Assembly: GCA_021806165.1 (NCBI GenBank) | Contig: JAJZXY010000013.1 | Coordinates: 1 to 64,000, forward strand | Source: Thermoplasmata archaeon | Lineage (GTDB): Archaea > Thermoplasmatota > Thermoplasmata > Sysuiplasmatales > Sysuiplasmataceae | Direction: 5' to 3' | DNA length: 64,000 nucleotides | Shown here: piece by piece, positions 1-64,000 of the stretch | Layout of the letters: the number at the start of each line of letters is the position of its first letter | Position numbering within the stretch: position 1 is the first letter of the stretch | Program-made: the position numbers and the translations under genes | The notes under the pieces: model-generated | What the model was told of the DNA's origin: nothing | The model's input: the letters and a program-made list of their open reading frames with translations, nothing else | Database searches by the model: none

Positions 1-157
1 GTTCGTACAGTGACGCATTTGCCTGCTGTTCAACTTCCATTTCCATTACACTGTTCAGGAACCACTCAACGAGGGAAACCATTCCCTCCCTGTTCTGTTC
101 CAGAAACCCAATCATTATATCCTTCAGTTCTGTTGTTTCCATGCCTTGTGTTTTCAT
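1..157 (-). CDS. IS256-family transposase, N-terminal fragment
   Basis: Only the first 52 codons lie in the window; the gene runs off the left edge. The ATG is at 155-157, and the reading begins MKTQGMETTELKD, followed by EGMVSLVEWFLNSVMEMEVE. This is the helical N-terminus typical of IS256/Mutator transposases, which cut and paste DNA with a DDE catalytic domain lying further on (outside the window). Family identification rests on this N-terminal pattern only. An in-frame GTG three codons upstream is an alternative start. Whether the element is intact cannot be seen. Confidence 0.75.
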   Translation of the reverse strand, partial: MKTQGMETTELKDIMIGFLEQNREGMVSLVEWFLNSVMEMEVEQQANASLYE

Positions 158-309
158 GTTTAACACTCCATATGTTTCGCAGGAAGACACAAGGTCTAAA
201 TGAATTTACAGAAAACGCTGTACACTACCAGGGTGACTCAAAATATAAATGAAAGCAGGCTGTATTATTCTGCCGGCAGAAAGTGAGAGATGTTTAGGAA
301 TGGTTGTTT
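158..309. other. Intergenic region, probable end of the IS256-type element
   Basis: Between the divergent transposase fragment and GAPN. Around 215-245 there is a stretch (GTACACTACCAGGGTGACTC and following A/T bases) of the kind found at IS256 outer ends, so the element boundary may lie here; the opposite end is outside the window so the inverted repeat cannot be confirmed. AGGAA at 296-300 is the likely ribosome binding site of GAPN. Confidence 0.35.
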
Positions 310-1854
310 ATGAAAATGAAGCTATCTGAATTCTTCAGTGAGATTTACGAGAACGACAGCCAGGGCATACCGCAGTTCAAGATATGCTCCGGGGGCAAGT
401 GGTACTTTCCTCCAAACGGGAAATTCATCGATGTGAAGAGCCCGATTGATGGAAGCGTCATTGCAAGGATATCTGTTGCGGAGGAGAGCGACGCCGACAG
501 GGTTGTCAACGATGCAACAGATGCAAGGTCGCTGATACGCAGGCTGCCTGCCATTGAACGGATGAACTCGATGGTGAAGGCATCGCAGATACTGCAGGAG
601 CAGTTCTCATCAGTCCAGGATGCAATTGTGGTCAACAACGGCAAGACCCTTGCGGATGCGGCGGGTGAGATAAAGGCAACGATGCACAGGCTCACACTCG
701 TCTTCGAGGAGGCGCGGAAGATCTTCGGCGACTACCTCCCGGGCGACTGGGCCGAGGAGAATGTAGGGAAGTACGCACTCGTGATCAGGGAACCTGTCGG
801 AGTGGTGCTCGCAATAGCACCCTTCAACTACCCTCTCTTCATCACATACACGAAGGCAATACCGGCCCTGCTGGCCGGCAATTCGGTGATTATCAAGCCG
901 CCAAGCTCAGACCCTATACCCGCACTTATGATGGCCGAGATACTGATGAAGTCAGGCATCCCGCCCGCTTCCATAAGTGTCATTACAGGCAGGGGCTCGA
1001 TAGGCAGCTACATGGCGAAGCAGCAGGCCGTCGACGTCCTCACGTTCACGGGGAGCACGGAGATAGGCAAGAAGCTCAGTGAAATATCAGGGATTAAGAA
1101 GATACACCTCGAACTTGGCGGGAAGGGCGTTGCAATAGTCCTTGAGGATGCGGACCTGGAGAGCGCCGCGTCGAAGGTGCTCGCCGGAGCACTGAAGAAT
1201 GCGGGTCAGCGCTGCGATGCCATAAGCAGGGTCCTCGTCCAGAAGGGGGCGGCACCCAGGTTCTATGAGCTTCTCAAAGAGGGGATAAAGGGGTGGAAGG
1301 TAGGCGATCCGCGTATGCCCGAGAGCATGGTGGGCCCGCTCATCGACACCGAGGCTGTTGAGCGTGTCAGGAGGCTCATTGATGACGCAGTGGCCAAGGG
1401 GGCAAAGCTCGCACACGGCGGTTCCATCGACGGCAACTTTGTCGAACCTGCGCTGCTGCTCGACGTGCCTGTGGATGCTGATGTCATGTGGGAGGAGACG
1501 TTCGGCCCCGTTGTTCCTGTGGCCACATTCGAAAGCGTGGATGATGCCATTGAGATATCAAACAGGTCCGATTACGGCCTCGACTCAGCAGTTTTCACGC
1601 GCAGCCTGCACTCCGCATGGAAGGTTTCCAAGAGGCTGGAGGTCGGAGAGGTCACGGTCAACAACTACCCCGCCCACGGCGTGGGCTTCTTCCCGTTCGG
1701 CGGTGTCAAGGAGAGCGGCCTCGGAAGGGAGGGGATAGGATACAGCATAGACGAATTCACAAACATAAAGACAATCGTGTTCGACACAGGCACCGCCAGG
1801 ATATGGGATGCGGAGGAGGAAGCATCCTCTGCCGAAGGGAAGAAGCAGGCGTAG
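310..1854 (+). CDS. gapN: Non-phosphorylating glyceraldehyde-3-phosphate dehydrogenase (GAPN), aldehyde dehydrogenase superfamily
   Basis: Cytosolic enzyme of the aldehyde dehydrogenase superfamily; GAPN oxidises glyceraldehyde-3-phosphate directly to 3-phosphoglycerate with NAD(P)+, bypassing phosphoglycerate kinase. The 514-residue product has the expected length, the cofactor-binding PFNYPLF region, the general-base motif LELGGKG (Glu about 268) and the catalytic cysteine in NAGQRC (about Cys 302). A TTG at 304 is in frame, but ATG 310 lies 9 nt after AGGAA (296-300) and is preferred. It converges with tpiA only 3 nt downstream, so two triose-phosphate enzymes sit together. Distinguishing GAPN from other ALDHs rests on overall resemblance and context, not on a substrate residue I can prove. 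Confidence 0.85.
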   Translation: MKMKLSEFFSEIYENDSQGIPQFKICSGGKWYFPPNGKFIDVKSPIDGSVIARISVAEESDADRVVNDATDARSLIRRLPAIERMNSMVKASQILQEQFSSVQDAIVVNNGKTLADAAGEIKATMHRLTLVFEEARKIFGDYLPGDWAEENVGKYALVIREPVGVVLAIAPFNYPLFITYTKAIPALLAGNSVIIKPPSSDPIPALMMAEILMKSGIPPASISVITGRGSIGSYMAKQQAVDVLTFTGSTEIGKKLSEISGIKKIHLELGGKGVAIVLEDADLESAASKVLAGALKNAGQRCDAISRVLVQKGAAPRFYELLKEGIKGWKVGDPRMPESMVGPLIDTEAVERVRRLIDDAVAKGAKLAHGGSIDGNFVEPALLLDVPVDADVMWEETFGPVVPVATFESVDDAIEISNRSDYGLDSAVFTRSLHSAWKVSKRLEVGEVTVNNYPAHGVGFFPFGGVKESGLGREGIGYSIDEFTNIKTIVFDTGTARIWDAEEEASSAEGKKQA

Positions 1855-1857
1855 GTC

Positions 1858-2550
1858 TCAGCGCTGCAGCGCCTCAGCCATGGCCACAACAAGTTCCCTC
1901 TGCCTTTCGGACTTGACAACTGCCGAGGCGACGAGAGCACCCTCTGCTCCGAGCTCCACCGCCCTGCGCACATCCTCGGGCGTGGATATGCCAGCACCGG
2001 CTATAATCACCACATCACCGCTGACCTTCCTAATAGCCCGCACAGAATCGGTGATAACCTCGGGCCTGGCTTTCGACACGGAAATACCCTTCCCTATGAG
2101 TTCCGGCGGCTCGATGGCAACCATGTCAGGCTGAAGCACGCTGGCGGCCACCACCGTGCGGACTGTGTCGGCGCAGAGCACTGAAACCATCCCCTCCCTT
2201 CTCGCCCCCTCAACAAGGAATTCTATCTCGCTCAGCCTGAGCTGATGCTCGCTGTGGTTGATCAGCAGCCCCGTTGCCCCGGCCGCCCTTAGCATGCTCA
2301 ATGAGCTGAAGCCGGTTGTGGCCCCTGCGCCGTACGGGTCAGCATGCTGTGCGAACGTCACCGCTCCGGCGTCAGAAACCATCTGTATCCATGGCTCAGG
2401 CGGGCACACAATTACGTTCGCGCCTGTTTCAATGGCAGCCTCGCGCGCATAACCGGCCAGGCGCAGCGATGCCTCCGAGAATGAATCGGCATATCCCTTG
2501 AGGTTGAGGATCAGGTACCTCTCCCCCTTTCCGAGCCTTCCGCCCTCCAT
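1858..2550 (-). CDS. tpiA: Triosephosphate isomerase, archaeal type
   Basis: Interconverts dihydroxyacetone phosphate and glyceraldehyde-3-phosphate in the cytosol. At 230 residues it has the short archaeal length. Visible landmarks are the substrate-binding LNLKGY (Asn and Lys) near the N-terminus, the catalytic His in NHSEHQLR, the catalytic Glu in AIEPPELIGKG followed by flexible loop 6, and the phosphate-binding GAGIS and GALVASAV segments. The N-terminus carries about eight residues more than most archaeal enzymes. It lies 24 nt downstream of the EVE gene on the same strand and probably shares its transcript; it faces GAPN tail to tail. Confidence 0.93.
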   Translation of the reverse strand: MEGGRLGKGERYLILNLKGYADSFSEASLRLAGYAREAAIETGANVIVCPPEPWIQMVSDAGAVTFAQHADPYGAGATTGFSSLSMLRAAGATGLLINHSEHQLRLSEIEFLVEGARREGMVSVLCADTVRTVVAASVLQPDMVAIEPPELIGKGISVSKARPEVITDSVRAIRKVSGDVVIIAGAGISTPEDVRRAVELGAEGALVASAVVKSERQRELVVAMAEALQR

Positions 2551-2574
2551 GGCGTGAACAGTGCGCCTGCTTTC

Positions 2575-2973
2575 TTAATCCTTTTCTTCCCAGCCGCCGC
2601 TCTTCAGAATGAACTCCCTCAGTAGCGTGTCTACGGGCATTACAGACAGCCTCGAATTCCTGACGAGCGGGGAATCGCCGAATCTGCCGCTCCTCTTTAT
2701 CTCTGAGAGGGTGACTGCCCTCCTGAACCTGCGGCCTGCCCTGATGACGGGCCACCCGTCTTTACCAGCAGCAGCCCTTGTGCAGGTGGCTGCTCCGACC
2801 ACCGCCCTCTCCATGCCTGTGTGGTAGTAGAGTATTTCATCTCCTTCAGAAACGCTCCTTAGGTGCCTTAATGCAAGGCTGTTGCGCACGCCATCCCACT
2901 CCGTCTCTCCTTCAAGCTGCAGCCTCTCGAAGCTGAAGTGCTGGGGCTCCTCCTTGAAAAGCCAGCATGCCAT
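2575..2973 (-). CDS. EVE-domain protein
   Basis: A 132-residue single-domain protein. The start MACWLFKEEPQHF followed by W33-D34 (WDGVRN), GDEILYYHTG and VVGAATC is the EVE (PUA-like) fold, whose members bind modified bases in DNA or RNA. An in-frame ATG seven codons further upstream (2994) exists, but the family begins at MACWLFK, so 2973 is used. Followed after 24 nt by tpiA, suggesting co-transcription without obvious functional link. The exact ligand is unknown. Confidence 0.85.
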   Translation of the reverse strand: MACWLFKEEPQHFSFERLQLEGETEWDGVRNSLALRHLRSVSEGDEILYYHTGMERAVVGAATCTRAAAGKDGWPVIRAGRRFRRAVTLSEIKRSGRFGDSPLVRNSRLSVMPVDTLLREFILKSGGWEEKD

Positions 2974-3009
2974 GCGTCCAGGAACAGGTCGCACCTATTT
3001 ATCAGGCGG

Positions 3010-3621
3010 CTAGACCCTGCTGTTCAGGATGATTGTCATCCTAGCAGCCAGTGCGATGATGCCCGTTGTGGTAACTATGATGCCTGCAATCTCCTCCGGA
3101 TACTGAAACTGCTGAACCTGGTAGAACTGGGCGTATGCCGTGACGCTGCAGCTCGCAACCTGTCCGTTCAGGAGGGAGACATTGATGAAGTAGTCGTGGT
3201 CGACATACTGCGGCGCAATGTCTATCGTGCCGTTTGCACTCGTCACGTATCCGCTCATGACCTCATTCTGGTAGTACGTCTTGCCGTAGCCGAATGTCGG
3301 GTTAGAAGGCTTGTTGTAGTTGTAGATCGCATATTTCAGTGAAGAACCCTGAGGCATTTTCAGCACAACGCTGGTGGACTGCCCGTGGGGTGTGGCAAAG
3401 TAGACTGTGTCATTCCTCCCCACCACCGGGGTGAAGCTTCCCCTGCCCGTAACATAGCTCTGCAGGACCGTCCTCGGGCTTGATTCAGATATTGCAAAGA
3501 GTGCAAGCCCCAGTATGAGCACAGCCAGCGTTGCCGCCAGCCACCTGTCCCTCAGACTGCGGGACACGGCCTTCGCGCCCCTCGAAAGGCGGGAGGAGTC
3601 CCTGTTCCTTACCTGCACCAT
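3010..3621 (-). CDS. Membrane protein of unknown function, paralogue of the next gene upstream
   Basis: I do not recognise the family. The 203-residue protein has an N-terminal basic tail, one membrane helix at about residues 27-46, an extracytoplasmic beta-rich domain of about 120 residues and a second helix at about 175-197 near the C-terminus. It shares length, architecture and motifs (TxYFxxxHG, MPxGxxxxYxIYxYN, Y-x-F-Y-x-V-Q-x-F-Q-Y) with the product of 3692-4303, so the two arose by tandem duplication. The start is ATG at 3619-3621 with a TATA box 23-34 nt upstream. The topology suggests a surface or complex-anchoring protein; no catalytic motif is visible. Confidence 0.75.
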   Translation of the reverse strand: MVQVRNRDSSRLSRGAKAVSRSLRDRWLAATLAVLILGLALFAISESSPRTVLQSYVTGRGSFTPVVGRNDTVYFATPHGQSTSVVLKMPQGSSLKYAIYNYNKPSNPTFGYGKTYYQNEVMSGYVTSANGTIDIAPQYVDHDYFINVSLLNGQVASCSVTAYAQFYQVQQFQYPEEIAGIIVTTTGIIALAARMTIILNSRV

Positions 3622-3643
3622 GCATTACCTTCATTGGTTTCCA

Positions 3644-3655
3644 CCACTATATGAA
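3644..3655 (-). promoter_or_regulatory. TATA-type promoter, identical to the one before the paralogue
   Basis: On the minus strand this reads ATTCATATAGTG, 23-34 nt before the ATG, giving an almost leaderless transcript. The same 12 bases occur at 4329-4340 before the duplicated gene. Confidence 0.65.
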
Positions 3656-3691
3656 TATTCGACAGGAGCTGTGCCTGCGCACGTCGGCCAG

Positions 3692-4303
3692 TCAGAAAAC
3701 AGGCTCATATGAACTCAGCCTGGCAGCAACAACGATCACACCTGCAGCCAGCAGGATCAGCCCTGCTATCTCGGCCTGGTACTGGAAGGGCTGGACCATG
3801 TAGAATTCCGAGTACGCCGTCACCGACACACTCATCGGCAGGGCGGAGGGCCCTGGCCGGGCCACCGTGAAATTGACGAAGTAGGTGGCATCCACATATG
3901 AGCCTGGCATGTACACATTAACGACTGAGCCCGCCCCGCTGCCCGACTGAACGGGATATTGGAACATTCTCTGACCGTAAATGGTGTCGACCATGTTGTA
4001 AATGTAAATTGTGTAGGTGATGCCGGTGCCTGCAGGCATCTGGAAGATGAGATGTGCCCTTTCACCGTGCATGACTGAGAAGTATGCGGTTCCCGTCACC
4101 CCCGGCGCCAGGTCGAAATTCCCGCCGCCGGCGTTCACCCTTTCAAGCACGCTCCTGGAGTAGAGGGAGGATGCCTGGAATATAAGCAGGCCCGCAACGG
4201 CCACGGTCATCCCCACCATGAATAGACGGTCCACCGCCAGCCTCCTGACTGCCCTGCTCTGTCTGTAGAAGAGGGGAGGTTTGCGCTCCCTTACGACTAC
4301 CAT
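3692..4303 (-). CDS. Membrane protein of unknown function, tandem paralogue
   Basis: Unrecognised family; 203 residues, exactly the length of the adjacent paralogue (3010-3621). It has a basic N-terminus (RERKPPLFYRQ), a membrane helix at about 28-46, an extracytoplasmic domain with MPAGTGITYTIYIYN, and a C-terminal helix (about 175-197) after YMVQPFQYQAEIAG. Two anchoring helices flanking an outside domain imply both termini are cytoplasmic. It is the first of the pair and has its own TATA box, so each copy seems independently transcribed. Divergent from argC. Confidence 0.75.
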   Translation of the reverse strand: MVVVRERKPPLFYRQSRAVRRLAVDRLFMVGMTVAVAGLLIFQASSLYSRSVLERVNAGGGNFDLAPGVTGTAYFSVMHGERAHLIFQMPAGTGITYTIYIYNMVDTIYGQRMFQYPVQSGSGAGSVVNVYMPGSYVDATYFVNFTVARPGPSALPMSVSVTAYSEFYMVQPFQYQAEIAGLILLAAGVIVVAARLSSYEPVF

Positions 4304-4328
4304 AAGCCCACGCGGTAAATCACTTTCA

Positions 4329-4340
4329 CACTATATGAAT
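4329..4340 (-). promoter_or_regulatory. TATA-type promoter of the upstream paralogue
   Basis: ATTCATATAGTG on the minus strand, 26-37 nt before the ATG at 4303; identical to 3644-3655. Confidence 0.65.
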
Positions 4341-4476
4341 TCAAGTCCGCCCTTCCCGATACGGGCCACAACCGCTGCTTTCCGCGGGCCCGGGAAGTCA
4401 ATTTACAGACTCCCGAATGTAGTGAATGTGCGAAACAGGACATAGGGAATATGTCCACTTCCGTATTCGACGCGCC

Positions 4477-5493
4477 ATGCACTACTCCACGCTCGGGGTT
4501 GGCGTGTATGGTATTACAGGGTATGCCGGAACTGAACTCATGCGGCTGATATCCACACACCCGGGCTTTGAGCTTGTGTTCGCACAGTCATCCAGCGCAT
4601 ACGGGTCAAAGGTAGGTGACATGTTCCCGCTGCTTCCACGCGGGGGGGATGTGAAGGTCAGCCGGGAGCCGGAGGTGGAGAATGCAGATATTGTCTTCCT
4701 GAGCCTCCCCACGGGCGGAAGCATGCAGGTTGTCCCCTCGCTTCTGAGGAAGGGGATAAGGGTCGTTGATCTCGGAGCCGACTACAGGCTCAGCCCCGCC
4801 TCACTGTTCGAATCCGTTTATGGTATTAAGCACATGGACGGGGAGAATCTGGAGCTGAGCACCTACGGCGTCACCGAGATAGGGAGGGGAAGGATCGGGG
4901 AATCGGCGCTGGTAGCCAACCCCGGGTGCTACCCCACCGCAGCGCTGATCGCCCTCTTCCCTGTTGTCGACCTGATAGGAGGCGGTGTCATTATTGATGC
5001 AAAGAGCGGAACCTCCGGGTCAGGCAGGGAGCCGACCCAGTTCAACAACCACTCAGAGATAGGTCAGAATGTGCGCCCTTACAACCCGGACAGGCACAGG
5101 CACAAGCGGGAGATCACCTCCCTCCTCTCGCAGCGCGGTCTTGATGCCTCCGCCGTCACATTCGTCCCGCACCTCGTGCCGCTCGTAAGGGGCATTGAGG
5201 AATCAATCTACCTTCCGGGTACTGACAGCGCAGCAGTTCTGGAGAGGCTGACCTCATTCTACAGCGGCTCGAAGTTTGTTCATGTTGTAAAGGAGGCGAG
5301 CATCAATATGGTGCTGGGAACAAACAACTGCGTCCTGCAGGTCGAGGCAACAGGCAACGGCACAGTCATTTTCGCGTATATCGATAACCTCCTCAAGGGG
5401 GCAAGCGGGCAGGCAGTCCAGAACGCCAATGTTATGATGGGCCTCCCTGAAGAATCGGGCCTGCTCCTGGCCGGCAGCGGGGTGGGAAGGTGA
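4477..5493 (+). CDS. argC: N-acetyl-gamma-glutamyl-phosphate reductase
   Basis: Third step of arginine synthesis: NADPH-dependent reduction of N-acetylglutamyl phosphate to the semialdehyde. The protein starts MHYSTLGVGVYGITGYAG, a Rossmann glycine motif (GITGYAGTEL), and carries the catalytic cysteine in NPGCYPT (about Cys 151). The open frame continues upstream to 4426, but the family begins at the ATG at 4477. Its stop overlaps the start of argJ (GTGA), so the two are translationally coupled. Because ArgJ follows, the substrate is most likely the acetylated arginine intermediate rather than a LysW-linked one. Confidence 0.95.
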   Translation: MHYSTLGVGVYGITGYAGTELMRLISTHPGFELVFAQSSSAYGSKVGDMFPLLPRGGDVKVSREPEVENADIVFLSLPTGGSMQVVPSLLRKGIRVVDLGADYRLSPASLFESVYGIKHMDGENLELSTYGVTEIGRGRIGESALVANPGCYPTAALIALFPVVDLIGGGVIIDAKSGTSGSGREPTQFNNHSEIGQNVRPYNPDRHRHKREITSLLSQRGLDASAVTFVPHLVPLVRGIEESIYLPGTDSAAVLERLTSFYSGSKFVHVVKEASINMVLGTNNCVLQVEATGNGTVIFAYIDNLLKGASGQAVQNANVMMGLPEESGLLLAGSGVGR

Positions 5494-6719
5494 TAGTCCA
5501 GGAGATGGAAGGCGGCATCACAACCCCCTCAGGTTTCAGCTGCTCAGCATCAAAGGGCGGACTGCGCAAGTCGGGCAGGAATGACATTGCAATACTCTTC
5601 TCCGAAAAGAAGTGCAGCGCTGCAGCGGTGTTCACCACCAACAGGCTGAAGGCCGCATGCGTGCTTGTCACGGCCAAACACCTTTCAGAAAGCGGGGGAA
5701 GGATGCATGGTGCAGTCATAAACAGCGGCAATGCCAATGCGCTCACCGGCGAAGAGGGTCTGAGGAACGCTGTCAGGATGGCTGAGACGGCGGCTGCCGA
5801 GCTCAATGTGTCGCCAGCAGAAATGGCGGTCTGCTCGACAGGCATCATAGGTGTGCAGCTACCCATCGACAGGGTAGTTGAAGGGATAAGGAAGGCGGCG
5901 ACTGCGCTGTCCACAAGCAGGGAGGCGGCTACGCTTGCGGCTGAGGCCATAATGACAACGGACAGGCGCATCAAGGAGAGTGCTCTCACCCTTACGCTCA
6001 GCGACGGCAGGAAGGTCAGCATAGGCGGCATGACGAAAGGTTCGGGAATGATATCGCCCAGCATGGCTGCGCTTCACGCCACAACACTGACATTCATAAC
6101 AACCGATGCCCCGGTATCGCAGCAGTACCTCCAGTCATGTCTCGAGTCATGCACCAGGCGGACGTTCAACATGATATCAGTGGACGCAGACCAGAGCACA
6201 AATGACACAATTCTTGCACTTGCCAACGGCGCCGCTGGAGGACCCGCGATTACAGCAGACCCTGCCTTCGAGAAGGGGCTGGAGAAGGTCATGTGGCAGC
6301 TGGCCAGGATGGTTGCAATGGACGGCGAGGGTGAAACCAAGCTGCTGACCGTGACTGTCGAAGGCGCAGCATCGGAGGAGGATGCATCCGCAGCAGCACT
6401 TTCGGTGGTGAAGTCCAACCTTGTCAAATGCGCAGTTTTCGGCTCCGATCCGAACGTGGGCCGCATTGCATCGGCAATAGGGAATTCGGGCGCTACCGTG
6501 GATTTCGGAAAGCTCGATGTTTCTATCGGGCCGGAGGGCGAGGTGCCCGTAATCGCGGGCGGCCTGGTCACAGGCAACGCAGGGGAGGCTGCACATCTCA
6601 TGTCAGGCAGGGAGGTTTTTGTCGTCGTCCGCCTGAACATGGGTGTTTTCAGTTCAAGGGCTATGGGGTGTGATTTAACATATGAGTATGTCAGGATCAA
6701 CTCAGCTTATTCAACGTGA
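5490..6719 (+). CDS. argJ: Glutamate N-acetyltransferase / ornithine acetyltransferase
   Basis: Transfers acetyl from N-acetylornithine to glutamate, recycling the acetyl group in the cyclic arginine pathway. ArgJ self-cleaves before a threonine that becomes the nucleophile. Here the region reads KGSGMIS (183-189) and HATTLTFITTDA (196-207), so the likely new N-terminus is Thr198 (or Thr199); the familiar PNMAT sequence is replaced and the spacing to TTDA is about four residues longer than in the usual form. The chosen start GTG 5490 overlaps the argC stop; ATG 5505 (MEGGITTP) is a reasonable alternative. The C-terminus overlaps argB. Confidence 0.92.
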   Translation: MIVQEMEGGITTPSGFSCSASKGGLRKSGRNDIAILFSEKKCSAAAVFTTNRLKAACVLVTAKHLSESGGRMHGAVINSGNANALTGEEGLRNAVRMAETAAAELNVSPAEMAVCSTGIIGVQLPIDRVVEGIRKAATALSTSREAATLAAEAIMTTDRRIKESALTLTLSDGRKVSIGGMTKGSGMISPSMAALHATTLTFITTDAPVSQQYLQSCLESCTRRTFNMISVDADQSTNDTILALANGAAGGPAITADPAFEKGLEKVMWQLARMVAMDGEGETKLLTVTVEGAASEEDASAAALSVVKSNLVKCAVFGSDPNVGRIASAIGNSGATVDFGKLDVSIGPEGEVPVIAGGLVTGNAGEAAHLMSGREVFVVVRLNMGVFSSRAMGCDLTYEYVRINSAYST

Positions 6720-7500
6720 ACAGCAGCCGACGCTTGTCGTAAAGACGGGCGGGAGCCTTGTGGACTCGGCGGAGTTTGTCGCATCCATGTGCAGCGACAT
6801 AGCGGAGCTTGCAGATGATTATTCATTCATAATAGTTAACGGAGGGGGGAGGGAAATTGACAGGCTCTGTGCCTCCCTTTCAGTGCCTGTAGAGAAGGTC
6901 GAGGGGCTCAGGGTAACTCCGCACGAGGTTCTGGATATCGTGCAGATGGCGCTGGCAAAGAGTTCAAACAGAGTTGCATGCAGCCTCTCTGCTGCCGGCC
7001 TGAAGGCTGTGCCTATGCCCGCATTTTCAGGAGGGCTGGTGAACGCCGAAAGGCGCACGGCCGGAGGAAGGGACATAGGGTATGTTGGGAGGCCCGTATC
7101 TGTCGACCCATCGGTGCTCCAGACGCTCCTTGCAGGAGGCTTCACTCCTGTCATATACCCCCTCTCGTCGGGTGCGGGGCAGCAGCTTTTCAATGTCAAT
7201 GCGGACGAGGTCTCATCAGCGATTGCCGCTGCCACAGGGTCGGAGGCGCTGATGCTGATGACAGACGTTGATGGTGTAGTTGTGGAAGGAAGGGCGCTCC
7301 CTGTGCTCAGCGCAGGCGAGGTTGCGGGAGGCAGCCTTTCATCCTCCATATCCGGCGGAATGCTGCCGAAGATAGGGGCGGCTGTCAGGGCCGCAGAGTC
7401 AGGCGTGCGCCGCGTCTGCATAATGGACGGCAGGAGGCGCGGCTCCATTTCAGGATACTTGAGGAAGGGAATTGCAAATGGCACTGAAATACGAAAGTGA
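6682..7500 (+). CDS. argB: Acetylglutamate kinase
   Basis: Second step of arginine synthesis: ATP-dependent phosphorylation of N-acetylglutamate; amino acid kinase fold. Visible are the N-terminal TLVVKTGGSL (phosphate-binding Lys and Gly), IIVNGGGRE (position of the usual VHGGG turn, with Asn for His), a LMLMTDVDGV nucleotide segment and SISGGMLPKI. Length 272 is normal. ATG 6682 overlaps argJ by 38 nt; a second ATG at 6688 is possible. The neighbouring argJ argues for the acetylated rather than LysW pathway. The N-terminal helix of arginine-inhibited kinases is not evident. Confidence 0.9.
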   Translation: MSMSGSTQLIQREQQPTLVVKTGGSLVDSAEFVASMCSDIAELADDYSFIIVNGGGREIDRLCASLSVPVEKVEGLRVTPHEVLDIVQMALAKSSNRVACSLSAAGLKAVPMPAFSGGLVNAERRTAGGRDIGYVGRPVSVDPSVLQTLLAGGFTPVIYPLSSGAGQQLFNVNADEVSSAIAAATGSEALMLMTDVDGVVVEGRALPVLSAGEVAGGSLSSSISGGMLPKIGAAVRAAESGVRRVCIMDGRRRGSISGYLRKGIANGTEIRK

Positions 7501-8677
7501 GTCTGAAACGGTAAAGGACAGTATACTTGGAACCTACGGCAGGGATGAGATATCATTCGTCCGCGGGAAGGGGGCGTCTGTGTGGGACGTAGATGGAAGG
7601 GAGTACGTCGATATGGTGGCAGGAATTGCAGTCAACTGCCTGGGCCACAATCATCCGAGGCTCGTTGCTGCAATATGCAATCAGGCATCCAGCATCATGC
7701 ACACCTCGAACCTCTACCAGATAGAGAACCAGTCCAGGCTCGCCTCAAGGCTTGCATCACACCTCCCGGGCAGCGGCTGGAAGACGTTCTTCAGCAACAG
7801 CGGCGCAGAGGCCAACGAGGCTGCTCTTAAATTCGCAATAAAGTCTACGGGGAGGAGGAAGATACTCTCTGCCCACAATTCATTCCACGGAAGGACGGCG
7901 CTCACCCTCTCCGTCACTGGGCAGCCCAAGTACTGGAAGGGGTTTGAGCACCTCCTCTACAAAGATGTGTCCTTTGCCGACTACGGTTCGCCCGACTCCT
8001 TCCAGAAGATCCTGGATGATGATGTTGCATGCGTGATACTGGAGCCGGTGCAGGGTGAGGGCGGCGTCATCCTGCCCCCGGAAGGCTTCCTTTCCGAGGT
8101 CGGAAAGATGGCAAAGGAGAATGGCTCACTCCTCATCATGGACGAGGTGCAGACGGGCGTCGGGCGGACAGGAAGGTTCTTTGCCCATTCATGGGAGGCT
8201 GGCGTGAAGCCGGACATAGTCACCATGGCAAAGGCGCTCGGCGGCGGCGTTCCCATAGGTGCAACAATATTCTCCGGCGAGGTGGCAGCCTGCGTCACGG
8301 CAGGCGACCACGGTTCCACATTCGGCGGCAACCCGCTCAGCACGGCTGCTGCCAATGCGGTTCTTGACATCATAGACTCTCCCGGCTTCCTTGACGGGGC
8401 CTGCGCCAGGGGAGCGATGCTCCTCAACGGTCTGAAGCAGGTCTTTGCAGGAACACCCTATGTTGCAGATGTGCGCGGGAGGGGAATGATGATCGGGGTG
8501 GAGATGGACGAGAAGTCTGCACAGGCATTCAAATCATTCGCATTCGAAAGGGGATTCCTCGTGAACATCGCCCACGGGAAGGTTGTCAGGCTTGTTCCTC
8601 CTCTGGTTCTGGGCGAGCCTGAGATTTCGGCATTCCTGGGGATGGCATCCTCCTTCGCGGCCTCGAGGATGCAGTGA
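7478..8677 (+). CDS. argD: Acetylornithine aminotransferase
   Basis: PLP-dependent class III aminotransferase converting N-acetylglutamate semialdehyde to N-acetylornithine. Signature segments are NSGAEANEAALK (phosphate-cup), HNSFHGRT, EPVQGEGG, LIMDEVQTGVGRTG and the PLP lysine in TMAKALGGG (about Lys 252). ATG 7478 follows a strong GAGGAAGGGA ribosome binding site (7461-7470) and overlaps argB by 23 nt; an in-frame TTG at 7472 is less likely. Last gene of the argCJBD transcription unit; a new TATA box precedes the next gene. Confidence 0.94.
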   Translation: MALKYESESETVKDSILGTYGRDEISFVRGKGASVWDVDGREYVDMVAGIAVNCLGHNHPRLVAAICNQASSIMHTSNLYQIENQSRLASRLASHLPGSGWKTFFSNSGAEANEAALKFAIKSTGRRKILSAHNSFHGRTALTLSVTGQPKYWKGFEHLLYKDVSFADYGSPDSFQKILDDDVACVILEPVQGEGGVILPPEGFLSEVGKMAKENGSLLIMDEVQTGVGRTGRFFAHSWEAGVKPDIVTMAKALGGGVPIGATIFSGEVAACVTAGDHGSTFGGNPLSTAAANAVLDIIDSPGFLDGACARGAMLLNGLKQVFAGTPYVADVRGRGMMIGVEMDEKSAQAFKSFAFERGFLVNIAHGKVVRLVPPLVLGEPEISAFLGMASSFAASRMQ

Positions 8678-8723
8678 GCACTTCCGTGCGCCGCCCCTTC
8701 CCGCGGCGCCGCATTTTAGTCAG

Positions 8724-8732
8724 TTTTTTAAA
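8724..8732 (+). promoter_or_regulatory. TATA box of the ACT-domain gene
   Basis: TTTTTTAAA, placing transcription start near 8755 and leaving a leader of about 10 nt before the TTG start at 8765. Confidence 0.55.
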
Positions 8733-8764
8733 CAGCAATCATATAGGACAGGACCGATCCGCAA

Positions 8765-9415
8765 TTGACAGAGAAGACCTCCGCAGAGATTACACGGGAA
8801 TACATCAGCCAGCACCCCAGCATTGTCGACTGCCTCTGTTACGATGTAGTCAACTTCTCGGCGCTGGCCAGGAAGATAATGGAGGAGACGCCGGCCAAGA
8901 ATGAGGAGGCAGTCATGATCGCATGCAGGCGCTTCCAGGTCGAACTCCAGGGGAGAAGGTCGAAGGAGATTGATGTGATTTCCACCCTCAGCAACAGCCG
9001 TGTAAAGCTGAAGTCGAAGGTATCCCTTGTGAATGCGAGGAACGAGCCCAGGGCGCACCAGATACTGCAGAGGATACAGCAGAACATCGTGTCGAAGAAG
9101 AACAGCATGCTCACTGTCCAGCAGGGGAGCAGGGTGCTCACAATCATACTTGACGAGGAGAATCTTGCCGAGACAGTTTCGGCCCTGGGAAAGGAGCTCG
9201 TCCTCAATTCAAGGAACAGGCTGGGTGAAATAACAGTCGAGAGCCCGGAGGCTATTGTGGAGACGCCAGGTGTGCTTACGCGCTTCTCCTCAGTGCTGTC
9301 CGAGGCGGGAATCAACTGCCTTGAAGTCGTCAGCTGCAACACGGAGAGCACATTCGTTGTGGCTGAGCAGGACCTCGTGAGGGCATACAATCTTCTCAGC
9401 TCTCTCGTCAGCTGA
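8765..9415 (+). CDS. ACT-domain protein, predicted regulator of amino acid metabolism (COG2150 type)
   Basis: A 216-residue soluble protein. The N-terminal part (about 1-75) is helical and HTH-like (YISQHPSIVDCLCYDVVNFSALARKI...), and the C-terminal part (about 150-216) is an ACT fold with the characteristic ETPGVLTRFSSVLSEAGINCLEV. This matches the archaeal COG2150 family, predicted to sense an amino acid and act on genes or enzymes. No ATG is available near the front; the TTG at 8765 sits about 10 nt after the expected transcription start. It is wedged between argD and argG, so arginine or a precursor is a sensible guess for the ligand, but this is inference. Confidence 0.8.
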   Translation: MTEKTSAEITREYISQHPSIVDCLCYDVVNFSALARKIMEETPAKNEEAVMIACRRFQVELQGRRSKEIDVISTLSNSRVKLKSKVSLVNARNEPRAHQILQRIQQNIVSKKNSMLTVQQGSRVLTIILDEENLAETVSALGKELVLNSRNRLGEITVESPEAIVETPGVLTRFSSVLSEAGINCLEVVSCNTESTFVVAEQDLVRAYNLLSSLVS

Positions 9416-9505
9416 GCACGATGTCAGTTTTCGAACTTATCCGCCCCGATTTGTCCAGTTATTTACATCAATATTAACCACAGGGTTCAGCTACCGGCGA
9501 TCCTG

Positions 9506-10777
9506 GTGATTGACTTCAGGACATCACGTGTTGCCGGTGAAATAGCGGTGCTTGCCTATTCGGGCGGACTGGATACTACGGTCGCCATCAACTGGATCAG
9601 GGAGAAGTACGGCGTGCAGGTGGCAACTGTCATCGTCGACGTCGGGCAGGAGGAGGACCTCGAGGAGGCGGCGGACAGGGCGCTTGTGAACGGCGCAGTG
9701 CGCTCATACATCATTGATGCGAAGGACGAGTTTGCATCCTCATTCATATCAGAGGCAATAAAGGCAAATGCGCTCTACGAGGGGAGCTATCCTCTCAGCA
9801 CTGCCCTTGCAAGACCGCTCATTGCACAGAAGATTGCAGCCATAGCAAAGAAGCTTGGCGCCAAGTATGTTGCGCACGGGTGCACCGGGAAGGGGAATGA
9901 CCAGGTCCGTTTCGAGGTGACGTTCAGGGCAGTGGACCCCGCTCTATCCGTGATAGCTCCAATACGGGAGTGGAATATGAACAGGGATGACGAGGTTGCA
10001 TACGCATCGTCACACGGCCTGAAGCTCAGGAAGAGCCAGCCGTCAAGGTTCAGCACAGATGAGAATCTGTGGGGGCGGAGCATAGAGGGGGGCGAGCTGG
10101 AGGATCCGTGGGTCGAGCCGCCCGAGGAGATTTACCAGTGGACTTCACATTCAGACATGTGGCCGGAGGAGGCAGAGTATGTCACACTCCAGTTCGAGCA
10201 GGGCATTCCTGTTTCAGTCAACGGCAGGAAGCAGAAGCTTTCGACGCTTGTCACGGAGCTCAACAGGTTGGCGGGGAAGCACGGTGTTGGCCGCATAGAC
10301 CATGTTGAAAACAGGTATGTCGGCATCAAGTCGAGGGAGAACTATGAGTGCCCTGCCGCATCGGTGATACTCCAGGCGCACAGGGCGCTTGAGGGTATTG
10401 TGCTGTCGGGCGACCTTCTCCACTTCAAGGTAACGGTGGAGGGCAGGTTCTCCGAGCTTGTCTACAACGGCTTCTGGTACTCCGACACAATGAAGTCGCT
10501 GCGCGCCTTCATTTCATCGACCCAGGAGGGTGTGAACGGCGAGGTGCGCGTAAGGCTCTACCGCGGCTCATCGACCGTCTGCGGCATCAGGTCGTCCAAC
10601 TCGGGATACAGCTCCTCCCTCTCGACATATTCCAGGGGTGACACATTCAACCAGCGCGCTTCGGAGGGCTTTATCTATATAGTCGGCCTCCCCGTCGCGG
10701 GCACTGCATCCGGCGAGGCGGGCATTTCAGATGTCAGAGAAAGAGTTGTGGAGCGGAAGATTCAGAAGGCAGCTTGA
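9506..10777 (+). CDS. argG: Argininosuccinate synthase
   Basis: Condenses citrulline and aspartate using ATP to give argininosuccinate. The PP-loop AYSGGLDTT is at the N-terminus, followed by VDVGQEEDLEEAA, ALARPLIAQ, HGCTGKGNDQVRFE and STDENLWGRSIEGG, all hallmarks of the family. 423 residues is slightly longer than usual (about 400), with a C-terminal tail after the ISxVRERVV region. The start is GTG 9506; a TATA-like TTATTTAC lies at 9459-9466. The reading frame overlaps argH by 47 nt, implying coupled expression. Confidence 0.95.
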   Translation: MIDFRTSRVAGEIAVLAYSGGLDTTVAINWIREKYGVQVATVIVDVGQEEDLEEAADRALVNGAVRSYIIDAKDEFASSFISEAIKANALYEGSYPLSTALARPLIAQKIAAIAKKLGAKYVAHGCTGKGNDQVRFEVTFRAVDPALSVIAPIREWNMNRDDEVAYASSHGLKLRKSQPSRFSTDENLWGRSIEGGELEDPWVEPPEEIYQWTSHSDMWPEEAEYVTLQFEQGIPVSVNGRKQKLSTLVTELNRLAGKHGVGRIDHVENRYVGIKSRENYECPAASVILQAHRALEGIVLSGDLLHFKVTVEGRFSELVYNGFWYSDTMKSLRAFISSTQEGVNGEVRVRLYRGSSTVCGIRSSNSGYSSSLSTYSRGDTFNQRASEGFIYIVGLPVAGTASGEAGISDVRERVVERKIQKAA

Positions 10778-12149
10778 CCCGGGGGCGGCGGCATTCAGCT
10801 CATCCCCGGAGGATTCGGTGCTCTTCAGGTATGATGTGGCAGGCAGCATAGCACATGCAATGGGACTGGCACGCGCTGGCATCCTGACGCGGGACGAATG
10901 CAATGCCATTGTGGATACGCTGCGCGCCATTTACAGCCGCTGGCGCGGAAAGGAGGCCGAATTCCTGAAGGGAAAGGAGGATGTGCACATGGCCGTGGAG
11001 TCCGAGCTGACCAGGCTACAGCCGGGCTGCGGTGCAAAGCTGCATACGGGAAGGAGCAGGAATGACCAGGTGGCTCTCGACCTGAAGCTCTATTCGCGTG
11101 ACGCTCTGCTGTCAGTCGTGCGCTCCGCCTCCTCGCTTGCCGCCGCCCTCGCTGCTGCGGCCAGGGGGAATCTCAGACTTGTCATGCCGGGGTATACCCA
11201 CCTGCAGCACGCACAGCCTCTCTACCTCTCGCAGAACCTCCTTTCGCACCACTGGAGGATAATGCGTGACATTGAGAGGATGAAATTCATCTACAGCTCA
11301 CTCAACATCTCCCCGCTTGGAGCAGGCGCGATTGGAGGCAGCAGCCTGCCCCTGCAGCCCGCCTACACGGCCAAGCTGCTCTCATTCTCCGCCCCGTTTG
11401 ACAATTCGCTCGATGCATCCTCGGACAGAGACTTCGTCCTTGACATGGTCTACGGCAGCTGCATGATGGCCCTCCACCTCTCCTCAATGGCCGAGGAGAT
11501 CGTGCTCTGGAGCACCAGCGAGTTCAACTTCGTATCCCTTCCAGAAACACTCACCACGGGCAGCAGTCTCATGCCGCACAAGAAGAATCCGGACATGGCG
11601 GAACTGATTAGGGGAAGGACAGGAAGGTCTGCCGGCAGCCTCACGGCACTGATGCTCACTATGAAGGGCATCCCGTCAGGCTATTCGAGGGATCTGCAGG
11701 AGACAAAGCTGCCCCTCTTCTCATCTGTTGACAATATAACAGGCATGCTCGGCGTCATGGAGCGGATGGTAAAGGGGGCGAGGTTCAACCGGGCAGCAAT
11801 GCTCGCTGCCGCCTCCGACCCTCTCACATACTCAGTGGAGGCAGTCGACGAGCTGGTCCGTTCAGGCGTCCCGTTCAGGGAGGCGCACAGGGAGATGGGG
11901 GAGGCTGTTGCCGAATCCCTGGAAAAGGGGGAAAGCCTGGGACAGACCATCCGCAGGAGGAGGCCCGGCATCTCCTACCCGTCATCACCTTACGAGTCTG
12001 TGGAGATGAGGTCAACCCGCGGCAGCAGTTCCGCGGACAGCATCTCAGCGCAGCTGGAAGAGTCCTCCCGGCGCCGCTCGGAGACTGCAGCATGGATCAG
12101 GGCCGCCTCTGGCAGGGCGGCATCGGTAGGCAGGCTGCTCGGCGAGTGA
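10731..12149 (+). CDS. argH: Argininosuccinate lyase
   Basis: Splits argininosuccinate into arginine and fumarate, the last step of the pathway. Fumarase/aspartase superfamily landmarks: EDVHMAVESEL, TGRSRNDQVALD, PGYTHLQHAQP (catalytic His) and the flexible-loop signature GSSLMPHKKNPD with the catalytic serine at about 278-279. 472 residues, normal length. The ATG at 10731 is inside argG. Fumarate made here can enter the adjacent, convergently transcribed succinate dehydrogenase/TCA segment. Genes for carbamoyl-phosphate synthase and ornithine carbamoyltransferase are not in this window. Confidence 0.95.
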   Translation: MSEKELWSGRFRRQLDPGAAAFSSSPEDSVLFRYDVAGSIAHAMGLARAGILTRDECNAIVDTLRAIYSRWRGKEAEFLKGKEDVHMAVESELTRLQPGCGAKLHTGRSRNDQVALDLKLYSRDALLSVVRSASSLAAALAAAARGNLRLVMPGYTHLQHAQPLYLSQNLLSHHWRIMRDIERMKFIYSSLNISPLGAGAIGGSSLPLQPAYTAKLLSFSAPFDNSLDASSDRDFVLDMVYGSCMMALHLSSMAEEIVLWSTSEFNFVSLPETLTTGSSLMPHKKNPDMAELIRGRTGRSAGSLTALMLTMKGIPSGYSRDLQETKLPLFSSVDNITGMLGVMERMVKGARFNRAAMLAAASDPLTYSVEAVDELVRSGVPFREAHREMGEAVAESLEKGESLGQTIRRRRPGISYPSSPYESVEMRSTRGSSSADSISAQLEESSRRRSETAAWIRAASGRAASVGRLLGE

Positions 12150-12162
12150 TATGGGAGGGTGC

Positions 12163-13164
12163 TTACTCCCTTCCGAAGTTCCTCTTGACTATCTCAGTCT
12201 TGAGCAGCTGTATCGAGAGTGCAGGGTCCACGCCCTTGGGGCATGCTTCCGAACAGGCGCCTGCGAACTCGCAGTCCCACACATGGGTGAGCTTGTCCAC
12301 CATGTCCAGCCTTTTGACTCCAAGTTGGTCCCTTGAATCAGCGTGGTATCGCTGGACCTGTGAGAGTGCCTGGGGGCCGATGAACATTGGATTGATATTG
12401 ACCACGGGGCATGCGTCGACGCAAAGTCCGCACATGATGCAGTAGGAGAAAGGCAGGAACTTGCTCAGCTCCTCCTTCGTCTGTATGTACTCCTTCTTTG
12501 CCTCGTACTTCTCCACCTCGTCCTTCCTGTGTATGTTTGGCGCAATGGATGCATGCCTGGAGAAGAAGTCGTCGAAGTCAGTGACAAGGTCCTTGAGCAG
12601 GGGATGCCCCTGCATGGGTGCGACAGTTATGCTCCCCTCCTCCATGTTCTTGAACACGTTGGTTTCGCATGCCAGCACAGGCTTCCCGTTGACCACCATC
12701 CCGCATGAACCGCAAATCCCCATTCTGCAGCTGTAGCGCATCGCGATGGTCGGATCCTGCTTCCTCTTGATATCTAGAATTGTGTCAAGAACGCTGTGGA
12801 ACCTGTCAACCCTGACCTTGTAGCTGTTCTCCTCAAGCTTCTTCGACTGCGGGTTGAAGCGCTTTATCTTCACTTCCACAATCCTCACATTCTCGTCGAC
12901 CGTTGTGTCTATGTCCGCATGATGCTCCCTCGTCCTGCTGTCCTCCTGCAGGTTGAGGAAGTGAGGAGGCCTGTGCCTGTCCACGAATACGTCTATGAAG
13001 CTGACGACGCTGAAGACTGCCAGCCCCGCCATCGCAAGGTAGAGCACTGCGTCAGCTGCCGTACCGAAATGGAGCAGGTTGAATATCATGTAAAGGTAGA
13101 GCAGCACGGGCACGCCCAGCATGGGCGTGTAGACGGCGGACATCGAAAGCCATGACCTTCTCAT
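12163..13164 (-). CDS. sdhB: Succinate dehydrogenase iron-sulfur subunit with fused N-terminal membrane anchor
   Basis: Carries electrons from SdhA to quinone. From about residue 93 on it is a normal SdhB: [2Fe-2S] ligands in SCRMGICGSCGMVVNGKPVL, first ferredoxin motif CIMCGLCVDACP and third cluster CEFAGACSEACPKGVDP. Unusually, about 65 residues precede this and form two membrane helices (about 12-33 and 38-62) followed by a charged linker. The fusion appears to supply part of the membrane anchor, since only one separate anchor gene (13183-13596) is present. GGAGA lies just before the ATG. Last gene of sdhA-anchor-sdhB; convergent with argH. Confidence 0.9.
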   Translation of the reverse strand: MRRSWLSMSAVYTPMLGVPVLLYLYMIFNLLHFGTAADAVLYLAMAGLAVFSVVSFIDVFVDRHRPPHFLNLQEDSRTREHHADIDTTVDENVRIVEVKIKRFNPQSKKLEENSYKVRVDRFHSVLDTILDIKRKQDPTIAMRYSCRMGICGSCGMVVNGKPVLACETNVFKNMEEGSITVAPMQGHPLLKDLVTDFDDFFSRHASIAPNIHRKDEVEKYEAKKEYIQTKEELSKFLPFSYCIMCGLCVDACPVVNINPMFIGPQALSQVQRYHADSRDQLGVKRLDMVDKLTHVWDCEFAGACSEACPKGVDPALSIQLLKTEIVKRNFGRE

Positions 13165-13182
13165 CTTACCATCTCCTGAAGT

Positions 13183-13596
13183 TCAAACTATCATCTCCGC
13201 TATGAATACGAAGAGACCTATTATCCACAGAACCAGCGCGATATACGGCATGGCCTTGAATCCCGGGCTGCTCTTCTTTGATGCCATTGCGGACAGGTAT
13301 GACTCGTTCAGCCTCCCGAACGCAATGCCTCCGCTTCCTGTAAGTGCCAGGCCCTTGAGCGTCTCAAACACCTGGGTGGAGAAGAATATCCAGTCAAGCA
13401 CGAGGAGCACCTTCCAGACAATGTCCAGCGAGCCTGATGCGAAGCTTGCCAGGAAGAATATGACTGTAAGAAGAGAGGTGATGATGAGCAGCCTGTATGA
13501 AATAAGGTGGATTAGCGCCTCCCTGTCAAACTGCTTCAGCCTGCCAAGGTTGGACATCCTCCCCCGGGCATCGTATATGTTTTTTTCATCCGCCAT
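13183..13596 (-). CDS. sdhC: Succinate dehydrogenase membrane anchor subunit
   Basis: A 137-residue protein with an amphipathic start and three membrane helices (about 27-52, 57-83 and 112-136). Its position between sdhA and sdhB, with a TGATG overlap to sdhA, identifies it as a cytochrome b/anchor-like subunit holding the dehydrogenase to the membrane and helping form the quinone site. His30 in LIHLISYR near the first helix could be a heme ligand, but I cannot show heme binding. Assignment is mainly by context. Confidence 0.75.
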   Translation of the reverse strand: MADEKNIYDARGRMSNLGRLKQFDREALIHLISYRLLIITSLLTVIFFLASFASGSLDIVWKVLLVLDWIFFSTQVFETLKGLALTGSGGIAFGRLNESYLSAMASKKSSPGFKAMPYIALVLWIIGLFVFIAEMIV

Positions 13597-15341
13597 CAGT
13601 ACACCCTCTCAACAGGCTTCCATTTGGTGATTGTTACAGGAATGTAGCTGAGCACCATCTCGTCTCCCTTTCTCCTGGCAATCGTGTGCTTCAGGTAATT
13701 CTCATCATCCCTCTTCGGGTACTCCACCATCGCGTGCGCACCCCTGCTCTCCTTCCTTTGGATTGCGCCTTCGACTATCACGCCTGCAAGATCAATCAGG
13801 TTGCCTATCTCAAGCGCATCCCTGAGGTTTGAATTGAATTCATTCCCCTTGTCTGTGACGTAGATGCCTCCGTACTGTTTCTTCAGCTCCATGACAGCCT
13901 GTCTGGCTTTCAGGAGCTCATCAGTCTTCCTGTAGACGTAGACAAGGTCGTCCATGGTCTTCTGCAGGCTTCCCTGGAGTTCATACGGGTTGACATTGCC
14001 GCTGCTCTCAAGGAGGGCGTTGATCCTTGCCTCCTCCTTCTCCGCTCTGGAGACTGTTGCGGCGCCGTCGCTCCCGCTCCCTGCTGAAGCTATGTAGTCT
14101 GGTATCGCGTTGCCTGCGAGCCTTCCCCACACCGAGCACTGGCTGAGTGAATTGCTTCCCAGCCTGTTGGAACCATGAACGCTGACGCAACCGCACTCGC
14201 CCACCGCCCACATGCCGGCAGCCGGTTTTCCTTCATCCTCCGCCATTATCTGGCCCGCAGTGTTGACATGTATACCCCCCATGGTGAAATGCGCCGCAGG
14301 CCTGATTGGCAGCGGCTCGTCATGCGGGTCGACATTGATTGACTTGATCGAGAGTTCACGTATCATAGGCAGCCGTTCGTCGAGCAGCCTCGCGTCGAGA
14401 TGCGTCAGGTCGAGGTGGACATAGGCCATTCCCGATTCCTTGTGCGTGTATCCCCTGCCCTCCCTGATTTCAGTGACTATCGCCCTGGAGACAATGTCGC
14501 GCGGTGCAAGCTCCATCTTGCTCTTGGCATACTTCTCCATGAAGCGTTCGCCCCTGTTGTTCCTCAGGTATCCGCCTTCTCCCCTGGCAGCCTCTGTAAT
14601 CAGTATGCCGCTAGGGACAAGTGCGGTGGGATGAAACTGGACGAATTCCATATCCTTCAGGGGCAGCCCGGCCCTGTAGGCGAGTGCGATGCCGTCGCCG
14701 GTGCTTGAATGTGCCGTGGTCGTGAAGCCGTAGACGCGTGAGCATCCTCCGGTGGCTATGACGCACGCCTTTGCCCTGAAAAGCTTGAACTGCCTGTTTG
14801 CAAGGTTTATGGCTGTCAGTCCCTCGAACTTCCCCCCGTCCATAAGGATGGAGGTTGCAAAATGCTCGTGGAAAATGTCCACGTTCCCCAGACCGACAAC
14901 CTCATCGTAGAGGGCGCGCATCATGAAGAAACCAGTCTTGTCCGCGGCAAAGGCTGTCCTTGGAATTGTCATGCCGCCGAAGGGTCTCTGCTGTATCCTT
15001 CCGTCATCCGTCCTGTTCCACGAAACGCCTATGTGGTCGTAGAACCTGATTTCATCAGCCGCGCTGTTGGCAAGGATTTCCACCGCATCCTGGTCCGCCA
15101 GGAAGTCGGACCCCTTCACCGTGTCGTATGCGTGCAGCTCAACGGTGTCATTTGTGGCATCCGGGTAGAGGACGCCCGAAATGCCGCCTTCCGCAGAGAC
15201 GGAGTGGCTCCTCATGGCATGAAGTTTGGTAACCACCGCTATCCTGATCTTCTTCTTTCCCTTCAGGCTTGCATGTATCGCTGTTGTGAGGCCGCCAAGG
15301 CCGCTCCCAAGTATCACAGCGTCATAGTCAAGGACTTCCAT
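13596..15341 (-). CDS. sdhA: Succinate dehydrogenase flavoprotein subunit
   Basis: Oxidises succinate to fumarate on a flavin that is usually covalently linked to histidine. The 581-residue protein has the dinucleotide motif GSGLGGLTTAIHA, the flavin-histidine region MRSHSVSAEGGISG, the active-site segments QFHPTAL and TEAARGEGG, and the capping PAAHFTMGG and GECGCVSVHGSNRLGSNSL motifs. First gene of a three-gene sdh operon; the stop codon overlaps the start of the anchor gene. A TATA box lies 35-42 nt upstream of the ATG. Confidence 0.96.
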   Translation of the reverse strand: MEVLDYDAVILGSGLGGLTTAIHASLKGKKKIRIAVVTKLHAMRSHSVSAEGGISGVLYPDATNDTVELHAYDTVKGSDFLADQDAVEILANSAADEIRFYDHIGVSWNRTDDGRIQQRPFGGMTIPRTAFAADKTGFFMMRALYDEVVGLGNVDIFHEHFATSILMDGGKFEGLTAINLANRQFKLFRAKACVIATGGCSRVYGFTTTAHSSTGDGIALAYRAGLPLKDMEFVQFHPTALVPSGILITEAARGEGGYLRNNRGERFMEKYAKSKMELAPRDIVSRAIVTEIREGRGYTHKESGMAYVHLDLTHLDARLLDERLPMIRELSIKSINVDPHDEPLPIRPAAHFTMGGIHVNTAGQIMAEDEGKPAAGMWAVGECGCVSVHGSNRLGSNSLSQCSVWGRLAGNAIPDYIASAGSGSDGAATVSRAEKEEARINALLESSGNVNPYELQGSLQKTMDDLVYVYRKTDELLKARQAVMELKKQYGGIYVTDKGNEFNSNLRDALEIGNLIDLAGVIVEGAIQRKESRGAHAMVEYPKRDDENYLKHTIARRKGDEMVLSYIPVTITKWKPVERVY

Positions 15342-15375
15342 AAAACATCAGCAGGCGTTATGATGGAGGACTACA

Positions 15376-15383
15376 ATTTAAAT
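15376..15383 (-). promoter_or_regulatory. TATA box of the sdh operon
   Basis: ATTTAAAT (minus strand GATTTAAATTG), about 38 nt before the sdhA start, leaving a short leader. Confidence 0.55.
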
Positions 15384-15478
15384 CTTGGTGAATGTGAATT
15401 TCCCGTCATCCGCGGCGGCATCACGCACTGCAAAGGTTAATTATCAGACAAGATTCCTCATATGTACAGGTAATCGGT

Positions 15479-15727
15479 TTGGGAACTGAAGTCCGGAAGA
15501 AGTGTGTGAGGTGCGGGCAGCTCAAGTACGATGAACACCCGAAAGGTAAGTATTTCCATACGAGAAACCTCTTCATAATAGGATGGTGGTGCGCCGACTG
15601 CATCAAGAACACACCTAAGGAAGAGGTCGATGCGTGGGTGCAGAAGAGGACCGCCGAAGTTGACGGGAAGTATGACCTTATCTTCGAGCACTACAGGTCT
15701 CACAGTGTCCCTGGGCAGGACGAATAA
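15479..15727 (+). CDS. Small zinc-ribbon protein of unknown function
   Basis: Unrecognised 82-residue soluble protein. Two cysteine pairs, CVRCG near residue 9 and CADC near residue 38, would bind one zinc. The rest is charged, with aromatic residues (FIIGWW) between the pairs. The only standard start in frame is TTG at 15479. It lies alone between the divergent sdh operon and the convergent OsmC gene. No partner is evident; the compact zinc ribbon could bind nucleic acid or protein. Confidence 0.6.
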   Translation: MGTEVRKKCVRCGQLKYDEHPKGKYFHTRNLFIIGWWCADCIKNTPKEEVDAWVQKRTAEVDGKYDLIFEHYRSHSVPGQDE

Positions 15728-15747
15728 TCCCTGTCGGCGGCATCTTC

Positions 15748-16152
15748 TCACTCTTCGTGCACAGTGAATGTGTGCGTGATTTTGACATCGTCCCTGAGCA
15801 TGGCTGAAACGGAGCAGTATTTTTCAGCTGACAGATGGACTGCCTTCTCAACCTTTTCAGCTGAAAGTCCCCTGCCGTACACGTCGTACTTTACCACTAT
15901 CTTCCTCCAGATCCTCGGATGCTCCTCCCTTCTCTCCCCCTCAGCAGTGACCTCCACCCTCGAAACCCTCTCCCTCATCTTCTGCAGTATGTCTACAATG
16001 TCTATGCCAGTGCAGCCTGCTAGTGCCGATAGGAGGAGATCCATGGGGCTGAACCTCTTCTTCCCCTCTCCCCATTCCATCTCCACTGGAGACAGTCCGT
16101 CCCCCTCCGCGACGAATGTTTTGCCTCCCTTCCACGTAGCCCTGACGATCAT
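15748..16152 (-). CDS. OsmC family protein
   Basis: OsmC/Ohr-fold proteins often reduce organic peroxides with a pair of cysteines. Here the core runs from MIVRATWKGGKTFVAEG through SPMDLLLSALAGCTGIDIV (first Cys) and HLSAEKYCSVSAMLR (second Cys), with the usual C-terminal ITHTFTV strand. ATG 16152 gives a 134-residue protein, the usual length; the longer frame to a TTG at 16236 would add a 28-residue tail not seen in the family. Likely antioxidant role, but some OsmC-like proteins have other substrates. Confidence 0.85.
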   Translation of the reverse strand: MIVRATWKGGKTFVAEGDGLSPVEMEWGEGKKRFSPMDLLLSALAGCTGIDIVDILQKMRERVSRVEVTAEGERREEHPRIWRKIVVKYDVYGRGLSAEKVEKAVHLSAEKYCSVSAMLRDDVKITHTFTVHEE

Positions 16153-16303
16153 GTAACCAACCAGCCACCTATCCCGGACCACGTTCTTATTCCATTCCCG
16201 CCCCTCTCCCCATCCACTGCGCTCCTGGTTTTTCAATGCCTGTGAACAAATGTCAGGTTAGAGCGGCTGAGCCAGCTACATTGTTGCCATTGCTTCATGC
16301 ATT

Positions 16304-16321
16304 ATTACACAATGGTGTAAT
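16304..16321. repeat. Perfect inverted repeat ATTACAC-AATG-GTGTAAT
   Basis: Seven-base arms with a 4-base centre. The spacing and symmetry are those of a binding site for a dimeric HTH regulator; it may also form a hairpin. It lies about 150 bp before the TATA box of the rightward gene and about the same distance upstream of the OsmC start. Confidence 0.6.
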
Positions 16322-16451
16322 GCAAGGCCCGGAAGGTGGAACTTTTCCATGTTCGAAAATAGTATGTGTGATGCGTAAAATGCATTGAGGCTGATGTCTC
16401 CTCTTCTTCTCCCCACCGCAAGGCGGCCTGACACGAGGGCCCCTGACAAAA

Positions 16452-16461
16452 CGTTATATAC
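16452..16461 (+). promoter_or_regulatory. TATA box of the saccharopine dehydrogenase-like gene
   Basis: CGTTATATAC; expected transcription start near 16483, about 45 nt before the TTG start codon. Confidence 0.55.
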
Positions 16462-16529
16462 GGCCCGGGCGTCCAATTCCGGTCAGACATGCGGTAACGG
16501 GAATTCCCGGGACCAAAGATGGTGAAATT

Positions 16530-17678
16530 TTGGAAGTTCTGTTGATAGGAACAGGCGGAGTAGGAACAGTGATAGCAAGACATCTGGCTGCCAGCAACAA
16601 TGTTGACGAGGTGGTTCTGGCCGACATAGACCTGGCGCAGGCGCAGCGGGTTGCAAAGAAGCTGCGAAGCCGCAAGCTTCGCGCAGTAAAGCTGGATGCA
16701 GGTAACAGGACGCAGCTCGACAGGCTGATGAAGAAGAAGGGGCTGGTTGTCAATTCCTCCCTTCCCAGGTTCAACGCCGGGCTGATGGAGTCAGCGCTCA
16801 AGCACGGTGTCAGGTATGTTGACCTCGCTCTTGATGATCCCGTAAAGCCCTACAGGCTTGGAAAGGAATTCAGGAAGAGGGGCATTCCAGCCGTCCTCGG
16901 ACTGGGGGAGGACCCCGGGATTAGCAATGTTGCCGCGAGGTACGCTGCTGACACCATGGACAGCGTCGAATCAATCAGGATCAGGGACGGGGAGACGGCT
17001 AACAGCAGGAAGTATCCCTTTGTGTGTCTCTTTTCACCGGCCACATTCATCCAGGAGACGATGGAGAGGCCAGCGATCTTCAGGGATGGCAAGCTGCAGA
17101 GGATTGACAATCTGAGCGACAAGGAGATCTATGATTTCCCGGAGGGCATCGGAAAGCTGCCAATATACAGCGTCAACCATGAAGAGGTCTACAGCCTTCC
17201 AAAGAACATTGGGAAGGGCGTGAAATACGTCGATTTCAAGCTTGCACTTACCGACGATACGCTGAAGTATCTCGACGTTCTCAACAGCCTCGGCCTGATG
17301 TCAGACAGTCCTGTAAAGATCGGAAGGAATGAGGTGAGGCCCAAGGACCTGACACTCAAGCTCATACCACAGCCAGCAATGCTGGGCTCGGACATAACGG
17401 GCAAGGCTATCCTGCTTGTGGAGGTGGAGGGGGCAAAGAACGGCAGCCGCGTCAAGCACACAATATACTGCCATATCGACCACGAGGCTGCCTACAAGAA
17501 GTACGGAGTGACTGGCACATCCTTCCTTACAGGCACGGGTGCGGCGGCCGGAGCCCTTCAGCTCATAGAGGATGAGAATATGGCGGGAGGGGTATACGCT
17601 CCCGAGCAGCTCGATGCCGCCAGGTACATGGAGATACTGGAAGACCTGGGGATAAAACCCGTCCACATAGTGGAATAA
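16530..17678 (+). CDS. Saccharopine dehydrogenase-like oxidoreductase
   Basis: A 382-residue NAD(P)-dependent enzyme. The start EVLLIGTGGVGTVIARHLA is a Rossmann motif, followed by LADIDLAQAQ (cofactor-binding acid) and the GVRYVDLALDDP and GLGEDPGISNVAA segments typical of saccharopine dehydrogenase and carboxynorspermidine synthase relatives. Such enzymes couple an amino acid or amine with a keto acid or semialdehyde by reductive amination. The substrate here cannot be deduced. The start must be TTG 16530, since no in-frame ATG is present; translation in the neighbouring frame gives only an eight-codon ORF. Convergent with the PAC2 gene 5 nt away. Confidence 0.82.
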   Translation: MEVLLIGTGGVGTVIARHLAASNNVDEVVLADIDLAQAQRVAKKLRSRKLRAVKLDAGNRTQLDRLMKKKGLVVNSSLPRFNAGLMESALKHGVRYVDLALDDPVKPYRLGKEFRKRGIPAVLGLGEDPGISNVAARYAADTMDSVESIRIRDGETANSRKYPFVCLFSPATFIQETMERPAIFRDGKLQRIDNLSDKEIYDFPEGIGKLPIYSVNHEEVYSLPKNIGKGVKYVDFKLALTDDTLKYLDVLNSLGLMSDSPVKIGRNEVRPKDLTLKLIPQPAMLGSDITGKAILLVEVEGAKNGSRVKHTIYCHIDHEAAYKKYGVTGTSFLTGTGAAAGALQLIEDENMAGGVYAPEQLDAARYMEILEDLGIKPVHIVE

Positions 17679-17683
17679 ACCCT

Positions 17684-18421
17684 TTACCTGTACATGGAGA
17701 CGAGGGAGCGCATCTTTTCCGTCTTTGCCTCCCTCTTGATTTTATTTTCCCTCTCCTCCATGCGCAGTGCAACGTCGCATATCGGGCCGCAGTCCAGGTC
17801 GTAGTTCAGGCAGAGTCTGTCAACAGCATGGACCATTAGCGCCGCAGCAGCGGTATCCCTTGTATTGTCAACAGCCTCTGTCAGGAGCGCTATTGTGTTA
17901 AGGCCGCTCTTCATACCCTCATGCAGCAGAAGGCCGGGTATGCCTGTCACATACCCCTCCTCCATGATCTCTATGCCGGCAGTCTTCATCATATGGACCC
18001 CCTCATCCCCGGATGCGGTCCCGTATACCGCGACCTCATTTTGCTCACCGCCTCCTTCAACGAGCATTCCCTGCGGTGAGAGGAGGAGTGTCGCCTTCGC
18101 GTTTATAGCCCAGCTGACTATTTCCCTGGCCACATCCCTGATGGCACCCTCTGGTGCCGGGAGCTCCGACCTTATCACCGCCAGCTTTGTGCCGTTGGGA
18201 AGCTTTCCGCCATAAATGCGGATGGTGGGTATGGGCCTGTGCTTCCTCACAACCATGACGGGCGGCATCGCCTGAATATCCAGATCCATCATAGGTTTCA
18301 GGCTGAAGAAATCGATAATGTAGCGGCCAGCGATCGAAGCCACGCCGCCTATGCCCGGAAACGACTCGATAACGATTGGTCCCTTCTGAACGGAGCGTTT
18401 CGGGTTGCTCAATTTGCCCAT
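17684..18421 (-). CDS. PAC2 family protein (proteasome assembly chaperone-like)
   Basis: Archaeal PAC2 proteins resemble the eukaryotic proteasome assembly chaperone 2. Visible family features are the N-terminal ESFPGIGGVASIAGRYIIDF, the PPVMVVRKHRPIPTIRIYG segment and GIPGLLLHEGMKSGLNTIALL. 245 residues, normal length, with a basic coiled C-terminal tail (MEERENKIKREAKTEKMR). The ATG lies about 24 nt after its TATA box, so the transcript is probably leaderless. The biochemical role in archaea is not established. Confidence 0.87.
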   Translation of the reverse strand: MGKLSNPKRSVQKGPIVIESFPGIGGVASIAGRYIIDFFSLKPMMDLDIQAMPPVMVVRKHRPIPTIRIYGGKLPNGTKLAVIRSELPAPEGAIRDVAREIVSWAINAKATLLLSPQGMLVEGGGEQNEVAVYGTASGDEGVHMMKTAGIEIMEEGYVTGIPGLLLHEGMKSGLNTIALLTEAVDNTRDTAAAALMVHAVDRLCLNYDLDCGPICDVALRMEERENKIKREAKTEKMRSLVSMYR

Positions 18422-18443
18422 AGCAACGCAGTAACATCTGCAG

Positions 18444-18453
18444 GTTTAAAAAG
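18444..18453 (-). promoter_or_regulatory. TATA box of the PAC2 gene
   Basis: Minus strand CTTTTTAAAC, 23-32 nt before the ATG at 18421; predicts a leaderless mRNA. Confidence 0.6.
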
Positions 18454-18667
18454 CTGTTAGTAAAATGATTCCGTTTGATAATAGGTCGTACAGATTAGCC
18501 CTTCCGTGATCTTTATTCCCTTCTTACATGCCGGTTCTCCATAAACACCAGATTGTGTCTGCTTTTGCCACCCTGCCGCAGCCTGCCGTTGTAGCCGGGG
18601 CGCGGCAGCCATACCGCATTGCTGAAATAGACGGTGGATTTCGCTTTCTGGATATAGTTGCATCAAT

Positions 18668-19927
18668 ATGGCCGGGAAAGGTCGGATGTCCAGTGGAGCA
18701 GTGAGAGCTGCGGGGCGCGGATTGAGGCGCATCCTGTACCTCCCGGGCAACGCCTGGATACTGACCGGGACTTCGACCGTATGGAGCATAGGCGGCGCGC
18801 TCGCATCCCCATACCAGTCCCTCTACTACTTCTCGCTCGGCGCCTCCCCCGTCCTGATAGGGTACCTCGCGGCGCTGACATCGCTCATAGCCTCAGTGGC
18901 GCAGCTTGTAGGTGGGTATGTCGGCGACGTGTGGGGAAGGAAGAGGGCAATCGTGCTGTTCAGCTTTGTAGGCGTCCTGAACAATTTCATCTTCTACGCA
19001 GTTCCGGACGCGGGATGGTTGGCTGTGCCCGTAATAGTGGGGTCAGTTGCAGGCATATACGGGCCGCTTTTCAGCACATCGCTGACGGAGTCCATGGACC
19101 CTTCTCTGAGGCCCAGGGGGATCGCATCCTATTCGTTCATCAACACAATTCCGTCGCTCTTCTCCCCCTACCTGGGCGGCCTCCTCATCGCCCATTTCGG
19201 CGACGTTCAGGGTATGAGGTTCGCGTTCCTGGCTTCGGGAATGTTCGGAATTGCAGGCATCTCCTACAGGGCCTTTGCCCTGAGTGAATCGTACAGGCCG
19301 GTCAAAGTGCCCGGGATCAGGGAATTCTGGTCAGGGCTCCTCAGAGAGAGCAGGACAGCACTGCTCTCCTCGGGGAGGGATGTGCGCCTGCTCCTTGCCT
19401 ATGCCACTCTGGCTGCTTTCGGGGTGGGCATGACATCCACATTCTCAGTCCTCTATTTCGTTCAGTCCCTCCACTTCCCTCCCTACGTCTACGGCATCAT
19501 GGTTGGCCTTACTTCGATGGCGTCAATGCTCCTCCTCTTCCCTGCAGCAAGGATGGCCGAAAGGGTCGGTCTGAAGAGGGCGGTCATATACGCCTCCCTC
19601 TCAATACCGTTCAACCAGCTCTTCTTCACATACGCCAAGGATATATCTGAGCTGATAACATGGAGCGTTGTAGGCGGGACGGGCAGTGCCCTCGTTGGTC
19701 CTCCTCTTACATCCCTGCAGTCCGATCTCGTGCCAAGGTTCATGCGGGCTCGCATAATGGCCCTCTTCAGCGCAATCCCTCTCCTCTTTTCGGTGCCTGC
19801 CCAGATAGCAGGCGGCTACCTCTACTCCATAACCCCGGTCCTCCCCTTTATCGCCTCGGTTCCTGTCTTCGCCATCTCCGTTTTCATGGTGACGAAGGTA
19901 AGGGAGCCCTCATGGCTGGAGGAATAA
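18668..19927 (+). CDS. MFS transporter
   Basis: A 419-residue membrane protein with about twelve helices in two bundles and the MFS signature loop between helices 2 and 3 (GGYVGDVWGRKRAI). A related loop (ARMAERVGLKRAVIY) begins the second half. Substrate cannot be told; the family exports drugs or moves sugars and organic acids. ATG 18668 is used; ATG 18686 (MSSGAV) would fit better with a TATA-like GATATAG near 18650. Stands alone before the nuo operon. Confidence 0.88.
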   Translation: MAGKGRMSSGAVRAAGRGLRRILYLPGNAWILTGTSTVWSIGGALASPYQSLYYFSLGASPVLIGYLAALTSLIASVAQLVGGYVGDVWGRKRAIVLFSFVGVLNNFIFYAVPDAGWLAVPVIVGSVAGIYGPLFSTSLTESMDPSLRPRGIASYSFINTIPSLFSPYLGGLLIAHFGDVQGMRFAFLASGMFGIAGISYRAFALSESYRPVKVPGIREFWSGLLRESRTALLSSGRDVRLLLAYATLAAFGVGMTSTFSVLYFVQSLHFPPYVYGIMVGLTSMASMLLLFPAARMAERVGLKRAVIYASLSIPFNQLFFTYAKDISELITWSVVGGTGSALVGPPLTSLQSDLVPRFMRARIMALFSAIPLLFSVPAQIAGGYLYSITPVLPFIASVPVFAISVFMVTKVREPSWLEE

Positions 19928-19967
19928 TGCCGGGCAGCCTTCACCGTGGCTCTTACATGTTCTGAGA

Positions 19968-19980
19968 AATATACTTATAA
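19968..19980 (+). promoter_or_regulatory. TATA region of the nuo operon
   Basis: AAATATACTTATA lies 23-35 nt before the nuoA ATG (20003), predicting a leaderless start for the whole complex I operon. Confidence 0.6.
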
Positions 19981-20002
19981 CAGTCGTTTATAATTGCAAA
20001 CT

Positions 20003-20362
20003 ATGAGCGCTTCGCCATATCTACCGGTGCTGATATTTGCAGTGATTTCAGTCCTGTTTGTGATGGTGAGTTTTGTTGTTTCTGCACTTCTCAGGCCGAC
20101 GAAGAGGGAGCCTCTCAAGGAGACCACCTATGAATGCGGCGAAGTGCCTATAGGCGACACCAGGATACAGTTCCATTTCCAGTACTACATGTTCGCCCTG
20201 ATTTTCGTGATAGCAGATGTTCTTACAGTCTTTCTGGCGCTCTGGGCTCTTGACTTCCAGCCCGGTTTTTCCCCTGTGAATATACTGATGTTTGTATTCA
20301 CCGGGCTGCTCGTGGCAATAGTCCTCTACGCTCTGAAGAAGGAGGAACTGATATGGATATAG
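20003..20362 (+). CDS. nuoA: NADH-quinone oxidoreductase-type complex I subunit A
   Basis: Membrane subunit at the junction of the peripheral and membrane arms. 119 residues with three helices; the conserved cytoplasmic/loop segment KREPLKETTYECGEVPIG includes the ECG motif of the family. An in-frame TTG at 19994 exists, but ATG 20003 fits the TATA box. First gene of the operon; its end overlaps nuoB by 10 nt. Confidence 0.93.
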   Translation: MSASPYLPVLIFAVISVLFVMVSFVVSALLRPTKREPLKETTYECGEVPIGDTRIQFHFQYYMFALIFVIADVLTVFLALWALDFQPGFSPVNILMFVFTGLLVAIVLYALKKEELIWI

Positions 20363-20943
20363 AGAGGGCAAAGATGCGCGCTGAGGGAAATGCGCCGAGC
20401 GCCATTGCAATGTCACAGGACACATTCATGAAGTGGAGCGACGAGGTGTCCCAGATGATAAAGCAGCGCTCCGAGATCCGCCAGATGAAGCCCAACAGGC
20501 TGACGGGCGGAGTTTTCAACTGGGCAGCGCGCAATGCCCTCTATCCTCTCCATCTCGGAATTGCGTGCTGCGCAATTGAAATGGCTGCGGCAGCGGCCCC
20601 GAGGTTCGATGTCGAGCGCCTCGGAGTAATATTCTGGAATTCACCGAGGCAGTGCGATGTGCTGCTTCTCAACGGATGGATTTCGATGAAGCTCAAGCCT
20701 GTCCTAACAAGGCTCTACGAACAGATGCCTTACCCCAAATGGGTTATATGCATGGGTGAGTGCACAATATCCGGGGGGCCCTGGTGGGACTCATACAACA
20801 TAGTGAGGGGGGCAGACACTTTCCTGCCTGTCGACATATACATACCTGGGTGTCCTCCACGACCAGAGGCGCTGCTTGACGGCATACTGAAGCTGCAGCA
20901 GAAGATCAGGACTCAGAAAGAGAAAGTGCTCCTCCCGCAGTGA
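20353..20943 (+). CDS. nuoB: Complex I subunit B
   Basis: Holds cluster N2, the last [4Fe-4S] centre before quinone. Ligands are seen in GIACCAIEM (tandem Cys), ICMGECTISGG and PGCPPRPE. 196 residues, with a N-terminal extension of about 45 residues (including ALMKWSDEV-like helical sequence) before RLTGGVFNWAARNAL. Overlaps nuoA and is followed 9 nt later by nuoC, as in other archaeal operons. Confidence 0.96.
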   Translation: MDIERAKMRAEGNAPSAIAMSQDTFMKWSDEVSQMIKQRSEIRQMKPNRLTGGVFNWAARNALYPLHLGIACCAIEMAAAAAPRFDVERLGVIFWNSPRQCDVLLLNGWISMKLKPVLTRLYEQMPYPKWVICMGECTISGGPWWDSYNIVRGADTFLPVDIYIPGCPPRPEALLDGILKLQQKIRTQKEKVLLPQ

Positions 20944-20952
20944 GGTGCAGCG

Positions 20953-21558
20953 ATGTCAACTCCCACACCCACGATCGTTGCCTCCAAGGAAGACCGTGAC
21001 TATTCAGGCCTCGGGATCAAGGCGGAGAGGTCAGTTGAGGACATAGTCTCCGCCATCAAGGAGAAGTTCCCGGGGATAGATGTCAAGGTAAAGAAGGCAG
21101 GAAGGATAGAATGCAGCAAGTTCCCCAGGGAAAAGATTGTGGAATTCTGCACATTCCTCAGGGATTCTCTCTATTTCGAACATGCAACATGCGTTGCGGG
21201 CAATGACCTGAAAAGGAGCTGGGAGGTAATCTACCACCTGAGCTCGTACAGGAACAGGTGCATGCTTCAGATACGCTCCGAGCTGCCTAGGGATGACCCG
21301 TCCATAGACTCCGTGAGCAGGATATGGGGCGGCGCGGACTGGCATGAGCGCGAAACATATGACATGTACGGGATAGTTTTCAACAACCATCCTAAGCTGG
21401 AAAGGGTCCTGACACCCGAGGGCACCGACTTCTTCCCCTTCAGGAAGGACTTCAAGCTCCTTGACCACTGGAAGATCGACTGGGAGAACAAGGGAAAGCG
21501 CCCGCCTCCGCAGCCAATGGCCTCCACAGACACCAGGTTTGGTGATAACAACGGCTGA
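20953..21558 (+). CDS. nuoC: Complex I subunit C
   Basis: Peripheral-arm subunit that packs against NuoD. The core pattern WHERETYDMYGIVFNNHPKL followed by RVLTPEGTDFFPFRKDF is the family signature (30 kDa subunit). 201 residues. The stop is within the likely start region of nuoD, so the two are coupled. Separate from NuoD, unlike the NuoCD fusion of enterobacteria. Confidence 0.95.
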   Translation: MSTPTPTIVASKEDRDYSGLGIKAERSVEDIVSAIKEKFPGIDVKVKKAGRIECSKFPREKIVEFCTFLRDSLYFEHATCVAGNDLKRSWEVIYHLSSYRNRCMLQIRSELPRDDPSIDSVSRIWGGADWHERETYDMYGIVFNNHPKLERVLTPEGTDFFPFRKDFKLLDHWKIDWENKGKRPPPQPMASTDTRFGDNNG

Positions 21559-22633
21559 GATGTGGATTAATATGGGGCCTCAGCACCCCTTCACCCACGG
21601 GCTCTGGACGCTGAAGGTCAAGGTGGACGGCGAAACAATCATCGACGCCGAACCAATCATCGGCTATCTGCACAGGGGATTTGAGAAGCTGTGCGAGAAC
21701 AGGAACTACCCGCAGATAGTGCCAATCTGCGATCGCCTGTGCTACGTGGCATCGATGAGCTGGGACCATGTCTATGTGTCGGCCGTCGAGGACACATTCG
21801 ATATCAAGGTCCCCGTCAGGGGCGAATACATACGGGTCATTGCACTGGAGATACAGCGCATAGCGTCCCACCTGATTTGGCTTGCCTCCTTCATGACCGA
21901 CCTCGGCAACCTGACAGCATTCCTCTATGCGATGAGGGAGAGGGAGATGTTCATCGACCTTCTCCAGGCTCTGTGCGGGGCGAGGCTGACATACAACTAC
22001 CCCAGAATCGGCGGCGTGTCACAGGACATGCCCCGGACATTCCCGAGGCAGTGCCTCAAGGCTCTCGACCTTTTCGAGAAGAGGCTGAAGGAGTATGAAT
22101 ATCTCATAGAGGAGAGCGAGGTCTTCCGCATAAGGTCGGAGGGTGTCGGCTACCTCAGGCCATCAGATGCTATGAATCTCGGCGTCACGGGCCCTGCCCT
22201 CAGGGGGAGCGGCGTTCCTGTCGACCTGAGGCGGACAGAACCCTATTCAGCCTACCCAGACTTCGATTTTGAGGTCGCGGTGGAGAAGGGGTGCGATGTT
22301 TTTGCCAGATACCGGGTCCGCATAAAGGAGATGTATGAGAGCTGCAGCATAATCAGGCAGGCGCTGAAGAAGATGCCCCCGGGCCCGGTGCTCGGAAAGG
22401 TGCCGAGGCACTTCCCGCGCGGGGAGGGATATGCCAGGACGGAGGATCCGAGGGGGGAGGCATTCTTCTACATACAGGCAGACGGGACAGACAGGCCATA
22501 CAGGGTCAAGATAAGGAGCCCGATATTCGTTACAGTCTCGGCAGCCCCGTCGATACTGCGCGGCTACAAGATCGCCGATGTGCCGTCGATTATGGGGAGT
22601 CTGGACATGTGCCTAGGAGAATCGGACAGGTGA
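21542..22633 (+). CDS. nuoD: Complex I subunit D
   Basis: Forms the quinone-binding pocket with NuoB and descends from the large subunit of [NiFe] hydrogenase. The signature NMGPQHPFTHGLWTLKV is present with Phe where Ser is common, then GYLHRGFEKLCENR and SHLIWLASFMTDLGNLT. The open frame extends to 21461 but that part only mirrors nuoC in another frame. GTG 21542 (VITTAEMWINMGPQHP) overlaps the nuoC stop and is preferred; ATG 21560 is possible. One nucleotide separates it from nuoH. Confidence 0.94.
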   Translation: MITTAEMWINMGPQHPFTHGLWTLKVKVDGETIIDAEPIIGYLHRGFEKLCENRNYPQIVPICDRLCYVASMSWDHVYVSAVEDTFDIKVPVRGEYIRVIALEIQRIASHLIWLASFMTDLGNLTAFLYAMREREMFIDLLQALCGARLTYNYPRIGGVSQDMPRTFPRQCLKALDLFEKRLKEYEYLIEESEVFRIRSEGVGYLRPSDAMNLGVTGPALRGSGVPVDLRRTEPYSAYPDFDFEVAVEKGCDVFARYRVRIKEMYESCSIIRQALKKMPPGPVLGKVPRHFPRGEGYARTEDPRGEAFFYIQADGTDRPYRVKIRSPIFVTVSAAPSILRGYKIADVPSIMGSLDMCLGESDR

Positions 22634-22634
22634 T

Positions 22635-23672
22635 ATGCTGAACTACCTATACTCAATACCCAACACAATCGCCACAGCTATACTCTCAGTCCTGCACATC
22701 AACCTGCCCCAGCTGAACTATCTGCTGACTTGGGTCATTGCATCCATAGTGCTCATCGTGGTGGTGATGGTAAATGTCATCATATTGATATACGTCGAAA
22801 GGAAGCTTCTCGGGAGGTTCATGGACAGGAGGGGTCCTTTTGTGGTGGGCCCAGCAGGATTCTTCCAGAACTTCGCCGACGCGTTCAAGTTCCTTGTAAA
22901 GGAGATGATCCTCCCTGAGAATGCAGATTCCCTGGGTTTCAACAGCACTCTCGTCATAATCGTGGCATCATCCCTCCTGATAATGACTGTGGTGCCGCAG
23001 GCGCCCAATTTCTTCTTTACGGACCCTGAGCTGAGCCTCCTTCTCGCCTTTGCAATCTTTGCAATAGAGCCGTTCGCAGTGGTCATCGCGGGGTGGGCAT
23101 CCAACAACAAGTACTCGCTTCTTGGAGGATTCAGGTCAACCGCACAGATGATGAGCTATGAGGTGCCAATGCTCATCACCGTGGTTTCTGTTGTAGTGCT
23201 CGCCGGCTCATTCAATTTCAGGGACATAGTAAACTTCCAGGCCGGCCATGTCTGGTTCGTAGTACCGCTCATAATAGGTTTCATAGTCTTTCTGATATCA
23301 ATCGTAGCCGAGATTGAGCGCATTCCTTTTGATACTCCGGACGCGGAGGCAGAACTTGTCCACGGCTGGATGACAGAGTACGCGGGCATTAAGTTTGCAC
23401 TCTTCCAGCTCACATCATATGTGCGCTCGTTCGCAGGGGCCGCGATCATGGTTCTCATATTCCTTGGCGGCTGGACAGGACCTTTCCTGCCGCCTGTGGC
23501 ATGGTTCTATATCAAGGTCTATGCAGTGTTCGTCCTCTTTGTCTGGATGAGGGCATCGCTGCCAAGGGTGAGGATAGACCAGATACTGAACCTCGGATGG
23601 AGGAGTCTCCTTCCGCTCTCCCTTGTCAATATACTCATAGCTGCACTGCTCAGAATTAGCGGGGTGTTGTGA
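22635..23672 (+). CDS. nuoH: Complex I subunit H
   Basis: Membrane subunit that links the quinone cavity to the proton channels. About eight helices; conserved loops YVERKLLGRFMDRRGPFVVGP, FFQNFADAFKFLVKE and ERIPFDTPDAEAELVHGW are all visible. 345 residues, normal. Directly followed by nuoI with no spacer. Confidence 0.96.
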   Translation: MLNYLYSIPNTIATAILSVLHINLPQLNYLLTWVIASIVLIVVVMVNVIILIYVERKLLGRFMDRRGPFVVGPAGFFQNFADAFKFLVKEMILPENADSLGFNSTLVIIVASSLLIMTVVPQAPNFFFTDPELSLLLAFAIFAIEPFAVVIAGWASNNKYSLLGGFRSTAQMMSYEVPMLITVVSVVVLAGSFNFRDIVNFQAGHVWFVVPLIIGFIVFLISIVAEIERIPFDTPDAEAELVHGWMTEYAGIKFALFQLTSYVRSFAGAAIMVLIFLGGWTGPFLPPVAWFYIKVYAVFVLFVWMRASLPRVRIDQILNLGWRSLLPLSLVNILIAALLRISGVL

Positions 23673-24443
23673 ATGCCTGATAGTAAAAAGAAGAGAAGAG
23701 TGGGCCTGCTGGATTATGCATTCAAGCCGATGTGGATTTCCCTCCGCACGCTTATCAGGACCTCCCTTGCAGGCGGAAAGCCGAACACAGTCCTCTACCC
23801 GGAGGAGAAGCTCGAGCTTCCCGATGACTTCAGGGGGGAGCTCGGCCTTGTCATGGACAGGTGCGTCGGGTGCGAGTCCTGTGCCAGAGTCTGCCCCAAC
23901 AAGTGCCTTGACATGATGGAGGACGACCTTGGCAACGGCGTATCGAAATGGATGCCTGCGCTGGACCTTGCGCAGTGTATGTTCTGCGGCCTCTGCGTCG
24001 AGGCCTGTCCATCGACAGCTCTCCACATGACCAACAGGTATGAGACTGCCACGCAGGACAGGAATGACAAGATATTCAGGCCGCATGAGTGGGCCATAAA
24101 GCCGGAGGAGGCGCCGGACCAGCATCCGTTACCTTACCCAGAGCTGTATGAGATAAACTGCACGGGCTGCGGTGCCTGCGATAGGGCGTGCCCGCACGAC
24201 GTCATCGACATGATGAGCATTCCCGGCACTGCCAAGAAGAGGCCGAACGGCACATTCGGTCCCGAGAAGAAGATTCCTCTCTTCGACTATGAACTGTGCG
24301 TCAGCTGCGCACTTTGCGTGGACGCATGCCCGTTCGATGCTCTTGAAATGCTGCCCAGGAGCACGACGGCCAGTGATCCTGTGGTCCAGATAGATATCCA
24401 GCCGCGGGCGGGGCAGCAGAGTAATCAGGAAGTGTCTGTTTGA
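23673..24443 (+). CDS. nuoI: Complex I subunit I with four [4Fe-4S] motifs
   Basis: NuoI passes electrons toward NuoB and normally has two CxxCxxCxxxCP motifs in a protein of 140-180 residues. This one has 256 residues and four: C64-C67-C70-C74, C102-C105-C108-C112, C163-C166-C169-C173 and C209-C212-C215-C219. The first pair, after the amphipathic N-terminus (WISLRTLIRTSLAGGKPNTV), corresponds to normal NuoI; the second pair looks like an added ferredoxin domain joined by a linker of about 50 residues. Because NuoE, NuoF and NuoG are missing from the operon, the extra domain may be where a soluble donor hands over electrons; this is inference. The stop overlaps the TTG of nuoJ. Confidence 0.93.
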   Translation: MPDSKKKRRVGLLDYAFKPMWISLRTLIRTSLAGGKPNTVLYPEEKLELPDDFRGELGLVMDRCVGCESCARVCPNKCLDMMEDDLGNGVSKWMPALDLAQCMFCGLCVEACPSTALHMTNRYETATQDRNDKIFRPHEWAIKPEEAPDQHPLPYPELYEINCTGCGACDRACPHDVIDMMSIPGTAKKRPNGTFGPEKKIPLFDYELCVSCALCVDACPFDALEMLPRSTTASDPVVQIDIQPRAGQQSNQEVSV

Positions 24444-24694
24444 GCATAGATCTGATAGGTTTCATCCTGGTCGCGGCCGCAACCCTGGTGCTGTCGGTGA
24501 TGATGGTTCTCTCGAAGGAGATAGTTCACAGCGCGCTCTATTTTGCCGGCCTGCTGATAGGCATTGCGCTGATATTCTTCCTTCTGAACGCAGTCTACGT
24601 CGGCATCATACAGATACTGATATACGTGGGCGCTGTCGTCGTTCTGATACTCTTCGGTATAATGCTGACAAGGCGCGACATACTCCTGGGGTGA
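24440..24694 (+). CDS. nuoJ: Complex I subunit J, N-terminal part
   Basis: 84 residues with three membrane helices, equal to the first half of a NuoJ subunit: VLSKEIVHSALYFAGLLIGIAL, then YVGIIQILIYVGAVVVLILFGIML. The conserved helix-3 residues needed for coupling are in this half. The start is TTG 24440, overlapping the nuoI stop (TTGA). The remaining helices are in the next gene. Confidence 0.88.
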   Translation: MSIDLIGFILVAAATLVLSVMMVLSKEIVHSALYFAGLLIGIALIFFLLNAVYVGIIQILIYVGAVVVLILFGIMLTRRDILLG

Positions 24695-24698
24695 CCAA

Positions 24699-24938
24699 GT
24701 GGCAAAACAGGACAGGCGGCTCGCATTTGCAGGCATTGTTTCGTTCCTACTCTTCATAGTTATGCTCGCGGCCTTCTACCCGGTGAACTGGTCATTCGTG
24801 GGGAGCACGGTTGTTGACACAGCTCTGCTGTCACAGCAGATGTTCAACCCCGGCGGTTACGGTGTCACCCTGCTCGTTGTGGCTGTTCTGCTCGGCGCCT
24901 CGATGGTCGGCGGCGTATACCTTGCAAAGGAGGAGTAA
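24699..24938 (+). CDS. Complex I subunit J, C-terminal part
   Basis: 79 residues with two helices (about 10-27 and 54-74) ending VVAVLLGASMVGGVYLAKEE, equivalent to helices 4-5 of a single-chain NuoJ. It starts at GTG 24699, 4 nt after the first half. Split J subunits are also known in the related Fpo complex (FpoJ-N/FpoJ-C), so this is an established architecture rather than damage. The GGAGGAG at its 3' end serves as ribosome binding site for nuoK. Confidence 0.82.
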   Translation: MAKQDRRLAFAGIVSFLLFIVMLAAFYPVNWSFVGSTVVDTALLSQQMFNPGGYGVTLLVVAVLLGASMVGGVYLAKEE

Positions 24939-24940
24939 AG

Positions 24941-25255
24941 CTGATACCTGTCTCATATGTGCTCGGATTTTCAGCTCTTCTGTTCGCGATAGGGGTCTTT
25001 GGCGTCCTTTACAGGCGCAACGCCATCATGGTCCTTCTGTCGATTGAGCTCATGCTCAATGCGGCCAACATAAACTTTGTCGCCTTCTCCAACACGGCCG
25101 GCAGCGCTGCGGCTGCAGCGAACGGCCAGGTGTTCGCGCTCATCTCCATAGCGGTGGCAGCCGCCGAGATTGCGGTCGGACTCGCCATACTGCTCGTCCT
25201 CTGGAAGGCCAGGGATACGATTGAAGTCAACGAAGTAGCGACGCTGAGGTGGTAA
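24941..25255 (+). CDS. nuoK: Complex I subunit K, probable CTG start
   Basis: Three-helix antiporter-like membrane subunit with conserved glutamates in helix 2 (LSIELMLNAANI) and helix 3 (AAEIAVGLAILL). The first standard start in frame is GTG 24959, but this would remove the family N-terminus. Reading from CTG 24941 gives (M)IPVSYVLGFSALLFAIGVFG, matching the usual MIPxxxYLxLSxxLFxIG, and GGAGG (24929-24933) sits 7 nt before the CTG. The GTG has no such site. The gene would begin 2 nt after the previous stop. Confidence 0.85.
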   Translation: MIPVSYVLGFSALLFAIGVFGVLYRRNAIMVLLSIELMLNAANINFVAFSNTAGSAAAAANGQVFALISIAVAAAEIAVGLAILLVLWKARDTIEVNEVATLRW

Positions 25256-25256
25256 G

Positions 25257-27296
25257 ACGGACCCGTTCCTGCAGTATGCATCACTGATAGCAATATCGCC
25301 TTTCATCGGCTTTGCGATCATTTCGGCCATTCCCTCCTCGAGGGCGAGGCTTATTGAATGGATAAGCGTCCTGTCCGTCGGCGTCTCGGCCGCCGTGTCT
25401 CTCCTCATACTCTACTTTGAATTCACAGGCAACGGCGCAGGCATCTACCCGGCCGCCTTTCAGCAGCACATAGCCTTCCTGAATCTCTCGCAGCCCGGCA
25501 GCACGGGTGCGGTGCTCAACCTCGGCATCTATGTGGACTGGCTCACAGTGGTCATGGTTGCAGTAGTCTCATCCGTCAGCCTGCTCATCGTGATATACAG
25601 CGTCGGGTACATGCACGAGGAGGGGCGCAGGAGAAAGCGCTTCTTCGGCGTCCTGTCGATGTTCGTCGGCTCCATGCTCGGCCTGGTCCTTGCAAACAAC
25701 CTGCTTGAACTCTACCTCTTCTGGGAGCTTGTCGGCCTCGGCTCCTACCTGCTGATAGGATTCTGGTATGAGAAGCCGTCCGCTGCCAGGGCCGCAAAAA
25801 AGGCATTCGTGGTGACAAGGTTCGGCGACATGTTCCTTCTCTTCGGCATCGTGCTGCTTCTGAACATAGGGCAGCACACGCTGTCATATTCGCAGCTCTT
25901 CAGCCCGGGCTCGATATCGGCTCTGAACGGCTCGGGTCTGCTCACAATAGCAACGCTCGCGCTCTTCGGCGGCGCAATGGGCAAGAGCGCCCAGTTCCCG
26001 CTTCACGACTGGCTGGTGGATGCAATGGAGGGTCCGACGCCAGTCTCGGCTATGATACACGGCGCAACGATGGTCAACGCAGGCGTCTACCTGGTCGCAA
26101 GGATATATCCTCTTTTCACCCAGACGCCCGCGAGCGCCCTGTTTGTGTCGTTCATAGGCGCATTCACCGCCCTCTTTGCGGCGACCATGGCCCTTGCCAC
26201 ATATGACATAAAGAGGGTCCTGGCCTTCTCGACAATAAGCCAGCTTGGCTACATGTTCATGGCTCTGGGCGCCGGCGCCTACATACTGAGCTCCACCGGT
26301 CCGGCCACGCTTGGTTCGCCCAACTACTCCCTGGGCTATTCCGCAGGAATGTTCCACCTGGTCAACCAGGCCATTTTCAAGGCTCTGCTCTTCCTGGCCG
26401 CGGGCAGCGTAATGCATGCCATGGGGGGCATACAGGACATGAGGCAGATGGGCGCGCTGCGCTCGAAACTTAGAATCACATCCGTCACCATGCTCTTCGG
26501 CTCGCTCTCCCTTGCAGGCATAATACCTTTCAGCGGCTTCTTCAGCAAGGATGCCACTCTCGAAGCAGCCTTCGGCGGCATATCCTACTCCTGGGTATTC
26601 GCTCTGATATGGCTCTTCGGCATTGCAGCCGCCTTCCTCACCGCCCTGTACATATTCAGGCTCTGGTTCATGACATTCACCGGGAGCTCAAGGGTGCCCG
26701 AGGGCGTCCACGTGCATGAGTCGCCAGCTGTAATGACAGGGCCGCTTGTAATACTGGCCATCCTCTCACTCGTCGTCGGCTTCTCAGTCCTCGGCGTGGC
26801 TGGTTTCGGTATGGCTGTGCACTACCCGATCACATTTGCATCCGGTGTGCTCACATCTGCCGCCACCCCATACACACAGTTCGGCGGCGTGCTGGGGCTG
26901 CTTGCAGACCCGCTCACATACCTTTCGCTTGCGCTGGCATTCGGCGGCGCGTTCGTGGCATACTCAGTCTGGTACAGGGAGAGGAGCATGGAGGCGTTCA
27001 TGTCAAAGCCTGTTCCCAGGCGCATCTTCCACATTCTTTCCGAGCGCTACTACTTCCCGCAGGCTTATGACAGGATCGGGATGTGGTTCGGGTATGGCAT
27101 CTCCCGCGGCCTGGACTACTTCGACAGGAAGGGCGTCGACGGCCTGATAAACGGCGTCGGTGCGTTCTTCATGGGCATATCGCAGAGGATAAGGAAGTCC
27201 GAGACAGGCTTCGTGCAGAGTTACGTTTCAGTGATAGTTGTGGCCGTCATAATCATCGTTGCACTGCTGCTCTTCTATCCCGTGCTGGGGGTCTGA
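25257..27296 (+). CDS. nuoL: Complex I subunit L, probable ACG start
   Basis: Largest proton-pumping antiporter-like subunit, about 680 residues with some fifteen helices and a C-terminal lateral helix. Conserved: WELVGLGSYLLIGFWYEKP, lysine and glutamate in the channel, HDWLVDAMEGPTPVSAMIHG. No ATG, GTG or TTG occurs between the upstream in-frame stop (25245-25247) and GTG 25395, yet the translated stretch before it, DPFLQYASLIAISPFIGF and onward, is clearly the first helix of NuoL. ACG 25257 lies 5 nt after GAGGTG (25246-25251) and gives MDPFLQYASL; CTG 25269 is the other candidate. The C-terminus is followed by nuoM after 3 nt. Confidence 0.9.
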   Translation, partial: TDPFLQYASLIAISPFIGFAIISAIPSSRARLIEWISVLSVGVSAAVSLLILYFEFTGNGAGIYPAAFQQHIAFLNLSQPGSTGAVLNLGIYVDWLTVVMVAVVSSVSLLIVIYSVGYMHEEGRRRKRFFGVLSMFVGSMLGLVLANNLLELYLFWELVGLGSYLLIGFWYEKPSAARAAKKAFVVTRFGDMFLLFGIVLLLNIGQHTLSYSQLFSPGSISALNGSGLLTIATLALFGGAMGKSAQFPLHDWLVDAMEGPTPVSAMIHGATMVNAGVYLVARIYPLFTQTPASALFVSFIGAFTALFAATMALATYDIKRVLAFSTISQLGYMFMALGAGAYILSSTGPATLGSPNYSLGYSAGMFHLVNQAIFKALLFLAAGSVMHAMGGIQDMRQMGALRSKLRITSVTMLFGSLSLAGIIPFSGFFSKDATLEAAFGGISYSWVFALIWLFGIAAAFLTALYIFRLWFMTFTGSSRVPEGVHVHESPAVMTGPLVILAILSLVVGFSVLGVAGFGMAVHYPITFASGVLTSAATPYTQFGGVLGLLADPLTYLSLALAFGGAFVAYSVWYRERSMEAFMSKPVPRRIFHILSERYYFPQAYDRIGMWFGYGISRGLDYFDRKGVDGLINGVGAFFMGISQRIRKSETGFVQSYVSVIVVAVIIIVALLLFYPVLGV

Positions 27297-27299
27297 AAC

Positions 27300-28856
27300 A
27301 TGTTTCCTCTGATATCGCTGATGATACTGGTACCGTTCATTGGATTCGCACTGCTTCTGGTCCTTCCAGCAAGGCTGGAGATGAACAGGCTGGTGGGCGC
27401 ACTGTTCAGCGGCATCCCGCTTGTGCTTGGTGTCTACATGCTGCTTGCCTTCAATTATGGCAATCCGCAGATGCAGATGACTGAGCAGTACACTTGGATA
27501 AGCACGGCATACTTCCCGATAACATACTCTGTGGGTGTGGATGGCATAGCACTGCCCATGGTCTTCCTCTCCGTCCTGCTCTCCTTCCTTGTAGTCATAT
27601 TCTCATGGGATGTGAAGGCAAGGTCCAACCAGTACTTTTCAATGATACTTCTGACGGAGGTCGGTGTCATAGGCGTGTTCACCGTGACGAACTACTTCAT
27701 CTTCTACCTCTTCTGGGAGGCAGTCCTCATACCCATGTTCTTCATCATACTCGTCTGGGGTTCCCCGAGGCGCGTATACTCAGCCACCAAGTTCTTCATC
27801 TACACACATGCGTCGAGCCTTGTCATGCTCCTCTCCTTCTTCGCCCTCTACTTCCAGTACCACAGCTACGTGGTGGCGCACCCATCGCTCAACCTGCCCG
27901 CATTCAGCTTCTCCATGTCGGTCATCAACCAGGTCTCCCCGCTCTTCCCGCAGTTCTTCCAGATCATCGTCTTCGTAGGGCTCTTCTTCGGCTTCATTGT
28001 CAAGATGCCTGTATTCCCCTTCCACACATGGCTGCCGGATGCACACACCGACGCACCCACGGGGGGCAGCGTCCTGCTTGCAGGCCTCCTGATAAAGATG
28101 GGCTCCTTCGGTATAATCAGGATAGCAATACCTGCTCTTCCCGCTGGTGCCAAGATGATCGAGGACTGGATCGTGGTTCTGGCAGTGATAAGCATCCTCT
28201 ACGGGGCATGGGTCAGCCTTGCCCAGAAGGATATCAAGCGGATGATAGCCAATTCATCCATCAGCCATATGGGTCTGGTGCTTCTTGCCATTGCTGCATC
28301 GGTGTTCACACTCAACCTGTCCACGGGCCGCATGAACACGCTGGGCATAGCCGTCGCGGACTTCCAGATGTTTGCCCATGGCCTCATCACGGCTGTCCTC
28401 TTCATGTCGGCAGGCGTCATACAGCACCATGCCGGAACAAGGGAGATGGACAGGCTGAGCGGACTGGGAAGGCACATGCCAATGCTCTCCACCTTCATGC
28501 TTGCGGGCTTTCTTGCCTCACTCGGCCTGCCGGGCATGGTGGGATTCGTGGCGGAGTTCAGCGTCTTCTATGTGACATACCTGAGCTTCAACGTATACCT
28601 GCTAATCCCGATTCTGACCGTGGTGATAACTGTGGGTTACTACCTGTGGGCGCTGCAGCGCACCATCTACGGACCCGAGTCAGACAAGCTGGATTTCAGC
28701 ACCATTCACGACTCCAACTGGTATGAGATAGTGCCCATGGGCATACTGGTGATAATAATCATAATCTTCGGGATAGTACCATGGGTGATTTTCAACCCGA
28801 TTAACAGCGCGGTGCCACTGTGGTACCACTACTTCCTCGGGAGGGCGATTCCATGA
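27300..28856 (+). CDS. nuoM: Complex I subunit M
   Basis: Second antiporter-like subunit, 518 residues, about fourteen helices. Conserved segments include YFIFYLFWEAVLIPMFFII (channel Glu), KMPVFPFHTWLPDAHTDAPTGGSVLLAG and QKDIKRMIANSSISHMGLV. The stop overlaps nuoN (ATGA). A long plus-strand frame inside it (27494-28726) is only a shadow. Confidence 0.95.
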   Translation: MFPLISLMILVPFIGFALLLVLPARLEMNRLVGALFSGIPLVLGVYMLLAFNYGNPQMQMTEQYTWISTAYFPITYSVGVDGIALPMVFLSVLLSFLVVIFSWDVKARSNQYFSMILLTEVGVIGVFTVTNYFIFYLFWEAVLIPMFFIILVWGSPRRVYSATKFFIYTHASSLVMLLSFFALYFQYHSYVVAHPSLNLPAFSFSMSVINQVSPLFPQFFQIIVFVGLFFGFIVKMPVFPFHTWLPDAHTDAPTGGSVLLAGLLIKMGSFGIIRIAIPALPAGAKMIEDWIVVLAVISILYGAWVSLAQKDIKRMIANSSISHMGLVLLAIAASVFTLNLSTGRMNTLGIAVADFQMFAHGLITAVLFMSAGVIQHHAGTREMDRLSGLGRHMPMLSTFMLAGFLASLGLPGMVGFVAEFSVFYVTYLSFNVYLLIPILTVVITVGYYLWALQRTIYGPESDKLDFSTIHDSNWYEIVPMGILVIIIIIFGIVPWVIFNPINSAVPLWYHYFLGRAIP

Positions 28857-30364
28857 TTGACTACCTTCCCGGCGGAATGCTGCCCATAATCGTGATGATA
28901 CTGGGCTCGCTGCTGATCGCGGCAATTTCATTCTGGGTCTCCAACAGGGTTCTCGCCTCAGTTTCCATCGCAACAATGCTGGTCACATTTGCACGCCTTT
29001 TCATCCTGCTGAGCCAGCCATCCCTGCTTGGGCAGTCCTTCGGAGGCGTCCTGACCGAGGATGCTTTCGCTGTCGTGTTCCAGCTGATATTCCTCTCTGT
29101 GGCCTTCATAGCCGTCCTCTATTCGGTCAAGTACATAGACGACGACAGGAACCAGGGGGAGTATTACAGCCTTCTCATGCTGTCCGTCGTGGGAATGATG
29201 GTTGTTGCAGCCTCAACCGACCTCCTGACAATGTTCGTGGGCATTGCGCTGACAGGACTTGCAAGCGCCTCAATAACGGCGTTCAGGAAGCATGACAGGA
29301 CGGGCGCCGAGGCGGCGATGAAGTTCTACATCGTCAGCGCCCTTTCAGCCGGCCTGGCACTCTACGGCATCTCTCTTGTTTATGGCCTTGCTCACTCGCT
29401 GCAGTTCTCCGCCGTCTCCGCATACTTCGCCAGCAATGTCACCCCATCCAGCCCCGAGTTCGGGACTGCTATGCTTGCAATGGTCCTGCTCATAGCAGGC
29501 TTCGGGTTCGAGATAGCACTCGTCCCGTTCCACATGTGGGCCCCGGATGTGTACGAGGGTTCGCCCACGCCGGTTTCAGGTGTGCTCACCTCCGGCTCAA
29601 AGAAGGTGGGCATAGCAGCCCTGTTCAAGATTTTCGTAATCGCGCTCATCGCCTTCAGGGCGGAGTGGGGACCGCTCTTTGCCGTGCTCGCCATCCTTAC
29701 AATGACGCTCGGCAACGTTGCCGCTCTGAGGCAGCAGAACGTCAAGAGGATGCTCGCCTATTCAAGCATAGGCCAGGCGGGGTACATGCTCATCTCCCTC
29801 CCCGTCTTCGCGGCTGCCATGTCTGACCCGTCCTCATACGGCTCGCTGGCCACCCTCTCAATATCATACGGCATCTTCCAGATTATGACGCACTCAATTG
29901 CAACCGTGGGTGCCTTCGGGATTGTTGCCGTGATGTCCACCAGCATAGCAGGGCCGGACGTCGACGGCTTCAGGGGACTGTTCAAGTCGAACAAGATACT
30001 GTCTCTGTCAATGACCATATTCCTGTTCTCGCTGCTTGGCATGCCACTGCTCGCTGGTTTTGACAGCAAGCTGCTTATATTCTCGGCGGCAGTCGGCGGC
30101 TCGCTGATTTCAGGCTACTCATGGCTCATATGGCTGGCGGTATTCGGCATTCTGAACAGCGCAGTCTCTCTGATATACTACATCAGGGTGGTGCGCAACA
30201 TCTATACCGACACCGGGACACCCGCGCCCGCTTTCCGGCTCCCCCGCCTCTCGCTGCTCGCAATACTCATTGCGGCTGTCGCTGTTGTGGTGATAGGCGT
30301 CTATCCTGACCCGTTCATAACGGCATGCAACCATGCGGCGCAGGCGCTTATGTCCGAATTGTGA
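28853..30364 (+). CDS. nuoN: Complex I subunit N
   Basis: Third antiporter-like subunit, 503 residues from ATG 28853, which overlaps the nuoM stop as ATGA. Landmarks: FVGIALTGLASASITAFRK, GFGFEIALVPFHMWAPDVYEGSPTPVSG and QQNVKRMLAYSSIGQAGYML. Last gene of the complex I operon; a new TATA box before rps13 follows about 15 nt downstream. Confidence 0.95.
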   Translation: MIDYLPGGMLPIIVMILGSLLIAAISFWVSNRVLASVSIATMLVTFARLFILLSQPSLLGQSFGGVLTEDAFAVVFQLIFLSVAFIAVLYSVKYIDDDRNQGEYYSLLMLSVVGMMVVAASTDLLTMFVGIALTGLASASITAFRKHDRTGAEAAMKFYIVSALSAGLALYGISLVYGLAHSLQFSAVSAYFASNVTPSSPEFGTAMLAMVLLIAGFGFEIALVPFHMWAPDVYEGSPTPVSGVLTSGSKKVGIAALFKIFVIALIAFRAEWGPLFAVLAILTMTLGNVAALRQQNVKRMLAYSSIGQAGYMLISLPVFAAAMSDPSSYGSLATLSISYGIFQIMTHSIATVGAFGIVAVMSTSIAGPDVDGFRGLFKSNKILSLSMTIFLFSLLGMPLLAGFDSKLLIFSAAVGGSLISGYSWLIWLAVFGILNSAVSLIYYIRVVRNIYTDTGTPAPAFRLPRLSLLAILIAAVAVVVIGVYPDPFITACNHAAQALMSEL

Positions 30365-30375
30365 AGGTCGAATGT

Positions 30376-30384
30376 GTTAAATAG
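30376..30384 (+). promoter_or_regulatory. TATA box of the rps13-rpoD operon
   Basis: GTTAAATAG just after the nuoN stop, about 40-50 nt before the TTG start of rps13; separates ribosomal from nuo transcription. Confidence 0.5.
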
Positions 30385-30424
30385 ATAAACCATTTTGGCA
30401 AACATTGAATGAGGATGATGCACG

Positions 30425-31015
30425 TTGGCTGAAGGCGATGAGGTATCCAAGGCGGACTTTCACTTCATAGTTCACATTTCGAACACAGATCTGGACGGCA
30501 ACAAGAAGTCTGTTGTTGCGCTGATGAAGATCAAGGGTCTGGGCAAGAGGATTGCCGAGCAGGTGGCCACGCTTGCCGGACTGGACAGGAACAGAAAACT
30601 GGGCTCCTACAACGAGGAGAAGTTCGCCGAGATAGAGAAGGCAATCGCCTCCATATCAGGCACCTTCCCCGAGTGGATGCTCAACAGGCAGAGGGAGTTC
30701 GAGACAGGGAAGAGCAGGCACACCGTAGGGCTTGATGTCGACCTTGCCGTCAGGGAGGATATCAACAGGCTCAAGATGATCAGGAGCTACAGGGGCATAA
30801 GACATGAGACGGGCCAGAAGGTCAGGGGGCAGAGGACGCGCTCCAACGGAAGGACAGGGCTCACAATGGGTGTGACCAGAACAAGGGCGGCTGCAGCGCC
30901 GGGTGCTGCTGCCGAGGCCGCCCCTGCCGCCGCCGCCCCTGCCAAGGCACCTTCGCCTGCAAAGGCCGCTGCTGCCAAGACTGCCGCAAAGGCAGAAGCG
31001 CCAAAGGAGAAATGA
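30425..31015 (+). CDS. rps13: Small ribosomal subunit protein uS13
   Basis: Binds the head of the 30S subunit and contacts tRNA and the large subunit. The core FHFIVHISNTDLDGNKKSVVA...IKGLGKRIAE and SYRGIRHETGQKVRGQRTRSNG are typical. 196 residues, about 40 longer than usual because of a low-complexity Ala/Pro/Lys tail from about residue 152. Start is TTG 30425 following GAGGATGATG. First gene of rps13-rps4-rps11-rpoD. Confidence 0.95.
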   Translation: MAEGDEVSKADFHFIVHISNTDLDGNKKSVVALMKIKGLGKRIAEQVATLAGLDRNRKLGSYNEEKFAEIEKAIASISGTFPEWMLNRQREFETGKSRHTVGLDVDLAVREDINRLKMIRSYRGIRHETGQKVRGQRTRSNGRTGLTMGVTRTRAAAAPGAAAEAAPAAAAPAKAPSPAKAAAAKTAAKAEAPKEK

Positions 31016-31031
31016 TTGTCAGGGTGGATAA

Positions 31032-31775
31032 ATGGGAGATCCTAAGTTTCCGATCAGAAAATATGAGCGCCCTTCACACCCGTGGGAAGGGGAGAGGATC
31101 AAGCGCGAGAGCAACCTCGTTTTCAAATACGGGCTGAAGAACAAGAAGGAGCTGTGGAAAGTCCAGTCATTCCTCAGGGAGCTCAGGAGGCAGGCCAGGA
31201 CGCTCCAGGCACGCAACAGGACCGGGGACGAGCAGAGTCTCAAGGAGAGGGAGGCGCTGCTGCTCAAGTGCAGGAGGCTCGGCATAGTGCAGGAGGGCGC
31301 CGATCTGAACGATCTCCTTCTGATCACTGTCGATGATGTGCTTGGAAGGAGGCTTCAGACGCTTGCTTTCAAGAAGGGCATGGCACACACGATAGACCAG
31401 GCCAGGCAGTTCATAGTCCACGGCCACGTTACACTCAACGGAAAGAAGTTCACCGTCCCGGGATATCTGGTGCGCAAGGGGGAGGATGAGTCAATTTCAT
31501 ACAGGGATGTTTCACCACTTTCAAGCGACATGCACCCAATGCGCCCTGCGGCAGACTTTGTAGGCGTGCTCAAGGAGCCGAGGCAGGAAGAGGAGCAGGG
31601 ACGCTTCGGCCGCGGCGGAAGGAGGCCCTCATCGCGCGGTCCACCGCGCAGGGACAGGCGCCCTACGTCACCACCGTCCTCACCCCAGGCGGTCAACGCA
31701 GGGCAGCAGGTGGCGCAGCAGAAGCCAGCCGAAAATACCGGCGGTTCAGAGTCAAAGGACGGTAAGTCGGAGTGA
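31032..31775 (+). CDS. rps4: Small ribosomal subunit protein uS4
   Basis: Primary rRNA-binding protein that nucleates 30S body assembly. The S4 RNA-binding domain lies at about 105-165 (DDVLGRRLQTLAFKKGMAHTIDQARQFIVHGHVTLNGKKFTVPGY). The first 100 residues have the archaeal form (DPKFPIRKYERPSHPWEGERI). 247 residues; the last 60 are a disordered Gly/Arg/Pro/Ser tail not needed by the core family. Confidence 0.95.
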   Translation: MGDPKFPIRKYERPSHPWEGERIKRESNLVFKYGLKNKKELWKVQSFLRELRRQARTLQARNRTGDEQSLKEREALLLKCRRLGIVQEGADLNDLLLITVDDVLGRRLQTLAFKKGMAHTIDQARQFIVHGHVTLNGKKFTVPGYLVRKGEDESISYRDVSPLSSDMHPMRPAADFVGVLKEPRQEEEQGRFGRGGRRPSSRGPPRRDRRPTSPPSSPQAVNAGQQVAQQKPAENTGGSESKDGKSE

Positions 31776-31781
31776 TGCCTG

Positions 31782-32165
31782 ATGACTAAGATTGGTATTG
31801 CCAACATATTCGCAAGCTACAACAATATACTGATTACGGTGACAGACATCACCGGCGCCGAAACGCTCGCAAAGTGCACGGGCGGGATGGTAGTGAAGGC
31901 GGCAAAGGACGAGTCGTCGCCCTATGCTGCAATGAGGGCCGCAGAGCGCGTCGCCGAGCAGATAAAGGAGAAGGGTGTCGACACGGTCCATGTGCGCGTA
32001 AGGGCTCCGGGTGGCAACAAGTCCCCCTCGCCTGGTCCTGGCGCTCAGGCAGCCATAAGGGCTCTCGCAAGGGCCGGGCTGAAGATCGGCAGGATCGAGG
32101 ACGTCACGCCCGTCCCGCATGACGGCACCAAGAAGAAGGGCGGCAGGCGCGGCCGCAGGGTATAG
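31782..32165 (+). CDS. rps11: Small ribosomal subunit protein uS11
   Basis: Platform protein of the 30S subunit lying near the mRNA exit. The archaeal sequence [32 protein letters not shown] and the C-terminal [24 protein letters not shown] are present. 127 residues, normal length; 6 nt after rps4 and 12 nt before rpoD. Confidence 0.97.
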
Positions 32166-32177
32166 ACGGGTGCACAG

Positions 32178-33008
32178 ATGGAGATAGAAGTCAGGGAGAT
32201 GAATGACAATTTCGCCAGGTTCGTACTCAGCGACGCCTCACCTGAGCTGGCCAACAGCCTCAGGCGCGTACTCGCTTCGGAACTGCCCAAGATGGCAATA
32301 CACAATGTCGAGTTCCACCTCGGCCCCATAATGGGTGAGGACGGGAAGGAGTTCGAGAGCGTCACGCCTCTCTTCGACGAGATGATTGCCCACAGGCTAG
32401 GCCTTGTCCCGCTTCCCACATACCTCGATGAATTCAATTTCAGATCCGAATGCAGCTGTAAAGGTGAGGGATGCCCCAGCTGCACCGTGATGTACTCGCT
32501 AAACAAGAAGGGTCCGTGCACCGTCTATTCAGGCGACCTCGAGCCTCTCGGAAGCGACAAGTTCAGGGTCAGGGACGAATTCATACCAATAGTCAAGCTG
32601 GGGCCCAACCAGGCAATACTTGTTTATGCGACAGCCGAGCTCGGCAGGGGAAGGGAGCATGCCAAGTTCCAGGCGGTCCAGGCACCCGGCTACAGCTACT
32701 ATCCGGCCATCACATTCAACTATGACAAGTTTGACGCGTCCAGGTTCGACGTCTCCTGCTGTCCTGTCAGGATCCTGGAGAAGAAGGGCGGCAAGATTGA
32801 TGTCACCGACATTGAGAAGTGCACTCTCTGCCAGGCCTGCGCGGACAGCGCTCCGAAGGGGGCAATAGCTGTCACAGGAGACGAAACCAAATTCGTCTTC
32901 AGGTTTGAAACCGACGGTTCGCTTTCAGCAGCCTCCGCCCTTTCAAAGGCCGCCGACATACTTGAGAAGATGTCGGAGGAGCTTGCGAAGAAAGTATCAT
33001 CGCTCTGA
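32178..33008 (+). CDS. rpoD: DNA-directed RNA polymerase subunit D
   Basis: Archaeal homologue of Rpb3 and the alpha N-terminal domain; forms the D-L platform for polymerase assembly. The dimerisation motif ANSLRRVLASELPKMAIHNVEF is near the N-terminus. A ferredoxin-like insert has CTLCQAC and an upstream CCP: enough ligands for one [4Fe-4S] cluster, while the second cluster's ligands are absent (CADSAP where a full motif has CxxxCP). 276 residues. Last gene of the operon; its end overlaps the convergent HAD gene by 12 nt. Confidence 0.96.
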   Translation: MEIEVREMNDNFARFVLSDASPELANSLRRVLASELPKMAIHNVEFHLGPIMGEDGKEFESVTPLFDEMIAHRLGLVPLPTYLDEFNFRSECSCKGEGCPSCTVMYSLNKKGPCTVYSGDLEPLGSDKFRVRDEFIPIVKLGPNQAILVYATAELGRGREHAKFQAVQAPGYSYYPAITFNYDKFDASRFDVSCCPVRILEKKGGKIDVTDIEKCTLCQACADSAPKGAIAVTGDETKFVFRFETDGSLSAASALSKAADILEKMSEELAKKVSSL

Positions 33009-33638
33009 AGCAGCCGACAGGATGCTCTCCACAACATCCATCATGTCCGTTGTGTTGACGCACGCCCTGCCCAGCGTTCTCACCGAGCCGTTTCTGCTGT
33101 TGACGCCGATACCCAGCCCTGCAAGACTGAATATCCGGGCATCAGATTCACTGTCACCCGCATGAATGGTCTGAGACGGGTCAATGCCCACGCGCCGGCA
33201 GAGGCGTGCGAGCCACGCACCCTTGTCCGCATGGATGCCGTCCGCCCTTCCTATGATGCCATCCTGCACCGGCTGCTCAGCGCAGCCGTACCCCTGGAGT
33301 CCGTAGCCCGATGCGTACCAACTGCACACATACTGCGGGTTGTGTGTCAGCAGGAATGTCCTGAACCCGTTATCCTCAAGCATCCGGATCCCCTCGGCTA
33401 TGTTGTCAAGCTTGGGCGTCCGCTCAAGCGCCTCCTCCACCATCCCAATGCTGCATCCGGCGGCCAGGTTGAGAAGATTGGAAAGATGTTCATCCTCGCC
33501 TATGCTGCCGCTCCTGTAGGCTGCTGTCGTCTTCCTGTATTCTGCGCCCCTGCCCAGCATTTCGGCGATATAGAACCAGCCATGGCCTATCGTCAGCGTT
33601 CCGTCAATGTCGAATGTGACAGCCCTGTAGCGCCGCAT
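32997..33638 (-). CDS. HAD superfamily phosphatase, SerB-like
   Basis: Has the four HAD motifs: DIDGTL (nucleophile Asp 10), LTHNP (Thr), a downstream lysine (DKGAW) and HAGDSESDARIF (metal-binding acids). With 213 residues and a helical cap after motif I (HGWFYIAEMLG...), it resembles phosphoserine phosphatase-type enzymes, but the substrate is not certain. It lies 7 nt after the polymerase D gene on the same strand. Confidence 0.82.
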   Translation of the reverse strand: MRRYRAVTFDIDGTLTIGHGWFYIAEMLGRGAEYRKTTAAYRSGSIGEDEHLSNLLNLAAGCSIGMVEEALERTPKLDNIAEGIRMLEDNGFRTFLLTHNPQYVCSWYASGYGLQGYGCAEQPVQDGIIGRADGIHADKGAWLARLCRRVGIDPSQTIHAGDSESDARIFSLAGLGIGVNSRNGSVRTLGRACVNTTDMMDVVESILSAASER

Positions 33639-33645
33639 GTTTGCA

Positions 33646-36600
33646 TCACTCGAATTCGGTCAGCTTTACCATGCGCACGCCGTCGCTCTCGAACAGGCTG
33701 TCCATTGAGCGCTCTATGAGCTCGATGCGCTGCAGTGTGTAGAGGGGGAGGTTGAACTGCCTGACAATCTCCTTGGTGACCTCCAGGTATTTCTTCACAC
33801 TCGCCTCATGGACAGTGAGCGTGAGCTCGTGGCCGCAGTAGCACTTTCCCCTCAGCGGTATGCGCCTGTACTTCGAGCCGCACTTTGTGCATCTGAGGAC
33901 CTGTCCCGAAAAACTCTTGAGATTCCCTATCATGTCCGGGAGGAAGTGCCTTGTTATCACCCTGTACGCCACATCTCCCGCATCCACGGCCCTTATCTTC
34001 TGTGCCAGCCTGAGCTGCGCCCAGAGCTTCTCCTGCATGCTGCCCAGGGTGCTGTAGGTCGACTCCTTCGGGCCCTCTGATATGCTCTTCGTGTCATGTG
34101 TGAAACCGAACCCCTCGTACTGCGCTGCAGTCTGCACCCTCGGCCCGACGGTGTCCATGATATTCTCCACCTCCTTGGGCCTGGCGTAGTGCATTGTGGC
34201 GTCATAGAATTCAGGGGGATATTCGCTCAGCAGGTCGATGTTGTGCGCCTCCTTGTCTATCTCGTTGGGGTCGATTATGAGCGACAGGACTAGAGGTGCG
34301 TCCATGAGCCCGCCCCTGCTGGCAGGAAGGTAGGATCTTGAGAAGTTGAGAAGAGCGTCAAGGAGCAGTATCATTGAATCCTCGTCGCCGTCCGCGTTCC
34401 TCCTCTTCGCAGCATGGAAGAACGGGTGCCCGTACCCCACGTTGGAATCTGTGAATCCTATGATCCTGCAGAGTATTCCTCCTGATGTATGCGGCGCCAG
34501 TCCCACTGCAAGGTGGCCGATCAGGTCCACATTGTCTGAAAGACGGTAATACGGCTCCATCCTGTAGAACTTGACGAGCATCTCGTCCACGAAGTCGGCG
34601 ACCCTCCTCATGTAGTCGCCGAACTTCACTGAAGGGACTACATCCTGCACCCTGAGCTCGCACAGCTGGTCCTCGTCCACAAGTTCCATCCCGTGCACAT
34701 CCTTAGTGTAGCCTAGCTCCCTTGCCTTCTCCACGCTCAGGTGTATCTCGGACGGCCTGAAATGGGTGAGAGGGACGTCTGTCATATCGAACCTGATGGT
34801 GCCGTCCCTGAAGGTCGAGACGCCATGTTTTGCCCTCAGTATGCCCTTCTGCAGAGGTTCCGGCGTCCTTGCCGAAGAGATGAGACCCTGAACCCCCTTC
34901 ATGTCGTAGTATCTGTTCTCCCCGACCGAGCTCATTGCCTCTGAAAGGAGCTTCTGGACGTCGACCCTGTACTGCCTGCTCTCCTTCCTCGAATAAGTGT
35001 GAGCCCCGCACCCGCATCTTCCTGTGAATGTCTCATTGCCGCAGTCGGGGCAGACGCGTGAATTCATTTCAAGCGTCACCTCCCTCTTCTTTGCAGCTTC
35101 GGAGAAGAGGCGCTGCATGCCGCCTGCCTGGGTGAGCGGGAAGAGGACATGCGGGGCGGGTTTCATCTTCCTCTCCGCCGCCTTCTCCGGCCTGGCCATC
35201 CTTGCACCTATGCGTGTGACCGCCCTCGCCCTGACCTCGACGCCGGCCATGGCGCTTACAGTCTCCAGCACGGTGGAGAACATCCCAGGCTGGCTCCTGC
35301 GCTTCATTCCGCCCCCCTCCCAGGAGAGGCCAAGGCAGAGCAGGAGTGCGTCCGTCTGCCATCCCACAGTTATGATCCCGCCTGAAACAGTGTGGAGGAC
35401 ACCAAGTTTCTCCAGCAGCGGCTTAACATTCCCTTCAGGCAGCTTCAGCGTCCGATCCACCACGCTCCCTGAGGCCGAAACTGCGTCAACCAGCTCGTAG
35501 AGTTCACTCATGCTGATGTCGCTCCAGAAGAGGTTGTACTTCGGATGGAGCGGAACCGAATACTGCCTTGAGAATTTCAGCGCTTCCTCAAGAGACTGGC
35601 CTGCAAGGTCCCGGGGTATGCTGCACCCCTTCTTCCTGAGGAGCGCCCTGTGCCACTCAAGCGTATAGCCTGCCGGAACGAGCGGATGATTGTTCTCAAG
35701 AAATTCGCCGTAGGGGATGAGTATCTCCCCCACATCGATTATCTCGCTGACCGCATGGGCGTTCGCCTGCGCCTCCTCCACCGTGTTCAGCTGGACCACG
35801 GACCCGTCCTTCAGCAGCACTATCGGTCCCTCTATGCCGTCGCACGGCGTCACAGCCCCCGCCTTCCCGGGCCTCTCGAGCTTGATCTGCGTCCCGATGG
35901 CCATGAAACTGTCCATGACGAACATGGTGGCGGGATTGATTGCCACCGCGGCAAGCCCGGTGGTCCTTCCCCTTCCATATCTCAGCCTGAAGCCGCCGGC
36001 GCGGGACGGATGGCAGAAGATCGGCCTGCCGGCTACCATGTCCCTGACATACTTCTCGCTGGGGAGTATCCTCTTCTCATCGTCATCATCTGATGAGACT
36101 GTCTTTGATGAAAGCTTCTCGAGGAACTGCCAGCCGTCGAGCTTCAGGCCGTTGACATGCTTCATGATCTTGGATGCCTTCTGGCACATGCCGTCGGCAA
36201 TTACTATGCACGCCCCTCCCCTCAGCCTGTTGGTTGCAATGCGCGGCAAATCCCTGTAGCCAGAGACTTCCTCGTCCTCAGTCCCCTCTCCGTCAATGCA
36301 TATGGGGCAGTTCGTTACCAGAAGCTCAATCTCTGCCGGTGAAGGCTCGTACTGGAGGTGCTGCTTCTGCCTGTACAGGGGGATTTCCTCCTTGAAGCGC
36401 TCGATTTCCTGCTCAGTTGCCCTGTATGCTCCTATACCGAGCCTCCTCCTCACAACATCTGCAATTAGGACGCTCAGCGCCTGGCCGGTGCCGCCTGCTG
36501 ACCTGATCGGGCCGGAAAAGAAGAGTGTGACGTATTCCGAACCGTCCCCGTTCTTAGCAAGCTTGACGCCGGCTATGCCTTCAAGCGGTGCCACCAGAAT

Positions 36601-36954
36601 GCCCTCCGTCAGAATCGCGAGTCCGACCCTGATTGCCTTTTCAAGCAGCTCCAGATTGTTGTCACCCCCCTCGGAGGCTATCTCCCCCGCTATTATGAGT
36701 GACATCTCCTCCCTGTTGTATTTCTCGGCAAGGTTGCGTATCCTGCCGGCGACGCCAGTCACCTTGTAGTCGGCCAGCAGCTTCTCCACGCGAGATGCCA
36801 TGTCTTCGGCGAACGGAATCTCCACGAACGTTTCAGGATCGAGGCCCCTGCTCCTTGCGACTTCAGCTATCGTGGAGCACCTGTTCGCCTCATCAGAAAG
36901 CGCTGAAAAGTAGCTCTCCATCCTGGGAGATGCAGCAATCCTTGAATTTCCCAC
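33646..36954 (-). CDS. polC: DNA polymerase D large subunit (DP2), catalytic
   Basis: Catalytic subunit of the archaeal replicative polymerase PolD. N-terminal DxETFVEIPFAEDMASRVEKLL, GPIRSAGGTGQALSV and CPICIDGEGTEDEEV are family hallmarks. The catalytic region reads RRNADGDEDSMILLLDALLNFS; the two Asp residues of NxDGDE bind metal (most relatives have Cys rather than Ala before the first Asp). Two zinc modules occur: CPDCGNETFTGRCGCG and CTKCGSKYRRIPLRGKCYCG. 1102 residues. The start GTG 36954 gives an 11-residue extension; ATG 36921 (MESYFSAL) matches the family better. No intein. Confidence 0.95.
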   Translation of the reverse strand: MGNSRIAASPRMESYFSALSDEANRCSTIAEVARSRGLDPETFVEIPFAEDMASRVEKLLADYKVTGVAGRIRNLAEKYNREEMSLIIAGEIASEGGDNNLELLEKAIRVGLAILTEGILVAPLEGIAGVKLAKNGDGSEYVTLFFSGPIRSAGGTGQALSVLIADVVRRRLGIGAYRATEQEIERFKEEIPLYRQKQHLQYEPSPAEIELLVTNCPICIDGEGTEDEEVSGYRDLPRIATNRLRGGACIVIADGMCQKASKIMKHVNGLKLDGWQFLEKLSSKTVSSDDDDEKRILPSEKYVRDMVAGRPIFCHPSRAGGFRLRYGRGRTTGLAAVAINPATMFVMDSFMAIGTQIKLERPGKAGAVTPCDGIEGPIVLLKDGSVVQLNTVEEAQANAHAVSEIIDVGEILIPYGEFLENNHPLVPAGYTLEWHRALLRKKGCSIPRDLAGQSLEEALKFSRQYSVPLHPKYNLFWSDISMSELYELVDAVSASGSVVDRTLKLPEGNVKPLLEKLGVLHTVSGGIITVGWQTDALLLCLGLSWEGGGMKRRSQPGMFSTVLETVSAMAGVEVRARAVTRIGARMARPEKAAERKMKPAPHVLFPLTQAGGMQRLFSEAAKKREVTLEMNSRVCPDCGNETFTGRCGCGAHTYSRKESRQYRVDVQKLLSEAMSSVGENRYYDMKGVQGLISSARTPEPLQKGILRAKHGVSTFRDGTIRFDMTDVPLTHFRPSEIHLSVEKARELGYTKDVHGMELVDEDQLCELRVQDVVPSVKFGDYMRRVADFVDEMLVKFYRMEPYYRLSDNVDLIGHLAVGLAPHTSGGILCRIIGFTDSNVGYGHPFFHAAKRRNADGDEDSMILLLDALLNFSRSYLPASRGGLMDAPLVLSLIIDPNEIDKEAHNIDLLSEYPPEFYDATMHYARPKEVENIMDTVGPRVQTAAQYEGFGFTHDTKSISEGPKESTYSTLGSMQEKLWAQLRLAQKIRAVDAGDVAYRVITRHFLPDMIGNLKSFSGQVLRCTKCGSKYRRIPLRGKCYCGHELTLTVHEASVKKYLEVTKEIVRQFNLPLYTLQRIELIERSMDSLFESDGVRMVKLTEFE

Positions 36955-37023
36955 CTTAACCAGGCTCTGTCCATCAGTAGATGGAGAAGTACATTAATCT
37001 TTTTTCCGGCCGGCATGAGTCGA

Positions 37024-37689
37024 CTATCGCCTGAGGAATTCACCGCAGGACACGCAGACCACGGATCTCTCGCTCACCTCTGCACCGCATCCCGGGCACC
37101 TGACAAGCTTCTCCTCGGCAGCTGCATCCCCTGTCCTCTCCCTGCGCTGCACCTTCTTTGCCTCTCTTGGCTTCTCCCTTGTTATAGGTGCAATCCTGAA
37201 GCGCATGCCGCCGGGCTGTATTGCCCTCACCGAGGGTGGTCTGACATTCCTTCCTTTCATATTCCCTGTGATTTCCCAGTCGTCAGGCACTTCGGCAATC
37301 CTTCCTTCGCCTGTCCTGAACGGTATGTCTTCCTCAGCCTGCTCCAACCTGCGCACGTCGTCTGCAGCCCTCTCACCATCATCGGCCGGAGGCATTGGTT
37401 CCTCACTGCCTGGCGCTTCCCTCTCCTGTTCAGTTTCATCCGTGTCGCCGGGGGCAGCCTGCGGCGGCAGGGGCATTCTTCCTTTTGAAGCCTCCAGTCC
37501 TATGTTCTGCATGATATGAAGGGCGTTGTCATACTCGGCGGCCAGGAGGTCAATTTCCCTCCGAAGCCTGCTAGTCAACTGACCCAGATCGTCATGTCCC
37601 TTCAGATCATCACCTATGGCGGTAGCGTGACTTAGACCCCCGATGACAGTAAAAAGGATTGCCCGCGGGTTCCTTCTTTTGATAGTCAA
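37024..37689 (-). CDS. Zinc-ribbon protein of unknown function, coupled to a NOG1-type GTPase
   Basis: Unrecognised, 221 residues. The N-terminal 70 residues are helical, the middle is Glu/Pro-rich and likely disordered, and the C-terminus is one zinc ribbon (CPGCGAEVSERSVVCVSCGEF). The TTG start overlaps the stop of the GTPase gene (TTGA), so the proteins are probably made together. It might be a small partner of the GTPase or of ribosomal assembly; that is inference from position. Confidence 0.6.
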   Translation of the reverse strand: MTIKRRNPRAILFTVIGGLSHATAIGDDLKGHDDLGQLTSRLRREIDLLAAEYDNALHIMQNIGLEASKGRMPLPPQAAPGDTDETEQEREAPGSEEPMPPADDGERAADDVRRLEQAEEDIPFRTGEGRIAEVPDDWEITGNMKGRNVRPPSVRAIQPGGMRFRIAPITREKPREAKKVQRRERTGDAAAEEKLVRCPGCGAEVSERSVVCVSCGEFLRR

Positions 37690-38642
37690 GATCCTGTCTG
37701 CCCAGGAAAGGCTGCCAGTTGCCTGTCCACCACTTTCAGAAGCTCTTCCATGCCCTCCCCCGTCAGGGATGATACAGACAGCCCTTCCGCTTTCTTCAGG
37801 TCAGCCTTGCTGTAGACCGTGACATGCCTCGGCATGTCAAACTCCCTGATGATAGAGTCGCGGAGCTGAATCTGCTCCTCCACCCCATAGCCGCAGCTTC
37901 CGGACGGGTCAATCACGTAGACCAGAAGCTGGGCAAGGTGGCGAATCGCAAGCAGCGCCTTCCGCTCATAGGCATTCCTAGTCTCAAGAGCCCTCTCGGT
38001 GAGTCCGGGACAGTCGACAAACTGCACCTTCCTCCAGCCTATCATCCTGTGGCCCACTATCAGCCTGGTGGTTGTGAAGGGGTATGCCTCGACCCTGGTC
38101 CTGGCGTTGGAGAGCCTCGAGATAAGCATGCTCTTCCCGACATTGGGGAAGCCCGCTATCACAACGCTGTCCCCCTCCTGCAGTTCCGGCACCTCCCTGA
38201 GCTTTACCGAGGCATCCGCAAGGAGCTCTATGTCGGGTGCAGCCTCCGAAATGATGGATGCGACCCTGCCATAGGCCGAGTCCCTCAGCGCATGTATTCT
38301 CTGGACTGTGCCGCTCTTGGCAATCTCCCTGGCGATCCTGTTGGTGACAGTCACAATCCTGTTCTTTGCCACGTGGACCCTCGCTATGCTGATCTTGAGC
38401 CTGTCAGCACCGACCAGAATGTCAGCTATCTCCCATTCGAACTTGCTCTTCTCGAAAGAGGGGAAGCCTGTAACATAAGAGGAGAATTCCCTGTCCGCCC
38501 TGTCCGATATCGCGTGCAGCTTCCGTATGCTTCTGGCCTTCATCTTTGAAAGTGGATCCCTGCCGCCTGCCTGCACCTTAGAGGCGGCCCTGAACAGCAT
38601 CTCCACGATTTCATCCGGCTTCTTCACTGCAGGCAGCTTCAT
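37686..38642 (-). CDS. NOG1-type GTPase
   Basis: 318-residue OBG/HflX-like superfamily protein of the NOG1 group, implicated in 60S/50S ribosome assembly. An N-terminal helical domain (about 1-155) precedes the G domain: G1 GFPNVGKS, a G2 threonine in YPFTTTRL, G3 DCPGL, and YSKADLK at the G4 position, where NKxD is usual. The G4 change from Asn to Ser should weaken guanine selectivity. Start ATG 38642. Overlaps the zinc-ribbon gene downstream. Confidence 0.87.
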   Translation of the reverse strand: MKLPAVKKPDEIVEMLFRAASKVQAGGRDPLSKMKARSIRKLHAISDRADREFSSYVTGFPSFEKSKFEWEIADILVGADRLKISIARVHVAKNRIVTVTNRIAREIAKSGTVQRIHALRDSAYGRVASIISEAAPDIELLADASVKLREVPELQEGDSVVIAGFPNVGKSMLISRLSNARTRVEAYPFTTTRLIVGHRMIGWRKVQFVDCPGLTERALETRNAYERKALLAIRHLAQLLVYVIDPSGSCGYGVEEQIQLRDSIIREFDMPRHVTVYSKADLKKAEGLSVSSLTGEGMEELLKVVDRQLAAFPGQTGS

Positions 38643-38736
38643 CCAGGTCCTCTCACCTCCATTTAACCTATGTCATTGATAAATGTGACGTACGGATGAA
38701 GAAAGTATTTCTCATTGCAGTTTCAATCCCTCCGTG

Positions 38737-39435
38737 ATGAACAAGTATCCTGAAAATGACAGGTATTCGCTCGAGCCGTCATTCGACCTTCTCTATGACG
38801 GGAAGCTGCTTCTCACCGCCGGGGAGTTTTCCTCGCTCAGGTCATCAGGTGCAGGCGGAGGCGCCGGAGGCTCAATGCTCTCCAGCATCGATGAGCGTTC
38901 AAAGTCGCTTCTCGGCGTTCCTGCGTTCACTGCCAATCCGGGAGTTTTTACGCCGGAATTCGCCGCAGCTCTCGACATATTCGAGATAAAGGCACAGCTT
39001 TCGAGGGAGCAGCTGGTGCACAGGTGGAAGAGTCCAAGCGTCGCAGCCGACTCCATAGTCTACAGAGATGGCTCGCTCCTGCTCGTCAGGAGGAAGAAGG
39101 ACCCCTACAAGGGCTACTACGCCCTTCCGGGGGGAATCCTTGACGATGATGAAACGCTGGAAGAGTGTGCTGTCAGGGAGCTGTTCGAGGAAACAGGGCT
39201 GCGCGGAGAGGTTGCAGGCCTGCTGGACATATTCTCGGACCCGAGGAGGGATCCGCGTGTCAGGATGGTGTCTGCGATTTTCGTTGTCCAGGCAGTCGGC
39301 GGGGAGCTGAGGGCCGGGGATGATGCCTCTGATGCACTGTTCATGGATATCGGCAGGCTGCCCGACCTGGCCTATGACCACAACAGGGCCGTGGAGGAAT
39401 TCAGGAACTCACGCTTTTTCACACGGCAGGGGTAA
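38737..39435 (+). CDS. Nudix hydrolase with an extra N-terminal domain
   Basis: Hydrolyses a nucleoside diphosphate linked to another group. The Nudix box GGILDDDETLEECAVRELFEETGL (about 131-154) is complete with both catalytic glutamates. The first 95 residues, with a Gly-rich stretch, are not part of the Nudix fold and are unassigned; some MutT-like proteins with this layout are ADP-ribose pyrophosphatases. ATG 38737 directly follows an in-frame GTG (38734). Its 3' end overlaps the zinc-ribbon gene on the other strand by 17 nt. Confidence 0.85.
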   Translation: MNKYPENDRYSLEPSFDLLYDGKLLLTAGEFSSLRSSGAGGGAGGSMLSSIDERSKSLLGVPAFTANPGVFTPEFAAALDIFEIKAQLSREQLVHRWKSPSVAADSIVYRDGSLLLVRRKKDPYKGYYALPGGILDDDETLEECAVRELFEETGLRGEVAGLLDIFSDPRRDPRVRMVSAIFVVQAVGGELRAGDDASDALFMDIGRLPDLAYDHNRAVEEFRNSRFFTRQG

Positions 39436-39994
39436 GCATCTCCCCCTCCCTGTAGTAGGGAAGGAAGACAAGCTTTTCGTGGACTGGCTCGATATCGAAG
39501 CCGCTGCTCATGTCATCATTCCTGCCCTCTGAAGTCTCTGCGGCCAGGAAGTAGTATCCTACCTCCACCTTTGCGGCCCCGCTGCCCTTTGAGCATTTGA
39601 GGTGCTCTGTGTCGTTGAATGAGAAGGTGGTAGAGTATGACGGATTGTTTGCTGTCATGTAGCCGCCGGCCTCTAGCATCTGCCTCGGTCCCAGCTCCGC
39701 TGCCGGCACATAGACGAATATCTTCCCTGCATTCCCATCCTTGATGAAATTGCTGACATTCCTGTGCATCTCCCCTCCGCCGCTTATCCTGAAATTGCAG
39801 AAGAAGCGCCAGAAAGGTATGTAGACCTTCTCCCCGTCGCTTACATGCGCATACTTTGCAATCTCAACATCCACGCTGGAGCGCTCTCCAGGTTCGTGGA
39901 GAGACTTGCAGGACGGGCAGTAGGCGAGCACCTCGTCCTTCTCCATCCTGGTGCTCCTCCCGCACCTGGGGCACTTCTCCGCAACCGGATTCAT
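39419..39994 (-). CDS. Zinc-ribbon protein, third of a coupled three-gene operon
   Basis: I do not recognise a named family. 191 residues: an N-terminal zinc ribbon (CPRCG at 8-12 and CPSC at 26-29) then a domain containing VYIPFWRFFCNFRISGGGEM, a motif shared with the two genes upstream (aromatic-x-P-x-W/F). It lacks the C-terminal membrane hairpin of its relatives. The start overlaps the previous gene's stop (ATGA). Probably a soluble partner of the membrane-anchored paralogues. Confidence 0.65.
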   Translation of the reverse strand: MNPVAEKCPRCGRSTRMEKDEVLAYCPSCKSLHEPGERSSVDVEIAKYAHVSDGEKVYIPFWRFFCNFRISGGGEMHRNVSNFIKDGNAGKIFVYVPAAELGPRQMLEAGGYMTANNPSYSTTFSFNDTEHLKCSKGSGAAKVEVGYYFLAAETSEGRNDDMSSGFDIEPVHEKLVFLPYYREGEMLTPAV

Positions 39995-40887
39995 GTACTG
40001 GCCCTCCTTCCCTTTGGTTTGGGACTAAGCCTGGAGCTCTTCAGTGCCAGCCTGAGCATGTTTGTAATTCCGAAAAGGGCAGCACCCGCCACTATCAGTC
40101 CAATGCCTGTGCCATGTATCCCTTCCATGAATGACATTGCGGTCCCCGCCGCCACAGTGCAGCCGCTTACCAGTGCCAGCGCAGTTTCCGAGAGAATCTT
40201 CTCGTCCGCCACCTGTATGTCCACCACATTCATCGACTGACCTGTGATGCCGTCTATTGTGAGCGAATGCTCACCGTTGCGCGTCCTGAACCTGACAATC
40301 CAGGCGGGGTAGAGTGCAAGGACTGGATCACGAAGGCTGATTGTGACGCGGTTACCGTCCTCCGGTCCTCCCGCAACAGATGCGACCTCCTCCTCCATGA
40401 GTCTTTCAGCCTCCTCCCTGAGTTCAGACGGTCCGATCTTGACATGCATCATCGGGAAGTCCCTGTCAGGTGAAATGTGCGCATCCGAACCATTGATATC
40501 CTTCGGGACGCCGATCCTTGACGCATTCTCGTAGGCTGGTATTCTCATCTCCCTGCTCATGCTCAGCGGAAGGACCTCCCCTTCCGGACTCCTGAACCAC
40601 CCGGTTGCATGGCATACAGCCTTCCAAACCGGAAGGTGGATTGGGAATGTCTCCACTATTTCAAGTCTTGAACGCCTGGATCTGCCCAGCTTTGGCTCGA
40701 CAATCTCCATGGCCCTCTCCCTCGCGTCATCCATCTGCAGCTCGTTTGAATATGTGAGTATCCACGCACCGGAGCTGTCCCTCGGCAGCCTGTGCGCTGT
40801 GCCGCATGAGGGGCAAGATGCCACCGGTGAAAACTCCTCAAACAGCACAGGTGCACCGCATTCCATGCATCCGCTTTTTGAAATCAA
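39991..40887 (-). CDS. Membrane-anchored zinc-ribbon protein, second of the operon
   Basis: 298 residues, unrecognised. N-terminal zinc ribbon (CMECG and CPSCG), a central domain with FPIHLPVWKAVCHATGWF and LYPAWIVRFRTRNGEHSLTID, and a C-terminal pair of membrane helices (about 230-250 and 258-280) followed by a basic tail. The motif YPAWxxxFxxxxGxxxxTIDGxxG is shared with the next gene upstream. Such anchored zinc proteins could bring a soluble partner to the membrane; function unknown. Confidence 0.65.
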   Translation of the reverse strand: MISKSGCMECGAPVLFEEFSPVASCPSCGTAHRLPRDSSGAWILTYSNELQMDDARERAMEIVEPKLGRSRRSRLEIVETFPIHLPVWKAVCHATGWFRSPEGEVLPLSMSREMRIPAYENASRIGVPKDINGSDAHISPDRDFPMMHVKIGPSELREEAERLMEEEVASVAGGPEDGNRVTISLRDPVLALYPAWIVRFRTRNGEHSLTIDGITGQSMNVVDIQVADEKILSETALALVSGCTVAAGTAMSFMEGIHGTGIGLIVAGAALFGITNMLRLALKSSRLSPKPKGRRAST

Positions 40888-40889
40888 GT

Positions 40890-41660
40890 TCAGTCACCCC
40901 TGTGCCTGCGGGCATGGTAAATGGCATATCCGGCAGTGGCTGCGACCACCGCCGCCGCAAATATCCAGTTGATGAGTGCAAGAGCACCCTCGGCGCCTAT
41001 GACTGCAAACGCTGCAGCCGCGAAAGGCATGGAACTCCTGCGCTCTATCTCCACGCTGAGGTCTCCAGATACCCTCCCGCTGCAGCCGTCAACTGTAACA
41101 GTGTTGAGCCTACCTTTGTAAACGTACTGGGTGCACCAGAAAGGGTAGTAGACCACCGTCCTGGTTGTGGGGTCGACCGAGAGGAGCTTTGTATACGCGC
41201 CTGGGCCCAGGCTGGGGCGCATTACCTCCCCGTCACCAAGGGTCGCCTCGTCCAGCGCATGCATCTCCACATGCGAGAAATCGATATTCCTTATGCCGGG
41301 TTCGGGAGACGCCGTTGCGCTTGCAACAACTGTCCCCTTGCGGCCATCCCTGAGCGTGCCGAATACAAAGACAGGGAAATAGCGCCTGGTCATTTTGGCC
41401 AGCTCGATGTGTCTTGAGAATTCGCGTCCCCCCTTAACGCCGGAAGCCCATTCCATGACGTTCTCCGTTGCCTCCTCAACCGTGACCTTGCACGGTGCAA
41501 AGAGTGGCACATATGTGCCATAGTCATCGAAGTGGAACTTCGCGCCGCATCTGGCACATGAGGCAGGTGACGACTCCGGCCTGCTGACCACTGGGGCAGT
41601 GCACGAGGGGCAGCTCAGTCCCTGCAACCTGCAGCCCTCCCGCACACCGACACTGAACAT
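40890..41660 (-). CDS. Membrane-anchored zinc-ribbon protein, first of the operon
   Basis: 256 residues, unrecognised. N-terminal zinc ribbon (CPSC at 17-20 and CARCG at 35-39), a middle domain with YFPVFVFGTLRDGRKGTVVAS and VVYYPFWCTQYVYKGRLNTV, and a C-terminal hairpin of two membrane helices (about 205-225 and 229-248) ending in ARRHRG. The aromatic-Pro-Phe/Trp motif and zinc ribbon are shared with the next two genes, so the operon arose by duplication. An inverted repeat overlaps its TATA region upstream. Confidence 0.65.
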   Translation of the reverse strand: MFSVGVREGCRLQGLSCPSCTAPVVSRPESSPASCARCGAKFHFDDYGTYVPLFAPCKVTVEEATENVMEWASGVKGGREFSRHIELAKMTRRYFPVFVFGTLRDGRKGTVVASATASPEPGIRNIDFSHVEMHALDEATLGDGEVMRPSLGPGAYTKLLSVDPTTRTVVYYPFWCTQYVYKGRLNTVTVDGCSGRVSGDLSVEIERRSSMPFAAAAFAVIGAEGALALINWIFAAAVVAATAGYAIYHARRHRGD

Positions 41661-41701
41661 GTTTTCAGAACATTAGGCATAGCTATCCCATCCGTCAGAC
41701 A

Positions 41702-41728
41702 AATCGTCATACGATTATATTTAAATTT
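41702..41728 (-). promoter_or_regulatory. Operator-like palindrome next to a TATA box
   Basis: AATCGT-CAT-ACGATT (41702-41716) directly abuts TATATTTAAATTT. Read on the minus strand the TATA box comes first and the palindrome lies between it and the expected transcription start, the usual place for a repressor site of the zinc-ribbon operon. On the plus strand it would be an upstream activator site for the oxidoreductase gene. Direction cannot be fixed by sequence alone. Confidence 0.5.
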
Positions 41729-41855
41729 CCATTGCATGAATCGGAGGTGGTCAGGGCAGCGCATGACCACTCCGGGATGGGTCAGTTAACACAATGACGG
41801 CAACGCTTATCTCCTCATCCGGCTAACCATCATGCCGGAGCACCGAGGTGAGAAT

Positions 41856-42917
41856 ATGAGGGCTTGGCAGTTTTCTGGATTTGGAGATATCGACAAGCTG
41901 GGAATCAGAGAGATCGGGCAGTCATGCCCTGGACCGGGGGAGGTCAGGGTGACCGTTTCATTTGCGGGTATCAACCATGTTGACAGGCTTGTTGTCAACG
42001 GCCGCCTCAAGTGGGTTAGCCTCCCGAAGACGCCAGGAGCTGAATATGTCGGGACGGTGTCCGAAGCCGGAGAAGGTGTTCATGATTTTCACAGGGGTGA
42101 CAGGGTGGCGGTATTCCCGAAGATGTTCTGCGGGCGCTGCCGCTACTGTCTTGCCGGCCAGGAGGGCGTCTGCCTTTCAGGCTGGAATCCGGAGAGAGCC
42201 CCTGTTGACCTCTCCACCAACATGCTGCCCTCCTCAATGGACGGCGGCTGGGCGGAGGAGGCACTGATACCTTCCAGGAACCTTGTGAAGCTGCCTGAAT
42301 CACTGGGCTTCCGTGAAGCGGCGTGCCTGCCTCTCAGCGCTATGACTGCAAGTCACATCGTATCCAGGGTAAGGCCTTCCCCGGGGGAGAGCGCTGTGGT
42401 TGTCGGCGCCAACGGCGGGGTGGGCCACTTCGCAGTGCAGCTGCTGAAACTTTCAGGTCTCGCTGTTATTGCCATCGCGAGCAGCGCATCTCAGGAGGAG
42501 GCGATGAAATCGCTTGGTGCAGACTTCGTGATTGCAAGGGATGCGGGAAATGTGAGGGAATCCATAATGTCACAGACTGGCGGATACGGGGCGGACATAA
42601 TAGTGGATTCGATAGGACAGGCGACATTCAGGGAATCACTCAACTCACTGGCACCCTGCGGGCGGTACGTCACTGCCGGGACATTGAGCGGCCCTTTCTC
42701 AGAATTAAGCCTGATGCAGCTCTACTCCAGGCAGCTGGAGCTCATAGGGTCCACTACCGGTTCAAGGCGCGACCTTGAGGCGGTGGTGGATCTGGCATCA
42801 AGGGGAAAGATGAAGGGAGTGGTTGCAGGCGAATATGCATTCGAGGAGCTGCCTGCAGCTCTGGAAGAGCATGCAAAGGGCGGAAGGCTGGGTAAAATAC
42901 TTCTCAGGGTGGGCTGA
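41856..42917 (+). CDS. Medium-chain dehydrogenase/reductase, quinone-oxidoreductase-like
   Basis: A 353-residue zinc-family MDR with a Rossmann motif (GANGGVGHFAVQLLK) and the four-cysteine structural zinc loop CGRCRYCLAGQEGVC. The catalytic zinc ligands of alcohol dehydrogenases are missing: the usual Cys is replaced in FAGINHVDRLV and the His in PGAEYVG. It is therefore likely to act as a zinc-independent NAD(P)H quinone or enone reductase while keeping the structural zinc. ATG 41856 follows GAGGTGA; the earlier ATG 41832 is less likely. Confidence 0.83.
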   Translation: MRAWQFSGFGDIDKLGIREIGQSCPGPGEVRVTVSFAGINHVDRLVVNGRLKWVSLPKTPGAEYVGTVSEAGEGVHDFHRGDRVAVFPKMFCGRCRYCLAGQEGVCLSGWNPERAPVDLSTNMLPSSMDGGWAEEALIPSRNLVKLPESLGFREAACLPLSAMTASHIVSRVRPSPGESAVVVGANGGVGHFAVQLLKLSGLAVIAIASSASQEEAMKSLGADFVIARDAGNVRESIMSQTGGYGADIIVDSIGQATFRESLNSLAPCGRYVTAGTLSGPFSELSLMQLYSRQLELIGSTTGSRRDLEAVVDLASRGKMKGVVAGEYAFEELPAALEEHAKGGRLGKILLRVG

Positions 42918-42924
42918 ACGGGTA

Positions 42925-44082
42925 TCAGGTCCAGTCTGCCCTTGTGAAGACTGACTTGCACTTGATGACCTTGGCCAGCCCCTTGACTCCCGCAACCCTG
43001 AATATCGCCGACATCAGCCAGTCCCTGCTGAAGCTGATGGAAGCGTAGCGCATCATCTTTCTGGCAGTTGCCAGATCTTTCCCCACAACCCTTCTCCACT
43101 CCGAGTCATAGGATTGCAGCTCCGTGCCTTTCTTCAGGTGCGCAGCAATTGTCCTGCCCGCGATCCTTCCACAAATCATTGAAATCTGAATGCCACCGCC
43201 GTTAGTTGCCATGACCTGCCCTGCAGCGTCGCCTACGAGAACCACATTGCCGTAAGCCGTGCCTCCTATGGGCCCGGACATCGGCACCCAGCCTCCTGCC
43301 ACCAGCTGCTTAGGCTTGGTACTGAACTTATCAGCAGTCCGGCTGATGAACTCCTTCGCATACCTGCCGACGCCCCTGGCAAGGGAGGGATCGGCGCCGA
43401 GCCCTACGTTGGCACCCCCTTTCTTGGGGATTATCCACCCGTAACCGCCGGGGGCAACATTCCCGAAGTACATGTAGACTTCATCTGAGAAGCTGCCGTC
43501 CATAGTTGTTGACATGGCGGGGTAAAGAAGCTCCGGCCCCTTTACGCCAATCGACCTCCTGACAGCCGAGAAGGGCCCGTCAGCACCGACTATAACACTT
43601 CCTTCAAAGTCACCCCTGGTGGTGAATACACGGTGGCTGTCCTCCAGCCTTGTCATCTTGGTATCACTCATCACAGTTGCTCCCGCCTTTGCGGCGAGGT
43701 CAGCCTGGTACCTGTCGAAGTATCTCCTCTCAGTCGAGAAGCAGGAGAACGGTATGTCATACTCCTTCATGCTCGGGGAGACCATCTTTATGATGTCTAT
43801 GGGGCGCGAGACGAATTCCCCGGGAACGTCGAACAGCTCCCCCTGATTTTCAACCAGAGGGAAGATTCTTGTCATCTCCTCCGTCTTGGCCATGAGTTCA
43901 CCGCACTGGACCGGCCACCCTATTTCCTTTCTGCTGTCGATCAGCAGAACGCTCAGCCCCGCCTCTGCCGCAAATCTTGCTGTTGTGCTGCCTGCGGGAC
44001 CAGCCCCGACGACCACAACATCAAACTTCTCCACAGGATCACCTTCCGACTGCGCCCTTTTCGCTCTTCCGAGCGGAGGCAT
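42925..44082 (-). CDS. Geranylgeranyl reductase family protein
   Basis: FAD-dependent reductase; in archaea it saturates the geranylgeranyl chains of membrane lipids or quinones. The N-terminus has the FAD motif FDVVVVGAGPAGSTTARFA, then the GWPVQCGE and VIVGADGPFSAVR segments and GNVVLVGDAAGQVMATNGGGI. 385 residues, normal. The ATG overlaps the stop of the prenyl synthase gene (TGATG). A GTG at 44034, just before EKFDVVVVG, is an alternative start. Together with the synthase it forms a lipid-making pair. Confidence 0.9.
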   Translation of the reverse strand: MPPLGRAKRAQSEGDPVEKFDVVVVGAGPAGSTTARFAAEAGLSVLLIDSRKEIGWPVQCGELMAKTEEMTRIFPLVENQGELFDVPGEFVSRPIDIIKMVSPSMKEYDIPFSCFSTERRYFDRYQADLAAKAGATVMSDTKMTRLEDSHRVFTTRGDFEGSVIVGADGPFSAVRRSIGVKGPELLYPAMSTTMDGSFSDEVYMYFGNVAPGGYGWIIPKKGGANVGLGADPSLARGVGRYAKEFISRTADKFSTKPKQLVAGGWVPMSGPIGGTAYGNVVLVGDAAGQVMATNGGGIQISMICGRIAGRTIAAHLKKGTELQSYDSEWRRVVGKDLATARKMMRYASISFSRDWLMSAIFRVAGVKGLAKVIKCKSVFTRADWT

Positions 44083-45059
44083 CACTTCTTCCTCGTAACC
44101 ACCGAATCTGCAAGCATCAGCAGCTGCTCCTTGAAGGGTGAGGCCTTCAGGCCCGATATGTCCCGTTTGGCCATCTCCACAAAATCCTCCGCCTGCTTGT
44201 GCGACTCTGCTATGCAGCCGCTGTCCCTAATCATGTCAATGGCGCTTTCAACAAGGCCCTTGGGCTTTACCTTTTTGCTAATGACCTCTGCAAGTAGCTT
44301 CCTGTCCACGCCGTTGTTCATGGCATAGATGAGTGGGAGAGTCATGTTCCCCTCCCTGAGATCATTTCCAACACTCTTCCCAAGTGTGTTTTCATCTGAA
44401 ACAATGTCCAGTATGTCATCAACAATCTGGAATGCTATGCCCACGTTGGTCCCGAAGCTTCCAAGCATCTCAATTTCATCGTCAGAACCGCCGCCGTGGA
44501 AGGCACCAAGCTGGGCGCTGGCCGAGAAGACAGATGCAGTCTTTCCCCTCATTATCTCAATATACTGCTCTTTCGGCACTGCCACATTGTTCTTCCAGTG
44601 GTCCTGCAGCATTTCCCCTTCAGCAAGGCGCTCGTAGGCTTCTGCCGCAATCCTTATGGATTCGGGGCTGAGGAACTGACCGTACTTGAACCCCTGTACG
44701 AACATGAAGTCCCCGGCCACCAGCGCATTGTGCACACCATACTTCCTGTAAGCAGTGACCTGCCCCCTTCTCATCTCCCCTTCGTCCGTGATGTCGTCAT
44801 GTATCAGGGTGGCGCTGTGAATGAGCTCAACTGCAACAGAAGCATCAATGGCCATTCCCACATTTGCCTCCGACCCTCCCACAGATTTGTAGGCCAGAAT
44901 GCAAATCGCAGGTCTTATGCGCTTTCCGCCGGCCGCTATCACATGCATGGCGATCTCAGTCAGGAGGGGGCTCTCGGACCTGACACTCTCCCTGAGCGTT
45001 TTTTCAACAAGGCCGAGCTCCTCTCCAACGCCAAAATCCAACGCCATGGCATCGTTCAT
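44082..45059 (-). CDS. Polyprenyl diphosphate synthase (GGPP-type)
   Basis: Elongates allylic diphosphates with isopentenyl diphosphate, giving the C20 or longer chains of archaeal lipids. Both aspartate-rich motifs are present: DDITDEGEMRRG and FQIVDDILDIV. GGKRIRP near the N-terminus binds the pyrophosphate. ATG 45059 lies about 25-30 nt downstream of an AGATTAATG TATA-like box (near 45090), supporting a leaderless start; the open frame reaches GTG 45080. Product chain length cannot be decided by eye. Coupled to the reductase gene. Confidence 0.92.
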   Translation of the reverse strand: MNDAMALDFGVGEELGLVEKTLRESVRSESPLLTEIAMHVIAAGGKRIRPAICILAYKSVGGSEANVGMAIDASVAVELIHSATLIHDDITDEGEMRRGQVTAYRKYGVHNALVAGDFMFVQGFKYGQFLSPESIRIAAEAYERLAEGEMLQDHWKNNVAVPKEQYIEIMRGKTASVFSASAQLGAFHGGGSDDEIEMLGSFGTNVGIAFQIVDDILDIVSDENTLGKSVGNDLREGNMTLPLIYAMNNGVDRKLLAEVISKKVKPKGLVESAIDMIRDSGCIAESHKQAEDFVEMAKRDISGLKASPFKEQLLMLADSVVTRKK

Positions 45060-45624
45060 GTTGTTGATACTTTTGAACACCTACATTAATCTTGTTGACC
45101 TTGGCAGCGCTCCGCACCCTGTCGTACATGCCTCTCAGTCACACAGACACCGCGCCCAATCTGCTCCCCCCCCTCCTTATGAAACTGCACCGCGCCGCAC
45201 AGAATGCTTTCCGGAACGGAGAGGTTATGCGTCCGCCGGTGTACGCATGCAGTGACATGACATGTCAACCTGCGACCTCCCTGAAAATCCATGTTACGCC
45301 GTGCATCTCATCCACCAGGTACTGCCGTCCATCATTCGTTGACAGCCCCGCTCTCACCCTCAATCCGCCATCTGCCGCACCAGCAATCAGCTGTTCGCTG
45401 TATTTCATCTTCCGACTTCAGATAAACTATCTCCGGCCTGGGCGATTTCATTTCAGAATGCAATAACAGCCTTCTTATGGCGGGCAGCTGCTGATAATGT
45501 GTCTGGAATGGAGTCTGGTGTAGTGCGCTGATACCGACTCCTGGGCCACGTATTGCTGCCTCATTTTGACTGTAAATTCAATATGTTCTGACCACTTAAG
45601 TAGAAGCCTGAAGGATTTTCGTTC
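45060..45624. other. Intergenic region of about 560 bp with one candidate small gene
   Basis: No long gene. The frames reported on both strands show no family pattern. On the minus strand 45265-45408 could encode a 47-residue protein. The TATA-like AGATTAATG near 45083-45095 serves the prenyl synthase; a CACTTAAG near 45592 may serve the 2TM gene. Confidence 0.6.
45265..45408 (-). CDS. Possible small protein, 47 residues
   Basis: ATG 45406-45408 to TGA 45265-45267. The product, beginning MKYSEQLIAGAADGG and ending WIFREVAG, is balanced in composition with no low-complexity runs and alternates polar and hydrophobic residues like a small beta-strand protein. A GGAAG lies just before the ATG. 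No family is recognised, so this is only a candidate. Confidence 0.3.
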   Translation of the reverse strand: MKYSEQLIAGAADGGLRVRAGLSTNDGRQYLVDEMHGVTWIFREVAG

Positions 45625-45911
45625 ATGATGGACGAGAGCGAAATGCGCAAACGCGCCGCAAAGATCGCCGTGGACAAGGTGGGCTTCCAGAAACATCTTG
45701 CAATCTACTCGGCTGTCAGCATCTTCCTGATATCACTCTGGTACGTGACCTTCCACCTGAAGGGGCGGTCACATTCCCGTGGTTCCTCTTCCCGCTCTTC
45801 GGGTGGGGAATGGGTGTCACGGCGCACTTCGTCGCAGCATATCGCGGAGGGGGATACGTTCAGCGTGTTGCTGAAAGGGAGTTTGACAGGCTGAGGAGAG
45901 GGGTATCCTGA
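45625..45911 (+). pseudogene. 2TM-domain protein gene with a frameshift
   Basis: The 2TM family is small, with two helices and a GW motif between. The first 47 residues (KIAVDKVGFQKHLAIYSAVS, then IFLISLWYVTFHLKG) are clearly its first helix. At the G-run 45762-45765 the frame breaks: read in the -1 frame the sequence continues AVTFPWFLFPLFGWGMGVTA and HFVAAYRGG, the second helix, and ends at TGA 45909-45911. One extra G in the run restores a complete gene of about 95 residues. It may be a sequencing indel, recent mutation or (less likely) programmed frameshifting. Confidence 0.8.
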
Positions 45912-46022
45912 ACGCTCAATCTCTTCCCCCGGGGGGTCCTGGCGTAGTGCGAAGGCGGCACGATGTCCAGTGCCGTCATATGAAGGGAATACCCTTAACC
46001 TCCGCCGCGCATTTTATCTTTC

Positions 46023-46766
46023 ATGGCTCTCTACGAGGTTTCATTCAAGATAGACTATGACTACCCGTTCATAAGCATCACAAAGGATTTTCCCGGGCTC
46101 AGGATAAACATGTGGTGCCTCTGGGACAGGGAACTGCTTGAAATCCCCGCAATGGAGGAGGAAGACGTTCCCTCGCTTGAAAGGTTTGTAAGGAAGTCTG
46201 GCCATCTAGTGGAGAGGGTGGGCAATACAGGGAGATCCAAGATATTCCTCCTGAAGTGCACATGCGACAGGTATGACAGCATGTGGAACATTGCAGGCAA
46301 CAACAGGTTTGTCGATGCGCCACCTGCGGTGTACAAGGACGGGTGGGGATTCTTCAGGCTGATAACTTTCGAGGAGTCAAACCTCAAGGCGCTTTTCAGG
46401 GACCTGAATTCAAGGGGGACTGTGGAATTGCTGAGCAAGAGGGAGCTTCCGTATGAGGTTCTGCCAAGCAGCATGTGGGTGAGCAGCATGTTTTCTGACC
46501 TAACTGCAAAACAGAGCCATGCGCTTCTGAAGGCTCATCAGTATGGTTACTACTCCACCCCTCGGAGTGTCACCACCGACTCGATTGCAAAGAGTCTTGG
46601 TGTGAGCAGGTCGACATTTGAGGAGCATCTGAGAAAGGCGGAGAACAAGGTTATGGCGGCAATGATCCCCTACCTGCAGCTCTTCTCCAACTCACCGGCG
46701 ACTACCGGTAAGGACAGGGGCGGGAAAGCGCTGGAGGCAGCCGTGAACCGCGCCGCCGTCCTCTGA
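46023..46766 (+). CDS. Bat-type helix-turn-helix transcription regulator
   Basis: 247-residue soluble protein. The C-terminal part (about 160-215) is an HTH of the Bat/bacterio-opsin activator type: LTAKQSHALLKAHQYGYYSTPRSV, then IAKSLGVSRSTFEEHLRKAE. The N-terminal 150 residues form an input domain of unknown ligand; a region of two cysteines (KCTCDRYD) may respond to metal or redox. It ends 1 nt before the Lrp-TRASH gene of the opposite strand and near the copper cassette, but its target is unknown. The transcript is probably leaderless. Confidence 0.85.
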   Translation: MALYEVSFKIDYDYPFISITKDFPGLRINMWCLWDRELLEIPAMEEEDVPSLERFVRKSGHLVERVGNTGRSKIFLLKCTCDRYDSMWNIAGNNRFVDAPPAVYKDGWGFFRLITFEESNLKALFRDLNSRGTVELLSKRELPYEVLPSSMWVSSMFSDLTAKQSHALLKAHQYGYYSTPRSVTTDSIAKSLGVSRSTFEEHLRKAENKVMAAMIPYLQLFSNSPATTGKDRGGKALEAAVNRAAVL

Positions 46767-46767
46767 A

Positions 46768-47376
46768 TCACAGGCCCTTTTCAAGCTCGGCATAACGCTG
46801 CCTGTAAAGAGTGCTGCAGCTTGTACAGCAGAAGAACCTCCTCCTTCCGCCTATCTTCTCAACGACGGGTGAGCTGCCAAGTTCGCCACGGCAGTAATAG
46901 CAGCCAGAACTGAGTTTTATTCCACTTTCAATCACTGGACTTGACTGATTCACACGGTACTCGACGGCGGGGGTCAGGGAGACTGAGACTGCGCCCTTCA
47001 GTCCGCACATCTTCTCATAGAGTATGGCAGCATCCCTGTCACTGCCTGAGTAAATGCCCACAAGCCTTGAGTCCTGTGTGAGAAGCGCATGCTGGAGTTC
47101 AGGGACGGCACCTATGATGCCTCTCTGAAACTTCGGCTGCACAACTATCTCCACGACAAAATCCCTGAGGCCGAACGCAGAAGAGTCGATGTTTACTGTA
47201 AACGATCGTATGGCGCCTGAATCAATGAGAAGCTGGACTCGTGAGGCAACAGTGGGAGTGGAGAGCCCCACCTTCCCCGCGAGTGAGCGCAGGGACTGCC
47301 TTGAGTCAATCTGCAGCTCCTTGATGATCGAAATATCCGCTTCCTCCAGCACCACCTTGTGATGGCCTCTAGGCAT
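46768..47376 (-). CDS. Lrp/AsnC-type regulator with a C-terminal TRASH metal-sensing domain (CopT-like)
   Basis: 202 residues. An N-terminal AsnC-like HTH (SIIKELQIDSRQSLRSLAGKVGLSTPTVA) is joined by an effector/oligomerisation region to a C-terminal TRASH domain: CYYCRGELG and FFCCTSCSTLYRQRY provide the metal cysteines. The same layout is found in the archaeal copper regulator CopT/CopR. It is divergent from a small YHS gene and a P1B ATPase with only 150 bp between, the classic arrangement for local control. AAGGAG precedes the ATG. Confidence 0.88.
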   Translation of the reverse strand: MPRGHHKVVLEEADISIIKELQIDSRQSLRSLAGKVGLSTPTVASRVQLLIDSGAIRSFTVNIDSSAFGLRDFVVEIVVQPKFQRGIIGAVPELQHALLTQDSRLVGIYSGSDRDAAILYEKMCGLKGAVSVSLTPAVEYRVNQSSPVIESGIKLSSGCYYCRGELGSSPVVEKIGGRRRFFCCTSCSTLYRQRYAELEKGL

Positions 47377-47527
47377 TCACTTCACTGCTCCTTATTCATT
47401 TTGCATCAGTAGGCTAAAGAAGGCTGCCATTATGATATCAATTATGCAACGTTGACGCTGTATATTTAACGTTTGTAAATGAAATGGCTAATATAGATGA
47501 CTTATCTAGTACGACATGGTGATTTGA
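47377..47527. promoter_or_regulatory. Bidirectional regulatory region of the copper cassette
   Basis: Holds two perfect 8-bp palindromes, TGATATCA (47433-47440) and CAACGTTG (47447-47454), centres 14 bp apart, and a TAATATAG TATA element near 47490 for the rightward genes. The palindromes lie between the regulator gene and the promoter of its probable targets and could be operator sites. Confidence 0.5.
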
Positions 47528-47674
47528 ACGGCGAAGGATCTTGTATGCAAAATGGATGTGGATGAGAAGACGGCCAAATTCAAGTCTGTGCACGGTGGAA
47601 AGGAGTATTATTTCTGCGGGCCAGGCTGCAAGAACGCATTTGACAGGAAGCCGGAGAGATACATCGGCAAGTGA
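47528..47674 (+). CDS. Small YHS/TRASH-like metal-binding protein, probable ACG start
   Basis: 48 residues, closely similar to the first 45 of the following ATPase: (M)AKDLVCKMDVDEKTA, then YYFCGPGCKNAF. It has the family cysteines CxxM and CGPGC. The position of the start methionine is occupied by ACG, 5 nt after GGTGA (47518-47522), where the ATPase has GGTGA and ATG. An internal ATG at 47552 would lose the first cysteine. If expressed it would be a copper carrier or buffer; otherwise a decaying duplicate. Stop TGA 47672-47674. Confidence 0.7.
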   Translation, partial: TAKDLVCKMDVDEKTAKFKSVHGGKEYYFCGPGCKNAFDRKPERYIGK

Positions 47675-47705
47675 TTTGAGCGACTGATGTTTTCCCGGTG
47701 AAGAG

Positions 47706-49838
47706 ATGGCAAAGGATCCAATCTGCGGAATGTACGTCGATGAGACCACAGCCACCATAGTGAGCGTGCTGGGGGATAAGAAGTATTACTTCTGCTCGAC
47801 GGGTTGCAAGGAGCAGTTCGACGAGCCCGAGATAGCGCTCAGGAAGAACAAGATTGCGACTTCGGTCTCATGGCTTCTGGGGATACCTGTGCTCATCATA
47901 ACGTATGCGCCTTTCCAGTACTCCAGTTACCTGATATTCGCTCTTGCCACCATCGTTCAATTCTATCCGGGCATGAGATTTTACAGGGGGTTCATCGACG
48001 GGCTCAGGAGCAAATCCACGAACATGGATACTCTGATCGCAGTTGGCACAACAACCGCATACGTCTACAGCGCTCTGATGGTCATCATCCACGCAGGTGC
48101 TGCAGGAATAGGCGTCTATTTCGATGCCTCTGCACTGATCATAGCACTGATACGTACCGGCGGGCTGATGGAGGACATGACAAAGGAGAGGGCTGCAAGC
48201 GCTACTCTCAGGCTGATGGAACTGCAGCCGAGCACAGCGCGTCTGATTGTCAACGGCAAAGAGGAAAACGTCCCGGTTGAGCAGCTTGATTCGGGCGACA
48301 TGGTGCTTGTGAAACCGGGTGAAAGAGTTCCTGTGGACGGCGTGGTCAGGGAGGGACGGAGTGAAGTGGACCAGTCCCTGGTAACCGGGGAGTCGGTACC
48401 TGTTCCAGTGGCTCCCGGCGACAGTGTAATAGGCGGGTCCATGAACACGACGGGAAGCTTTACCCTTGAGGCCACAACTGTGGGTCAGGACAGCGCACTC
48501 TCCAAGATAATCGAGATGGTAACGGATGCAAAGGAGGGAAGAGCATCCATTCAGAAGCTTGCGGACCGTGTCTCCTCCTACTTCGTTCCTATTGTGGTCA
48601 CCGCTGCCCTTGTTTCCGCATTCTCATGGTTCTTTGCCGGCAGAGTCGGCCTCACATTCAGCATACTCGCCTTCGTATCTGTCATAGTTGTGGCATGCCC
48701 ATGCGCCCTCGGAATAGCCACGCCGGCCGCTCTTATGGTCGGCGCCGGAAAGGGTGCTGAAAATGGAATACTGATAAAGGGTGGCGAAGCGCTCGAGATT
48801 TCAAGAAAGGTGGACACAGTCCTGCTTGACAAGACAGGAACAATAACGCGCGGCATGCCTTCCGTCACCGCCGTCAGGGCCACGGGAGGAAAGAGCGCAG
48901 ATGAAGTTGCCAGCATCTTTGCCTCTCTAGAAAGCTTTTCGGAACATCCGGTTGCGAGGGCCGCAGCCGCATGGGCGGCGGAGAAGGGATTGAGCATACC
49001 CAGGGCCCAGGATTTTGCATCAATCCCTGGAAAAGGCGTCACCGGCAGGGTGGATGGCCGCCTGTGCTGGGCAGGCAATCCTGCGTTTGCCATGGAGATG
49101 TCCAATCCCCCTCCAGCCCGGCATTTGATGCAGAGCGTGACAGAGTCAGAGGATTCAGGCAAGACTGTGGTTCTCATTGGCAGTGAGGGCAGCTGCTTTG
49201 GACTGGCGGAGCTTGAGGACAGCGTCAGGCCCGGAGTAAGGGATGCGGTATCAGAGCTGAAGGGGATGGGGCTGGATGTCATCATGCTGACGGGCGACAA
49301 CGAGAGGGCAGCACGGCTTGTGTCAGAGGCTGCAGGCATAACAAACTACCGTGCCGGCCTCCGTCCTGAGGAAAAACAGCAGGTCATTTCAGAACTGCAG
49401 AAGGGAGGTCATGTTGTCGCAATGGTTGGAGACGGTGTAAACGATGCGCCCTCTCTTGCCCTTGCGGATCTGGGGATAGCCATTGGTTCGGGCACGGACG
49501 TGGCAAAATCCTCAGGCAACATGATCCTGATGAAGAATGATCTTCATGATGTTGCCGCCGCGCTCATGCTGGGACGCAGGACAATCGCCAAGATAAAGCA
49601 GAACCTCTTCTGGGCTTTTGCATACAATTCCGCCCTGATCCCAGTCGCCGCGGGAGTGCTTGTGCCCTTCTTCGGTATTGGGATGTACAACTATCTGCCA
49701 ATGGTTTCCGCCCTTGCAATGGCTTTCAGCAGCACCACTGTTGTGACAAACTCGCTTCTCCTGAAGCGGTTCAATCCAGGGAGGTTGCGAAGGGATGCGC
49801 CTGAAGGCAGCAGACCTGCGAAGACTTCGCCCGCCTGA
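47706..49838 (+). CDS. copA: P1B-type copper/heavy-metal ATPase with N-terminal YHS domain
   Basis: Pumps metal out of the cytosol or to extracytoplasmic cuproproteins. Residues 1-45 are a YHS domain (DPICGMYVDE, FCSTGCKEQF), then 8 helices. The transport motif CPC is at 331-333, phosphorylation DKTGT at 375, HP loop SEHPVARA and hinge MVGDGVNDAPSLA, with the usual TGES of the actuator. 710 residues. CPC supports a Cu+ preference. Overlaps the next gene by 44 nt and follows the YHS gene by about 30 nt in one operon. Confidence 0.93.
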   Translation: MAKDPICGMYVDETTATIVSVLGDKKYYFCSTGCKEQFDEPEIALRKNKIATSVSWLLGIPVLIITYAPFQYSSYLIFALATIVQFYPGMRFYRGFIDGLRSKSTNMDTLIAVGTTTAYVYSALMVIIHAGAAGIGVYFDASALIIALIRTGGLMEDMTKERAASATLRLMELQPSTARLIVNGKEENVPVEQLDSGDMVLVKPGERVPVDGVVREGRSEVDQSLVTGESVPVPVAPGDSVIGGSMNTTGSFTLEATTVGQDSALSKIIEMVTDAKEGRASIQKLADRVSSYFVPIVVTAALVSAFSWFFAGRVGLTFSILAFVSVIVVACPCALGIATPAALMVGAGKGAENGILIKGGEALEISRKVDTVLLDKTGTITRGMPSVTAVRATGGKSADEVASIFASLESFSEHPVARAAAAWAAEKGLSIPRAQDFASIPGKGVTGRVDGRLCWAGNPAFAMEMSNPPPARHLMQSVTESEDSGKTVVLIGSEGSCFGLAELEDSVRPGVRDAVSELKGMGLDVIMLTGDNERAARLVSEAAGITNYRAGLRPEEKQQVISELQKGGHVVAMVGDGVNDAPSLALADLGIAIGSGTDVAKSSGNMILMKNDLHDVAAALMLGRRTIAKIKQNLFWAFAYNSALIPVAAGVLVPFFGIGMYNYLPMVSALAMAFSSTTVVTNSLLLKRFNPGRLRRDAPEGSRPAKTSPA

Positions 49839-50142
49839 AGTCAGGATTGGTGAAAGGCTGCTGAGGGAGGCCCTCAGGCAACCCCTGCGCTGCGTCCGCG
49901 TGAGAATAAGGACCAGGAAGGGACCATGCACTGACGACTGGTGTGAAACAATATCGTTCGCCGCAGCCGAGTGGGATGAGGATTGCTCCCCTGCCGCTGA
50001 CGACATGGTAATGGAGGTTGAAGGTTTCAGGATCATAATGGACGGCGACCTCTATTACTCTGCATCCAAGATGAGGGACAAGCTGCAACTGGATGTGGAC
50101 AGAAGAGGCCATCTGACTGTGGATGGCTTCAGTTCATACTGA
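49795..50142 (+). CDS. Small cysteine-containing protein coupled to copA
   Basis: 115 residues, not firmly recognised. A basic N-terminal helix is followed by a domain with cysteines in CVRVRIRTRKGPCTDDWC and EDCSP, and a beta-rich end (MEVEGFRIIMDGDLYYSASK) that resembles the HesB/IscA fold of Fe-S or metal carriers. It starts inside copA, so the proteins are made together, and the cysteines suggest metal binding. Its copper role is inference from position. Confidence 0.55.
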   Translation: MRLKAADLRRLRPPEVRIGERLLREALRQPLRCVRVRIRTRKGPCTDDWCETISFAAAEWDEDCSPAADDMVMEVEGFRIIMDGDLYYSASKMRDKLQLDVDRRGHLTVDGFSSY

Positions 50143-50196
50143 TCACTCTGTGCTTCGTGCAATGCTTAAGAGCAGGAAGGTTCTAAGGGGGGCAAA

Positions 50197-50281
50197 GCGA
50201 GGGTAGCCAAGTCAGGTCAAAGGCGGCAGACTCAAGATCTGTTCTCGAAGGAGTCCCACGGTTCAAATCCGTGCCCTCGCA
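50197..50281 (+). tRNA. tRNA-Leu (anticodon CAA)
   Basis: Acceptor stem GCGAGGG pairs with CCCTCGC at 50274-50280. The anticodon loop CTCAAGA has anticodon CAA, decoding UUG. The T arm CACGG-TTCAAAT-CCGTG is standard, and the long variable arm is that of a class II tRNA, as expected for leucine. No intron; the CCA end is not encoded. A TTAAG-containing TATA-like element lies about 25-35 nt upstream. Confidence 0.95.
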
Positions 50282-50397
50282 TAACGCGGCTACTGTCTTG
50301 CGGTGAGAACATGCAGACTTCCGCCGACATAATCTCTGGTGCATATCGTGGATAAAAGTGTTTTTCAACAATCAGCACATACTCTTGCTGATTAGAA

Positions 50398-51945
50398 TTG
50401 GCCGCACCCTTTTCATTTGAGATAGAACTGCTTTCTCTCCTTGCGGTAATGCTGGTGGGTTCCATCGTTTCACGCCGCGTCAGGCTGCCTTACACAATGA
50501 TTCTCGTGTTCCTGGGTATCGCGATTGCATCACTTTCAATATCAAGCCTCACCGGCATCGATACGCTCTACAGCGGCATTCTCGGAAACTCCTTCGTGGC
50601 TCTGGTCCTACCCCCCCTTCTTTTCGAGTCGATGATGAACATAAGATCATCTGAGCTGAAGACGGCAATCAGGCCGGCGATATTAATGGCCACGGTGGGA
50701 GTCGTGCTAGCAACGATTGTCGGAGGGCTTCTGCTATGGAAGCTTGCAGGCCTGCCAGTGTATGAGGCATTCCTCTTCTCATCTCTGATATCCCCCACCG
50801 ATACCGCGTCCGTGCTAGAGATATTCAAGAGGCTTCGCGTGCCGAGGAAGCTTGCAGCGCTGATGGACGCCGAGGCTGCTTTCAACGATGCCACGGGCCT
50901 AATTGTCTTCTCAATCATTCTGGCATCGGGAAGCAGTTCAAGCCTTGCAAACTTCCAGTTCGCCTCTCCAGCCCTCAATTTCGCAATACTCCTTGGTGGC
51001 GGAGTAATTGTCGGACTTCTCCTCGGCTTCGGTGCCGAGATAATATCATCGATGATTTCAGATTCGCTGTCGGAGACCATCCTCTCCATATCCATGGTTT
51101 ACGGTTCCTATGCCATTTCAACAGCTCTCGGTTTTTCAGGGCTTGTGTCCGTTGCAGTCACGGGGCTGTATTATGGCAACCTGACTCTAAGGACTGTGGT
51201 ACGTCCGCTCTCCAAGGAGCAGGTCAAGACATTCTGGGGCGTCGTCGCATTCATGGCCAATTCAGTGGCCTTCCTGTATATCGGGCTGAACACCAATATT
51301 TTCAAGCTGTACGCAAGCATGCAGCTGATACTTGTGGCGTACGCTGCAGTAATTGCTGCAAGGATTGCCGTAGTCTATCCGATAATGACATTCTTCGGCC
51401 GGCTTGCAGAGCGGACAAGGAGATGGAAGAACGTCGCAGTTCTGGGCGGGATGCGCGGCGCTATTTCAGTGGCTATAGTGGCATCGATACCGGTCGCTGC
51501 AATTTCCGCTCAGATCAGGTCGACGCTGCTGACAATGGTGCTTGGTGTAGTCTTCCTTTCCATTGTCATACAGGGTCCGTCCCTTGCCAGATATATCAGG
51601 CGGGCATTCCCCGAGGAGCAGGTCGACCAGTCCGAGTCCCCTGAGGTACGGCTGTCGAGTAGCCTGGGCGCAATCGAGGAGCTGCAGAAGCTCTGGTCGG
51701 AAGGTAAGATTGAAGGGGGCATCTTCGCTTCAAGGCTCGAGGATGAAAGGGAAAGGCTTGCAGAGCTGATGGCTGAAATCAACAGCGCACTCAAGACAGG
51801 GGATGTAGTGAAGTCACGCGCCAGGGACTTGTTCAGTTCCATCAGTTCCATATCCAGGACGAGGCCGGCCGAGGCAATGTGGCGGCGCAGGACGGACGGC
51901 CAGGATGAGGAATCGCAGGATGACGTCCAGGATAGGGGCGGATGA
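50398..51945 (+). CDS. Na+/H+ antiporter, CPA1 (NhaP) family
   Basis: Exchanges sodium for protons across the membrane and helps pH balance. About twelve helices; the family motif SLISPTDTASVLEIFKRLRVP and the ion-binding FNDATGLIVF are present, plus GGMRGAISVAIVA. The soluble C-terminal tail (about 420-515) is long and acidic. The start is TTG 50398, since no ATG is close; a TATA-like GATAAAAG lies near 50352. Stands alone after the tRNA. Confidence 0.9.
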   Translation: MAAPFSFEIELLSLLAVMLVGSIVSRRVRLPYTMILVFLGIAIASLSISSLTGIDTLYSGILGNSFVALVLPPLLFESMMNIRSSELKTAIRPAILMATVGVVLATIVGGLLLWKLAGLPVYEAFLFSSLISPTDTASVLEIFKRLRVPRKLAALMDAEAAFNDATGLIVFSIILASGSSSSLANFQFASPALNFAILLGGGVIVGLLLGFGAEIISSMISDSLSETILSISMVYGSYAISTALGFSGLVSVAVTGLYYGNLTLRTVVRPLSKEQVKTFWGVVAFMANSVAFLYIGLNTNIFKLYASMQLILVAYAAVIAARIAVVYPIMTFFGRLAERTRRWKNVAVLGGMRGAISVAIVASIPVAAISAQIRSTLLTMVLGVVFLSIVIQGPSLARYIRRAFPEEQVDQSESPEVRLSSSLGAIEELQKLWSEGKIEGGIFASRLEDERERLAELMAEINSALKTGDVVKSRARDLFSSISSISRTRPAEAMWRRRTDGQDEESQDDVQDRGG

Positions 51946-52101
51946 ACGCCCCCAGGTGTGCCAGATTTCGCATTTCTGGAAGTGCCTGCCGGAAAGTATT
52001 AAGGCTTCAGCTGCAGCTAGATAATACCGACTGGATTAGCGGGTCAGATGCACAGATAGGTTCAGCAGGGATGCCGCGATCAGCCGGGCAGGACGAGGAG
52101 G

Positions 52102-52461
52102 ATGGAAGGAAGCGGAAGGATAAGGCGTTCCATAATCAGCGATTTTGATGAAAAGCTGGATCTGGCCGCGGTCTCCGCAATCATCTCATTCTTCATAATA
52201 CTGCTTTCATTTGTGTTAAGCTTCCCCTCACTCTGGCTTGGGTTTCTGCTCGCCGTCCTTCTGACAATAGCAGTTTTCATATCCATTTACGTGGACATGT
52301 CGAACATAGCGCTCGGCGTCATCATATTCGTAATAATGGCCGTTCTAGGGTGGCTGGCGCACTGGCAGGCATGGCTCATCATGACAGTCGGCACCACTGT
52401 ATTGTTTATAATGGCCATAGCCGAACAGCTCCTTTACTCGAGGCGGAACAGCAGCCCATGA
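52102..52461 (+). CDS. Small membrane protein of unknown function
   Basis: 119 residues, not recognised. Four closely spaced hydrophobic helices (about 21-38, 42-62, 67-84 and 88-108), with short polar ends. The ATG at 52102 follows GAGGAGG. It could be a subunit or regulator; neighbours (antiporter and heme synthase) give no clear hint. Confidence 0.65.
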   Translation: MEGSGRIRRSIISDFDEKLDLAAVSAIISFFIILLSFVLSFPSLWLGFLLAVLLTIAVFISIYVDMSNIALGVIIFVIMAVLGWLAHWQAWLIMTVGTTVLFIMAIAEQLLYSRRNSSP

Positions 52462-52520
52462 CGACGCGTGCCGCCTTCCTTCACCCGTTTCCAGGGCGGG
52501 AATTGTTCCAGTGGTGGTGA

Positions 52521-53435
52521 CTAGACAGCAGTCGCCACGGGCGACAGCACTCCGGAGATTATCAGGGCCGAGAGGAAGACGAACATGTAGACCAATGAAA
52601 ATCTGAAGTTCATCCAGTAGAAATCCCGTCCTCTCTGCTGGGTTGCGGCCGTCGAGGCAATCAGCAGGAATATGTTCATTCCCGTCATGATGATCAGGAA
52701 GACAACTGAGAAGTGGCCGATGATATACAGCAGATAGACAGCGGCAATCATGCTGATGTTGAAAAGCATCGCCCTTATCGTGATGGTCCTGTTTTCCTTC
52801 CTGGTCGAAAGTGCAGGTATACCTGCGCTCCTAAAGTCATCCCTGTAGTAGATGGAGAGGGACCAGAAGTGCCCGGGCTGCCAGAGGAAGACTACCATGA
52901 ATATCAGCACCGGCACAAGCCAGTCTGTCTGGGTGTAAACGGACCAGCCGCCCAGGGCTGGTATGGCGCCCGATATGCCTCCCCAGATGACTGCATTCGG
53001 AGTGCGCCTCTTCAGATATACCGTGTAGAACAGAATGTAAAGAGCCGAACCAATCCCGATTATGACTGCGGTCAGAATGTTCAGGAGGAGCGATGTCAGA
53101 ACCACAGATACCGCGAGGAGGCTCAGGCCAAAAAGGAACGCACCGGAAGGCGTTATCCTCCCAGCAGGGATGGGCCTGTTCACAGTCCTGGACATTATCG
53201 CATCAACATCCCTGTCAAGATACGAGTTGATGGCCGCGGAGCCTCCCAGTCCCATGAATCCCAGAACTGCGAGTTCAGCAAGCGTCAATACTTTCACACT
53301 GCTCCCTCCAGCCACAACAAGGCTTGCAATTGCCAGCAGCAATTCTGCAGAGATGAGTTTGATCTTCATAAGTCTGGCATAATCAGATAGGCTTGGCGTA
53401 GACCGTTCTAATCCAATTCCGTATAAAAACTTCAC
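52521..53435 (-). CDS. ctaB: Protoheme IX farnesyltransferase (heme O synthase)
   Basis: Membrane enzyme that attaches a farnesyl-type chain to heme B, making heme O for the oxidase. UbiA-family aspartate motifs are NSYLDRDVDAIMSRTVNRP and (second) YYRDDFRSAGIP. Nine helices, 304 residues. The start GTG 53435 is chosen since the family begins at about SDYARL; a TTTTTATAC element is inside this beginning, so transcription may start later. Divergent from the Rieske gene and near the oxidase genes it serves. Confidence 0.92.
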   Translation of the reverse strand: MKFLYGIGLERSTPSLSDYARLMKIKLISAELLLAIASLVVAGGSSVKVLTLAELAVLGFMGLGGSAAINSYLDRDVDAIMSRTVNRPIPAGRITPSGAFLFGLSLLAVSVVLTSLLLNILTAVIIGIGSALYILFYTVYLKRRTPNAVIWGGISGAIPALGGWSVYTQTDWLVPVLIFMVVFLWQPGHFWSLSIYYRDDFRSAGIPALSTRKENRTITIRAMLFNISMIAAVYLLYIIGHFSVVFLIIMTGMNIFLLIASTAATQQRGRDFYWMNFRFSLVYMFVFLSALIISGVLSPVATAV

Positions 53436-53530
53436 TTAGATCCTGCGAATCCCGCCCGGGAGATGCAGCGCTGTCTGCTTCCTGTGCATTAACAGGGCAA
53501 GGCTGTGGAAAAGTTCGGAGGATTCAGCAA

Positions 53531-53543
53531 TATTATATATCAT
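53531..53543 (+). promoter_or_regulatory. TATA box of the Rieske-cytochrome b operon
   Basis: TATTATATATCAT; expected transcription start near 53563, about 12 nt before the ATG at 53575. Confidence 0.6.
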
Positions 53544-53574
53544 AATCACAAATACCACCAAAAAATCGTCATTG

Positions 53575-54498
53575 ATGAGGGTTTGTTCAATGGAGTTTGG
53601 CAGCTTCTTGGGAATTGAGGATTTCTACTATTTGAGGAAGATCTCCGGAGCGATGAAAAACCCGCGGACAAGGTTCAATGATACCATGTTCATCGAGGAG
53701 GGGGAGGACTATCTTCTCCCGTATCTCGCAGACAATGTCGGCCCTGTTGACGAGACAAGGCGCAAGTTCATCAAGGGCGTTGTCTTCGGCATTGGCGCGA
53801 TAGCAGCAGCAAGCGTGCTTGACGCGGTCCGAGGTCTGCAGGTTCCTCTTGCAGGTGAAAACGCATATGTGAAGATGCTGCTTGTGGATTCCACCGGGAC
53901 GGCAGTCAAGGCATCCTCCGTTCCAGTCAACAACCCTGTCATTGTGCTTTACGAGTATCCGCTCACCAATGAGATAAACTTCCTCCTCAACCTTGGCGAC
54001 ACGAGCGGCAATCCGCTTGCACTTGCTTCAACCTCAGTCACAATACCTGAGAACGGGAGCACATACACCTTCCCCGGAGGAGTGGGCGCGAACAAGTCCA
54101 TTGTTTCATACAGTGCCATTTGCCAGCACCTGGGATGCAAGCCTCCCAACATACACTACTACCCTCCACAGTACATGAAGACCGGCCTGACGTTTCCAGA
54201 CTTCCTTCCTCCCGACGCTCTCGCCGCGGCCCAGAAGGCAAATCTTCCGGGCATCATACACTGCGACTGCCACGGTTCGACGTACGACCCGTACCACGGA
54301 GCGGCCGTTATCACAGGCCCAACGCAGAGGCCCCTTCCTTCCACAGTCCTGGAATGGGATTCCTCCACTGACCAGCTATATGCCACGGGGAGCATCGGCG
54401 TCCCCGTCTACGGCCATACCAGCACGCTCTCCGGCGGGACTACTGTGTCGGGGACAAGCTCAACAGTATCCAACAGCTCCAACCCCTTCACATCCTGA
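53575..54498 (+). CDS. Rieske [2Fe-2S] protein with twin-arginine signal
   Basis: Takes electrons from quinol and passes them on outside the membrane. The cluster is bound by CQHLGC (183-188) and CDCHGS (230-235), two Cys and two His, with two further Cys for the disulfide. The N-terminus has about 60 residues, then RRKFIK (R62, R63) and a hydrophobic stretch, a Tat signal/anchor. The C-terminus is a Ser/Thr-rich tail. 307 residues from ATG 53575; a TTG just before is possible. Cytochrome b follows after 9 nt. Confidence 0.94.
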   Translation: MRVCSMEFGSFLGIEDFYYLRKISGAMKNPRTRFNDTMFIEEGEDYLLPYLADNVGPVDETRRKFIKGVVFGIGAIAAASVLDAVRGLQVPLAGENAYVKMLLVDSTGTAVKASSVPVNNPVIVLYEYPLTNEINFLLNLGDTSGNPLALASTSVTIPENGSTYTFPGGVGANKSIVSYSAICQHLGCKPPNIHYYPPQYMKTGLTFPDFLPPDALAAAQKANLPGIIHCDCHGSTYDPYHGAAVITGPTQRPLPSTVLEWDSSTDQLYATGSIGVPVYGHTSTLSGGTTVSGTSSTVSNSSNPFTS

Positions 54499-54507
54499 AG
54501 TGAAAAC

Positions 54508-56259
54508 ATGAAAGTAATGGACAGAATATCCAGTCTGACCGGCAAGATAATCTCGAAATTCTCTCTCAAGCAGTTTGTCGACATAAACGAGCAGCCTCTC
54601 TTCAGGATGCCGAACTACATGTTCAGGCTGAGATACTGGCTCGGCGCCCTTGTTGCTGCCGCGTTCATATGGGAGGTTGTCACCGGCTTATTCCTGCTGC
54701 TCAACTACTACCCTTCAGACCCCTACAACCAGACGCAGACGATCATAAGCAAGATACCATTCGGCGCCCCCATACTGTACAGCCACCTGTATGGCGCATA
54801 TTTTATGATATTCCTGGCATACATCCACCTGTTCAGGAACTACTTCGACGGTGCCTACAAGAGACCAAGGCAGCTTCTCTGGGTAGTCGGATTACTTCTG
54901 TTCGCGCTTGCCCTCGGAACGGCCTTCACAGGCTATTCCCTTCCAGCGGACATACTGGGTGCAGATGCCGACGGCGTCGCCCACGGCATCTTGGCGGGTG
55001 CGCCGGCAGGTTCGACGCTAATTACCATCCTGTTCGGTAATGGAACCAGCGTGGACATGTACACGAAGCTGCTTGGCTGGCACGTGATTTTCGCTGTGAT
55101 TCTAGGCGCACTTGTGGGCGTCCACTTCATGCTCTTCGAGCAGTATGGAGTAATGCCGTCGAAGAAGGTGAAGGAGAAGGTCCCGGCAGTCTATCCCAAG
55201 GAGACTTGGGAGAAGTTCAACCCCTGGTTCCCCAGGAATTTCGTTTACACCCTCGAGCTGACGCTCTTCATATGGGGACTGATCCTGCTCATCCCGAATG
55301 TTGTGATAAACATACCAAACATACCCAACAGCATCTCCCCACTCCTGTCCCCAGCGCCACTTGTTTCGCCATCCCAGTCGCTGCCGCCGGGCACTCCTGC
55401 CTTCCCTCCATGGTTTTTCCTGTTCCTCTACAAGTCCATAGATTTCCTTCAGCCCAACGGTGCCCCCTATACGCCTTTCATAGCATCACTTCTTTCAGGA
55501 ATGCTTCCGGCACTCTACCTTCTCGTCCTTCCATGGCTTGACAGGTCTGACGAGACCGCAGCTCACAAGAGAACGCTCTTTGCTGGCATAGGCATACTCT
55601 TAGTCACGTACCTTGTCCAGCTCAGCGTATGGGCAGCTGTTGACCCGGGCATACCCGAACCATTCTCCACACAGGTGGGCCTCATGCTTCCGCCCGTATT
55701 CGTCGCATTCGTTTCCCTCTACCTCATTCCGAGGGCCATACATTCCAAGAAGGGTGAGCGGTCGCTGACGCCTAAGAACGCCGCCCTCCTCATAGTCGTC
55801 GGTCTTGTCATCGTAGGCACCTGGAGCAGCCTGCTGAGGCACCTTTCAATCTATCTCATCGGTGTATTCATACCGATAGCAATGACGCTTGTTCTGTTCG
55901 CAACAAGGTTCGCAAGGGGTGTGGAGACAGCCCCGGTGGAAGAGAAGGCACCCAGGATGATGACATACAACATAGCAATAGTGTTCATGGTGATGCTCTT
56001 CCTGATTGCTGCAGGCATACTTGCGCTAATGATACGCTACCCAGACACGGGTCCTGAGAGCACATACTGGGGAATAGGCACGGGCATAATACTGCTGATA
56101 TTCAGCTACGCCCTATCACTCTACGGCTACCTATTCTATCCTCAGGAGAATGATGAGGTCAAGATTGTCCATCCCGGAACCAAGAAGACTTCTGGAGGGA
56201 GAGGGATTGAGGTGCAGGGCGCCTCCGGTGAGGCAGAGAACCAGGCTGACAAGGCTTGA
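54508..56259 (+). CDS. Cytochrome b of a bc-like quinol-oxidising complex
   Basis: Di-heme membrane subunit partnering the Rieske protein. Two heme ligand pairs are visible as His-x13-His in adjacent helices: YSHLYGAYFMIFLAYIHLF and GWHVIFAVILGALVGVHFML. The usual PEWY quinol motif is replaced by PPWF in FPPWFFLFLYK. 583 residues, longer than ordinary cytochrome b/subunit IV, with extra C-terminal helices and a Gly/Glu-rich tail. No cytochrome c1 gene is adjacent; the cupredoxin at 63466 may serve as acceptor. Confidence 0.92.
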   Translation: MKVMDRISSLTGKIISKFSLKQFVDINEQPLFRMPNYMFRLRYWLGALVAAAFIWEVVTGLFLLLNYYPSDPYNQTQTIISKIPFGAPILYSHLYGAYFMIFLAYIHLFRNYFDGAYKRPRQLLWVVGLLLFALALGTAFTGYSLPADILGADADGVAHGILAGAPAGSTLITILFGNGTSVDMYTKLLGWHVIFAVILGALVGVHFMLFEQYGVMPSKKVKEKVPAVYPKETWEKFNPWFPRNFVYTLELTLFIWGLILLIPNVVINIPNIPNSISPLLSPAPLVSPSQSLPPGTPAFPPWFFLFLYKSIDFLQPNGAPYTPFIASLLSGMLPALYLLVLPWLDRSDETAAHKRTLFAGIGILLVTYLVQLSVWAAVDPGIPEPFSTQVGLMLPPVFVAFVSLYLIPRAIHSKKGERSLTPKNAALLIVVGLVIVGTWSSLLRHLSIYLIGVFIPIAMTLVLFATRFARGVETAPVEEKAPRMMTYNIAIVFMVMLFLIAAGILALMIRYPDTGPESTYWGIGTGIILLIFSYALSLYGYLFYPQENDEVKIVHPGTKKTSGGRGIEVQGASGEAENQADKA

Positions 56260-56823
56260 GCCGCAAGGAGCACGCGCCGCAGTGTTCCACCAATTACTTC
56301 CCTTCTTCGGATGCAGCATAAGGCGCGTTGAGCCTCCTTGCCGTGGTCTCACAGGCGCGCTTCCGCTCCAAGCAGTTGCCTTTGTAAAACGCAATGGAGT
56401 ATAGGGTCCTGCCAGCGTGGCATGCAATCAACAGCCATGTGCGTAATCAATTTACATAATCTGCGTGGTCATAAGCGCTGCCGTCAACCGTCTTCGGTCT
56501 GTTTTTGATGAGCTGTACAGCGTTACTGTGGGGTTGATGTAAATTGTGCAGCATCCACCCCCACAGGATATTGCCGAATTCATGGGGAAGACAGATATGC
56601 CATAATGTGCCGGACTTGTTTCCGGACGGTAACAGGTGAAAACACTCTGCCGGAATAACCCTCTCCCCGCCGACTGATATCCATGACCCGGACTCATGTC
56701 AATTGAGTTTGAATGTTTGCCAAACCACTTCTGTCCGGGATCCACCGCCTCGTGTTGAGAGACGATATTGTGCATTGCTTGTCATAGTAGATTGTAATTG
56801 AAACGGCCCGGAATTGGACAGCT

Positions 56824-56961
56824 TCAGCCAAAGTCCACTGCATCGTTGCCACTTTCCAGGTTGACCTTTTTCTCAACCTGTCTGAATGGGGCGTGCTCAT
56901 AAGGCACACTGAAGTCATCACATAATGGCCCTTCAAAGAGGCTGGAGTCCTCCCATTCCTG
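56824..56961 (-). pseudogene. Possible degenerate protein remnant
   Basis: Reading the minus strand between TAG 56962-56964 and TGA 56824-56826 gives 45 residues of balanced, acidic protein-like composition (for example EDSSLFEGPLCDDFSVPYEH and FRQVEKKVNLESGNDAV). It has no start and no recognised family. Possibly the tail of a lost gene. Confidence 0.25.
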
Positions 56962-57204
56962 CTATTGACGCTATGTAATAGACCGTATTCTGCGTTTAAC
57001 GCCACTTTCCGGCCACAGACAGTGGGATATGCTGTTTCACGGGCTGTCATCGGGGTGTGCAGTCCATCCCTCATACCGGCCTCTTCCTACTTCCTGCCCG
57101 TCTATCTTCTGCCAGAGAATACAGGATCGCCTCCAGTGCAACCATAATTACTCGGTGGAAGGCGCATGGTACAGTCTGCCATATGCTGTAAATAAGGTAG
57201 TAGG

Positions 57205-57235
57205 AAAAACTACCGGCACCAACTTCAGGCGCCGG
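57205..57235 (-). terminator. Hairpin with T tract after the oxidase operon
   Basis: On the minus strand, GC-rich arms GCCGG and CCGGC (57213-57217 with 57231-57235) are followed by a TTTTT (57205-57209). It begins about 26 nt beyond the coxB stop. A second small hairpin (57196-57214) overlaps. Confidence 0.5.
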
Positions 57236-57260
57236 TTATACCGTCCTGGGCATCAGGCAG

Positions 57261-57941
57261 CTACTTGCCTGATATCCACGCCTGGTAGGCAGATGGGCTC
57301 ACAAATGAAATGTTTGTCCACATATATGCGTGGCCAGCACCGCACAGCTCTGTGCAGAATACCTGATACGTTCCCTGCGCATTTACATTCGTCCATGCTG
57401 TGGTCCACACGCCTGGGAAGGCATCCACCTTCACATCAAATGCAGGAATCGAAAATTCATGCATAACGTCCTTGCTGGTCACATTAAACTCTATGGTAGT
57501 ATTGGTCGGGAACTCAATGAGAGAACTATGAATGGCGTTGCTGGTTACATTGTACCCGTTGGGGTATTTGAACGTCCACGCCCACTGCTGTGCATAGACT
57601 GTGATTACAAGTTCGTTAGCCGTGTGGCTCGGTGCCTGCCTCATGTAGTATGCAGCAGGAAGCGAGTAGGCGAAGAGGCCGTAGAACACGATTGCAAGGA
57701 AGAGAATCAGGAATATGACGCTCCTGGTCTTCCCCCTTGTCGCGCTTGGTATGACGCCGGGCTTGATAGTGTTGGTGTTAGGTCTGCCGCGTCTGGGCCT
57801 TGTTGATATGACCAGATAGAGTATCCAGCCAACAAAGAAGGAGCTTGCAACAAAACCTATTATCAGATAGAGGTAGAAGAGTGACCACCACTTCGCGGAG
57901 GTGACAGACACAGCCGCAAGAACCAATCCGGAAACAAACAC
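57261..57941 (-). CDS. coxB: Cytochrome c oxidase subunit II
   Basis: Accepts electrons at the CuA centre. Two N-terminal helices precede an outer domain with the CuA ligands: HEFSIPAFDVKVDAFPG (His) and CTELCGAGHAYM (Cys, Glu, Cys, His, Met). 226 residues. Start GTG 57941 follows AGGAG at about 13 nt; a stop is just upstream in frame. CuA presence shows that the oxidase is fed by a soluble or anchored carrier rather than quinol. Downstream of the small gene 57986-58156. Confidence 0.93.
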   Translation of the reverse strand: MFVSGLVLAAVSVTSAKWWSLFYLYLIIGFVASSFFVGWILYLVISTRPRRGRPNTNTIKPGVIPSATRGKTRSVIFLILFLAIVFYGLFAYSLPAAYYMRQAPSHTANELVITVYAQQWAWTFKYPNGYNVTSNAIHSSLIEFPTNTTIEFNVTSKDVMHEFSIPAFDVKVDAFPGVWTTAWTNVNAQGTYQVFCTELCGAGHAYMWTNISFVSPSAYQAWISGK

Positions 57942-57985
57942 GCCTAATCAACTCCTGTTCTTTCAAGTGACGCTCTCAAGGACAT

Positions 57986-58156
57986 CTAAATCCACCTTCC
58001 CATGTACAGGTTTACCATCCACCATGCACCAACCATCAGTGTGAAGAGTATAAGCAGAAGTATGACCTTATTGTCCGTGAGCTCAATCCCCTTCCGACTG
58101 CCGTCCTCGGGTATTTTCACATCGATCTCACTGTCAGCTGCCTTTGAATCATTCAT
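57986..58156 (-). CDS. Small single-helix oxidase-associated protein
   Basis: 56 residues between the oxidase subunit genes: a charged N-terminus (MNDSKAADSEIDVKIPEDG...) and one membrane helix (about 30-52) ending MVNLYMGRWI. GAGGGTGA lies just before the ATG, and it starts 11 nt after the subunit I/III stop. Likely a small subunit IV-like component of the oxidase. No family signature, but the position and ribosome binding site are good. Confidence 0.75.
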   Translation of the reverse strand: MNDSKAADSEIDVKIPEDGSRKGIELTDNKVILLLILFTLMVGAWWMVNLYMGRWI

Positions 58157-58166
58157 ACATTCACCC

Positions 58167-60605
58167 TCATACTGTCACGAATACTCCTGTCAGTATTATC
58201 CCTGCAAGTGCAATCAGTACCCAGAAGTAGAAGAGGGAGCTGATGCTTGCGCTGACGGTTCCGCTCGAATGTTTGCCGCCAATCGCCTTGACAATGAAGA
58301 AGAGCATGACAGCGATGGCTGCTATGATGTGTGCAAGGTGTATTATCCCGCCGTCGTAGAATGCGGACAGGTAGACGCTTCCGCTCATTGCCGAGAAGCC
58401 GCTGCCTGCAGCAGCAAGCTGCGACCAGTCGGAAAGTGTAGCGCCAATGTAAATCAGTGCGAATATGAAAGTCAGTGAAAGGCCGCTGATTACAGCATCC
58501 CTGTTGCCGTTCCTGGAACCGCGGGCTGCAGCGTACATGCTGAAAATACTCCCGGCGAGCACAACTGCAGATACTGCGAAATTGGGGAACTTTTCGATAG
58601 GGTCTCCAGTTGAAAGTCCGAAGAGTGGTCCCTGCCAGACAAGGAACATGGTCGAGGCAAACAGTGTAATGAAAATGAATACATCACCAGTCAGGAATAC
58701 CCACATGCCCATCCTCCTGCTGTCCATATTCCTGAAAGGCCATGTCTCCTTGTTGGGATCGTTTTCCTTTTCCACAGTCGGAAACGCGTCATGGTAGTCG
58801 TCTATCATCCAGCCAAGCGCTGCTATGACGAACACCATCAGCCCTATGGCCATTACCCAGTCGGTCAGACCTTCGATATACATGGCAAGTCCGAGCAGTG
58901 CGAGAAATGTTCCCAGGGATATAGTAAAGGGCCAGGGTGACAGGTGAGCACCGGGCGCATGCGCATGAGTCTCTGCTCCGGAAGCTCCTTCAACGGGCGG
59001 AATAACCATGAGGACACTGCCCTTGACAATTGGTGTTCCTTCGAAGTTGAACTCAGGGGGAGGAGAAGGTATGAGCCACTCGTATGACCATGCTCCCCAT
59101 GGGTTGTCTCCCGCGACCGGTCCCTTGGCCAGCGAATATGCCATGTTGATTATCAGGAAGAGCTGCGAGAAACCGAAGATGAAGGCTCCTATTGTCGCAA
59201 TCTGGTTTGGAAGTGTCCAACCCATGCCTGATGGGTATGTGTAGTACCTCCTTGGCATGTCGAACAGTATGAACATCGGGAAATAGAGAAGATTGAGCCC
59301 TATGAATGAGCTTGCAAAATGAATCTTGCCTAACCGCTCGTTGTACATTTTGCCGGTCATCTTGGGGAACCAGAAATAGAGTCCTGAATATATGCCGAAC
59401 AATATAGTCCCTGCGAATATGTAGTGGAAGTGGCCAACAACCCAGTAGTTGCCGTTGAGACCTGAATCAAGGGCTATAGAAGCAAGGAATATCCCGCTTG
59501 CTCCGCCGATGATGAATGCTATCACGCCGCCGACAGTGAAGAGGGCCGGTGTTTCGGGTCTGAATGTGCCATCTATCTTGGTCATCAGCTCACCTAGCAC
59601 CAGAACGCCGGCCGGTATTCCTATAGCCATAGTGTTTATGTTCGCTATCGTGAGCCAGAAGATGTTGGTGTCTGTCATGAACATGTGGTGCATGTACACG
59701 GTAAGGCTGAGCAGTGTTTCAACTGCGAATGCACCTATCATCATCTTCTTGGTGTATACTGGCATTCCAGAGAAATGGCTCGACACATCATACATCATGC
59801 CGAGAGCCGGAAGGAAAACAATGTAGACCTCCGGATGACCGAAGAACCAGAAGAGCTGCTGCCAGAGCAGAGCGCCTCCGGCACTGGATACCAGCACGGT
59901 GGAGCCGAGAACCCTGCCTGCAAAGAGCAGGACAAGATCGGTGGCAACAACGGGGAAGGCCATCCACATCATCATAATGGTGAACATTATGGAGATCGTG
60001 AACATAGGCAGATCCAGCCACTTGTACCCTTTGGCCCTTTTCAGTGCAATTGTAGCAGCAAAGTTTGCGGTACTGACAATTACCGAAGAGCTTAGAACAA
60101 TAAGAGCGAGAATGGCCGCATTCTCACCGTACGAAGGCGAGAACTGCACACCGTTTAGCGGCTGGTATATGTACCAGCCACCAGCAATGTTGCCACCCGT
60201 GAAGAAATAGCCGCTTATGAACAGGGCGGCAGAAAAAGCATAAAGCCAGTAGCTGAGTGCGTTAAGCCTCGGGAAGGCCATATCCTTTGCGCCAATCTGT
60301 ATGGGCACAATGTAATTCGCAAAGGCAAACGCAAATGCGCTGATGAAGAAAAAGACCATCAGCAGTCCGTGCGTGGTGACGAACTGGTTGTAATAGTAGC
60401 TGTTGAGGAAGTTGTTCTCAGGGTAGAACAGCTGGGTCCTCATAGCCAGCGCCAGGGACCCCGCTATGAAAAAGACGACAAGGGAGGTGACGAGGTAGAG
60501 TATTCCTATATCCTTGTGATTGGTGGTGAAAAGCCACTTCTTCACGGGGTTCACAGTCCCGAATTCAGTCTTTTCTTTTCGCCCATATCCCATCAATTTT
60601 TTCAC
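58167..60605 (-). CDS. coxA: Cytochrome c oxidase, fused subunits I and III
   Basis: Heme-copper oxidase that reduces oxygen to water. The first about 520 residues are subunit I: HGLLMVFFF (heme a His), FGHPEVYIVFLPALG (CuB His linked to Tyr; Glu of the A1-type channel), HHMFMTD (CuB His pair) and GHFHYIFAG (heme a3). The last about 250 are subunit III, with MGMWVFLTGDVFIF and IIHLAHIIAAIAV. A linker with two extra helices joins them. 812 residues. Start GTG 60605; ATG 60593 is possible. A TATA-like TTCTATATC is near 60675. Confidence 0.95.
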   Translation of the reverse strand: MKKLMGYGRKEKTEFGTVNPVKKWLFTTNHKDIGILYLVTSLVVFFIAGSLALAMRTQLFYPENNFLNSYYYNQFVTTHGLLMVFFFISAFAFAFANYIVPIQIGAKDMAFPRLNALSYWLYAFSAALFISGYFFTGGNIAGGWYIYQPLNGVQFSPSYGENAAILALIVLSSSVIVSTANFAATIALKRAKGYKWLDLPMFTISIMFTIMMMWMAFPVVATDLVLLFAGRVLGSTVLVSSAGGALLWQQLFWFFGHPEVYIVFLPALGMMYDVSSHFSGMPVYTKKMMIGAFAVETLLSLTVYMHHMFMTDTNIFWLTIANINTMAIGIPAGVLVLGELMTKIDGTFRPETPALFTVGGVIAFIIGGASGIFLASIALDSGLNGNYWVVGHFHYIFAGTILFGIYSGLYFWFPKMTGKMYNERLGKIHFASSFIGLNLLYFPMFILFDMPRRYYTYPSGMGWTLPNQIATIGAFIFGFSQLFLIINMAYSLAKGPVAGDNPWGAWSYEWLIPSPPPEFNFEGTPIVKGSVLMVIPPVEGASGAETHAHAPGAHLSPWPFTISLGTFLALLGLAMYIEGLTDWVMAIGLMVFVIAALGWMIDDYHDAFPTVEKENDPNKETWPFRNMDSRRMGMWVFLTGDVFIFITLFASTMFLVWQGPLFGLSTGDPIEKFPNFAVSAVVLAGSIFSMYAAARGSRNGNRDAVISGLSLTFIFALIYIGATLSDWSQLAAAGSGFSAMSGSVYLSAFYDGGIIHLAHIIAAIAVMLFFIVKAIGGKHSSGTVSASISSLFYFWVLIALAGIILTGVFVTV

Positions 60606-60702
60606 TACCCCTCAGACCTAACCGATCAACGGTTCTTCGGATATCAAACAACTGGTTGCTGCCTTCAAACACGATATAGAATAAAAAGCTTATGAAATGC
60701 CC
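60606..60702. other. Upstream region of the oxidase operon, next to the IS element
   Basis: Contains the likely oxidase promoter (TTTTATTCTATATC on the minus strand near 60675-60690) and the putative left target repeat GAAATGCCC (60694-60702). The insertion lies immediately upstream of the promoter. Confidence 0.5.
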
Positions 60703-60730
60703 CATAGTGGGACACAAGTCCACTATCCGG
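60703..60730. repeat. Left terminal inverted repeat of the IS element
   Basis: Overlaps the end of the transposase gene. Itself nearly palindromic: ATAGTGG (60704-60710) and CCACTAT (60720-60726). Confidence 0.75.
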
Positions 60731-61655
60731 AAGTCATGTTGAACAGATTATGCCATGTGCCCTTGCACATCGCAGCTGTCCTGATCCTGTCCTCTCTCCT
60801 CTGCTTTATCCTCCATCCCGTTGTCCTCTTGTCTGCGGAGAACTGAGACTCCGAGTTCTCCCTCCTGTAGTATTCGGACAGGAACTCCATCGGCGCATCC
60901 ATGAGTCTGCCGGTGAGTTCCTTCCATGCAGGCGGTCCCCTGATTGTCGTGTTGCTTCTGGGTATTATGAACACCTTTGTTCCTTCAGAGAAGTCGTCCA
61001 GCGTGGACTGTGAGCCGTAATACCGGTCGAGGCGGATGCTCTCGACATCCCTCACCATGTTGTCGAGCATCCTGAGTGCATCGCGGTATGCATCCTTCTC
61101 AGACTTCATGCTCACGCCGTAGGCAACATAGAGATTGGTGCCCAGGTCGAGTATTGCGAATGCATATATGAAGAGTCTGTGGTCGGGATTTGTCTTTATG
61201 CAGTTACCATTCTCCCTCATCGAACGGTAGTGACGTGTGATCGACAGTGAGTAGCCGGTGCCGTCGCCGGTCAGATTGCCTCCTGCACCGGAGGCAAGGA
61301 GCACAAACATGTTGTGTATTATGAGCCTGACTGGCAGAGCGGAATATGCCCTTTCGACCGTTTTGTAGCATATGCCCATGTCTGTCAGCGGACCGAACAG
61401 CGACAGCAGTCCGGACATCTTCCTGTTGCTCAAACTGAATATCTCCTTGAGCAGCAGTATGACAGCCTTCTGCTCAGGCGTCACCTTCGGCGGCCTGCCC
61501 GTATGGTCGTCAGGAGAGAACAGTATCGATGACGCACTCTTAACTACAGAGCACAGTTCCGCTGCTGCATGCCTGATTCTCTGTTCGTATGACAGTTCAT
61601 ATGCACTCCAGTCTCTTCCGGTGTGCCTGGAGTACTGTTCCCTGTACTTCTTCAC
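60723..61655 (-). CDS. DDE transposase of the IS element
   Basis: 310 residues. Catalytic acids are visible as Asp in LTGDGTGYSLS, Asp in RLDRYYGSQS and Glu in RRENSESQFSADKR, followed by basic C-terminal helix. The start GTG 61655 gives MKKYREQY; a CTG at 61706 lies exactly where a leaderless transcript from the TTTATATTA box (61724-61732) would begin and would add 17 coiled residues. No frame break seen, so the element may be active. Confidence 0.85.
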   Translation of the reverse strand: MKKYREQYSRHTGRDWSAYELSYEQRIRHAAAELCSVVKSASSILFSPDDHTGRPPKVTPEQKAVILLLKEIFSLSNRKMSGLLSLFGPLTDMGICYKTVERAYSALPVRLIIHNMFVLLASGAGGNLTGDGTGYSLSITRHYRSMRENGNCIKTNPDHRLFIYAFAILDLGTNLYVAYGVSMKSEKDAYRDALRMLDNMVRDVESIRLDRYYGSQSTLDDFSEGTKVFIIPRSNTTIRGPPAWKELTGRLMDAPMEFLSEYYRRENSESQFSADKRTTGWRIKQRREDRIRTAAMCKGTWHNLFNMTSG

Positions 61656-61723
61656 AAGGAGATCGAATTCATTCTGAAACCGTTCGAACTGCTCGTTAGT
61701 CGGCAGAGTGGGTAATGGTAAAG

Positions 61724-61732
61724 TTTATATTA
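61724..61732 (-). promoter_or_regulatory. TATA box of the transposase
   Basis: Minus strand TAATATAAA; TSS near 61703-61706. Confidence 0.5.
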
Positions 61733-61772
61733 AGACAAATGTATACAAATGCTCAACAATAAATGTAAACCT

Positions 61773-61782
61773 GTTTAAATAC
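61773..61782 (+). promoter_or_regulatory. TATA box of the DUF2080 gene
   Basis: GTTTAAATAC, 20-29 nt before ATG 61802; predicts a leaderless mRNA. Confidence 0.6.
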
Positions 61783-61801
61783 GACTGGAAATATATTGCA
61801 C

Positions 61802-61966
61802 ATGCACTACAGGGAAGTTATCATCGACAATGAACATATCACGCTGAAAGACGAGGTAGAAACGTTCTTCCAGAAAAAGGTGACCGAGTTCAGCACATTG
61901 GCGAAGCTCGATGTGCCGAAGAAGTACATGGGGAAAAGGGCATATGTCGTCATACTGAAGGATTGA
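61802..61966 (+). CDS. DUF2080 family transposon-encoded protein
   Basis: 54 residues. The ending KKVTEFSTLAKLDVPKKYMG followed by KRAYVVIL is the DUF2080 signature, a small archaeal protein often found inside transposable elements. ATG 61802 is about 24 nt downstream of its TATA box. Stop 61964-61966 lies 2 nt before the right inverted repeat. Perhaps a transposition helper; function not known. Confidence 0.85.
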   Translation: MHYREVIIDNEHITLKDEVETFFQKKVTEFSTLAKLDVPKKYMGKRAYVVILKD

Positions 61967-61967
61967 A

Positions 61968-61995
61968 CTGATAATGGACCTATGTTCCACTTATG
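61968..61995. repeat. Right terminal inverted repeat of the IS element
   Basis: Reversed, this reads CATAAGTGGAACATAGGTCC and on, matching the left repeat at most positions with one gap. Confidence 0.75.
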
Positions 61996-62083
61996 GAAAT
62001 ACCCAGCCTCTGACTCCGAAATCCGTCATTTCCCGCACACTCAGGATCGAGGGAATATTTTGCCAGCCGGCCATGGTTGAAGG

Positions 62084-62092
62084 CTTTATACC
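62084..62092 (+). promoter_or_regulatory. TATA box of tatC
   Basis: CTTTATACC, 24-32 nt before ATG 62116; predicts a leaderless transcript. Confidence 0.6.
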
Positions 62093-62115
62093 CGGCATAA
62101 CTCTCCATATCCGGA

Positions 62116-62976
62116 ATGAGCTCCATTGATGACGCCTTTGGACAGTTCCTGAACAGCCCTCTATTCGCACATCTTCAGGAACTCGCTGCGAGACTGAGGA
62201 GGATTATAGCTTCTATATTTATATTTCTAGCCATATTTTTCATCTTCGGTCCGGGCTATATCAAGGTGCCCAGGACGGCACTAACACTTCCGTTCATTGG
62301 CCACGTTGTGATTACTCGTATACCGATCATTGTTCCCAGCTTCATAGACAGTTTCTCCAATGTGATCGTGCGTTTTCTCATATTCAGCGAACTTCCCCCC
62401 GGACTCACTGTAATCAATGTTGGCGCTTTCGATTCAGTCTACTCTTCGCTGCAGGTTTCCTTCCTCATAAGCGTGGTGGTTTCCATGCCTGTCATTCTCA
62501 CTCAGATGTGGAGATTCATCTCCCCTGGCCTGTATGAGCGGGAGAAGGACAACATCAGGTGGACACTTCCTCCTGCTGTCCTGCTGTTCATAGCGGGTGC
62601 GCTGTTTGCGTATTTCATAGTCATCCCGGTGCTGATGTACGTGGTCAAGCTGTACATCCTTTCCCTCGGTGTCCAGTCTTACCTGAGCATCAAGTCGTTC
62701 GTCACCATAGTTGTGGGATTCATGCTTGCATTCGGTGTATCTTTCGAGATGCCGATCGTGATGGTGACGCTGACCAGGTTTGGGTTCGTCGAGCCGCCAC
62801 TCTGGATTAAGAACTGGAGATATGGAGTGATAGGGTCGTTCATAATAGCTCTAATACTCTCTCCAGGGGTCACCGGTGGACTGATTGAGACTGTAATCGG
62901 TCTCACACTCTCCGGCCTCTACATAGTCGGCGCTCTTGTCTCGGCGAGGGTGGAAGTGAAGAAGAATCCCGCCTAG
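62116..62976 (+). CDS. tatC: Twin-arginine translocase subunit TatC
   Basis: Receptor subunit for folded proteins with RR signal peptides. HLQELAARLRRI near the N-terminus, MWRFISPGLYEREKDNIR between helices 2 and 3 (with the conserved Pro-Gly-Leu-Tyr-Glu) and AFGVSFEMPIVMV (conserved Glu) are seen. Six helices, 286 residues; the first outer loop is longer than usual. Convergent with tatA, about 110 bp away. Confidence 0.93.
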   Translation: MSSIDDAFGQFLNSPLFAHLQELAARLRRIIASIFIFLAIFFIFGPGYIKVPRTALTLPFIGHVVITRIPIIVPSFIDSFSNVIVRFLIFSELPPGLTVINVGAFDSVYSSLQVSFLISVVVSMPVILTQMWRFISPGLYEREKDNIRWTLPPAVLLFIAGALFAYFIVIPVLMYVVKLYILSLGVQSYLSIKSFVTIVVGFMLAFGVSFEMPIVMVTLTRFGFVEPPLWIKNWRYGVIGSFIIALILSPGVTGGLIETVIGLTLSGLYIVGALVSARVEVKKNPA

Positions 62977-62982
62977 GCAGGC

Positions 62983-62999
62983 GGAGGGCAAAAGCCTCC
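62983..62999 (+). terminator. Possible hairpin after tatC
   Basis: GGAGG-loop-CCTCC just beyond the tatC stop; no clear T tract, so only a candidate. Confidence 0.3.
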
Positions 63000-63085
63000 A
63001 GCAGGAAATGTATAAAATACGGAAATAGCGGCTGCCCCCAGACATCTTGCACTGTGTCAGTGTGCAGCCGCAGGGTATCGCAGTC

Positions 63086-63295
63086 TCACTTGGGCTCTGA
63101 TTTTGCAGGTGCAGCCTCGATCTTCGGAGCCTGCATCTCTTTCTCAATTTCTTTCTGAATCTCCATCTGACCACGCTTGAATTCGCCAGCGGCCCTCCCG
63201 AAAGACCTGAAAAACTCAGGTATCTTGTTTGCACCGCCAAAGAGCAGCAGCGCAACAATTCCCACAATCGCCCAGTCCCACATGTTGCCTATCAT
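63086..63295 (-). CDS. tatA: Twin-arginine translocase subunit TatA
   Basis: Pore-forming single-helix subunit. MWDWAIVGIVALLLFGGANK then IPEFFRSFGRAAGEFKRGQM is the family pattern: helix, FG hinge and amphipathic helix, followed by a charged tail. From ATG 63295 it has 69 residues; a GTG at 63304 is possible. A TATA-like ATATCTATAAAC lies near 63337-63348. One TatA-like gene is seen; no TatB. Confidence 0.93.
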   Translation of the reverse strand: MIGNMWDWAIVGIVALLLFGGANKIPEFFRSFGRAAGEFKRGQMEIQKEIEKEMQAPKIEAAPAKSEPK

Positions 63296-63429
63296 TTTAC
63301 ACACCCGTGGATAGTCTGAACCGCTCTAACCTTGTCATTGTTTATAGATATTTCTGATTTGCCTCTGCTCCTTTCGAAGAAACCAGCTAATTCGATGCGT
63401 TTGCGGCGCAACTTCGATTCTCTAAAAAT

Positions 63430-63438
63430 GTATATACC
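63430..63438 (+). promoter_or_regulatory. TATA box of the cupredoxin gene
   Basis: GTATATACC, 28-36 nt before the ATG at 63466; nearly leaderless. Confidence 0.6.
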
Positions 63439-63465
63439 AATTCGGGGAATACTCCCGCGGTAAAA

Positions 63466-64000
63466 ATGGCAAAGTCGGACGGGAAACGCGTGCAGGTTTC
63501 ACGCAAGGATGTTTATGAAATCAAGGTCGGTGACAGGGAAACTCTGCAGCTATCTGAAGAGGAAGCTGGAAGCCTTCTCCAGGGACTTCAGCAGGCTCTC
63601 GCACCTGAAGAAGCCGCGGCAGCCCCTGCAGCAGTTCCCGAGGTGATTGCTGCCCCCGCTTCAACATCCAGGGCAGCCCCTGCCGCGGAAGCGGCAAAGC
63701 CGTCCAGGTCCAAGACGTTCACGCCAAAGCAGCGCAGGAACCAGACGCTCGTGATGAGCGGTATTGTTGTTGTAGTTATAGCTGCTGCATTTGTTGGTTT
63801 CAATCTGACTTCCTCCACCGGGCCCTCGGGCCCCAAGCTTCCCCCTGCCGCACCTTACGAGCATTTCTCGGTGACAGGGGAGGGTGATATCACATATAAC
63901 GGCACAAGTCCTGGTCCTGCGATGATTGCACCCAATGATACCAATGTCTGGGTATCTTTCACAGTATCATCTTCCAGCAGCGTTTCCCACTCCTGGGTGC
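63466..64000 (+). CDS. Membrane-anchored cupredoxin (sulfocyanin-like), truncated by window end
   Basis: 178 residues are visible and the gene continues. Residues 1-48 form a small domain with VYEIKVGDRETLQLSEEEAG, 49-85 an Ala/Pro linker, about 95-113 one membrane helix (LVMSGIVVVVIAAAFVGF), then the start of a cupredoxin fold: YEHFSVTGEGDITYNG and, at the cut, VSHSWV, the position of the first copper His. Resembles sulfocyanin, an electron carrier from the bc-like complex to the oxidase. The remaining Cys, His and Met ligands are off the window. Confidence 0.78.
   Translation, partial: MAKSDGKRVQVSRKDVYEIKVGDRETLQLSEEEAGSLLQGLQQALAPEEAAAAPAAVPEVIAAPASTSRAAPAAEAAKPSRSKTFTPKQRRNQTLVMSGIVVVVIAAAFVGFNLTSSTGPSGPKLPPAAPYEHFSVTGEGDITYNGTSPGPAMIAPNDTNVWVSFTVSSSSSVSHSWV

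Follow-up and report, generated by a model that had tools for sequence, protein, structure and literature searches.

A four-cluster NuoI in the complex I operon without nuoEFG of a Ca. Sysuiplasmatales archaeon

The window analysed here, a stretch of 64,000 nucleotides from a relative of Ca. Sysuiplasma in the order Ca. Sysuiplasmatales (Thermoplasmatota), holds a complex I operon without nuoEFG whose NuoI protein carries four cluster motifs. Four-cluster NuoI is genuine and ancient, a variant form that arose by addition. On balance, albeit with no great confidence, we favour the view that NuoI carries a covalently linked module through which electrons enter from ferredoxin. For many archaea and bacteria it is not settled where complex I lacking NuoEFG obtains its electrons, and a conserved redox module on the electron-accepting subunit, common to gut methanogens and uncultured relatives, offers a concrete and testable inlet. 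The existence of forms with two, four and six clusters also provides a natural experiment on the gain of input modules by complex I.

The nuo operon and its NuoI protein

The nuoI frame (Table 1) begins with ATG, ends with TGA and runs through 256 codons with no internal stop or frame break. The source genome harbors one copy of NuoI. Sixteen cysteines (64, 67, 70, 74; 102, 105, 108, 112; 163, 166, 169, 173; 209, 212, 215, 219) make up the four motifs that a sequence-only reading of the DNA had described in a protein of this length, and C78 is a further cysteine. A chance origin of the motifs was discarded because shuffling of the same protein did not produce two or more CX2CX2CX3C motifs in any of 100,000 shuffles. 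In a Pfam search the protein matched Fer4 (PF00037, E=1.8e-24) in four stretches and the dicluster family Fer4_7 in two, and the N-terminal part exceeds the curated NCBIfam cut-off for NuoI. Judged from sequence, residues 35-137 are a true NuoI, in which motifs 1 and 2 should bind the clusters N6a and N6b, and residues ~155-226 constitute a second, ferredoxin-like 2[4Fe-4S] module.

In the AlphaFold2 model of NuoI (mean pLDDT 81.7, pTM 0.63), confidence is high for both modules and for most of the linker, with block means of 73-95 over residues 121-230; residues 232-246 are poorly defined. The pTM value leaves the relative placing of the core and the added module loose. Fold matches of the model include NuoI chains of complex I, that of E. 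coli among them, the Fd-NDH-1L structure 6l7o, and the polyferredoxin FwdF over about 205 columns. The best single PDB sequence match of the whole protein is also FwdF (5t5i_F, E=2.6e-22).

The gene order is nuoABCDHIJJKLMN, with nuoI located between nuoH and a split nuoJ. The set of 11 subunits that defines complex I without NuoEFG (nuoABCDHIJKLMN) is thus present together, J and K by position: both nuoJ frames and nuoK are putative, as they were assigned from position and conservation rather than from family models. No nuoEFG gene lies within the operon, in agreement with the gene content previously read from the sequence. The order is identical in the relatives L010 and L011 (MAGs) and L013 (Ca. 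Sysuiplasma superficiale); in L012, whose contig begins within nuoH, it matches from nuoH onward. NuoD aligns to NdhH and Nqo4 and is of the quinone-reducing type, and the two CxxC nickel-ligand pairs of group 4 [NiFe] hydrogenases (Ech/Mbh/Hfo) were not found in its alignment. The protein does have cysteines at DRLC and LDMC, near the [NiFe] nickel-ligand sites, opposite non-cysteine residues in the NdhH and Nqo4 alignments.

Table 1. Positions in the window of the nuo genes and of the two parts of NuoI
Feature	Position	Strand	Basis
nuoA	19994..20362	+	NCBIfam
nuoB	20353..20943	+	NCBIfam
nuoC	20953..21558	+	NCBIfam
nuoD, start taken at ATG 21560; without [NiFe]-hydrogenase CxxC pairs	21560..22633	+	NCBIfam, alignment
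nuoH	22635..23672	+	NCBIfam
nuoI, 256 aa, four CX2CX2CX3C motifs	23673..24443	+	Pfam, NCBIfam (TIGR01971, 137 bits, cut-off 113.05), alignment
NuoI core, residues 35-137, motifs 1 and 2	23775..24083	+	TIGR01971 match 35-137; fold match to E. coli NuoI
Predicted added C-terminal 2[4Fe-4S] ferredoxin-like module, residues 155-226 (approximate), motifs 3 and 4	24135..24350	+	Fer4_7 match 162-223; invariant Cys; purifying selection; separate clade
Putative nuoJ, first part, 84 aa, between nuoI and nuoK	24440..24694	+	gene order conserved in relatives; position only
Putative nuoJ, second part, 79 aa, before nuoK	24699..24938	+	gene order conserved in relatives; position only
Putative nuoK	24959..25255	+	position and conservation
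nuoL	25395..27296	+	NCBIfam
nuoM	27300..28856	+	NCBIfam
nuoN	28820..30364	+	NCBIfam

Distribution and origin of the added module

Matches to the NuoI of the window at E<=1e-20 were detected in 241 of 400 genomes of the class, and frames were read for about 90 proteins, taken from those matches and from other members of the phylum. The same four motifs are found in all seven members of the order that hold nuoI. In the class, 17 of the 21 families sampled have at least four motifs (f1, f3, f6, f9, f14, f18, f19, f20, f21, f22, f23, f24, f27, f29, f30, f32 and f33), and four have a two-cluster NuoI (f10, f13, f17 and f26). Among the families sampled outside the class, four motifs are present in f38 and f54 and two motifs in ten; four-cluster proteins of the phylum that lie outside the class include L135 (genome G422) and L129-L134 (f38). 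The latter observation implies that the module is either older than the class or transferred. Hence, the four-motif NuoI that had been noted in an operon without NuoEFG is indeed there, but it is not particular to this operon: it is widespread in the phylum, methanogens included.

Family f3 goes further, with six CX2CX2CX3C motifs in L080:462-1367, L088:441-1349, L093:458-1366 and L074:1492-2397. The extra (third) dicluster module follows the core and precedes the last module. Five motifs are left in f3 where one is degenerate, and one added motif lacks its cysteines in L076, L084 and L099. Family f19 (L070, L090) shows the f3 layout with one added motif degenerate through loss of cysteines.

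Genome G145 of f6 encodes an McrA with GGVGFTQYATAAYTDN and a PylRS that is 63% identical to the sequence we take to be the PylRS of Methanomethylophilus alvi. On the strength of both proteins, f6 is assigned to the methanogenic Methanomassiliicoccales. Family f17 is presumably Thermoplasmatales-like, as it matched a proteasome alpha probe with 79% identity; an assignment of f6 to the Thermoplasmatales was rejected because that probe fits the two-cluster f17 while f6 is methanogenic. Thermoplasmatales-like and some other genomes appear, from their NuoI frames, to keep the two-cluster form. A NuoF-type domain (PF01512), which is also found in other oxidoreductases, is present in 71 genomes of the class, nine of them in families with at least four motifs (f9, f20, f22, f23, f30 and f32). 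None was detected among the sampled genomes of f1, f3, f6, f14, f18, f19, f21, f24, f27, f29 and f33.

All 16 motif cysteines are invariant across 48 aligned four-cluster proteins, which outside the order show only about 32-42% identity to the protein of the window. Between members of the order, the added module has pN values of 0.02-0.05 and near-saturated pS values of 0.63-0.87, and evolves no faster than the NuoI core; such values indicate that it is under strong purifying selection.

A tree of single modules (68 columns) sets all the added modules apart from the core modules as a single clade (support 95/82), and the module of the window falls together with the last module found in the six-cluster f3/f19 proteins (support 88/88, 55-56% identity). 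This separate clade gives no support to a model in which the NuoI core was duplicated in tandem several times over. It points to one old acquisition, and a single gain of the dicluster module at an early stage of the Thermoplasmatota is probable. On the core tree, which has few columns, the number of clusters must have changed three or four times, and either two or four clusters could be ancestral in the class. With trees of few columns, the simplest reading is that one dicluster gain was followed by another accretion in the lineage ancestral to f3 and f19 and by losses of single clusters there.

Electron donors and the role of the added module

Input subunits and donors were searched for in eight genomes of the order, the source genome being about 96% complete. 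The sequence-only reading would have been overturned by a NuoEFG encoded elsewhere in the genome; however, NuoF (PF01512), NuoE (PF01257) and NuoG (PF10588) were each found above the cut-off in 0 of the 8 genomes, while positive controls matched. PF10589 gave no match above the cut-off in these eight genomes either; a weak match in the source genome was rejected, as it falls below the cut-off and the long ORFs of the locus are ABC-transporter permeases. The FpoF/FqoF-type domain FrhB_FdhB_C (PF04432), a marker of F420H2 dehydrogenase (Fpo/Fqo), is likewise found in 0 of the 8 genomes, which makes direct donation by F420H2 through an FpoF-like subunit unlikely. In contrast with these absences, POR_N domains of 2-oxoacid:ferredoxin oxidoreductases are present in all eight, and several POR_N proteins are encoded.

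The data establish the four-cluster protein, where it sits in the operon, how strongly it is conserved, and that searches for NuoE, NuoF, NuoG and FpoF-type domains found none. That the module is an inlet, that ferredoxin is the donor and that the clusters act as one wire we infer as follows. The added module would occupy the place where NuoG would otherwise pass on electrons. Ferredoxin reduced by 2-oxoacid:ferredoxin oxidoreductases would give single electrons to it, or else a ferredoxin-linked enzyme docked at the module might be the source. Electrons would then cross the two clusters of the module and proceed through N6a and N6b to N2 and to the quinone, in a transfer that would be coupled to proton pumping.

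Several observations speak for a ferredoxin inlet: the invariant cysteines, the low pN, the lack of matches above the cut-off for NuoE, NuoF, NuoG and FpoF-type domains in the genomes of the order, the presence of POR_N in all of them, the lack of PF01512 in the sampled genomes of the eleven families listed above, and a model that is confident over linker and module and matches NuoI chains and FwdF. A further point in favour is the four-cluster form of the methanogenic f6, as the Fpo-like complex of Methanomassiliicoccales is reported to accept reduced ferredoxin. There is also evidence against. Ferredoxin use with no such module is assumed for the two-cluster NuoI of f10, f13, f17 and f26 and for the FpoF-less complex of Methanosaeta, so the module would be unnecessary for it. 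In addition, NuoEF is reportedly missing from Thermoplasmatales that have such complexes (PMC5155288); together with the two-cluster relatives, they indicate that a complex lacking the extra pair can still dispense with NuoEFG. The earlier proposal that the added pair could be an entry module for electrons fits the data and is borne out in part.

The data admit other explanations. One is that the four-motif protein is an artefact, in which nuoI and a separate ferredoxin gene were joined by an assembly or frame error, or in which the second pair belongs to a separate product. We give this a negligible chance and reject it: an uninterrupted frame of similar length is conserved in dozens of independent genomes, and a separately translated product, looked for because the sequence-only reading had raised it, gave way to a pair of motifs in the same conserved frame. 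Another is that the added clusters lie off the main path, as a structural or electron-buffering extension or as the relic of an ancestral polyferredoxin subunit. Two-cluster forms do manage without the module, and the added motif that lacks cysteines in some f3 and f19 proteins (L076, L084, L099, L070, L090) tells that single added clusters can be lost. However, the eight added cysteines are invariant in four-cluster forms across the sampled families and change in the module is as slow as in the core, and we consider an off-path role improbable.

A more serious contender, if still an unlikely one, is that the module serves as a docking or wiring site for one enzyme (HdrA-like, 2-oxoacid oxidoreductase or Etf/Fix-type) that transfers electrons directly, with no free ferredoxin. 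The multiple POR_N proteins are in line with this possibility, and the relatives of solved structure that come nearest to the module include the enzyme-wiring polyferredoxins FwdF and MvhB. An HdrA-like flavoprotein with Fe-S motifs of its own is encoded in the same genome (L002:1180-2511, G000:C24); it could be another ferredoxin-linked partner, and was counted against the ferredoxin inlet. No such partner gene is found inside the nuo operon, however, and a single fixed partner is made less likely by the fact that organisms of widely differing metabolism, methanogens and presumed non-methanogens, have the module in common.

To a wider proposition we give an even chance: in Thermoplasmatota complex I, a covalently bound 2[4Fe-4S] module on NuoI acquired once (4[4Fe-4S] in some families) would be a further input device beside NuoEFG, FpoF and the ferredoxin platform of NDH-1, and the graded series of two-, four- and six-cluster forms would record the stepwise accretion of complex I inputs.

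Comparison with known systems

NuoI/Nqo9/NdhI proteins (TIGR01971) share with the NuoI of the window the N6a and N6b motifs and the place between nuoH and nuoJ. They customarily have two clusters only, whereas the protein of the window has a further C-terminal 2[4Fe-4S] module of about 100 residues. Photosynthetic NDH-1 (NdhI and NdhS), a ferredoxin:plastoquinone oxidoreductase, is also devoid of NuoEFG and receives ferredoxin at the side of subunit I; it differs in that NdhI has two clusters instead of four. NDH-1 docks ferredoxin through extra small subunits. The polyferredoxins FwdF and MvhB are likewise strings of ferredoxin modules that serve as wires, but they have more clusters, lack a NuoI core and are not subunits of complex I.

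A close parallel is the Fpo-like complex of Methanomassiliicoccales, FpoABCDHIJJKLMN, which lacks FpoF and FpoO and has the same 11-subunit make-up with a split J (PMC4153887). Its subunit I in f6 has the same four clusters as that of the window. The two differ in order, the window coming from Ca. Sysuiplasmatales, and the module of the window is more similar to the last f3/f19 module than to that of f6. The apparent split of the window nuoJ (24440-24938) is also reported for Methanomassiliicoccales (fpoJ N and C) and Cuniculiplasma (JJ). Reduced ferredoxin is named as donor of the Fpo-like complexes in PMC7886697, PMC6019823 and PMC9478090. According to the first of these, which cites Kroninger et al. 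2016, the complex of Methanomassiliicoccales generates a membrane potential when reduced ferredoxin donates the electrons.

Complexes without NuoEFG or FpoF are described for Methanomassiliicoccales (PMC4153887), Cuniculiplasma (PMC5155288), acid-mine Thermoplasmatales (PMC3750248) and Angelarchaeales (PMC9038741). Extra clusters in subunit I are mentioned neither in the searched passages of those papers nor in the ones of PMC7886697, PMC6019823 and PMC9478090. The 11-subunit complex I-like enzymes of Desulfitobacterium, Nitrososphaerales and Ca. Angelarchaeales also lack NuoEFG, with ferredoxin as proposed donor; the available portions of PMC11238625 and PMC9038741 contain no description of a four-cluster subunit I in them. 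For complex I, the respiratory-complex passage of an archaeal fusion survey lists only B-C(-D) fusions (PMC11237513). The added module goes unmentioned in the searched text of these open papers, which discuss ferredoxin as donor; this does not prove priority.

A further cysteine-rich feature is found elsewhere in the window. A gene at 32178-33008, identified by sequence and neighbours as that of RNA polymerase subunit D, encodes a ferredoxin-like insert, CTLCQACADSAP, which comes near to a full CX2CX2CX3C motif but does not complete it.
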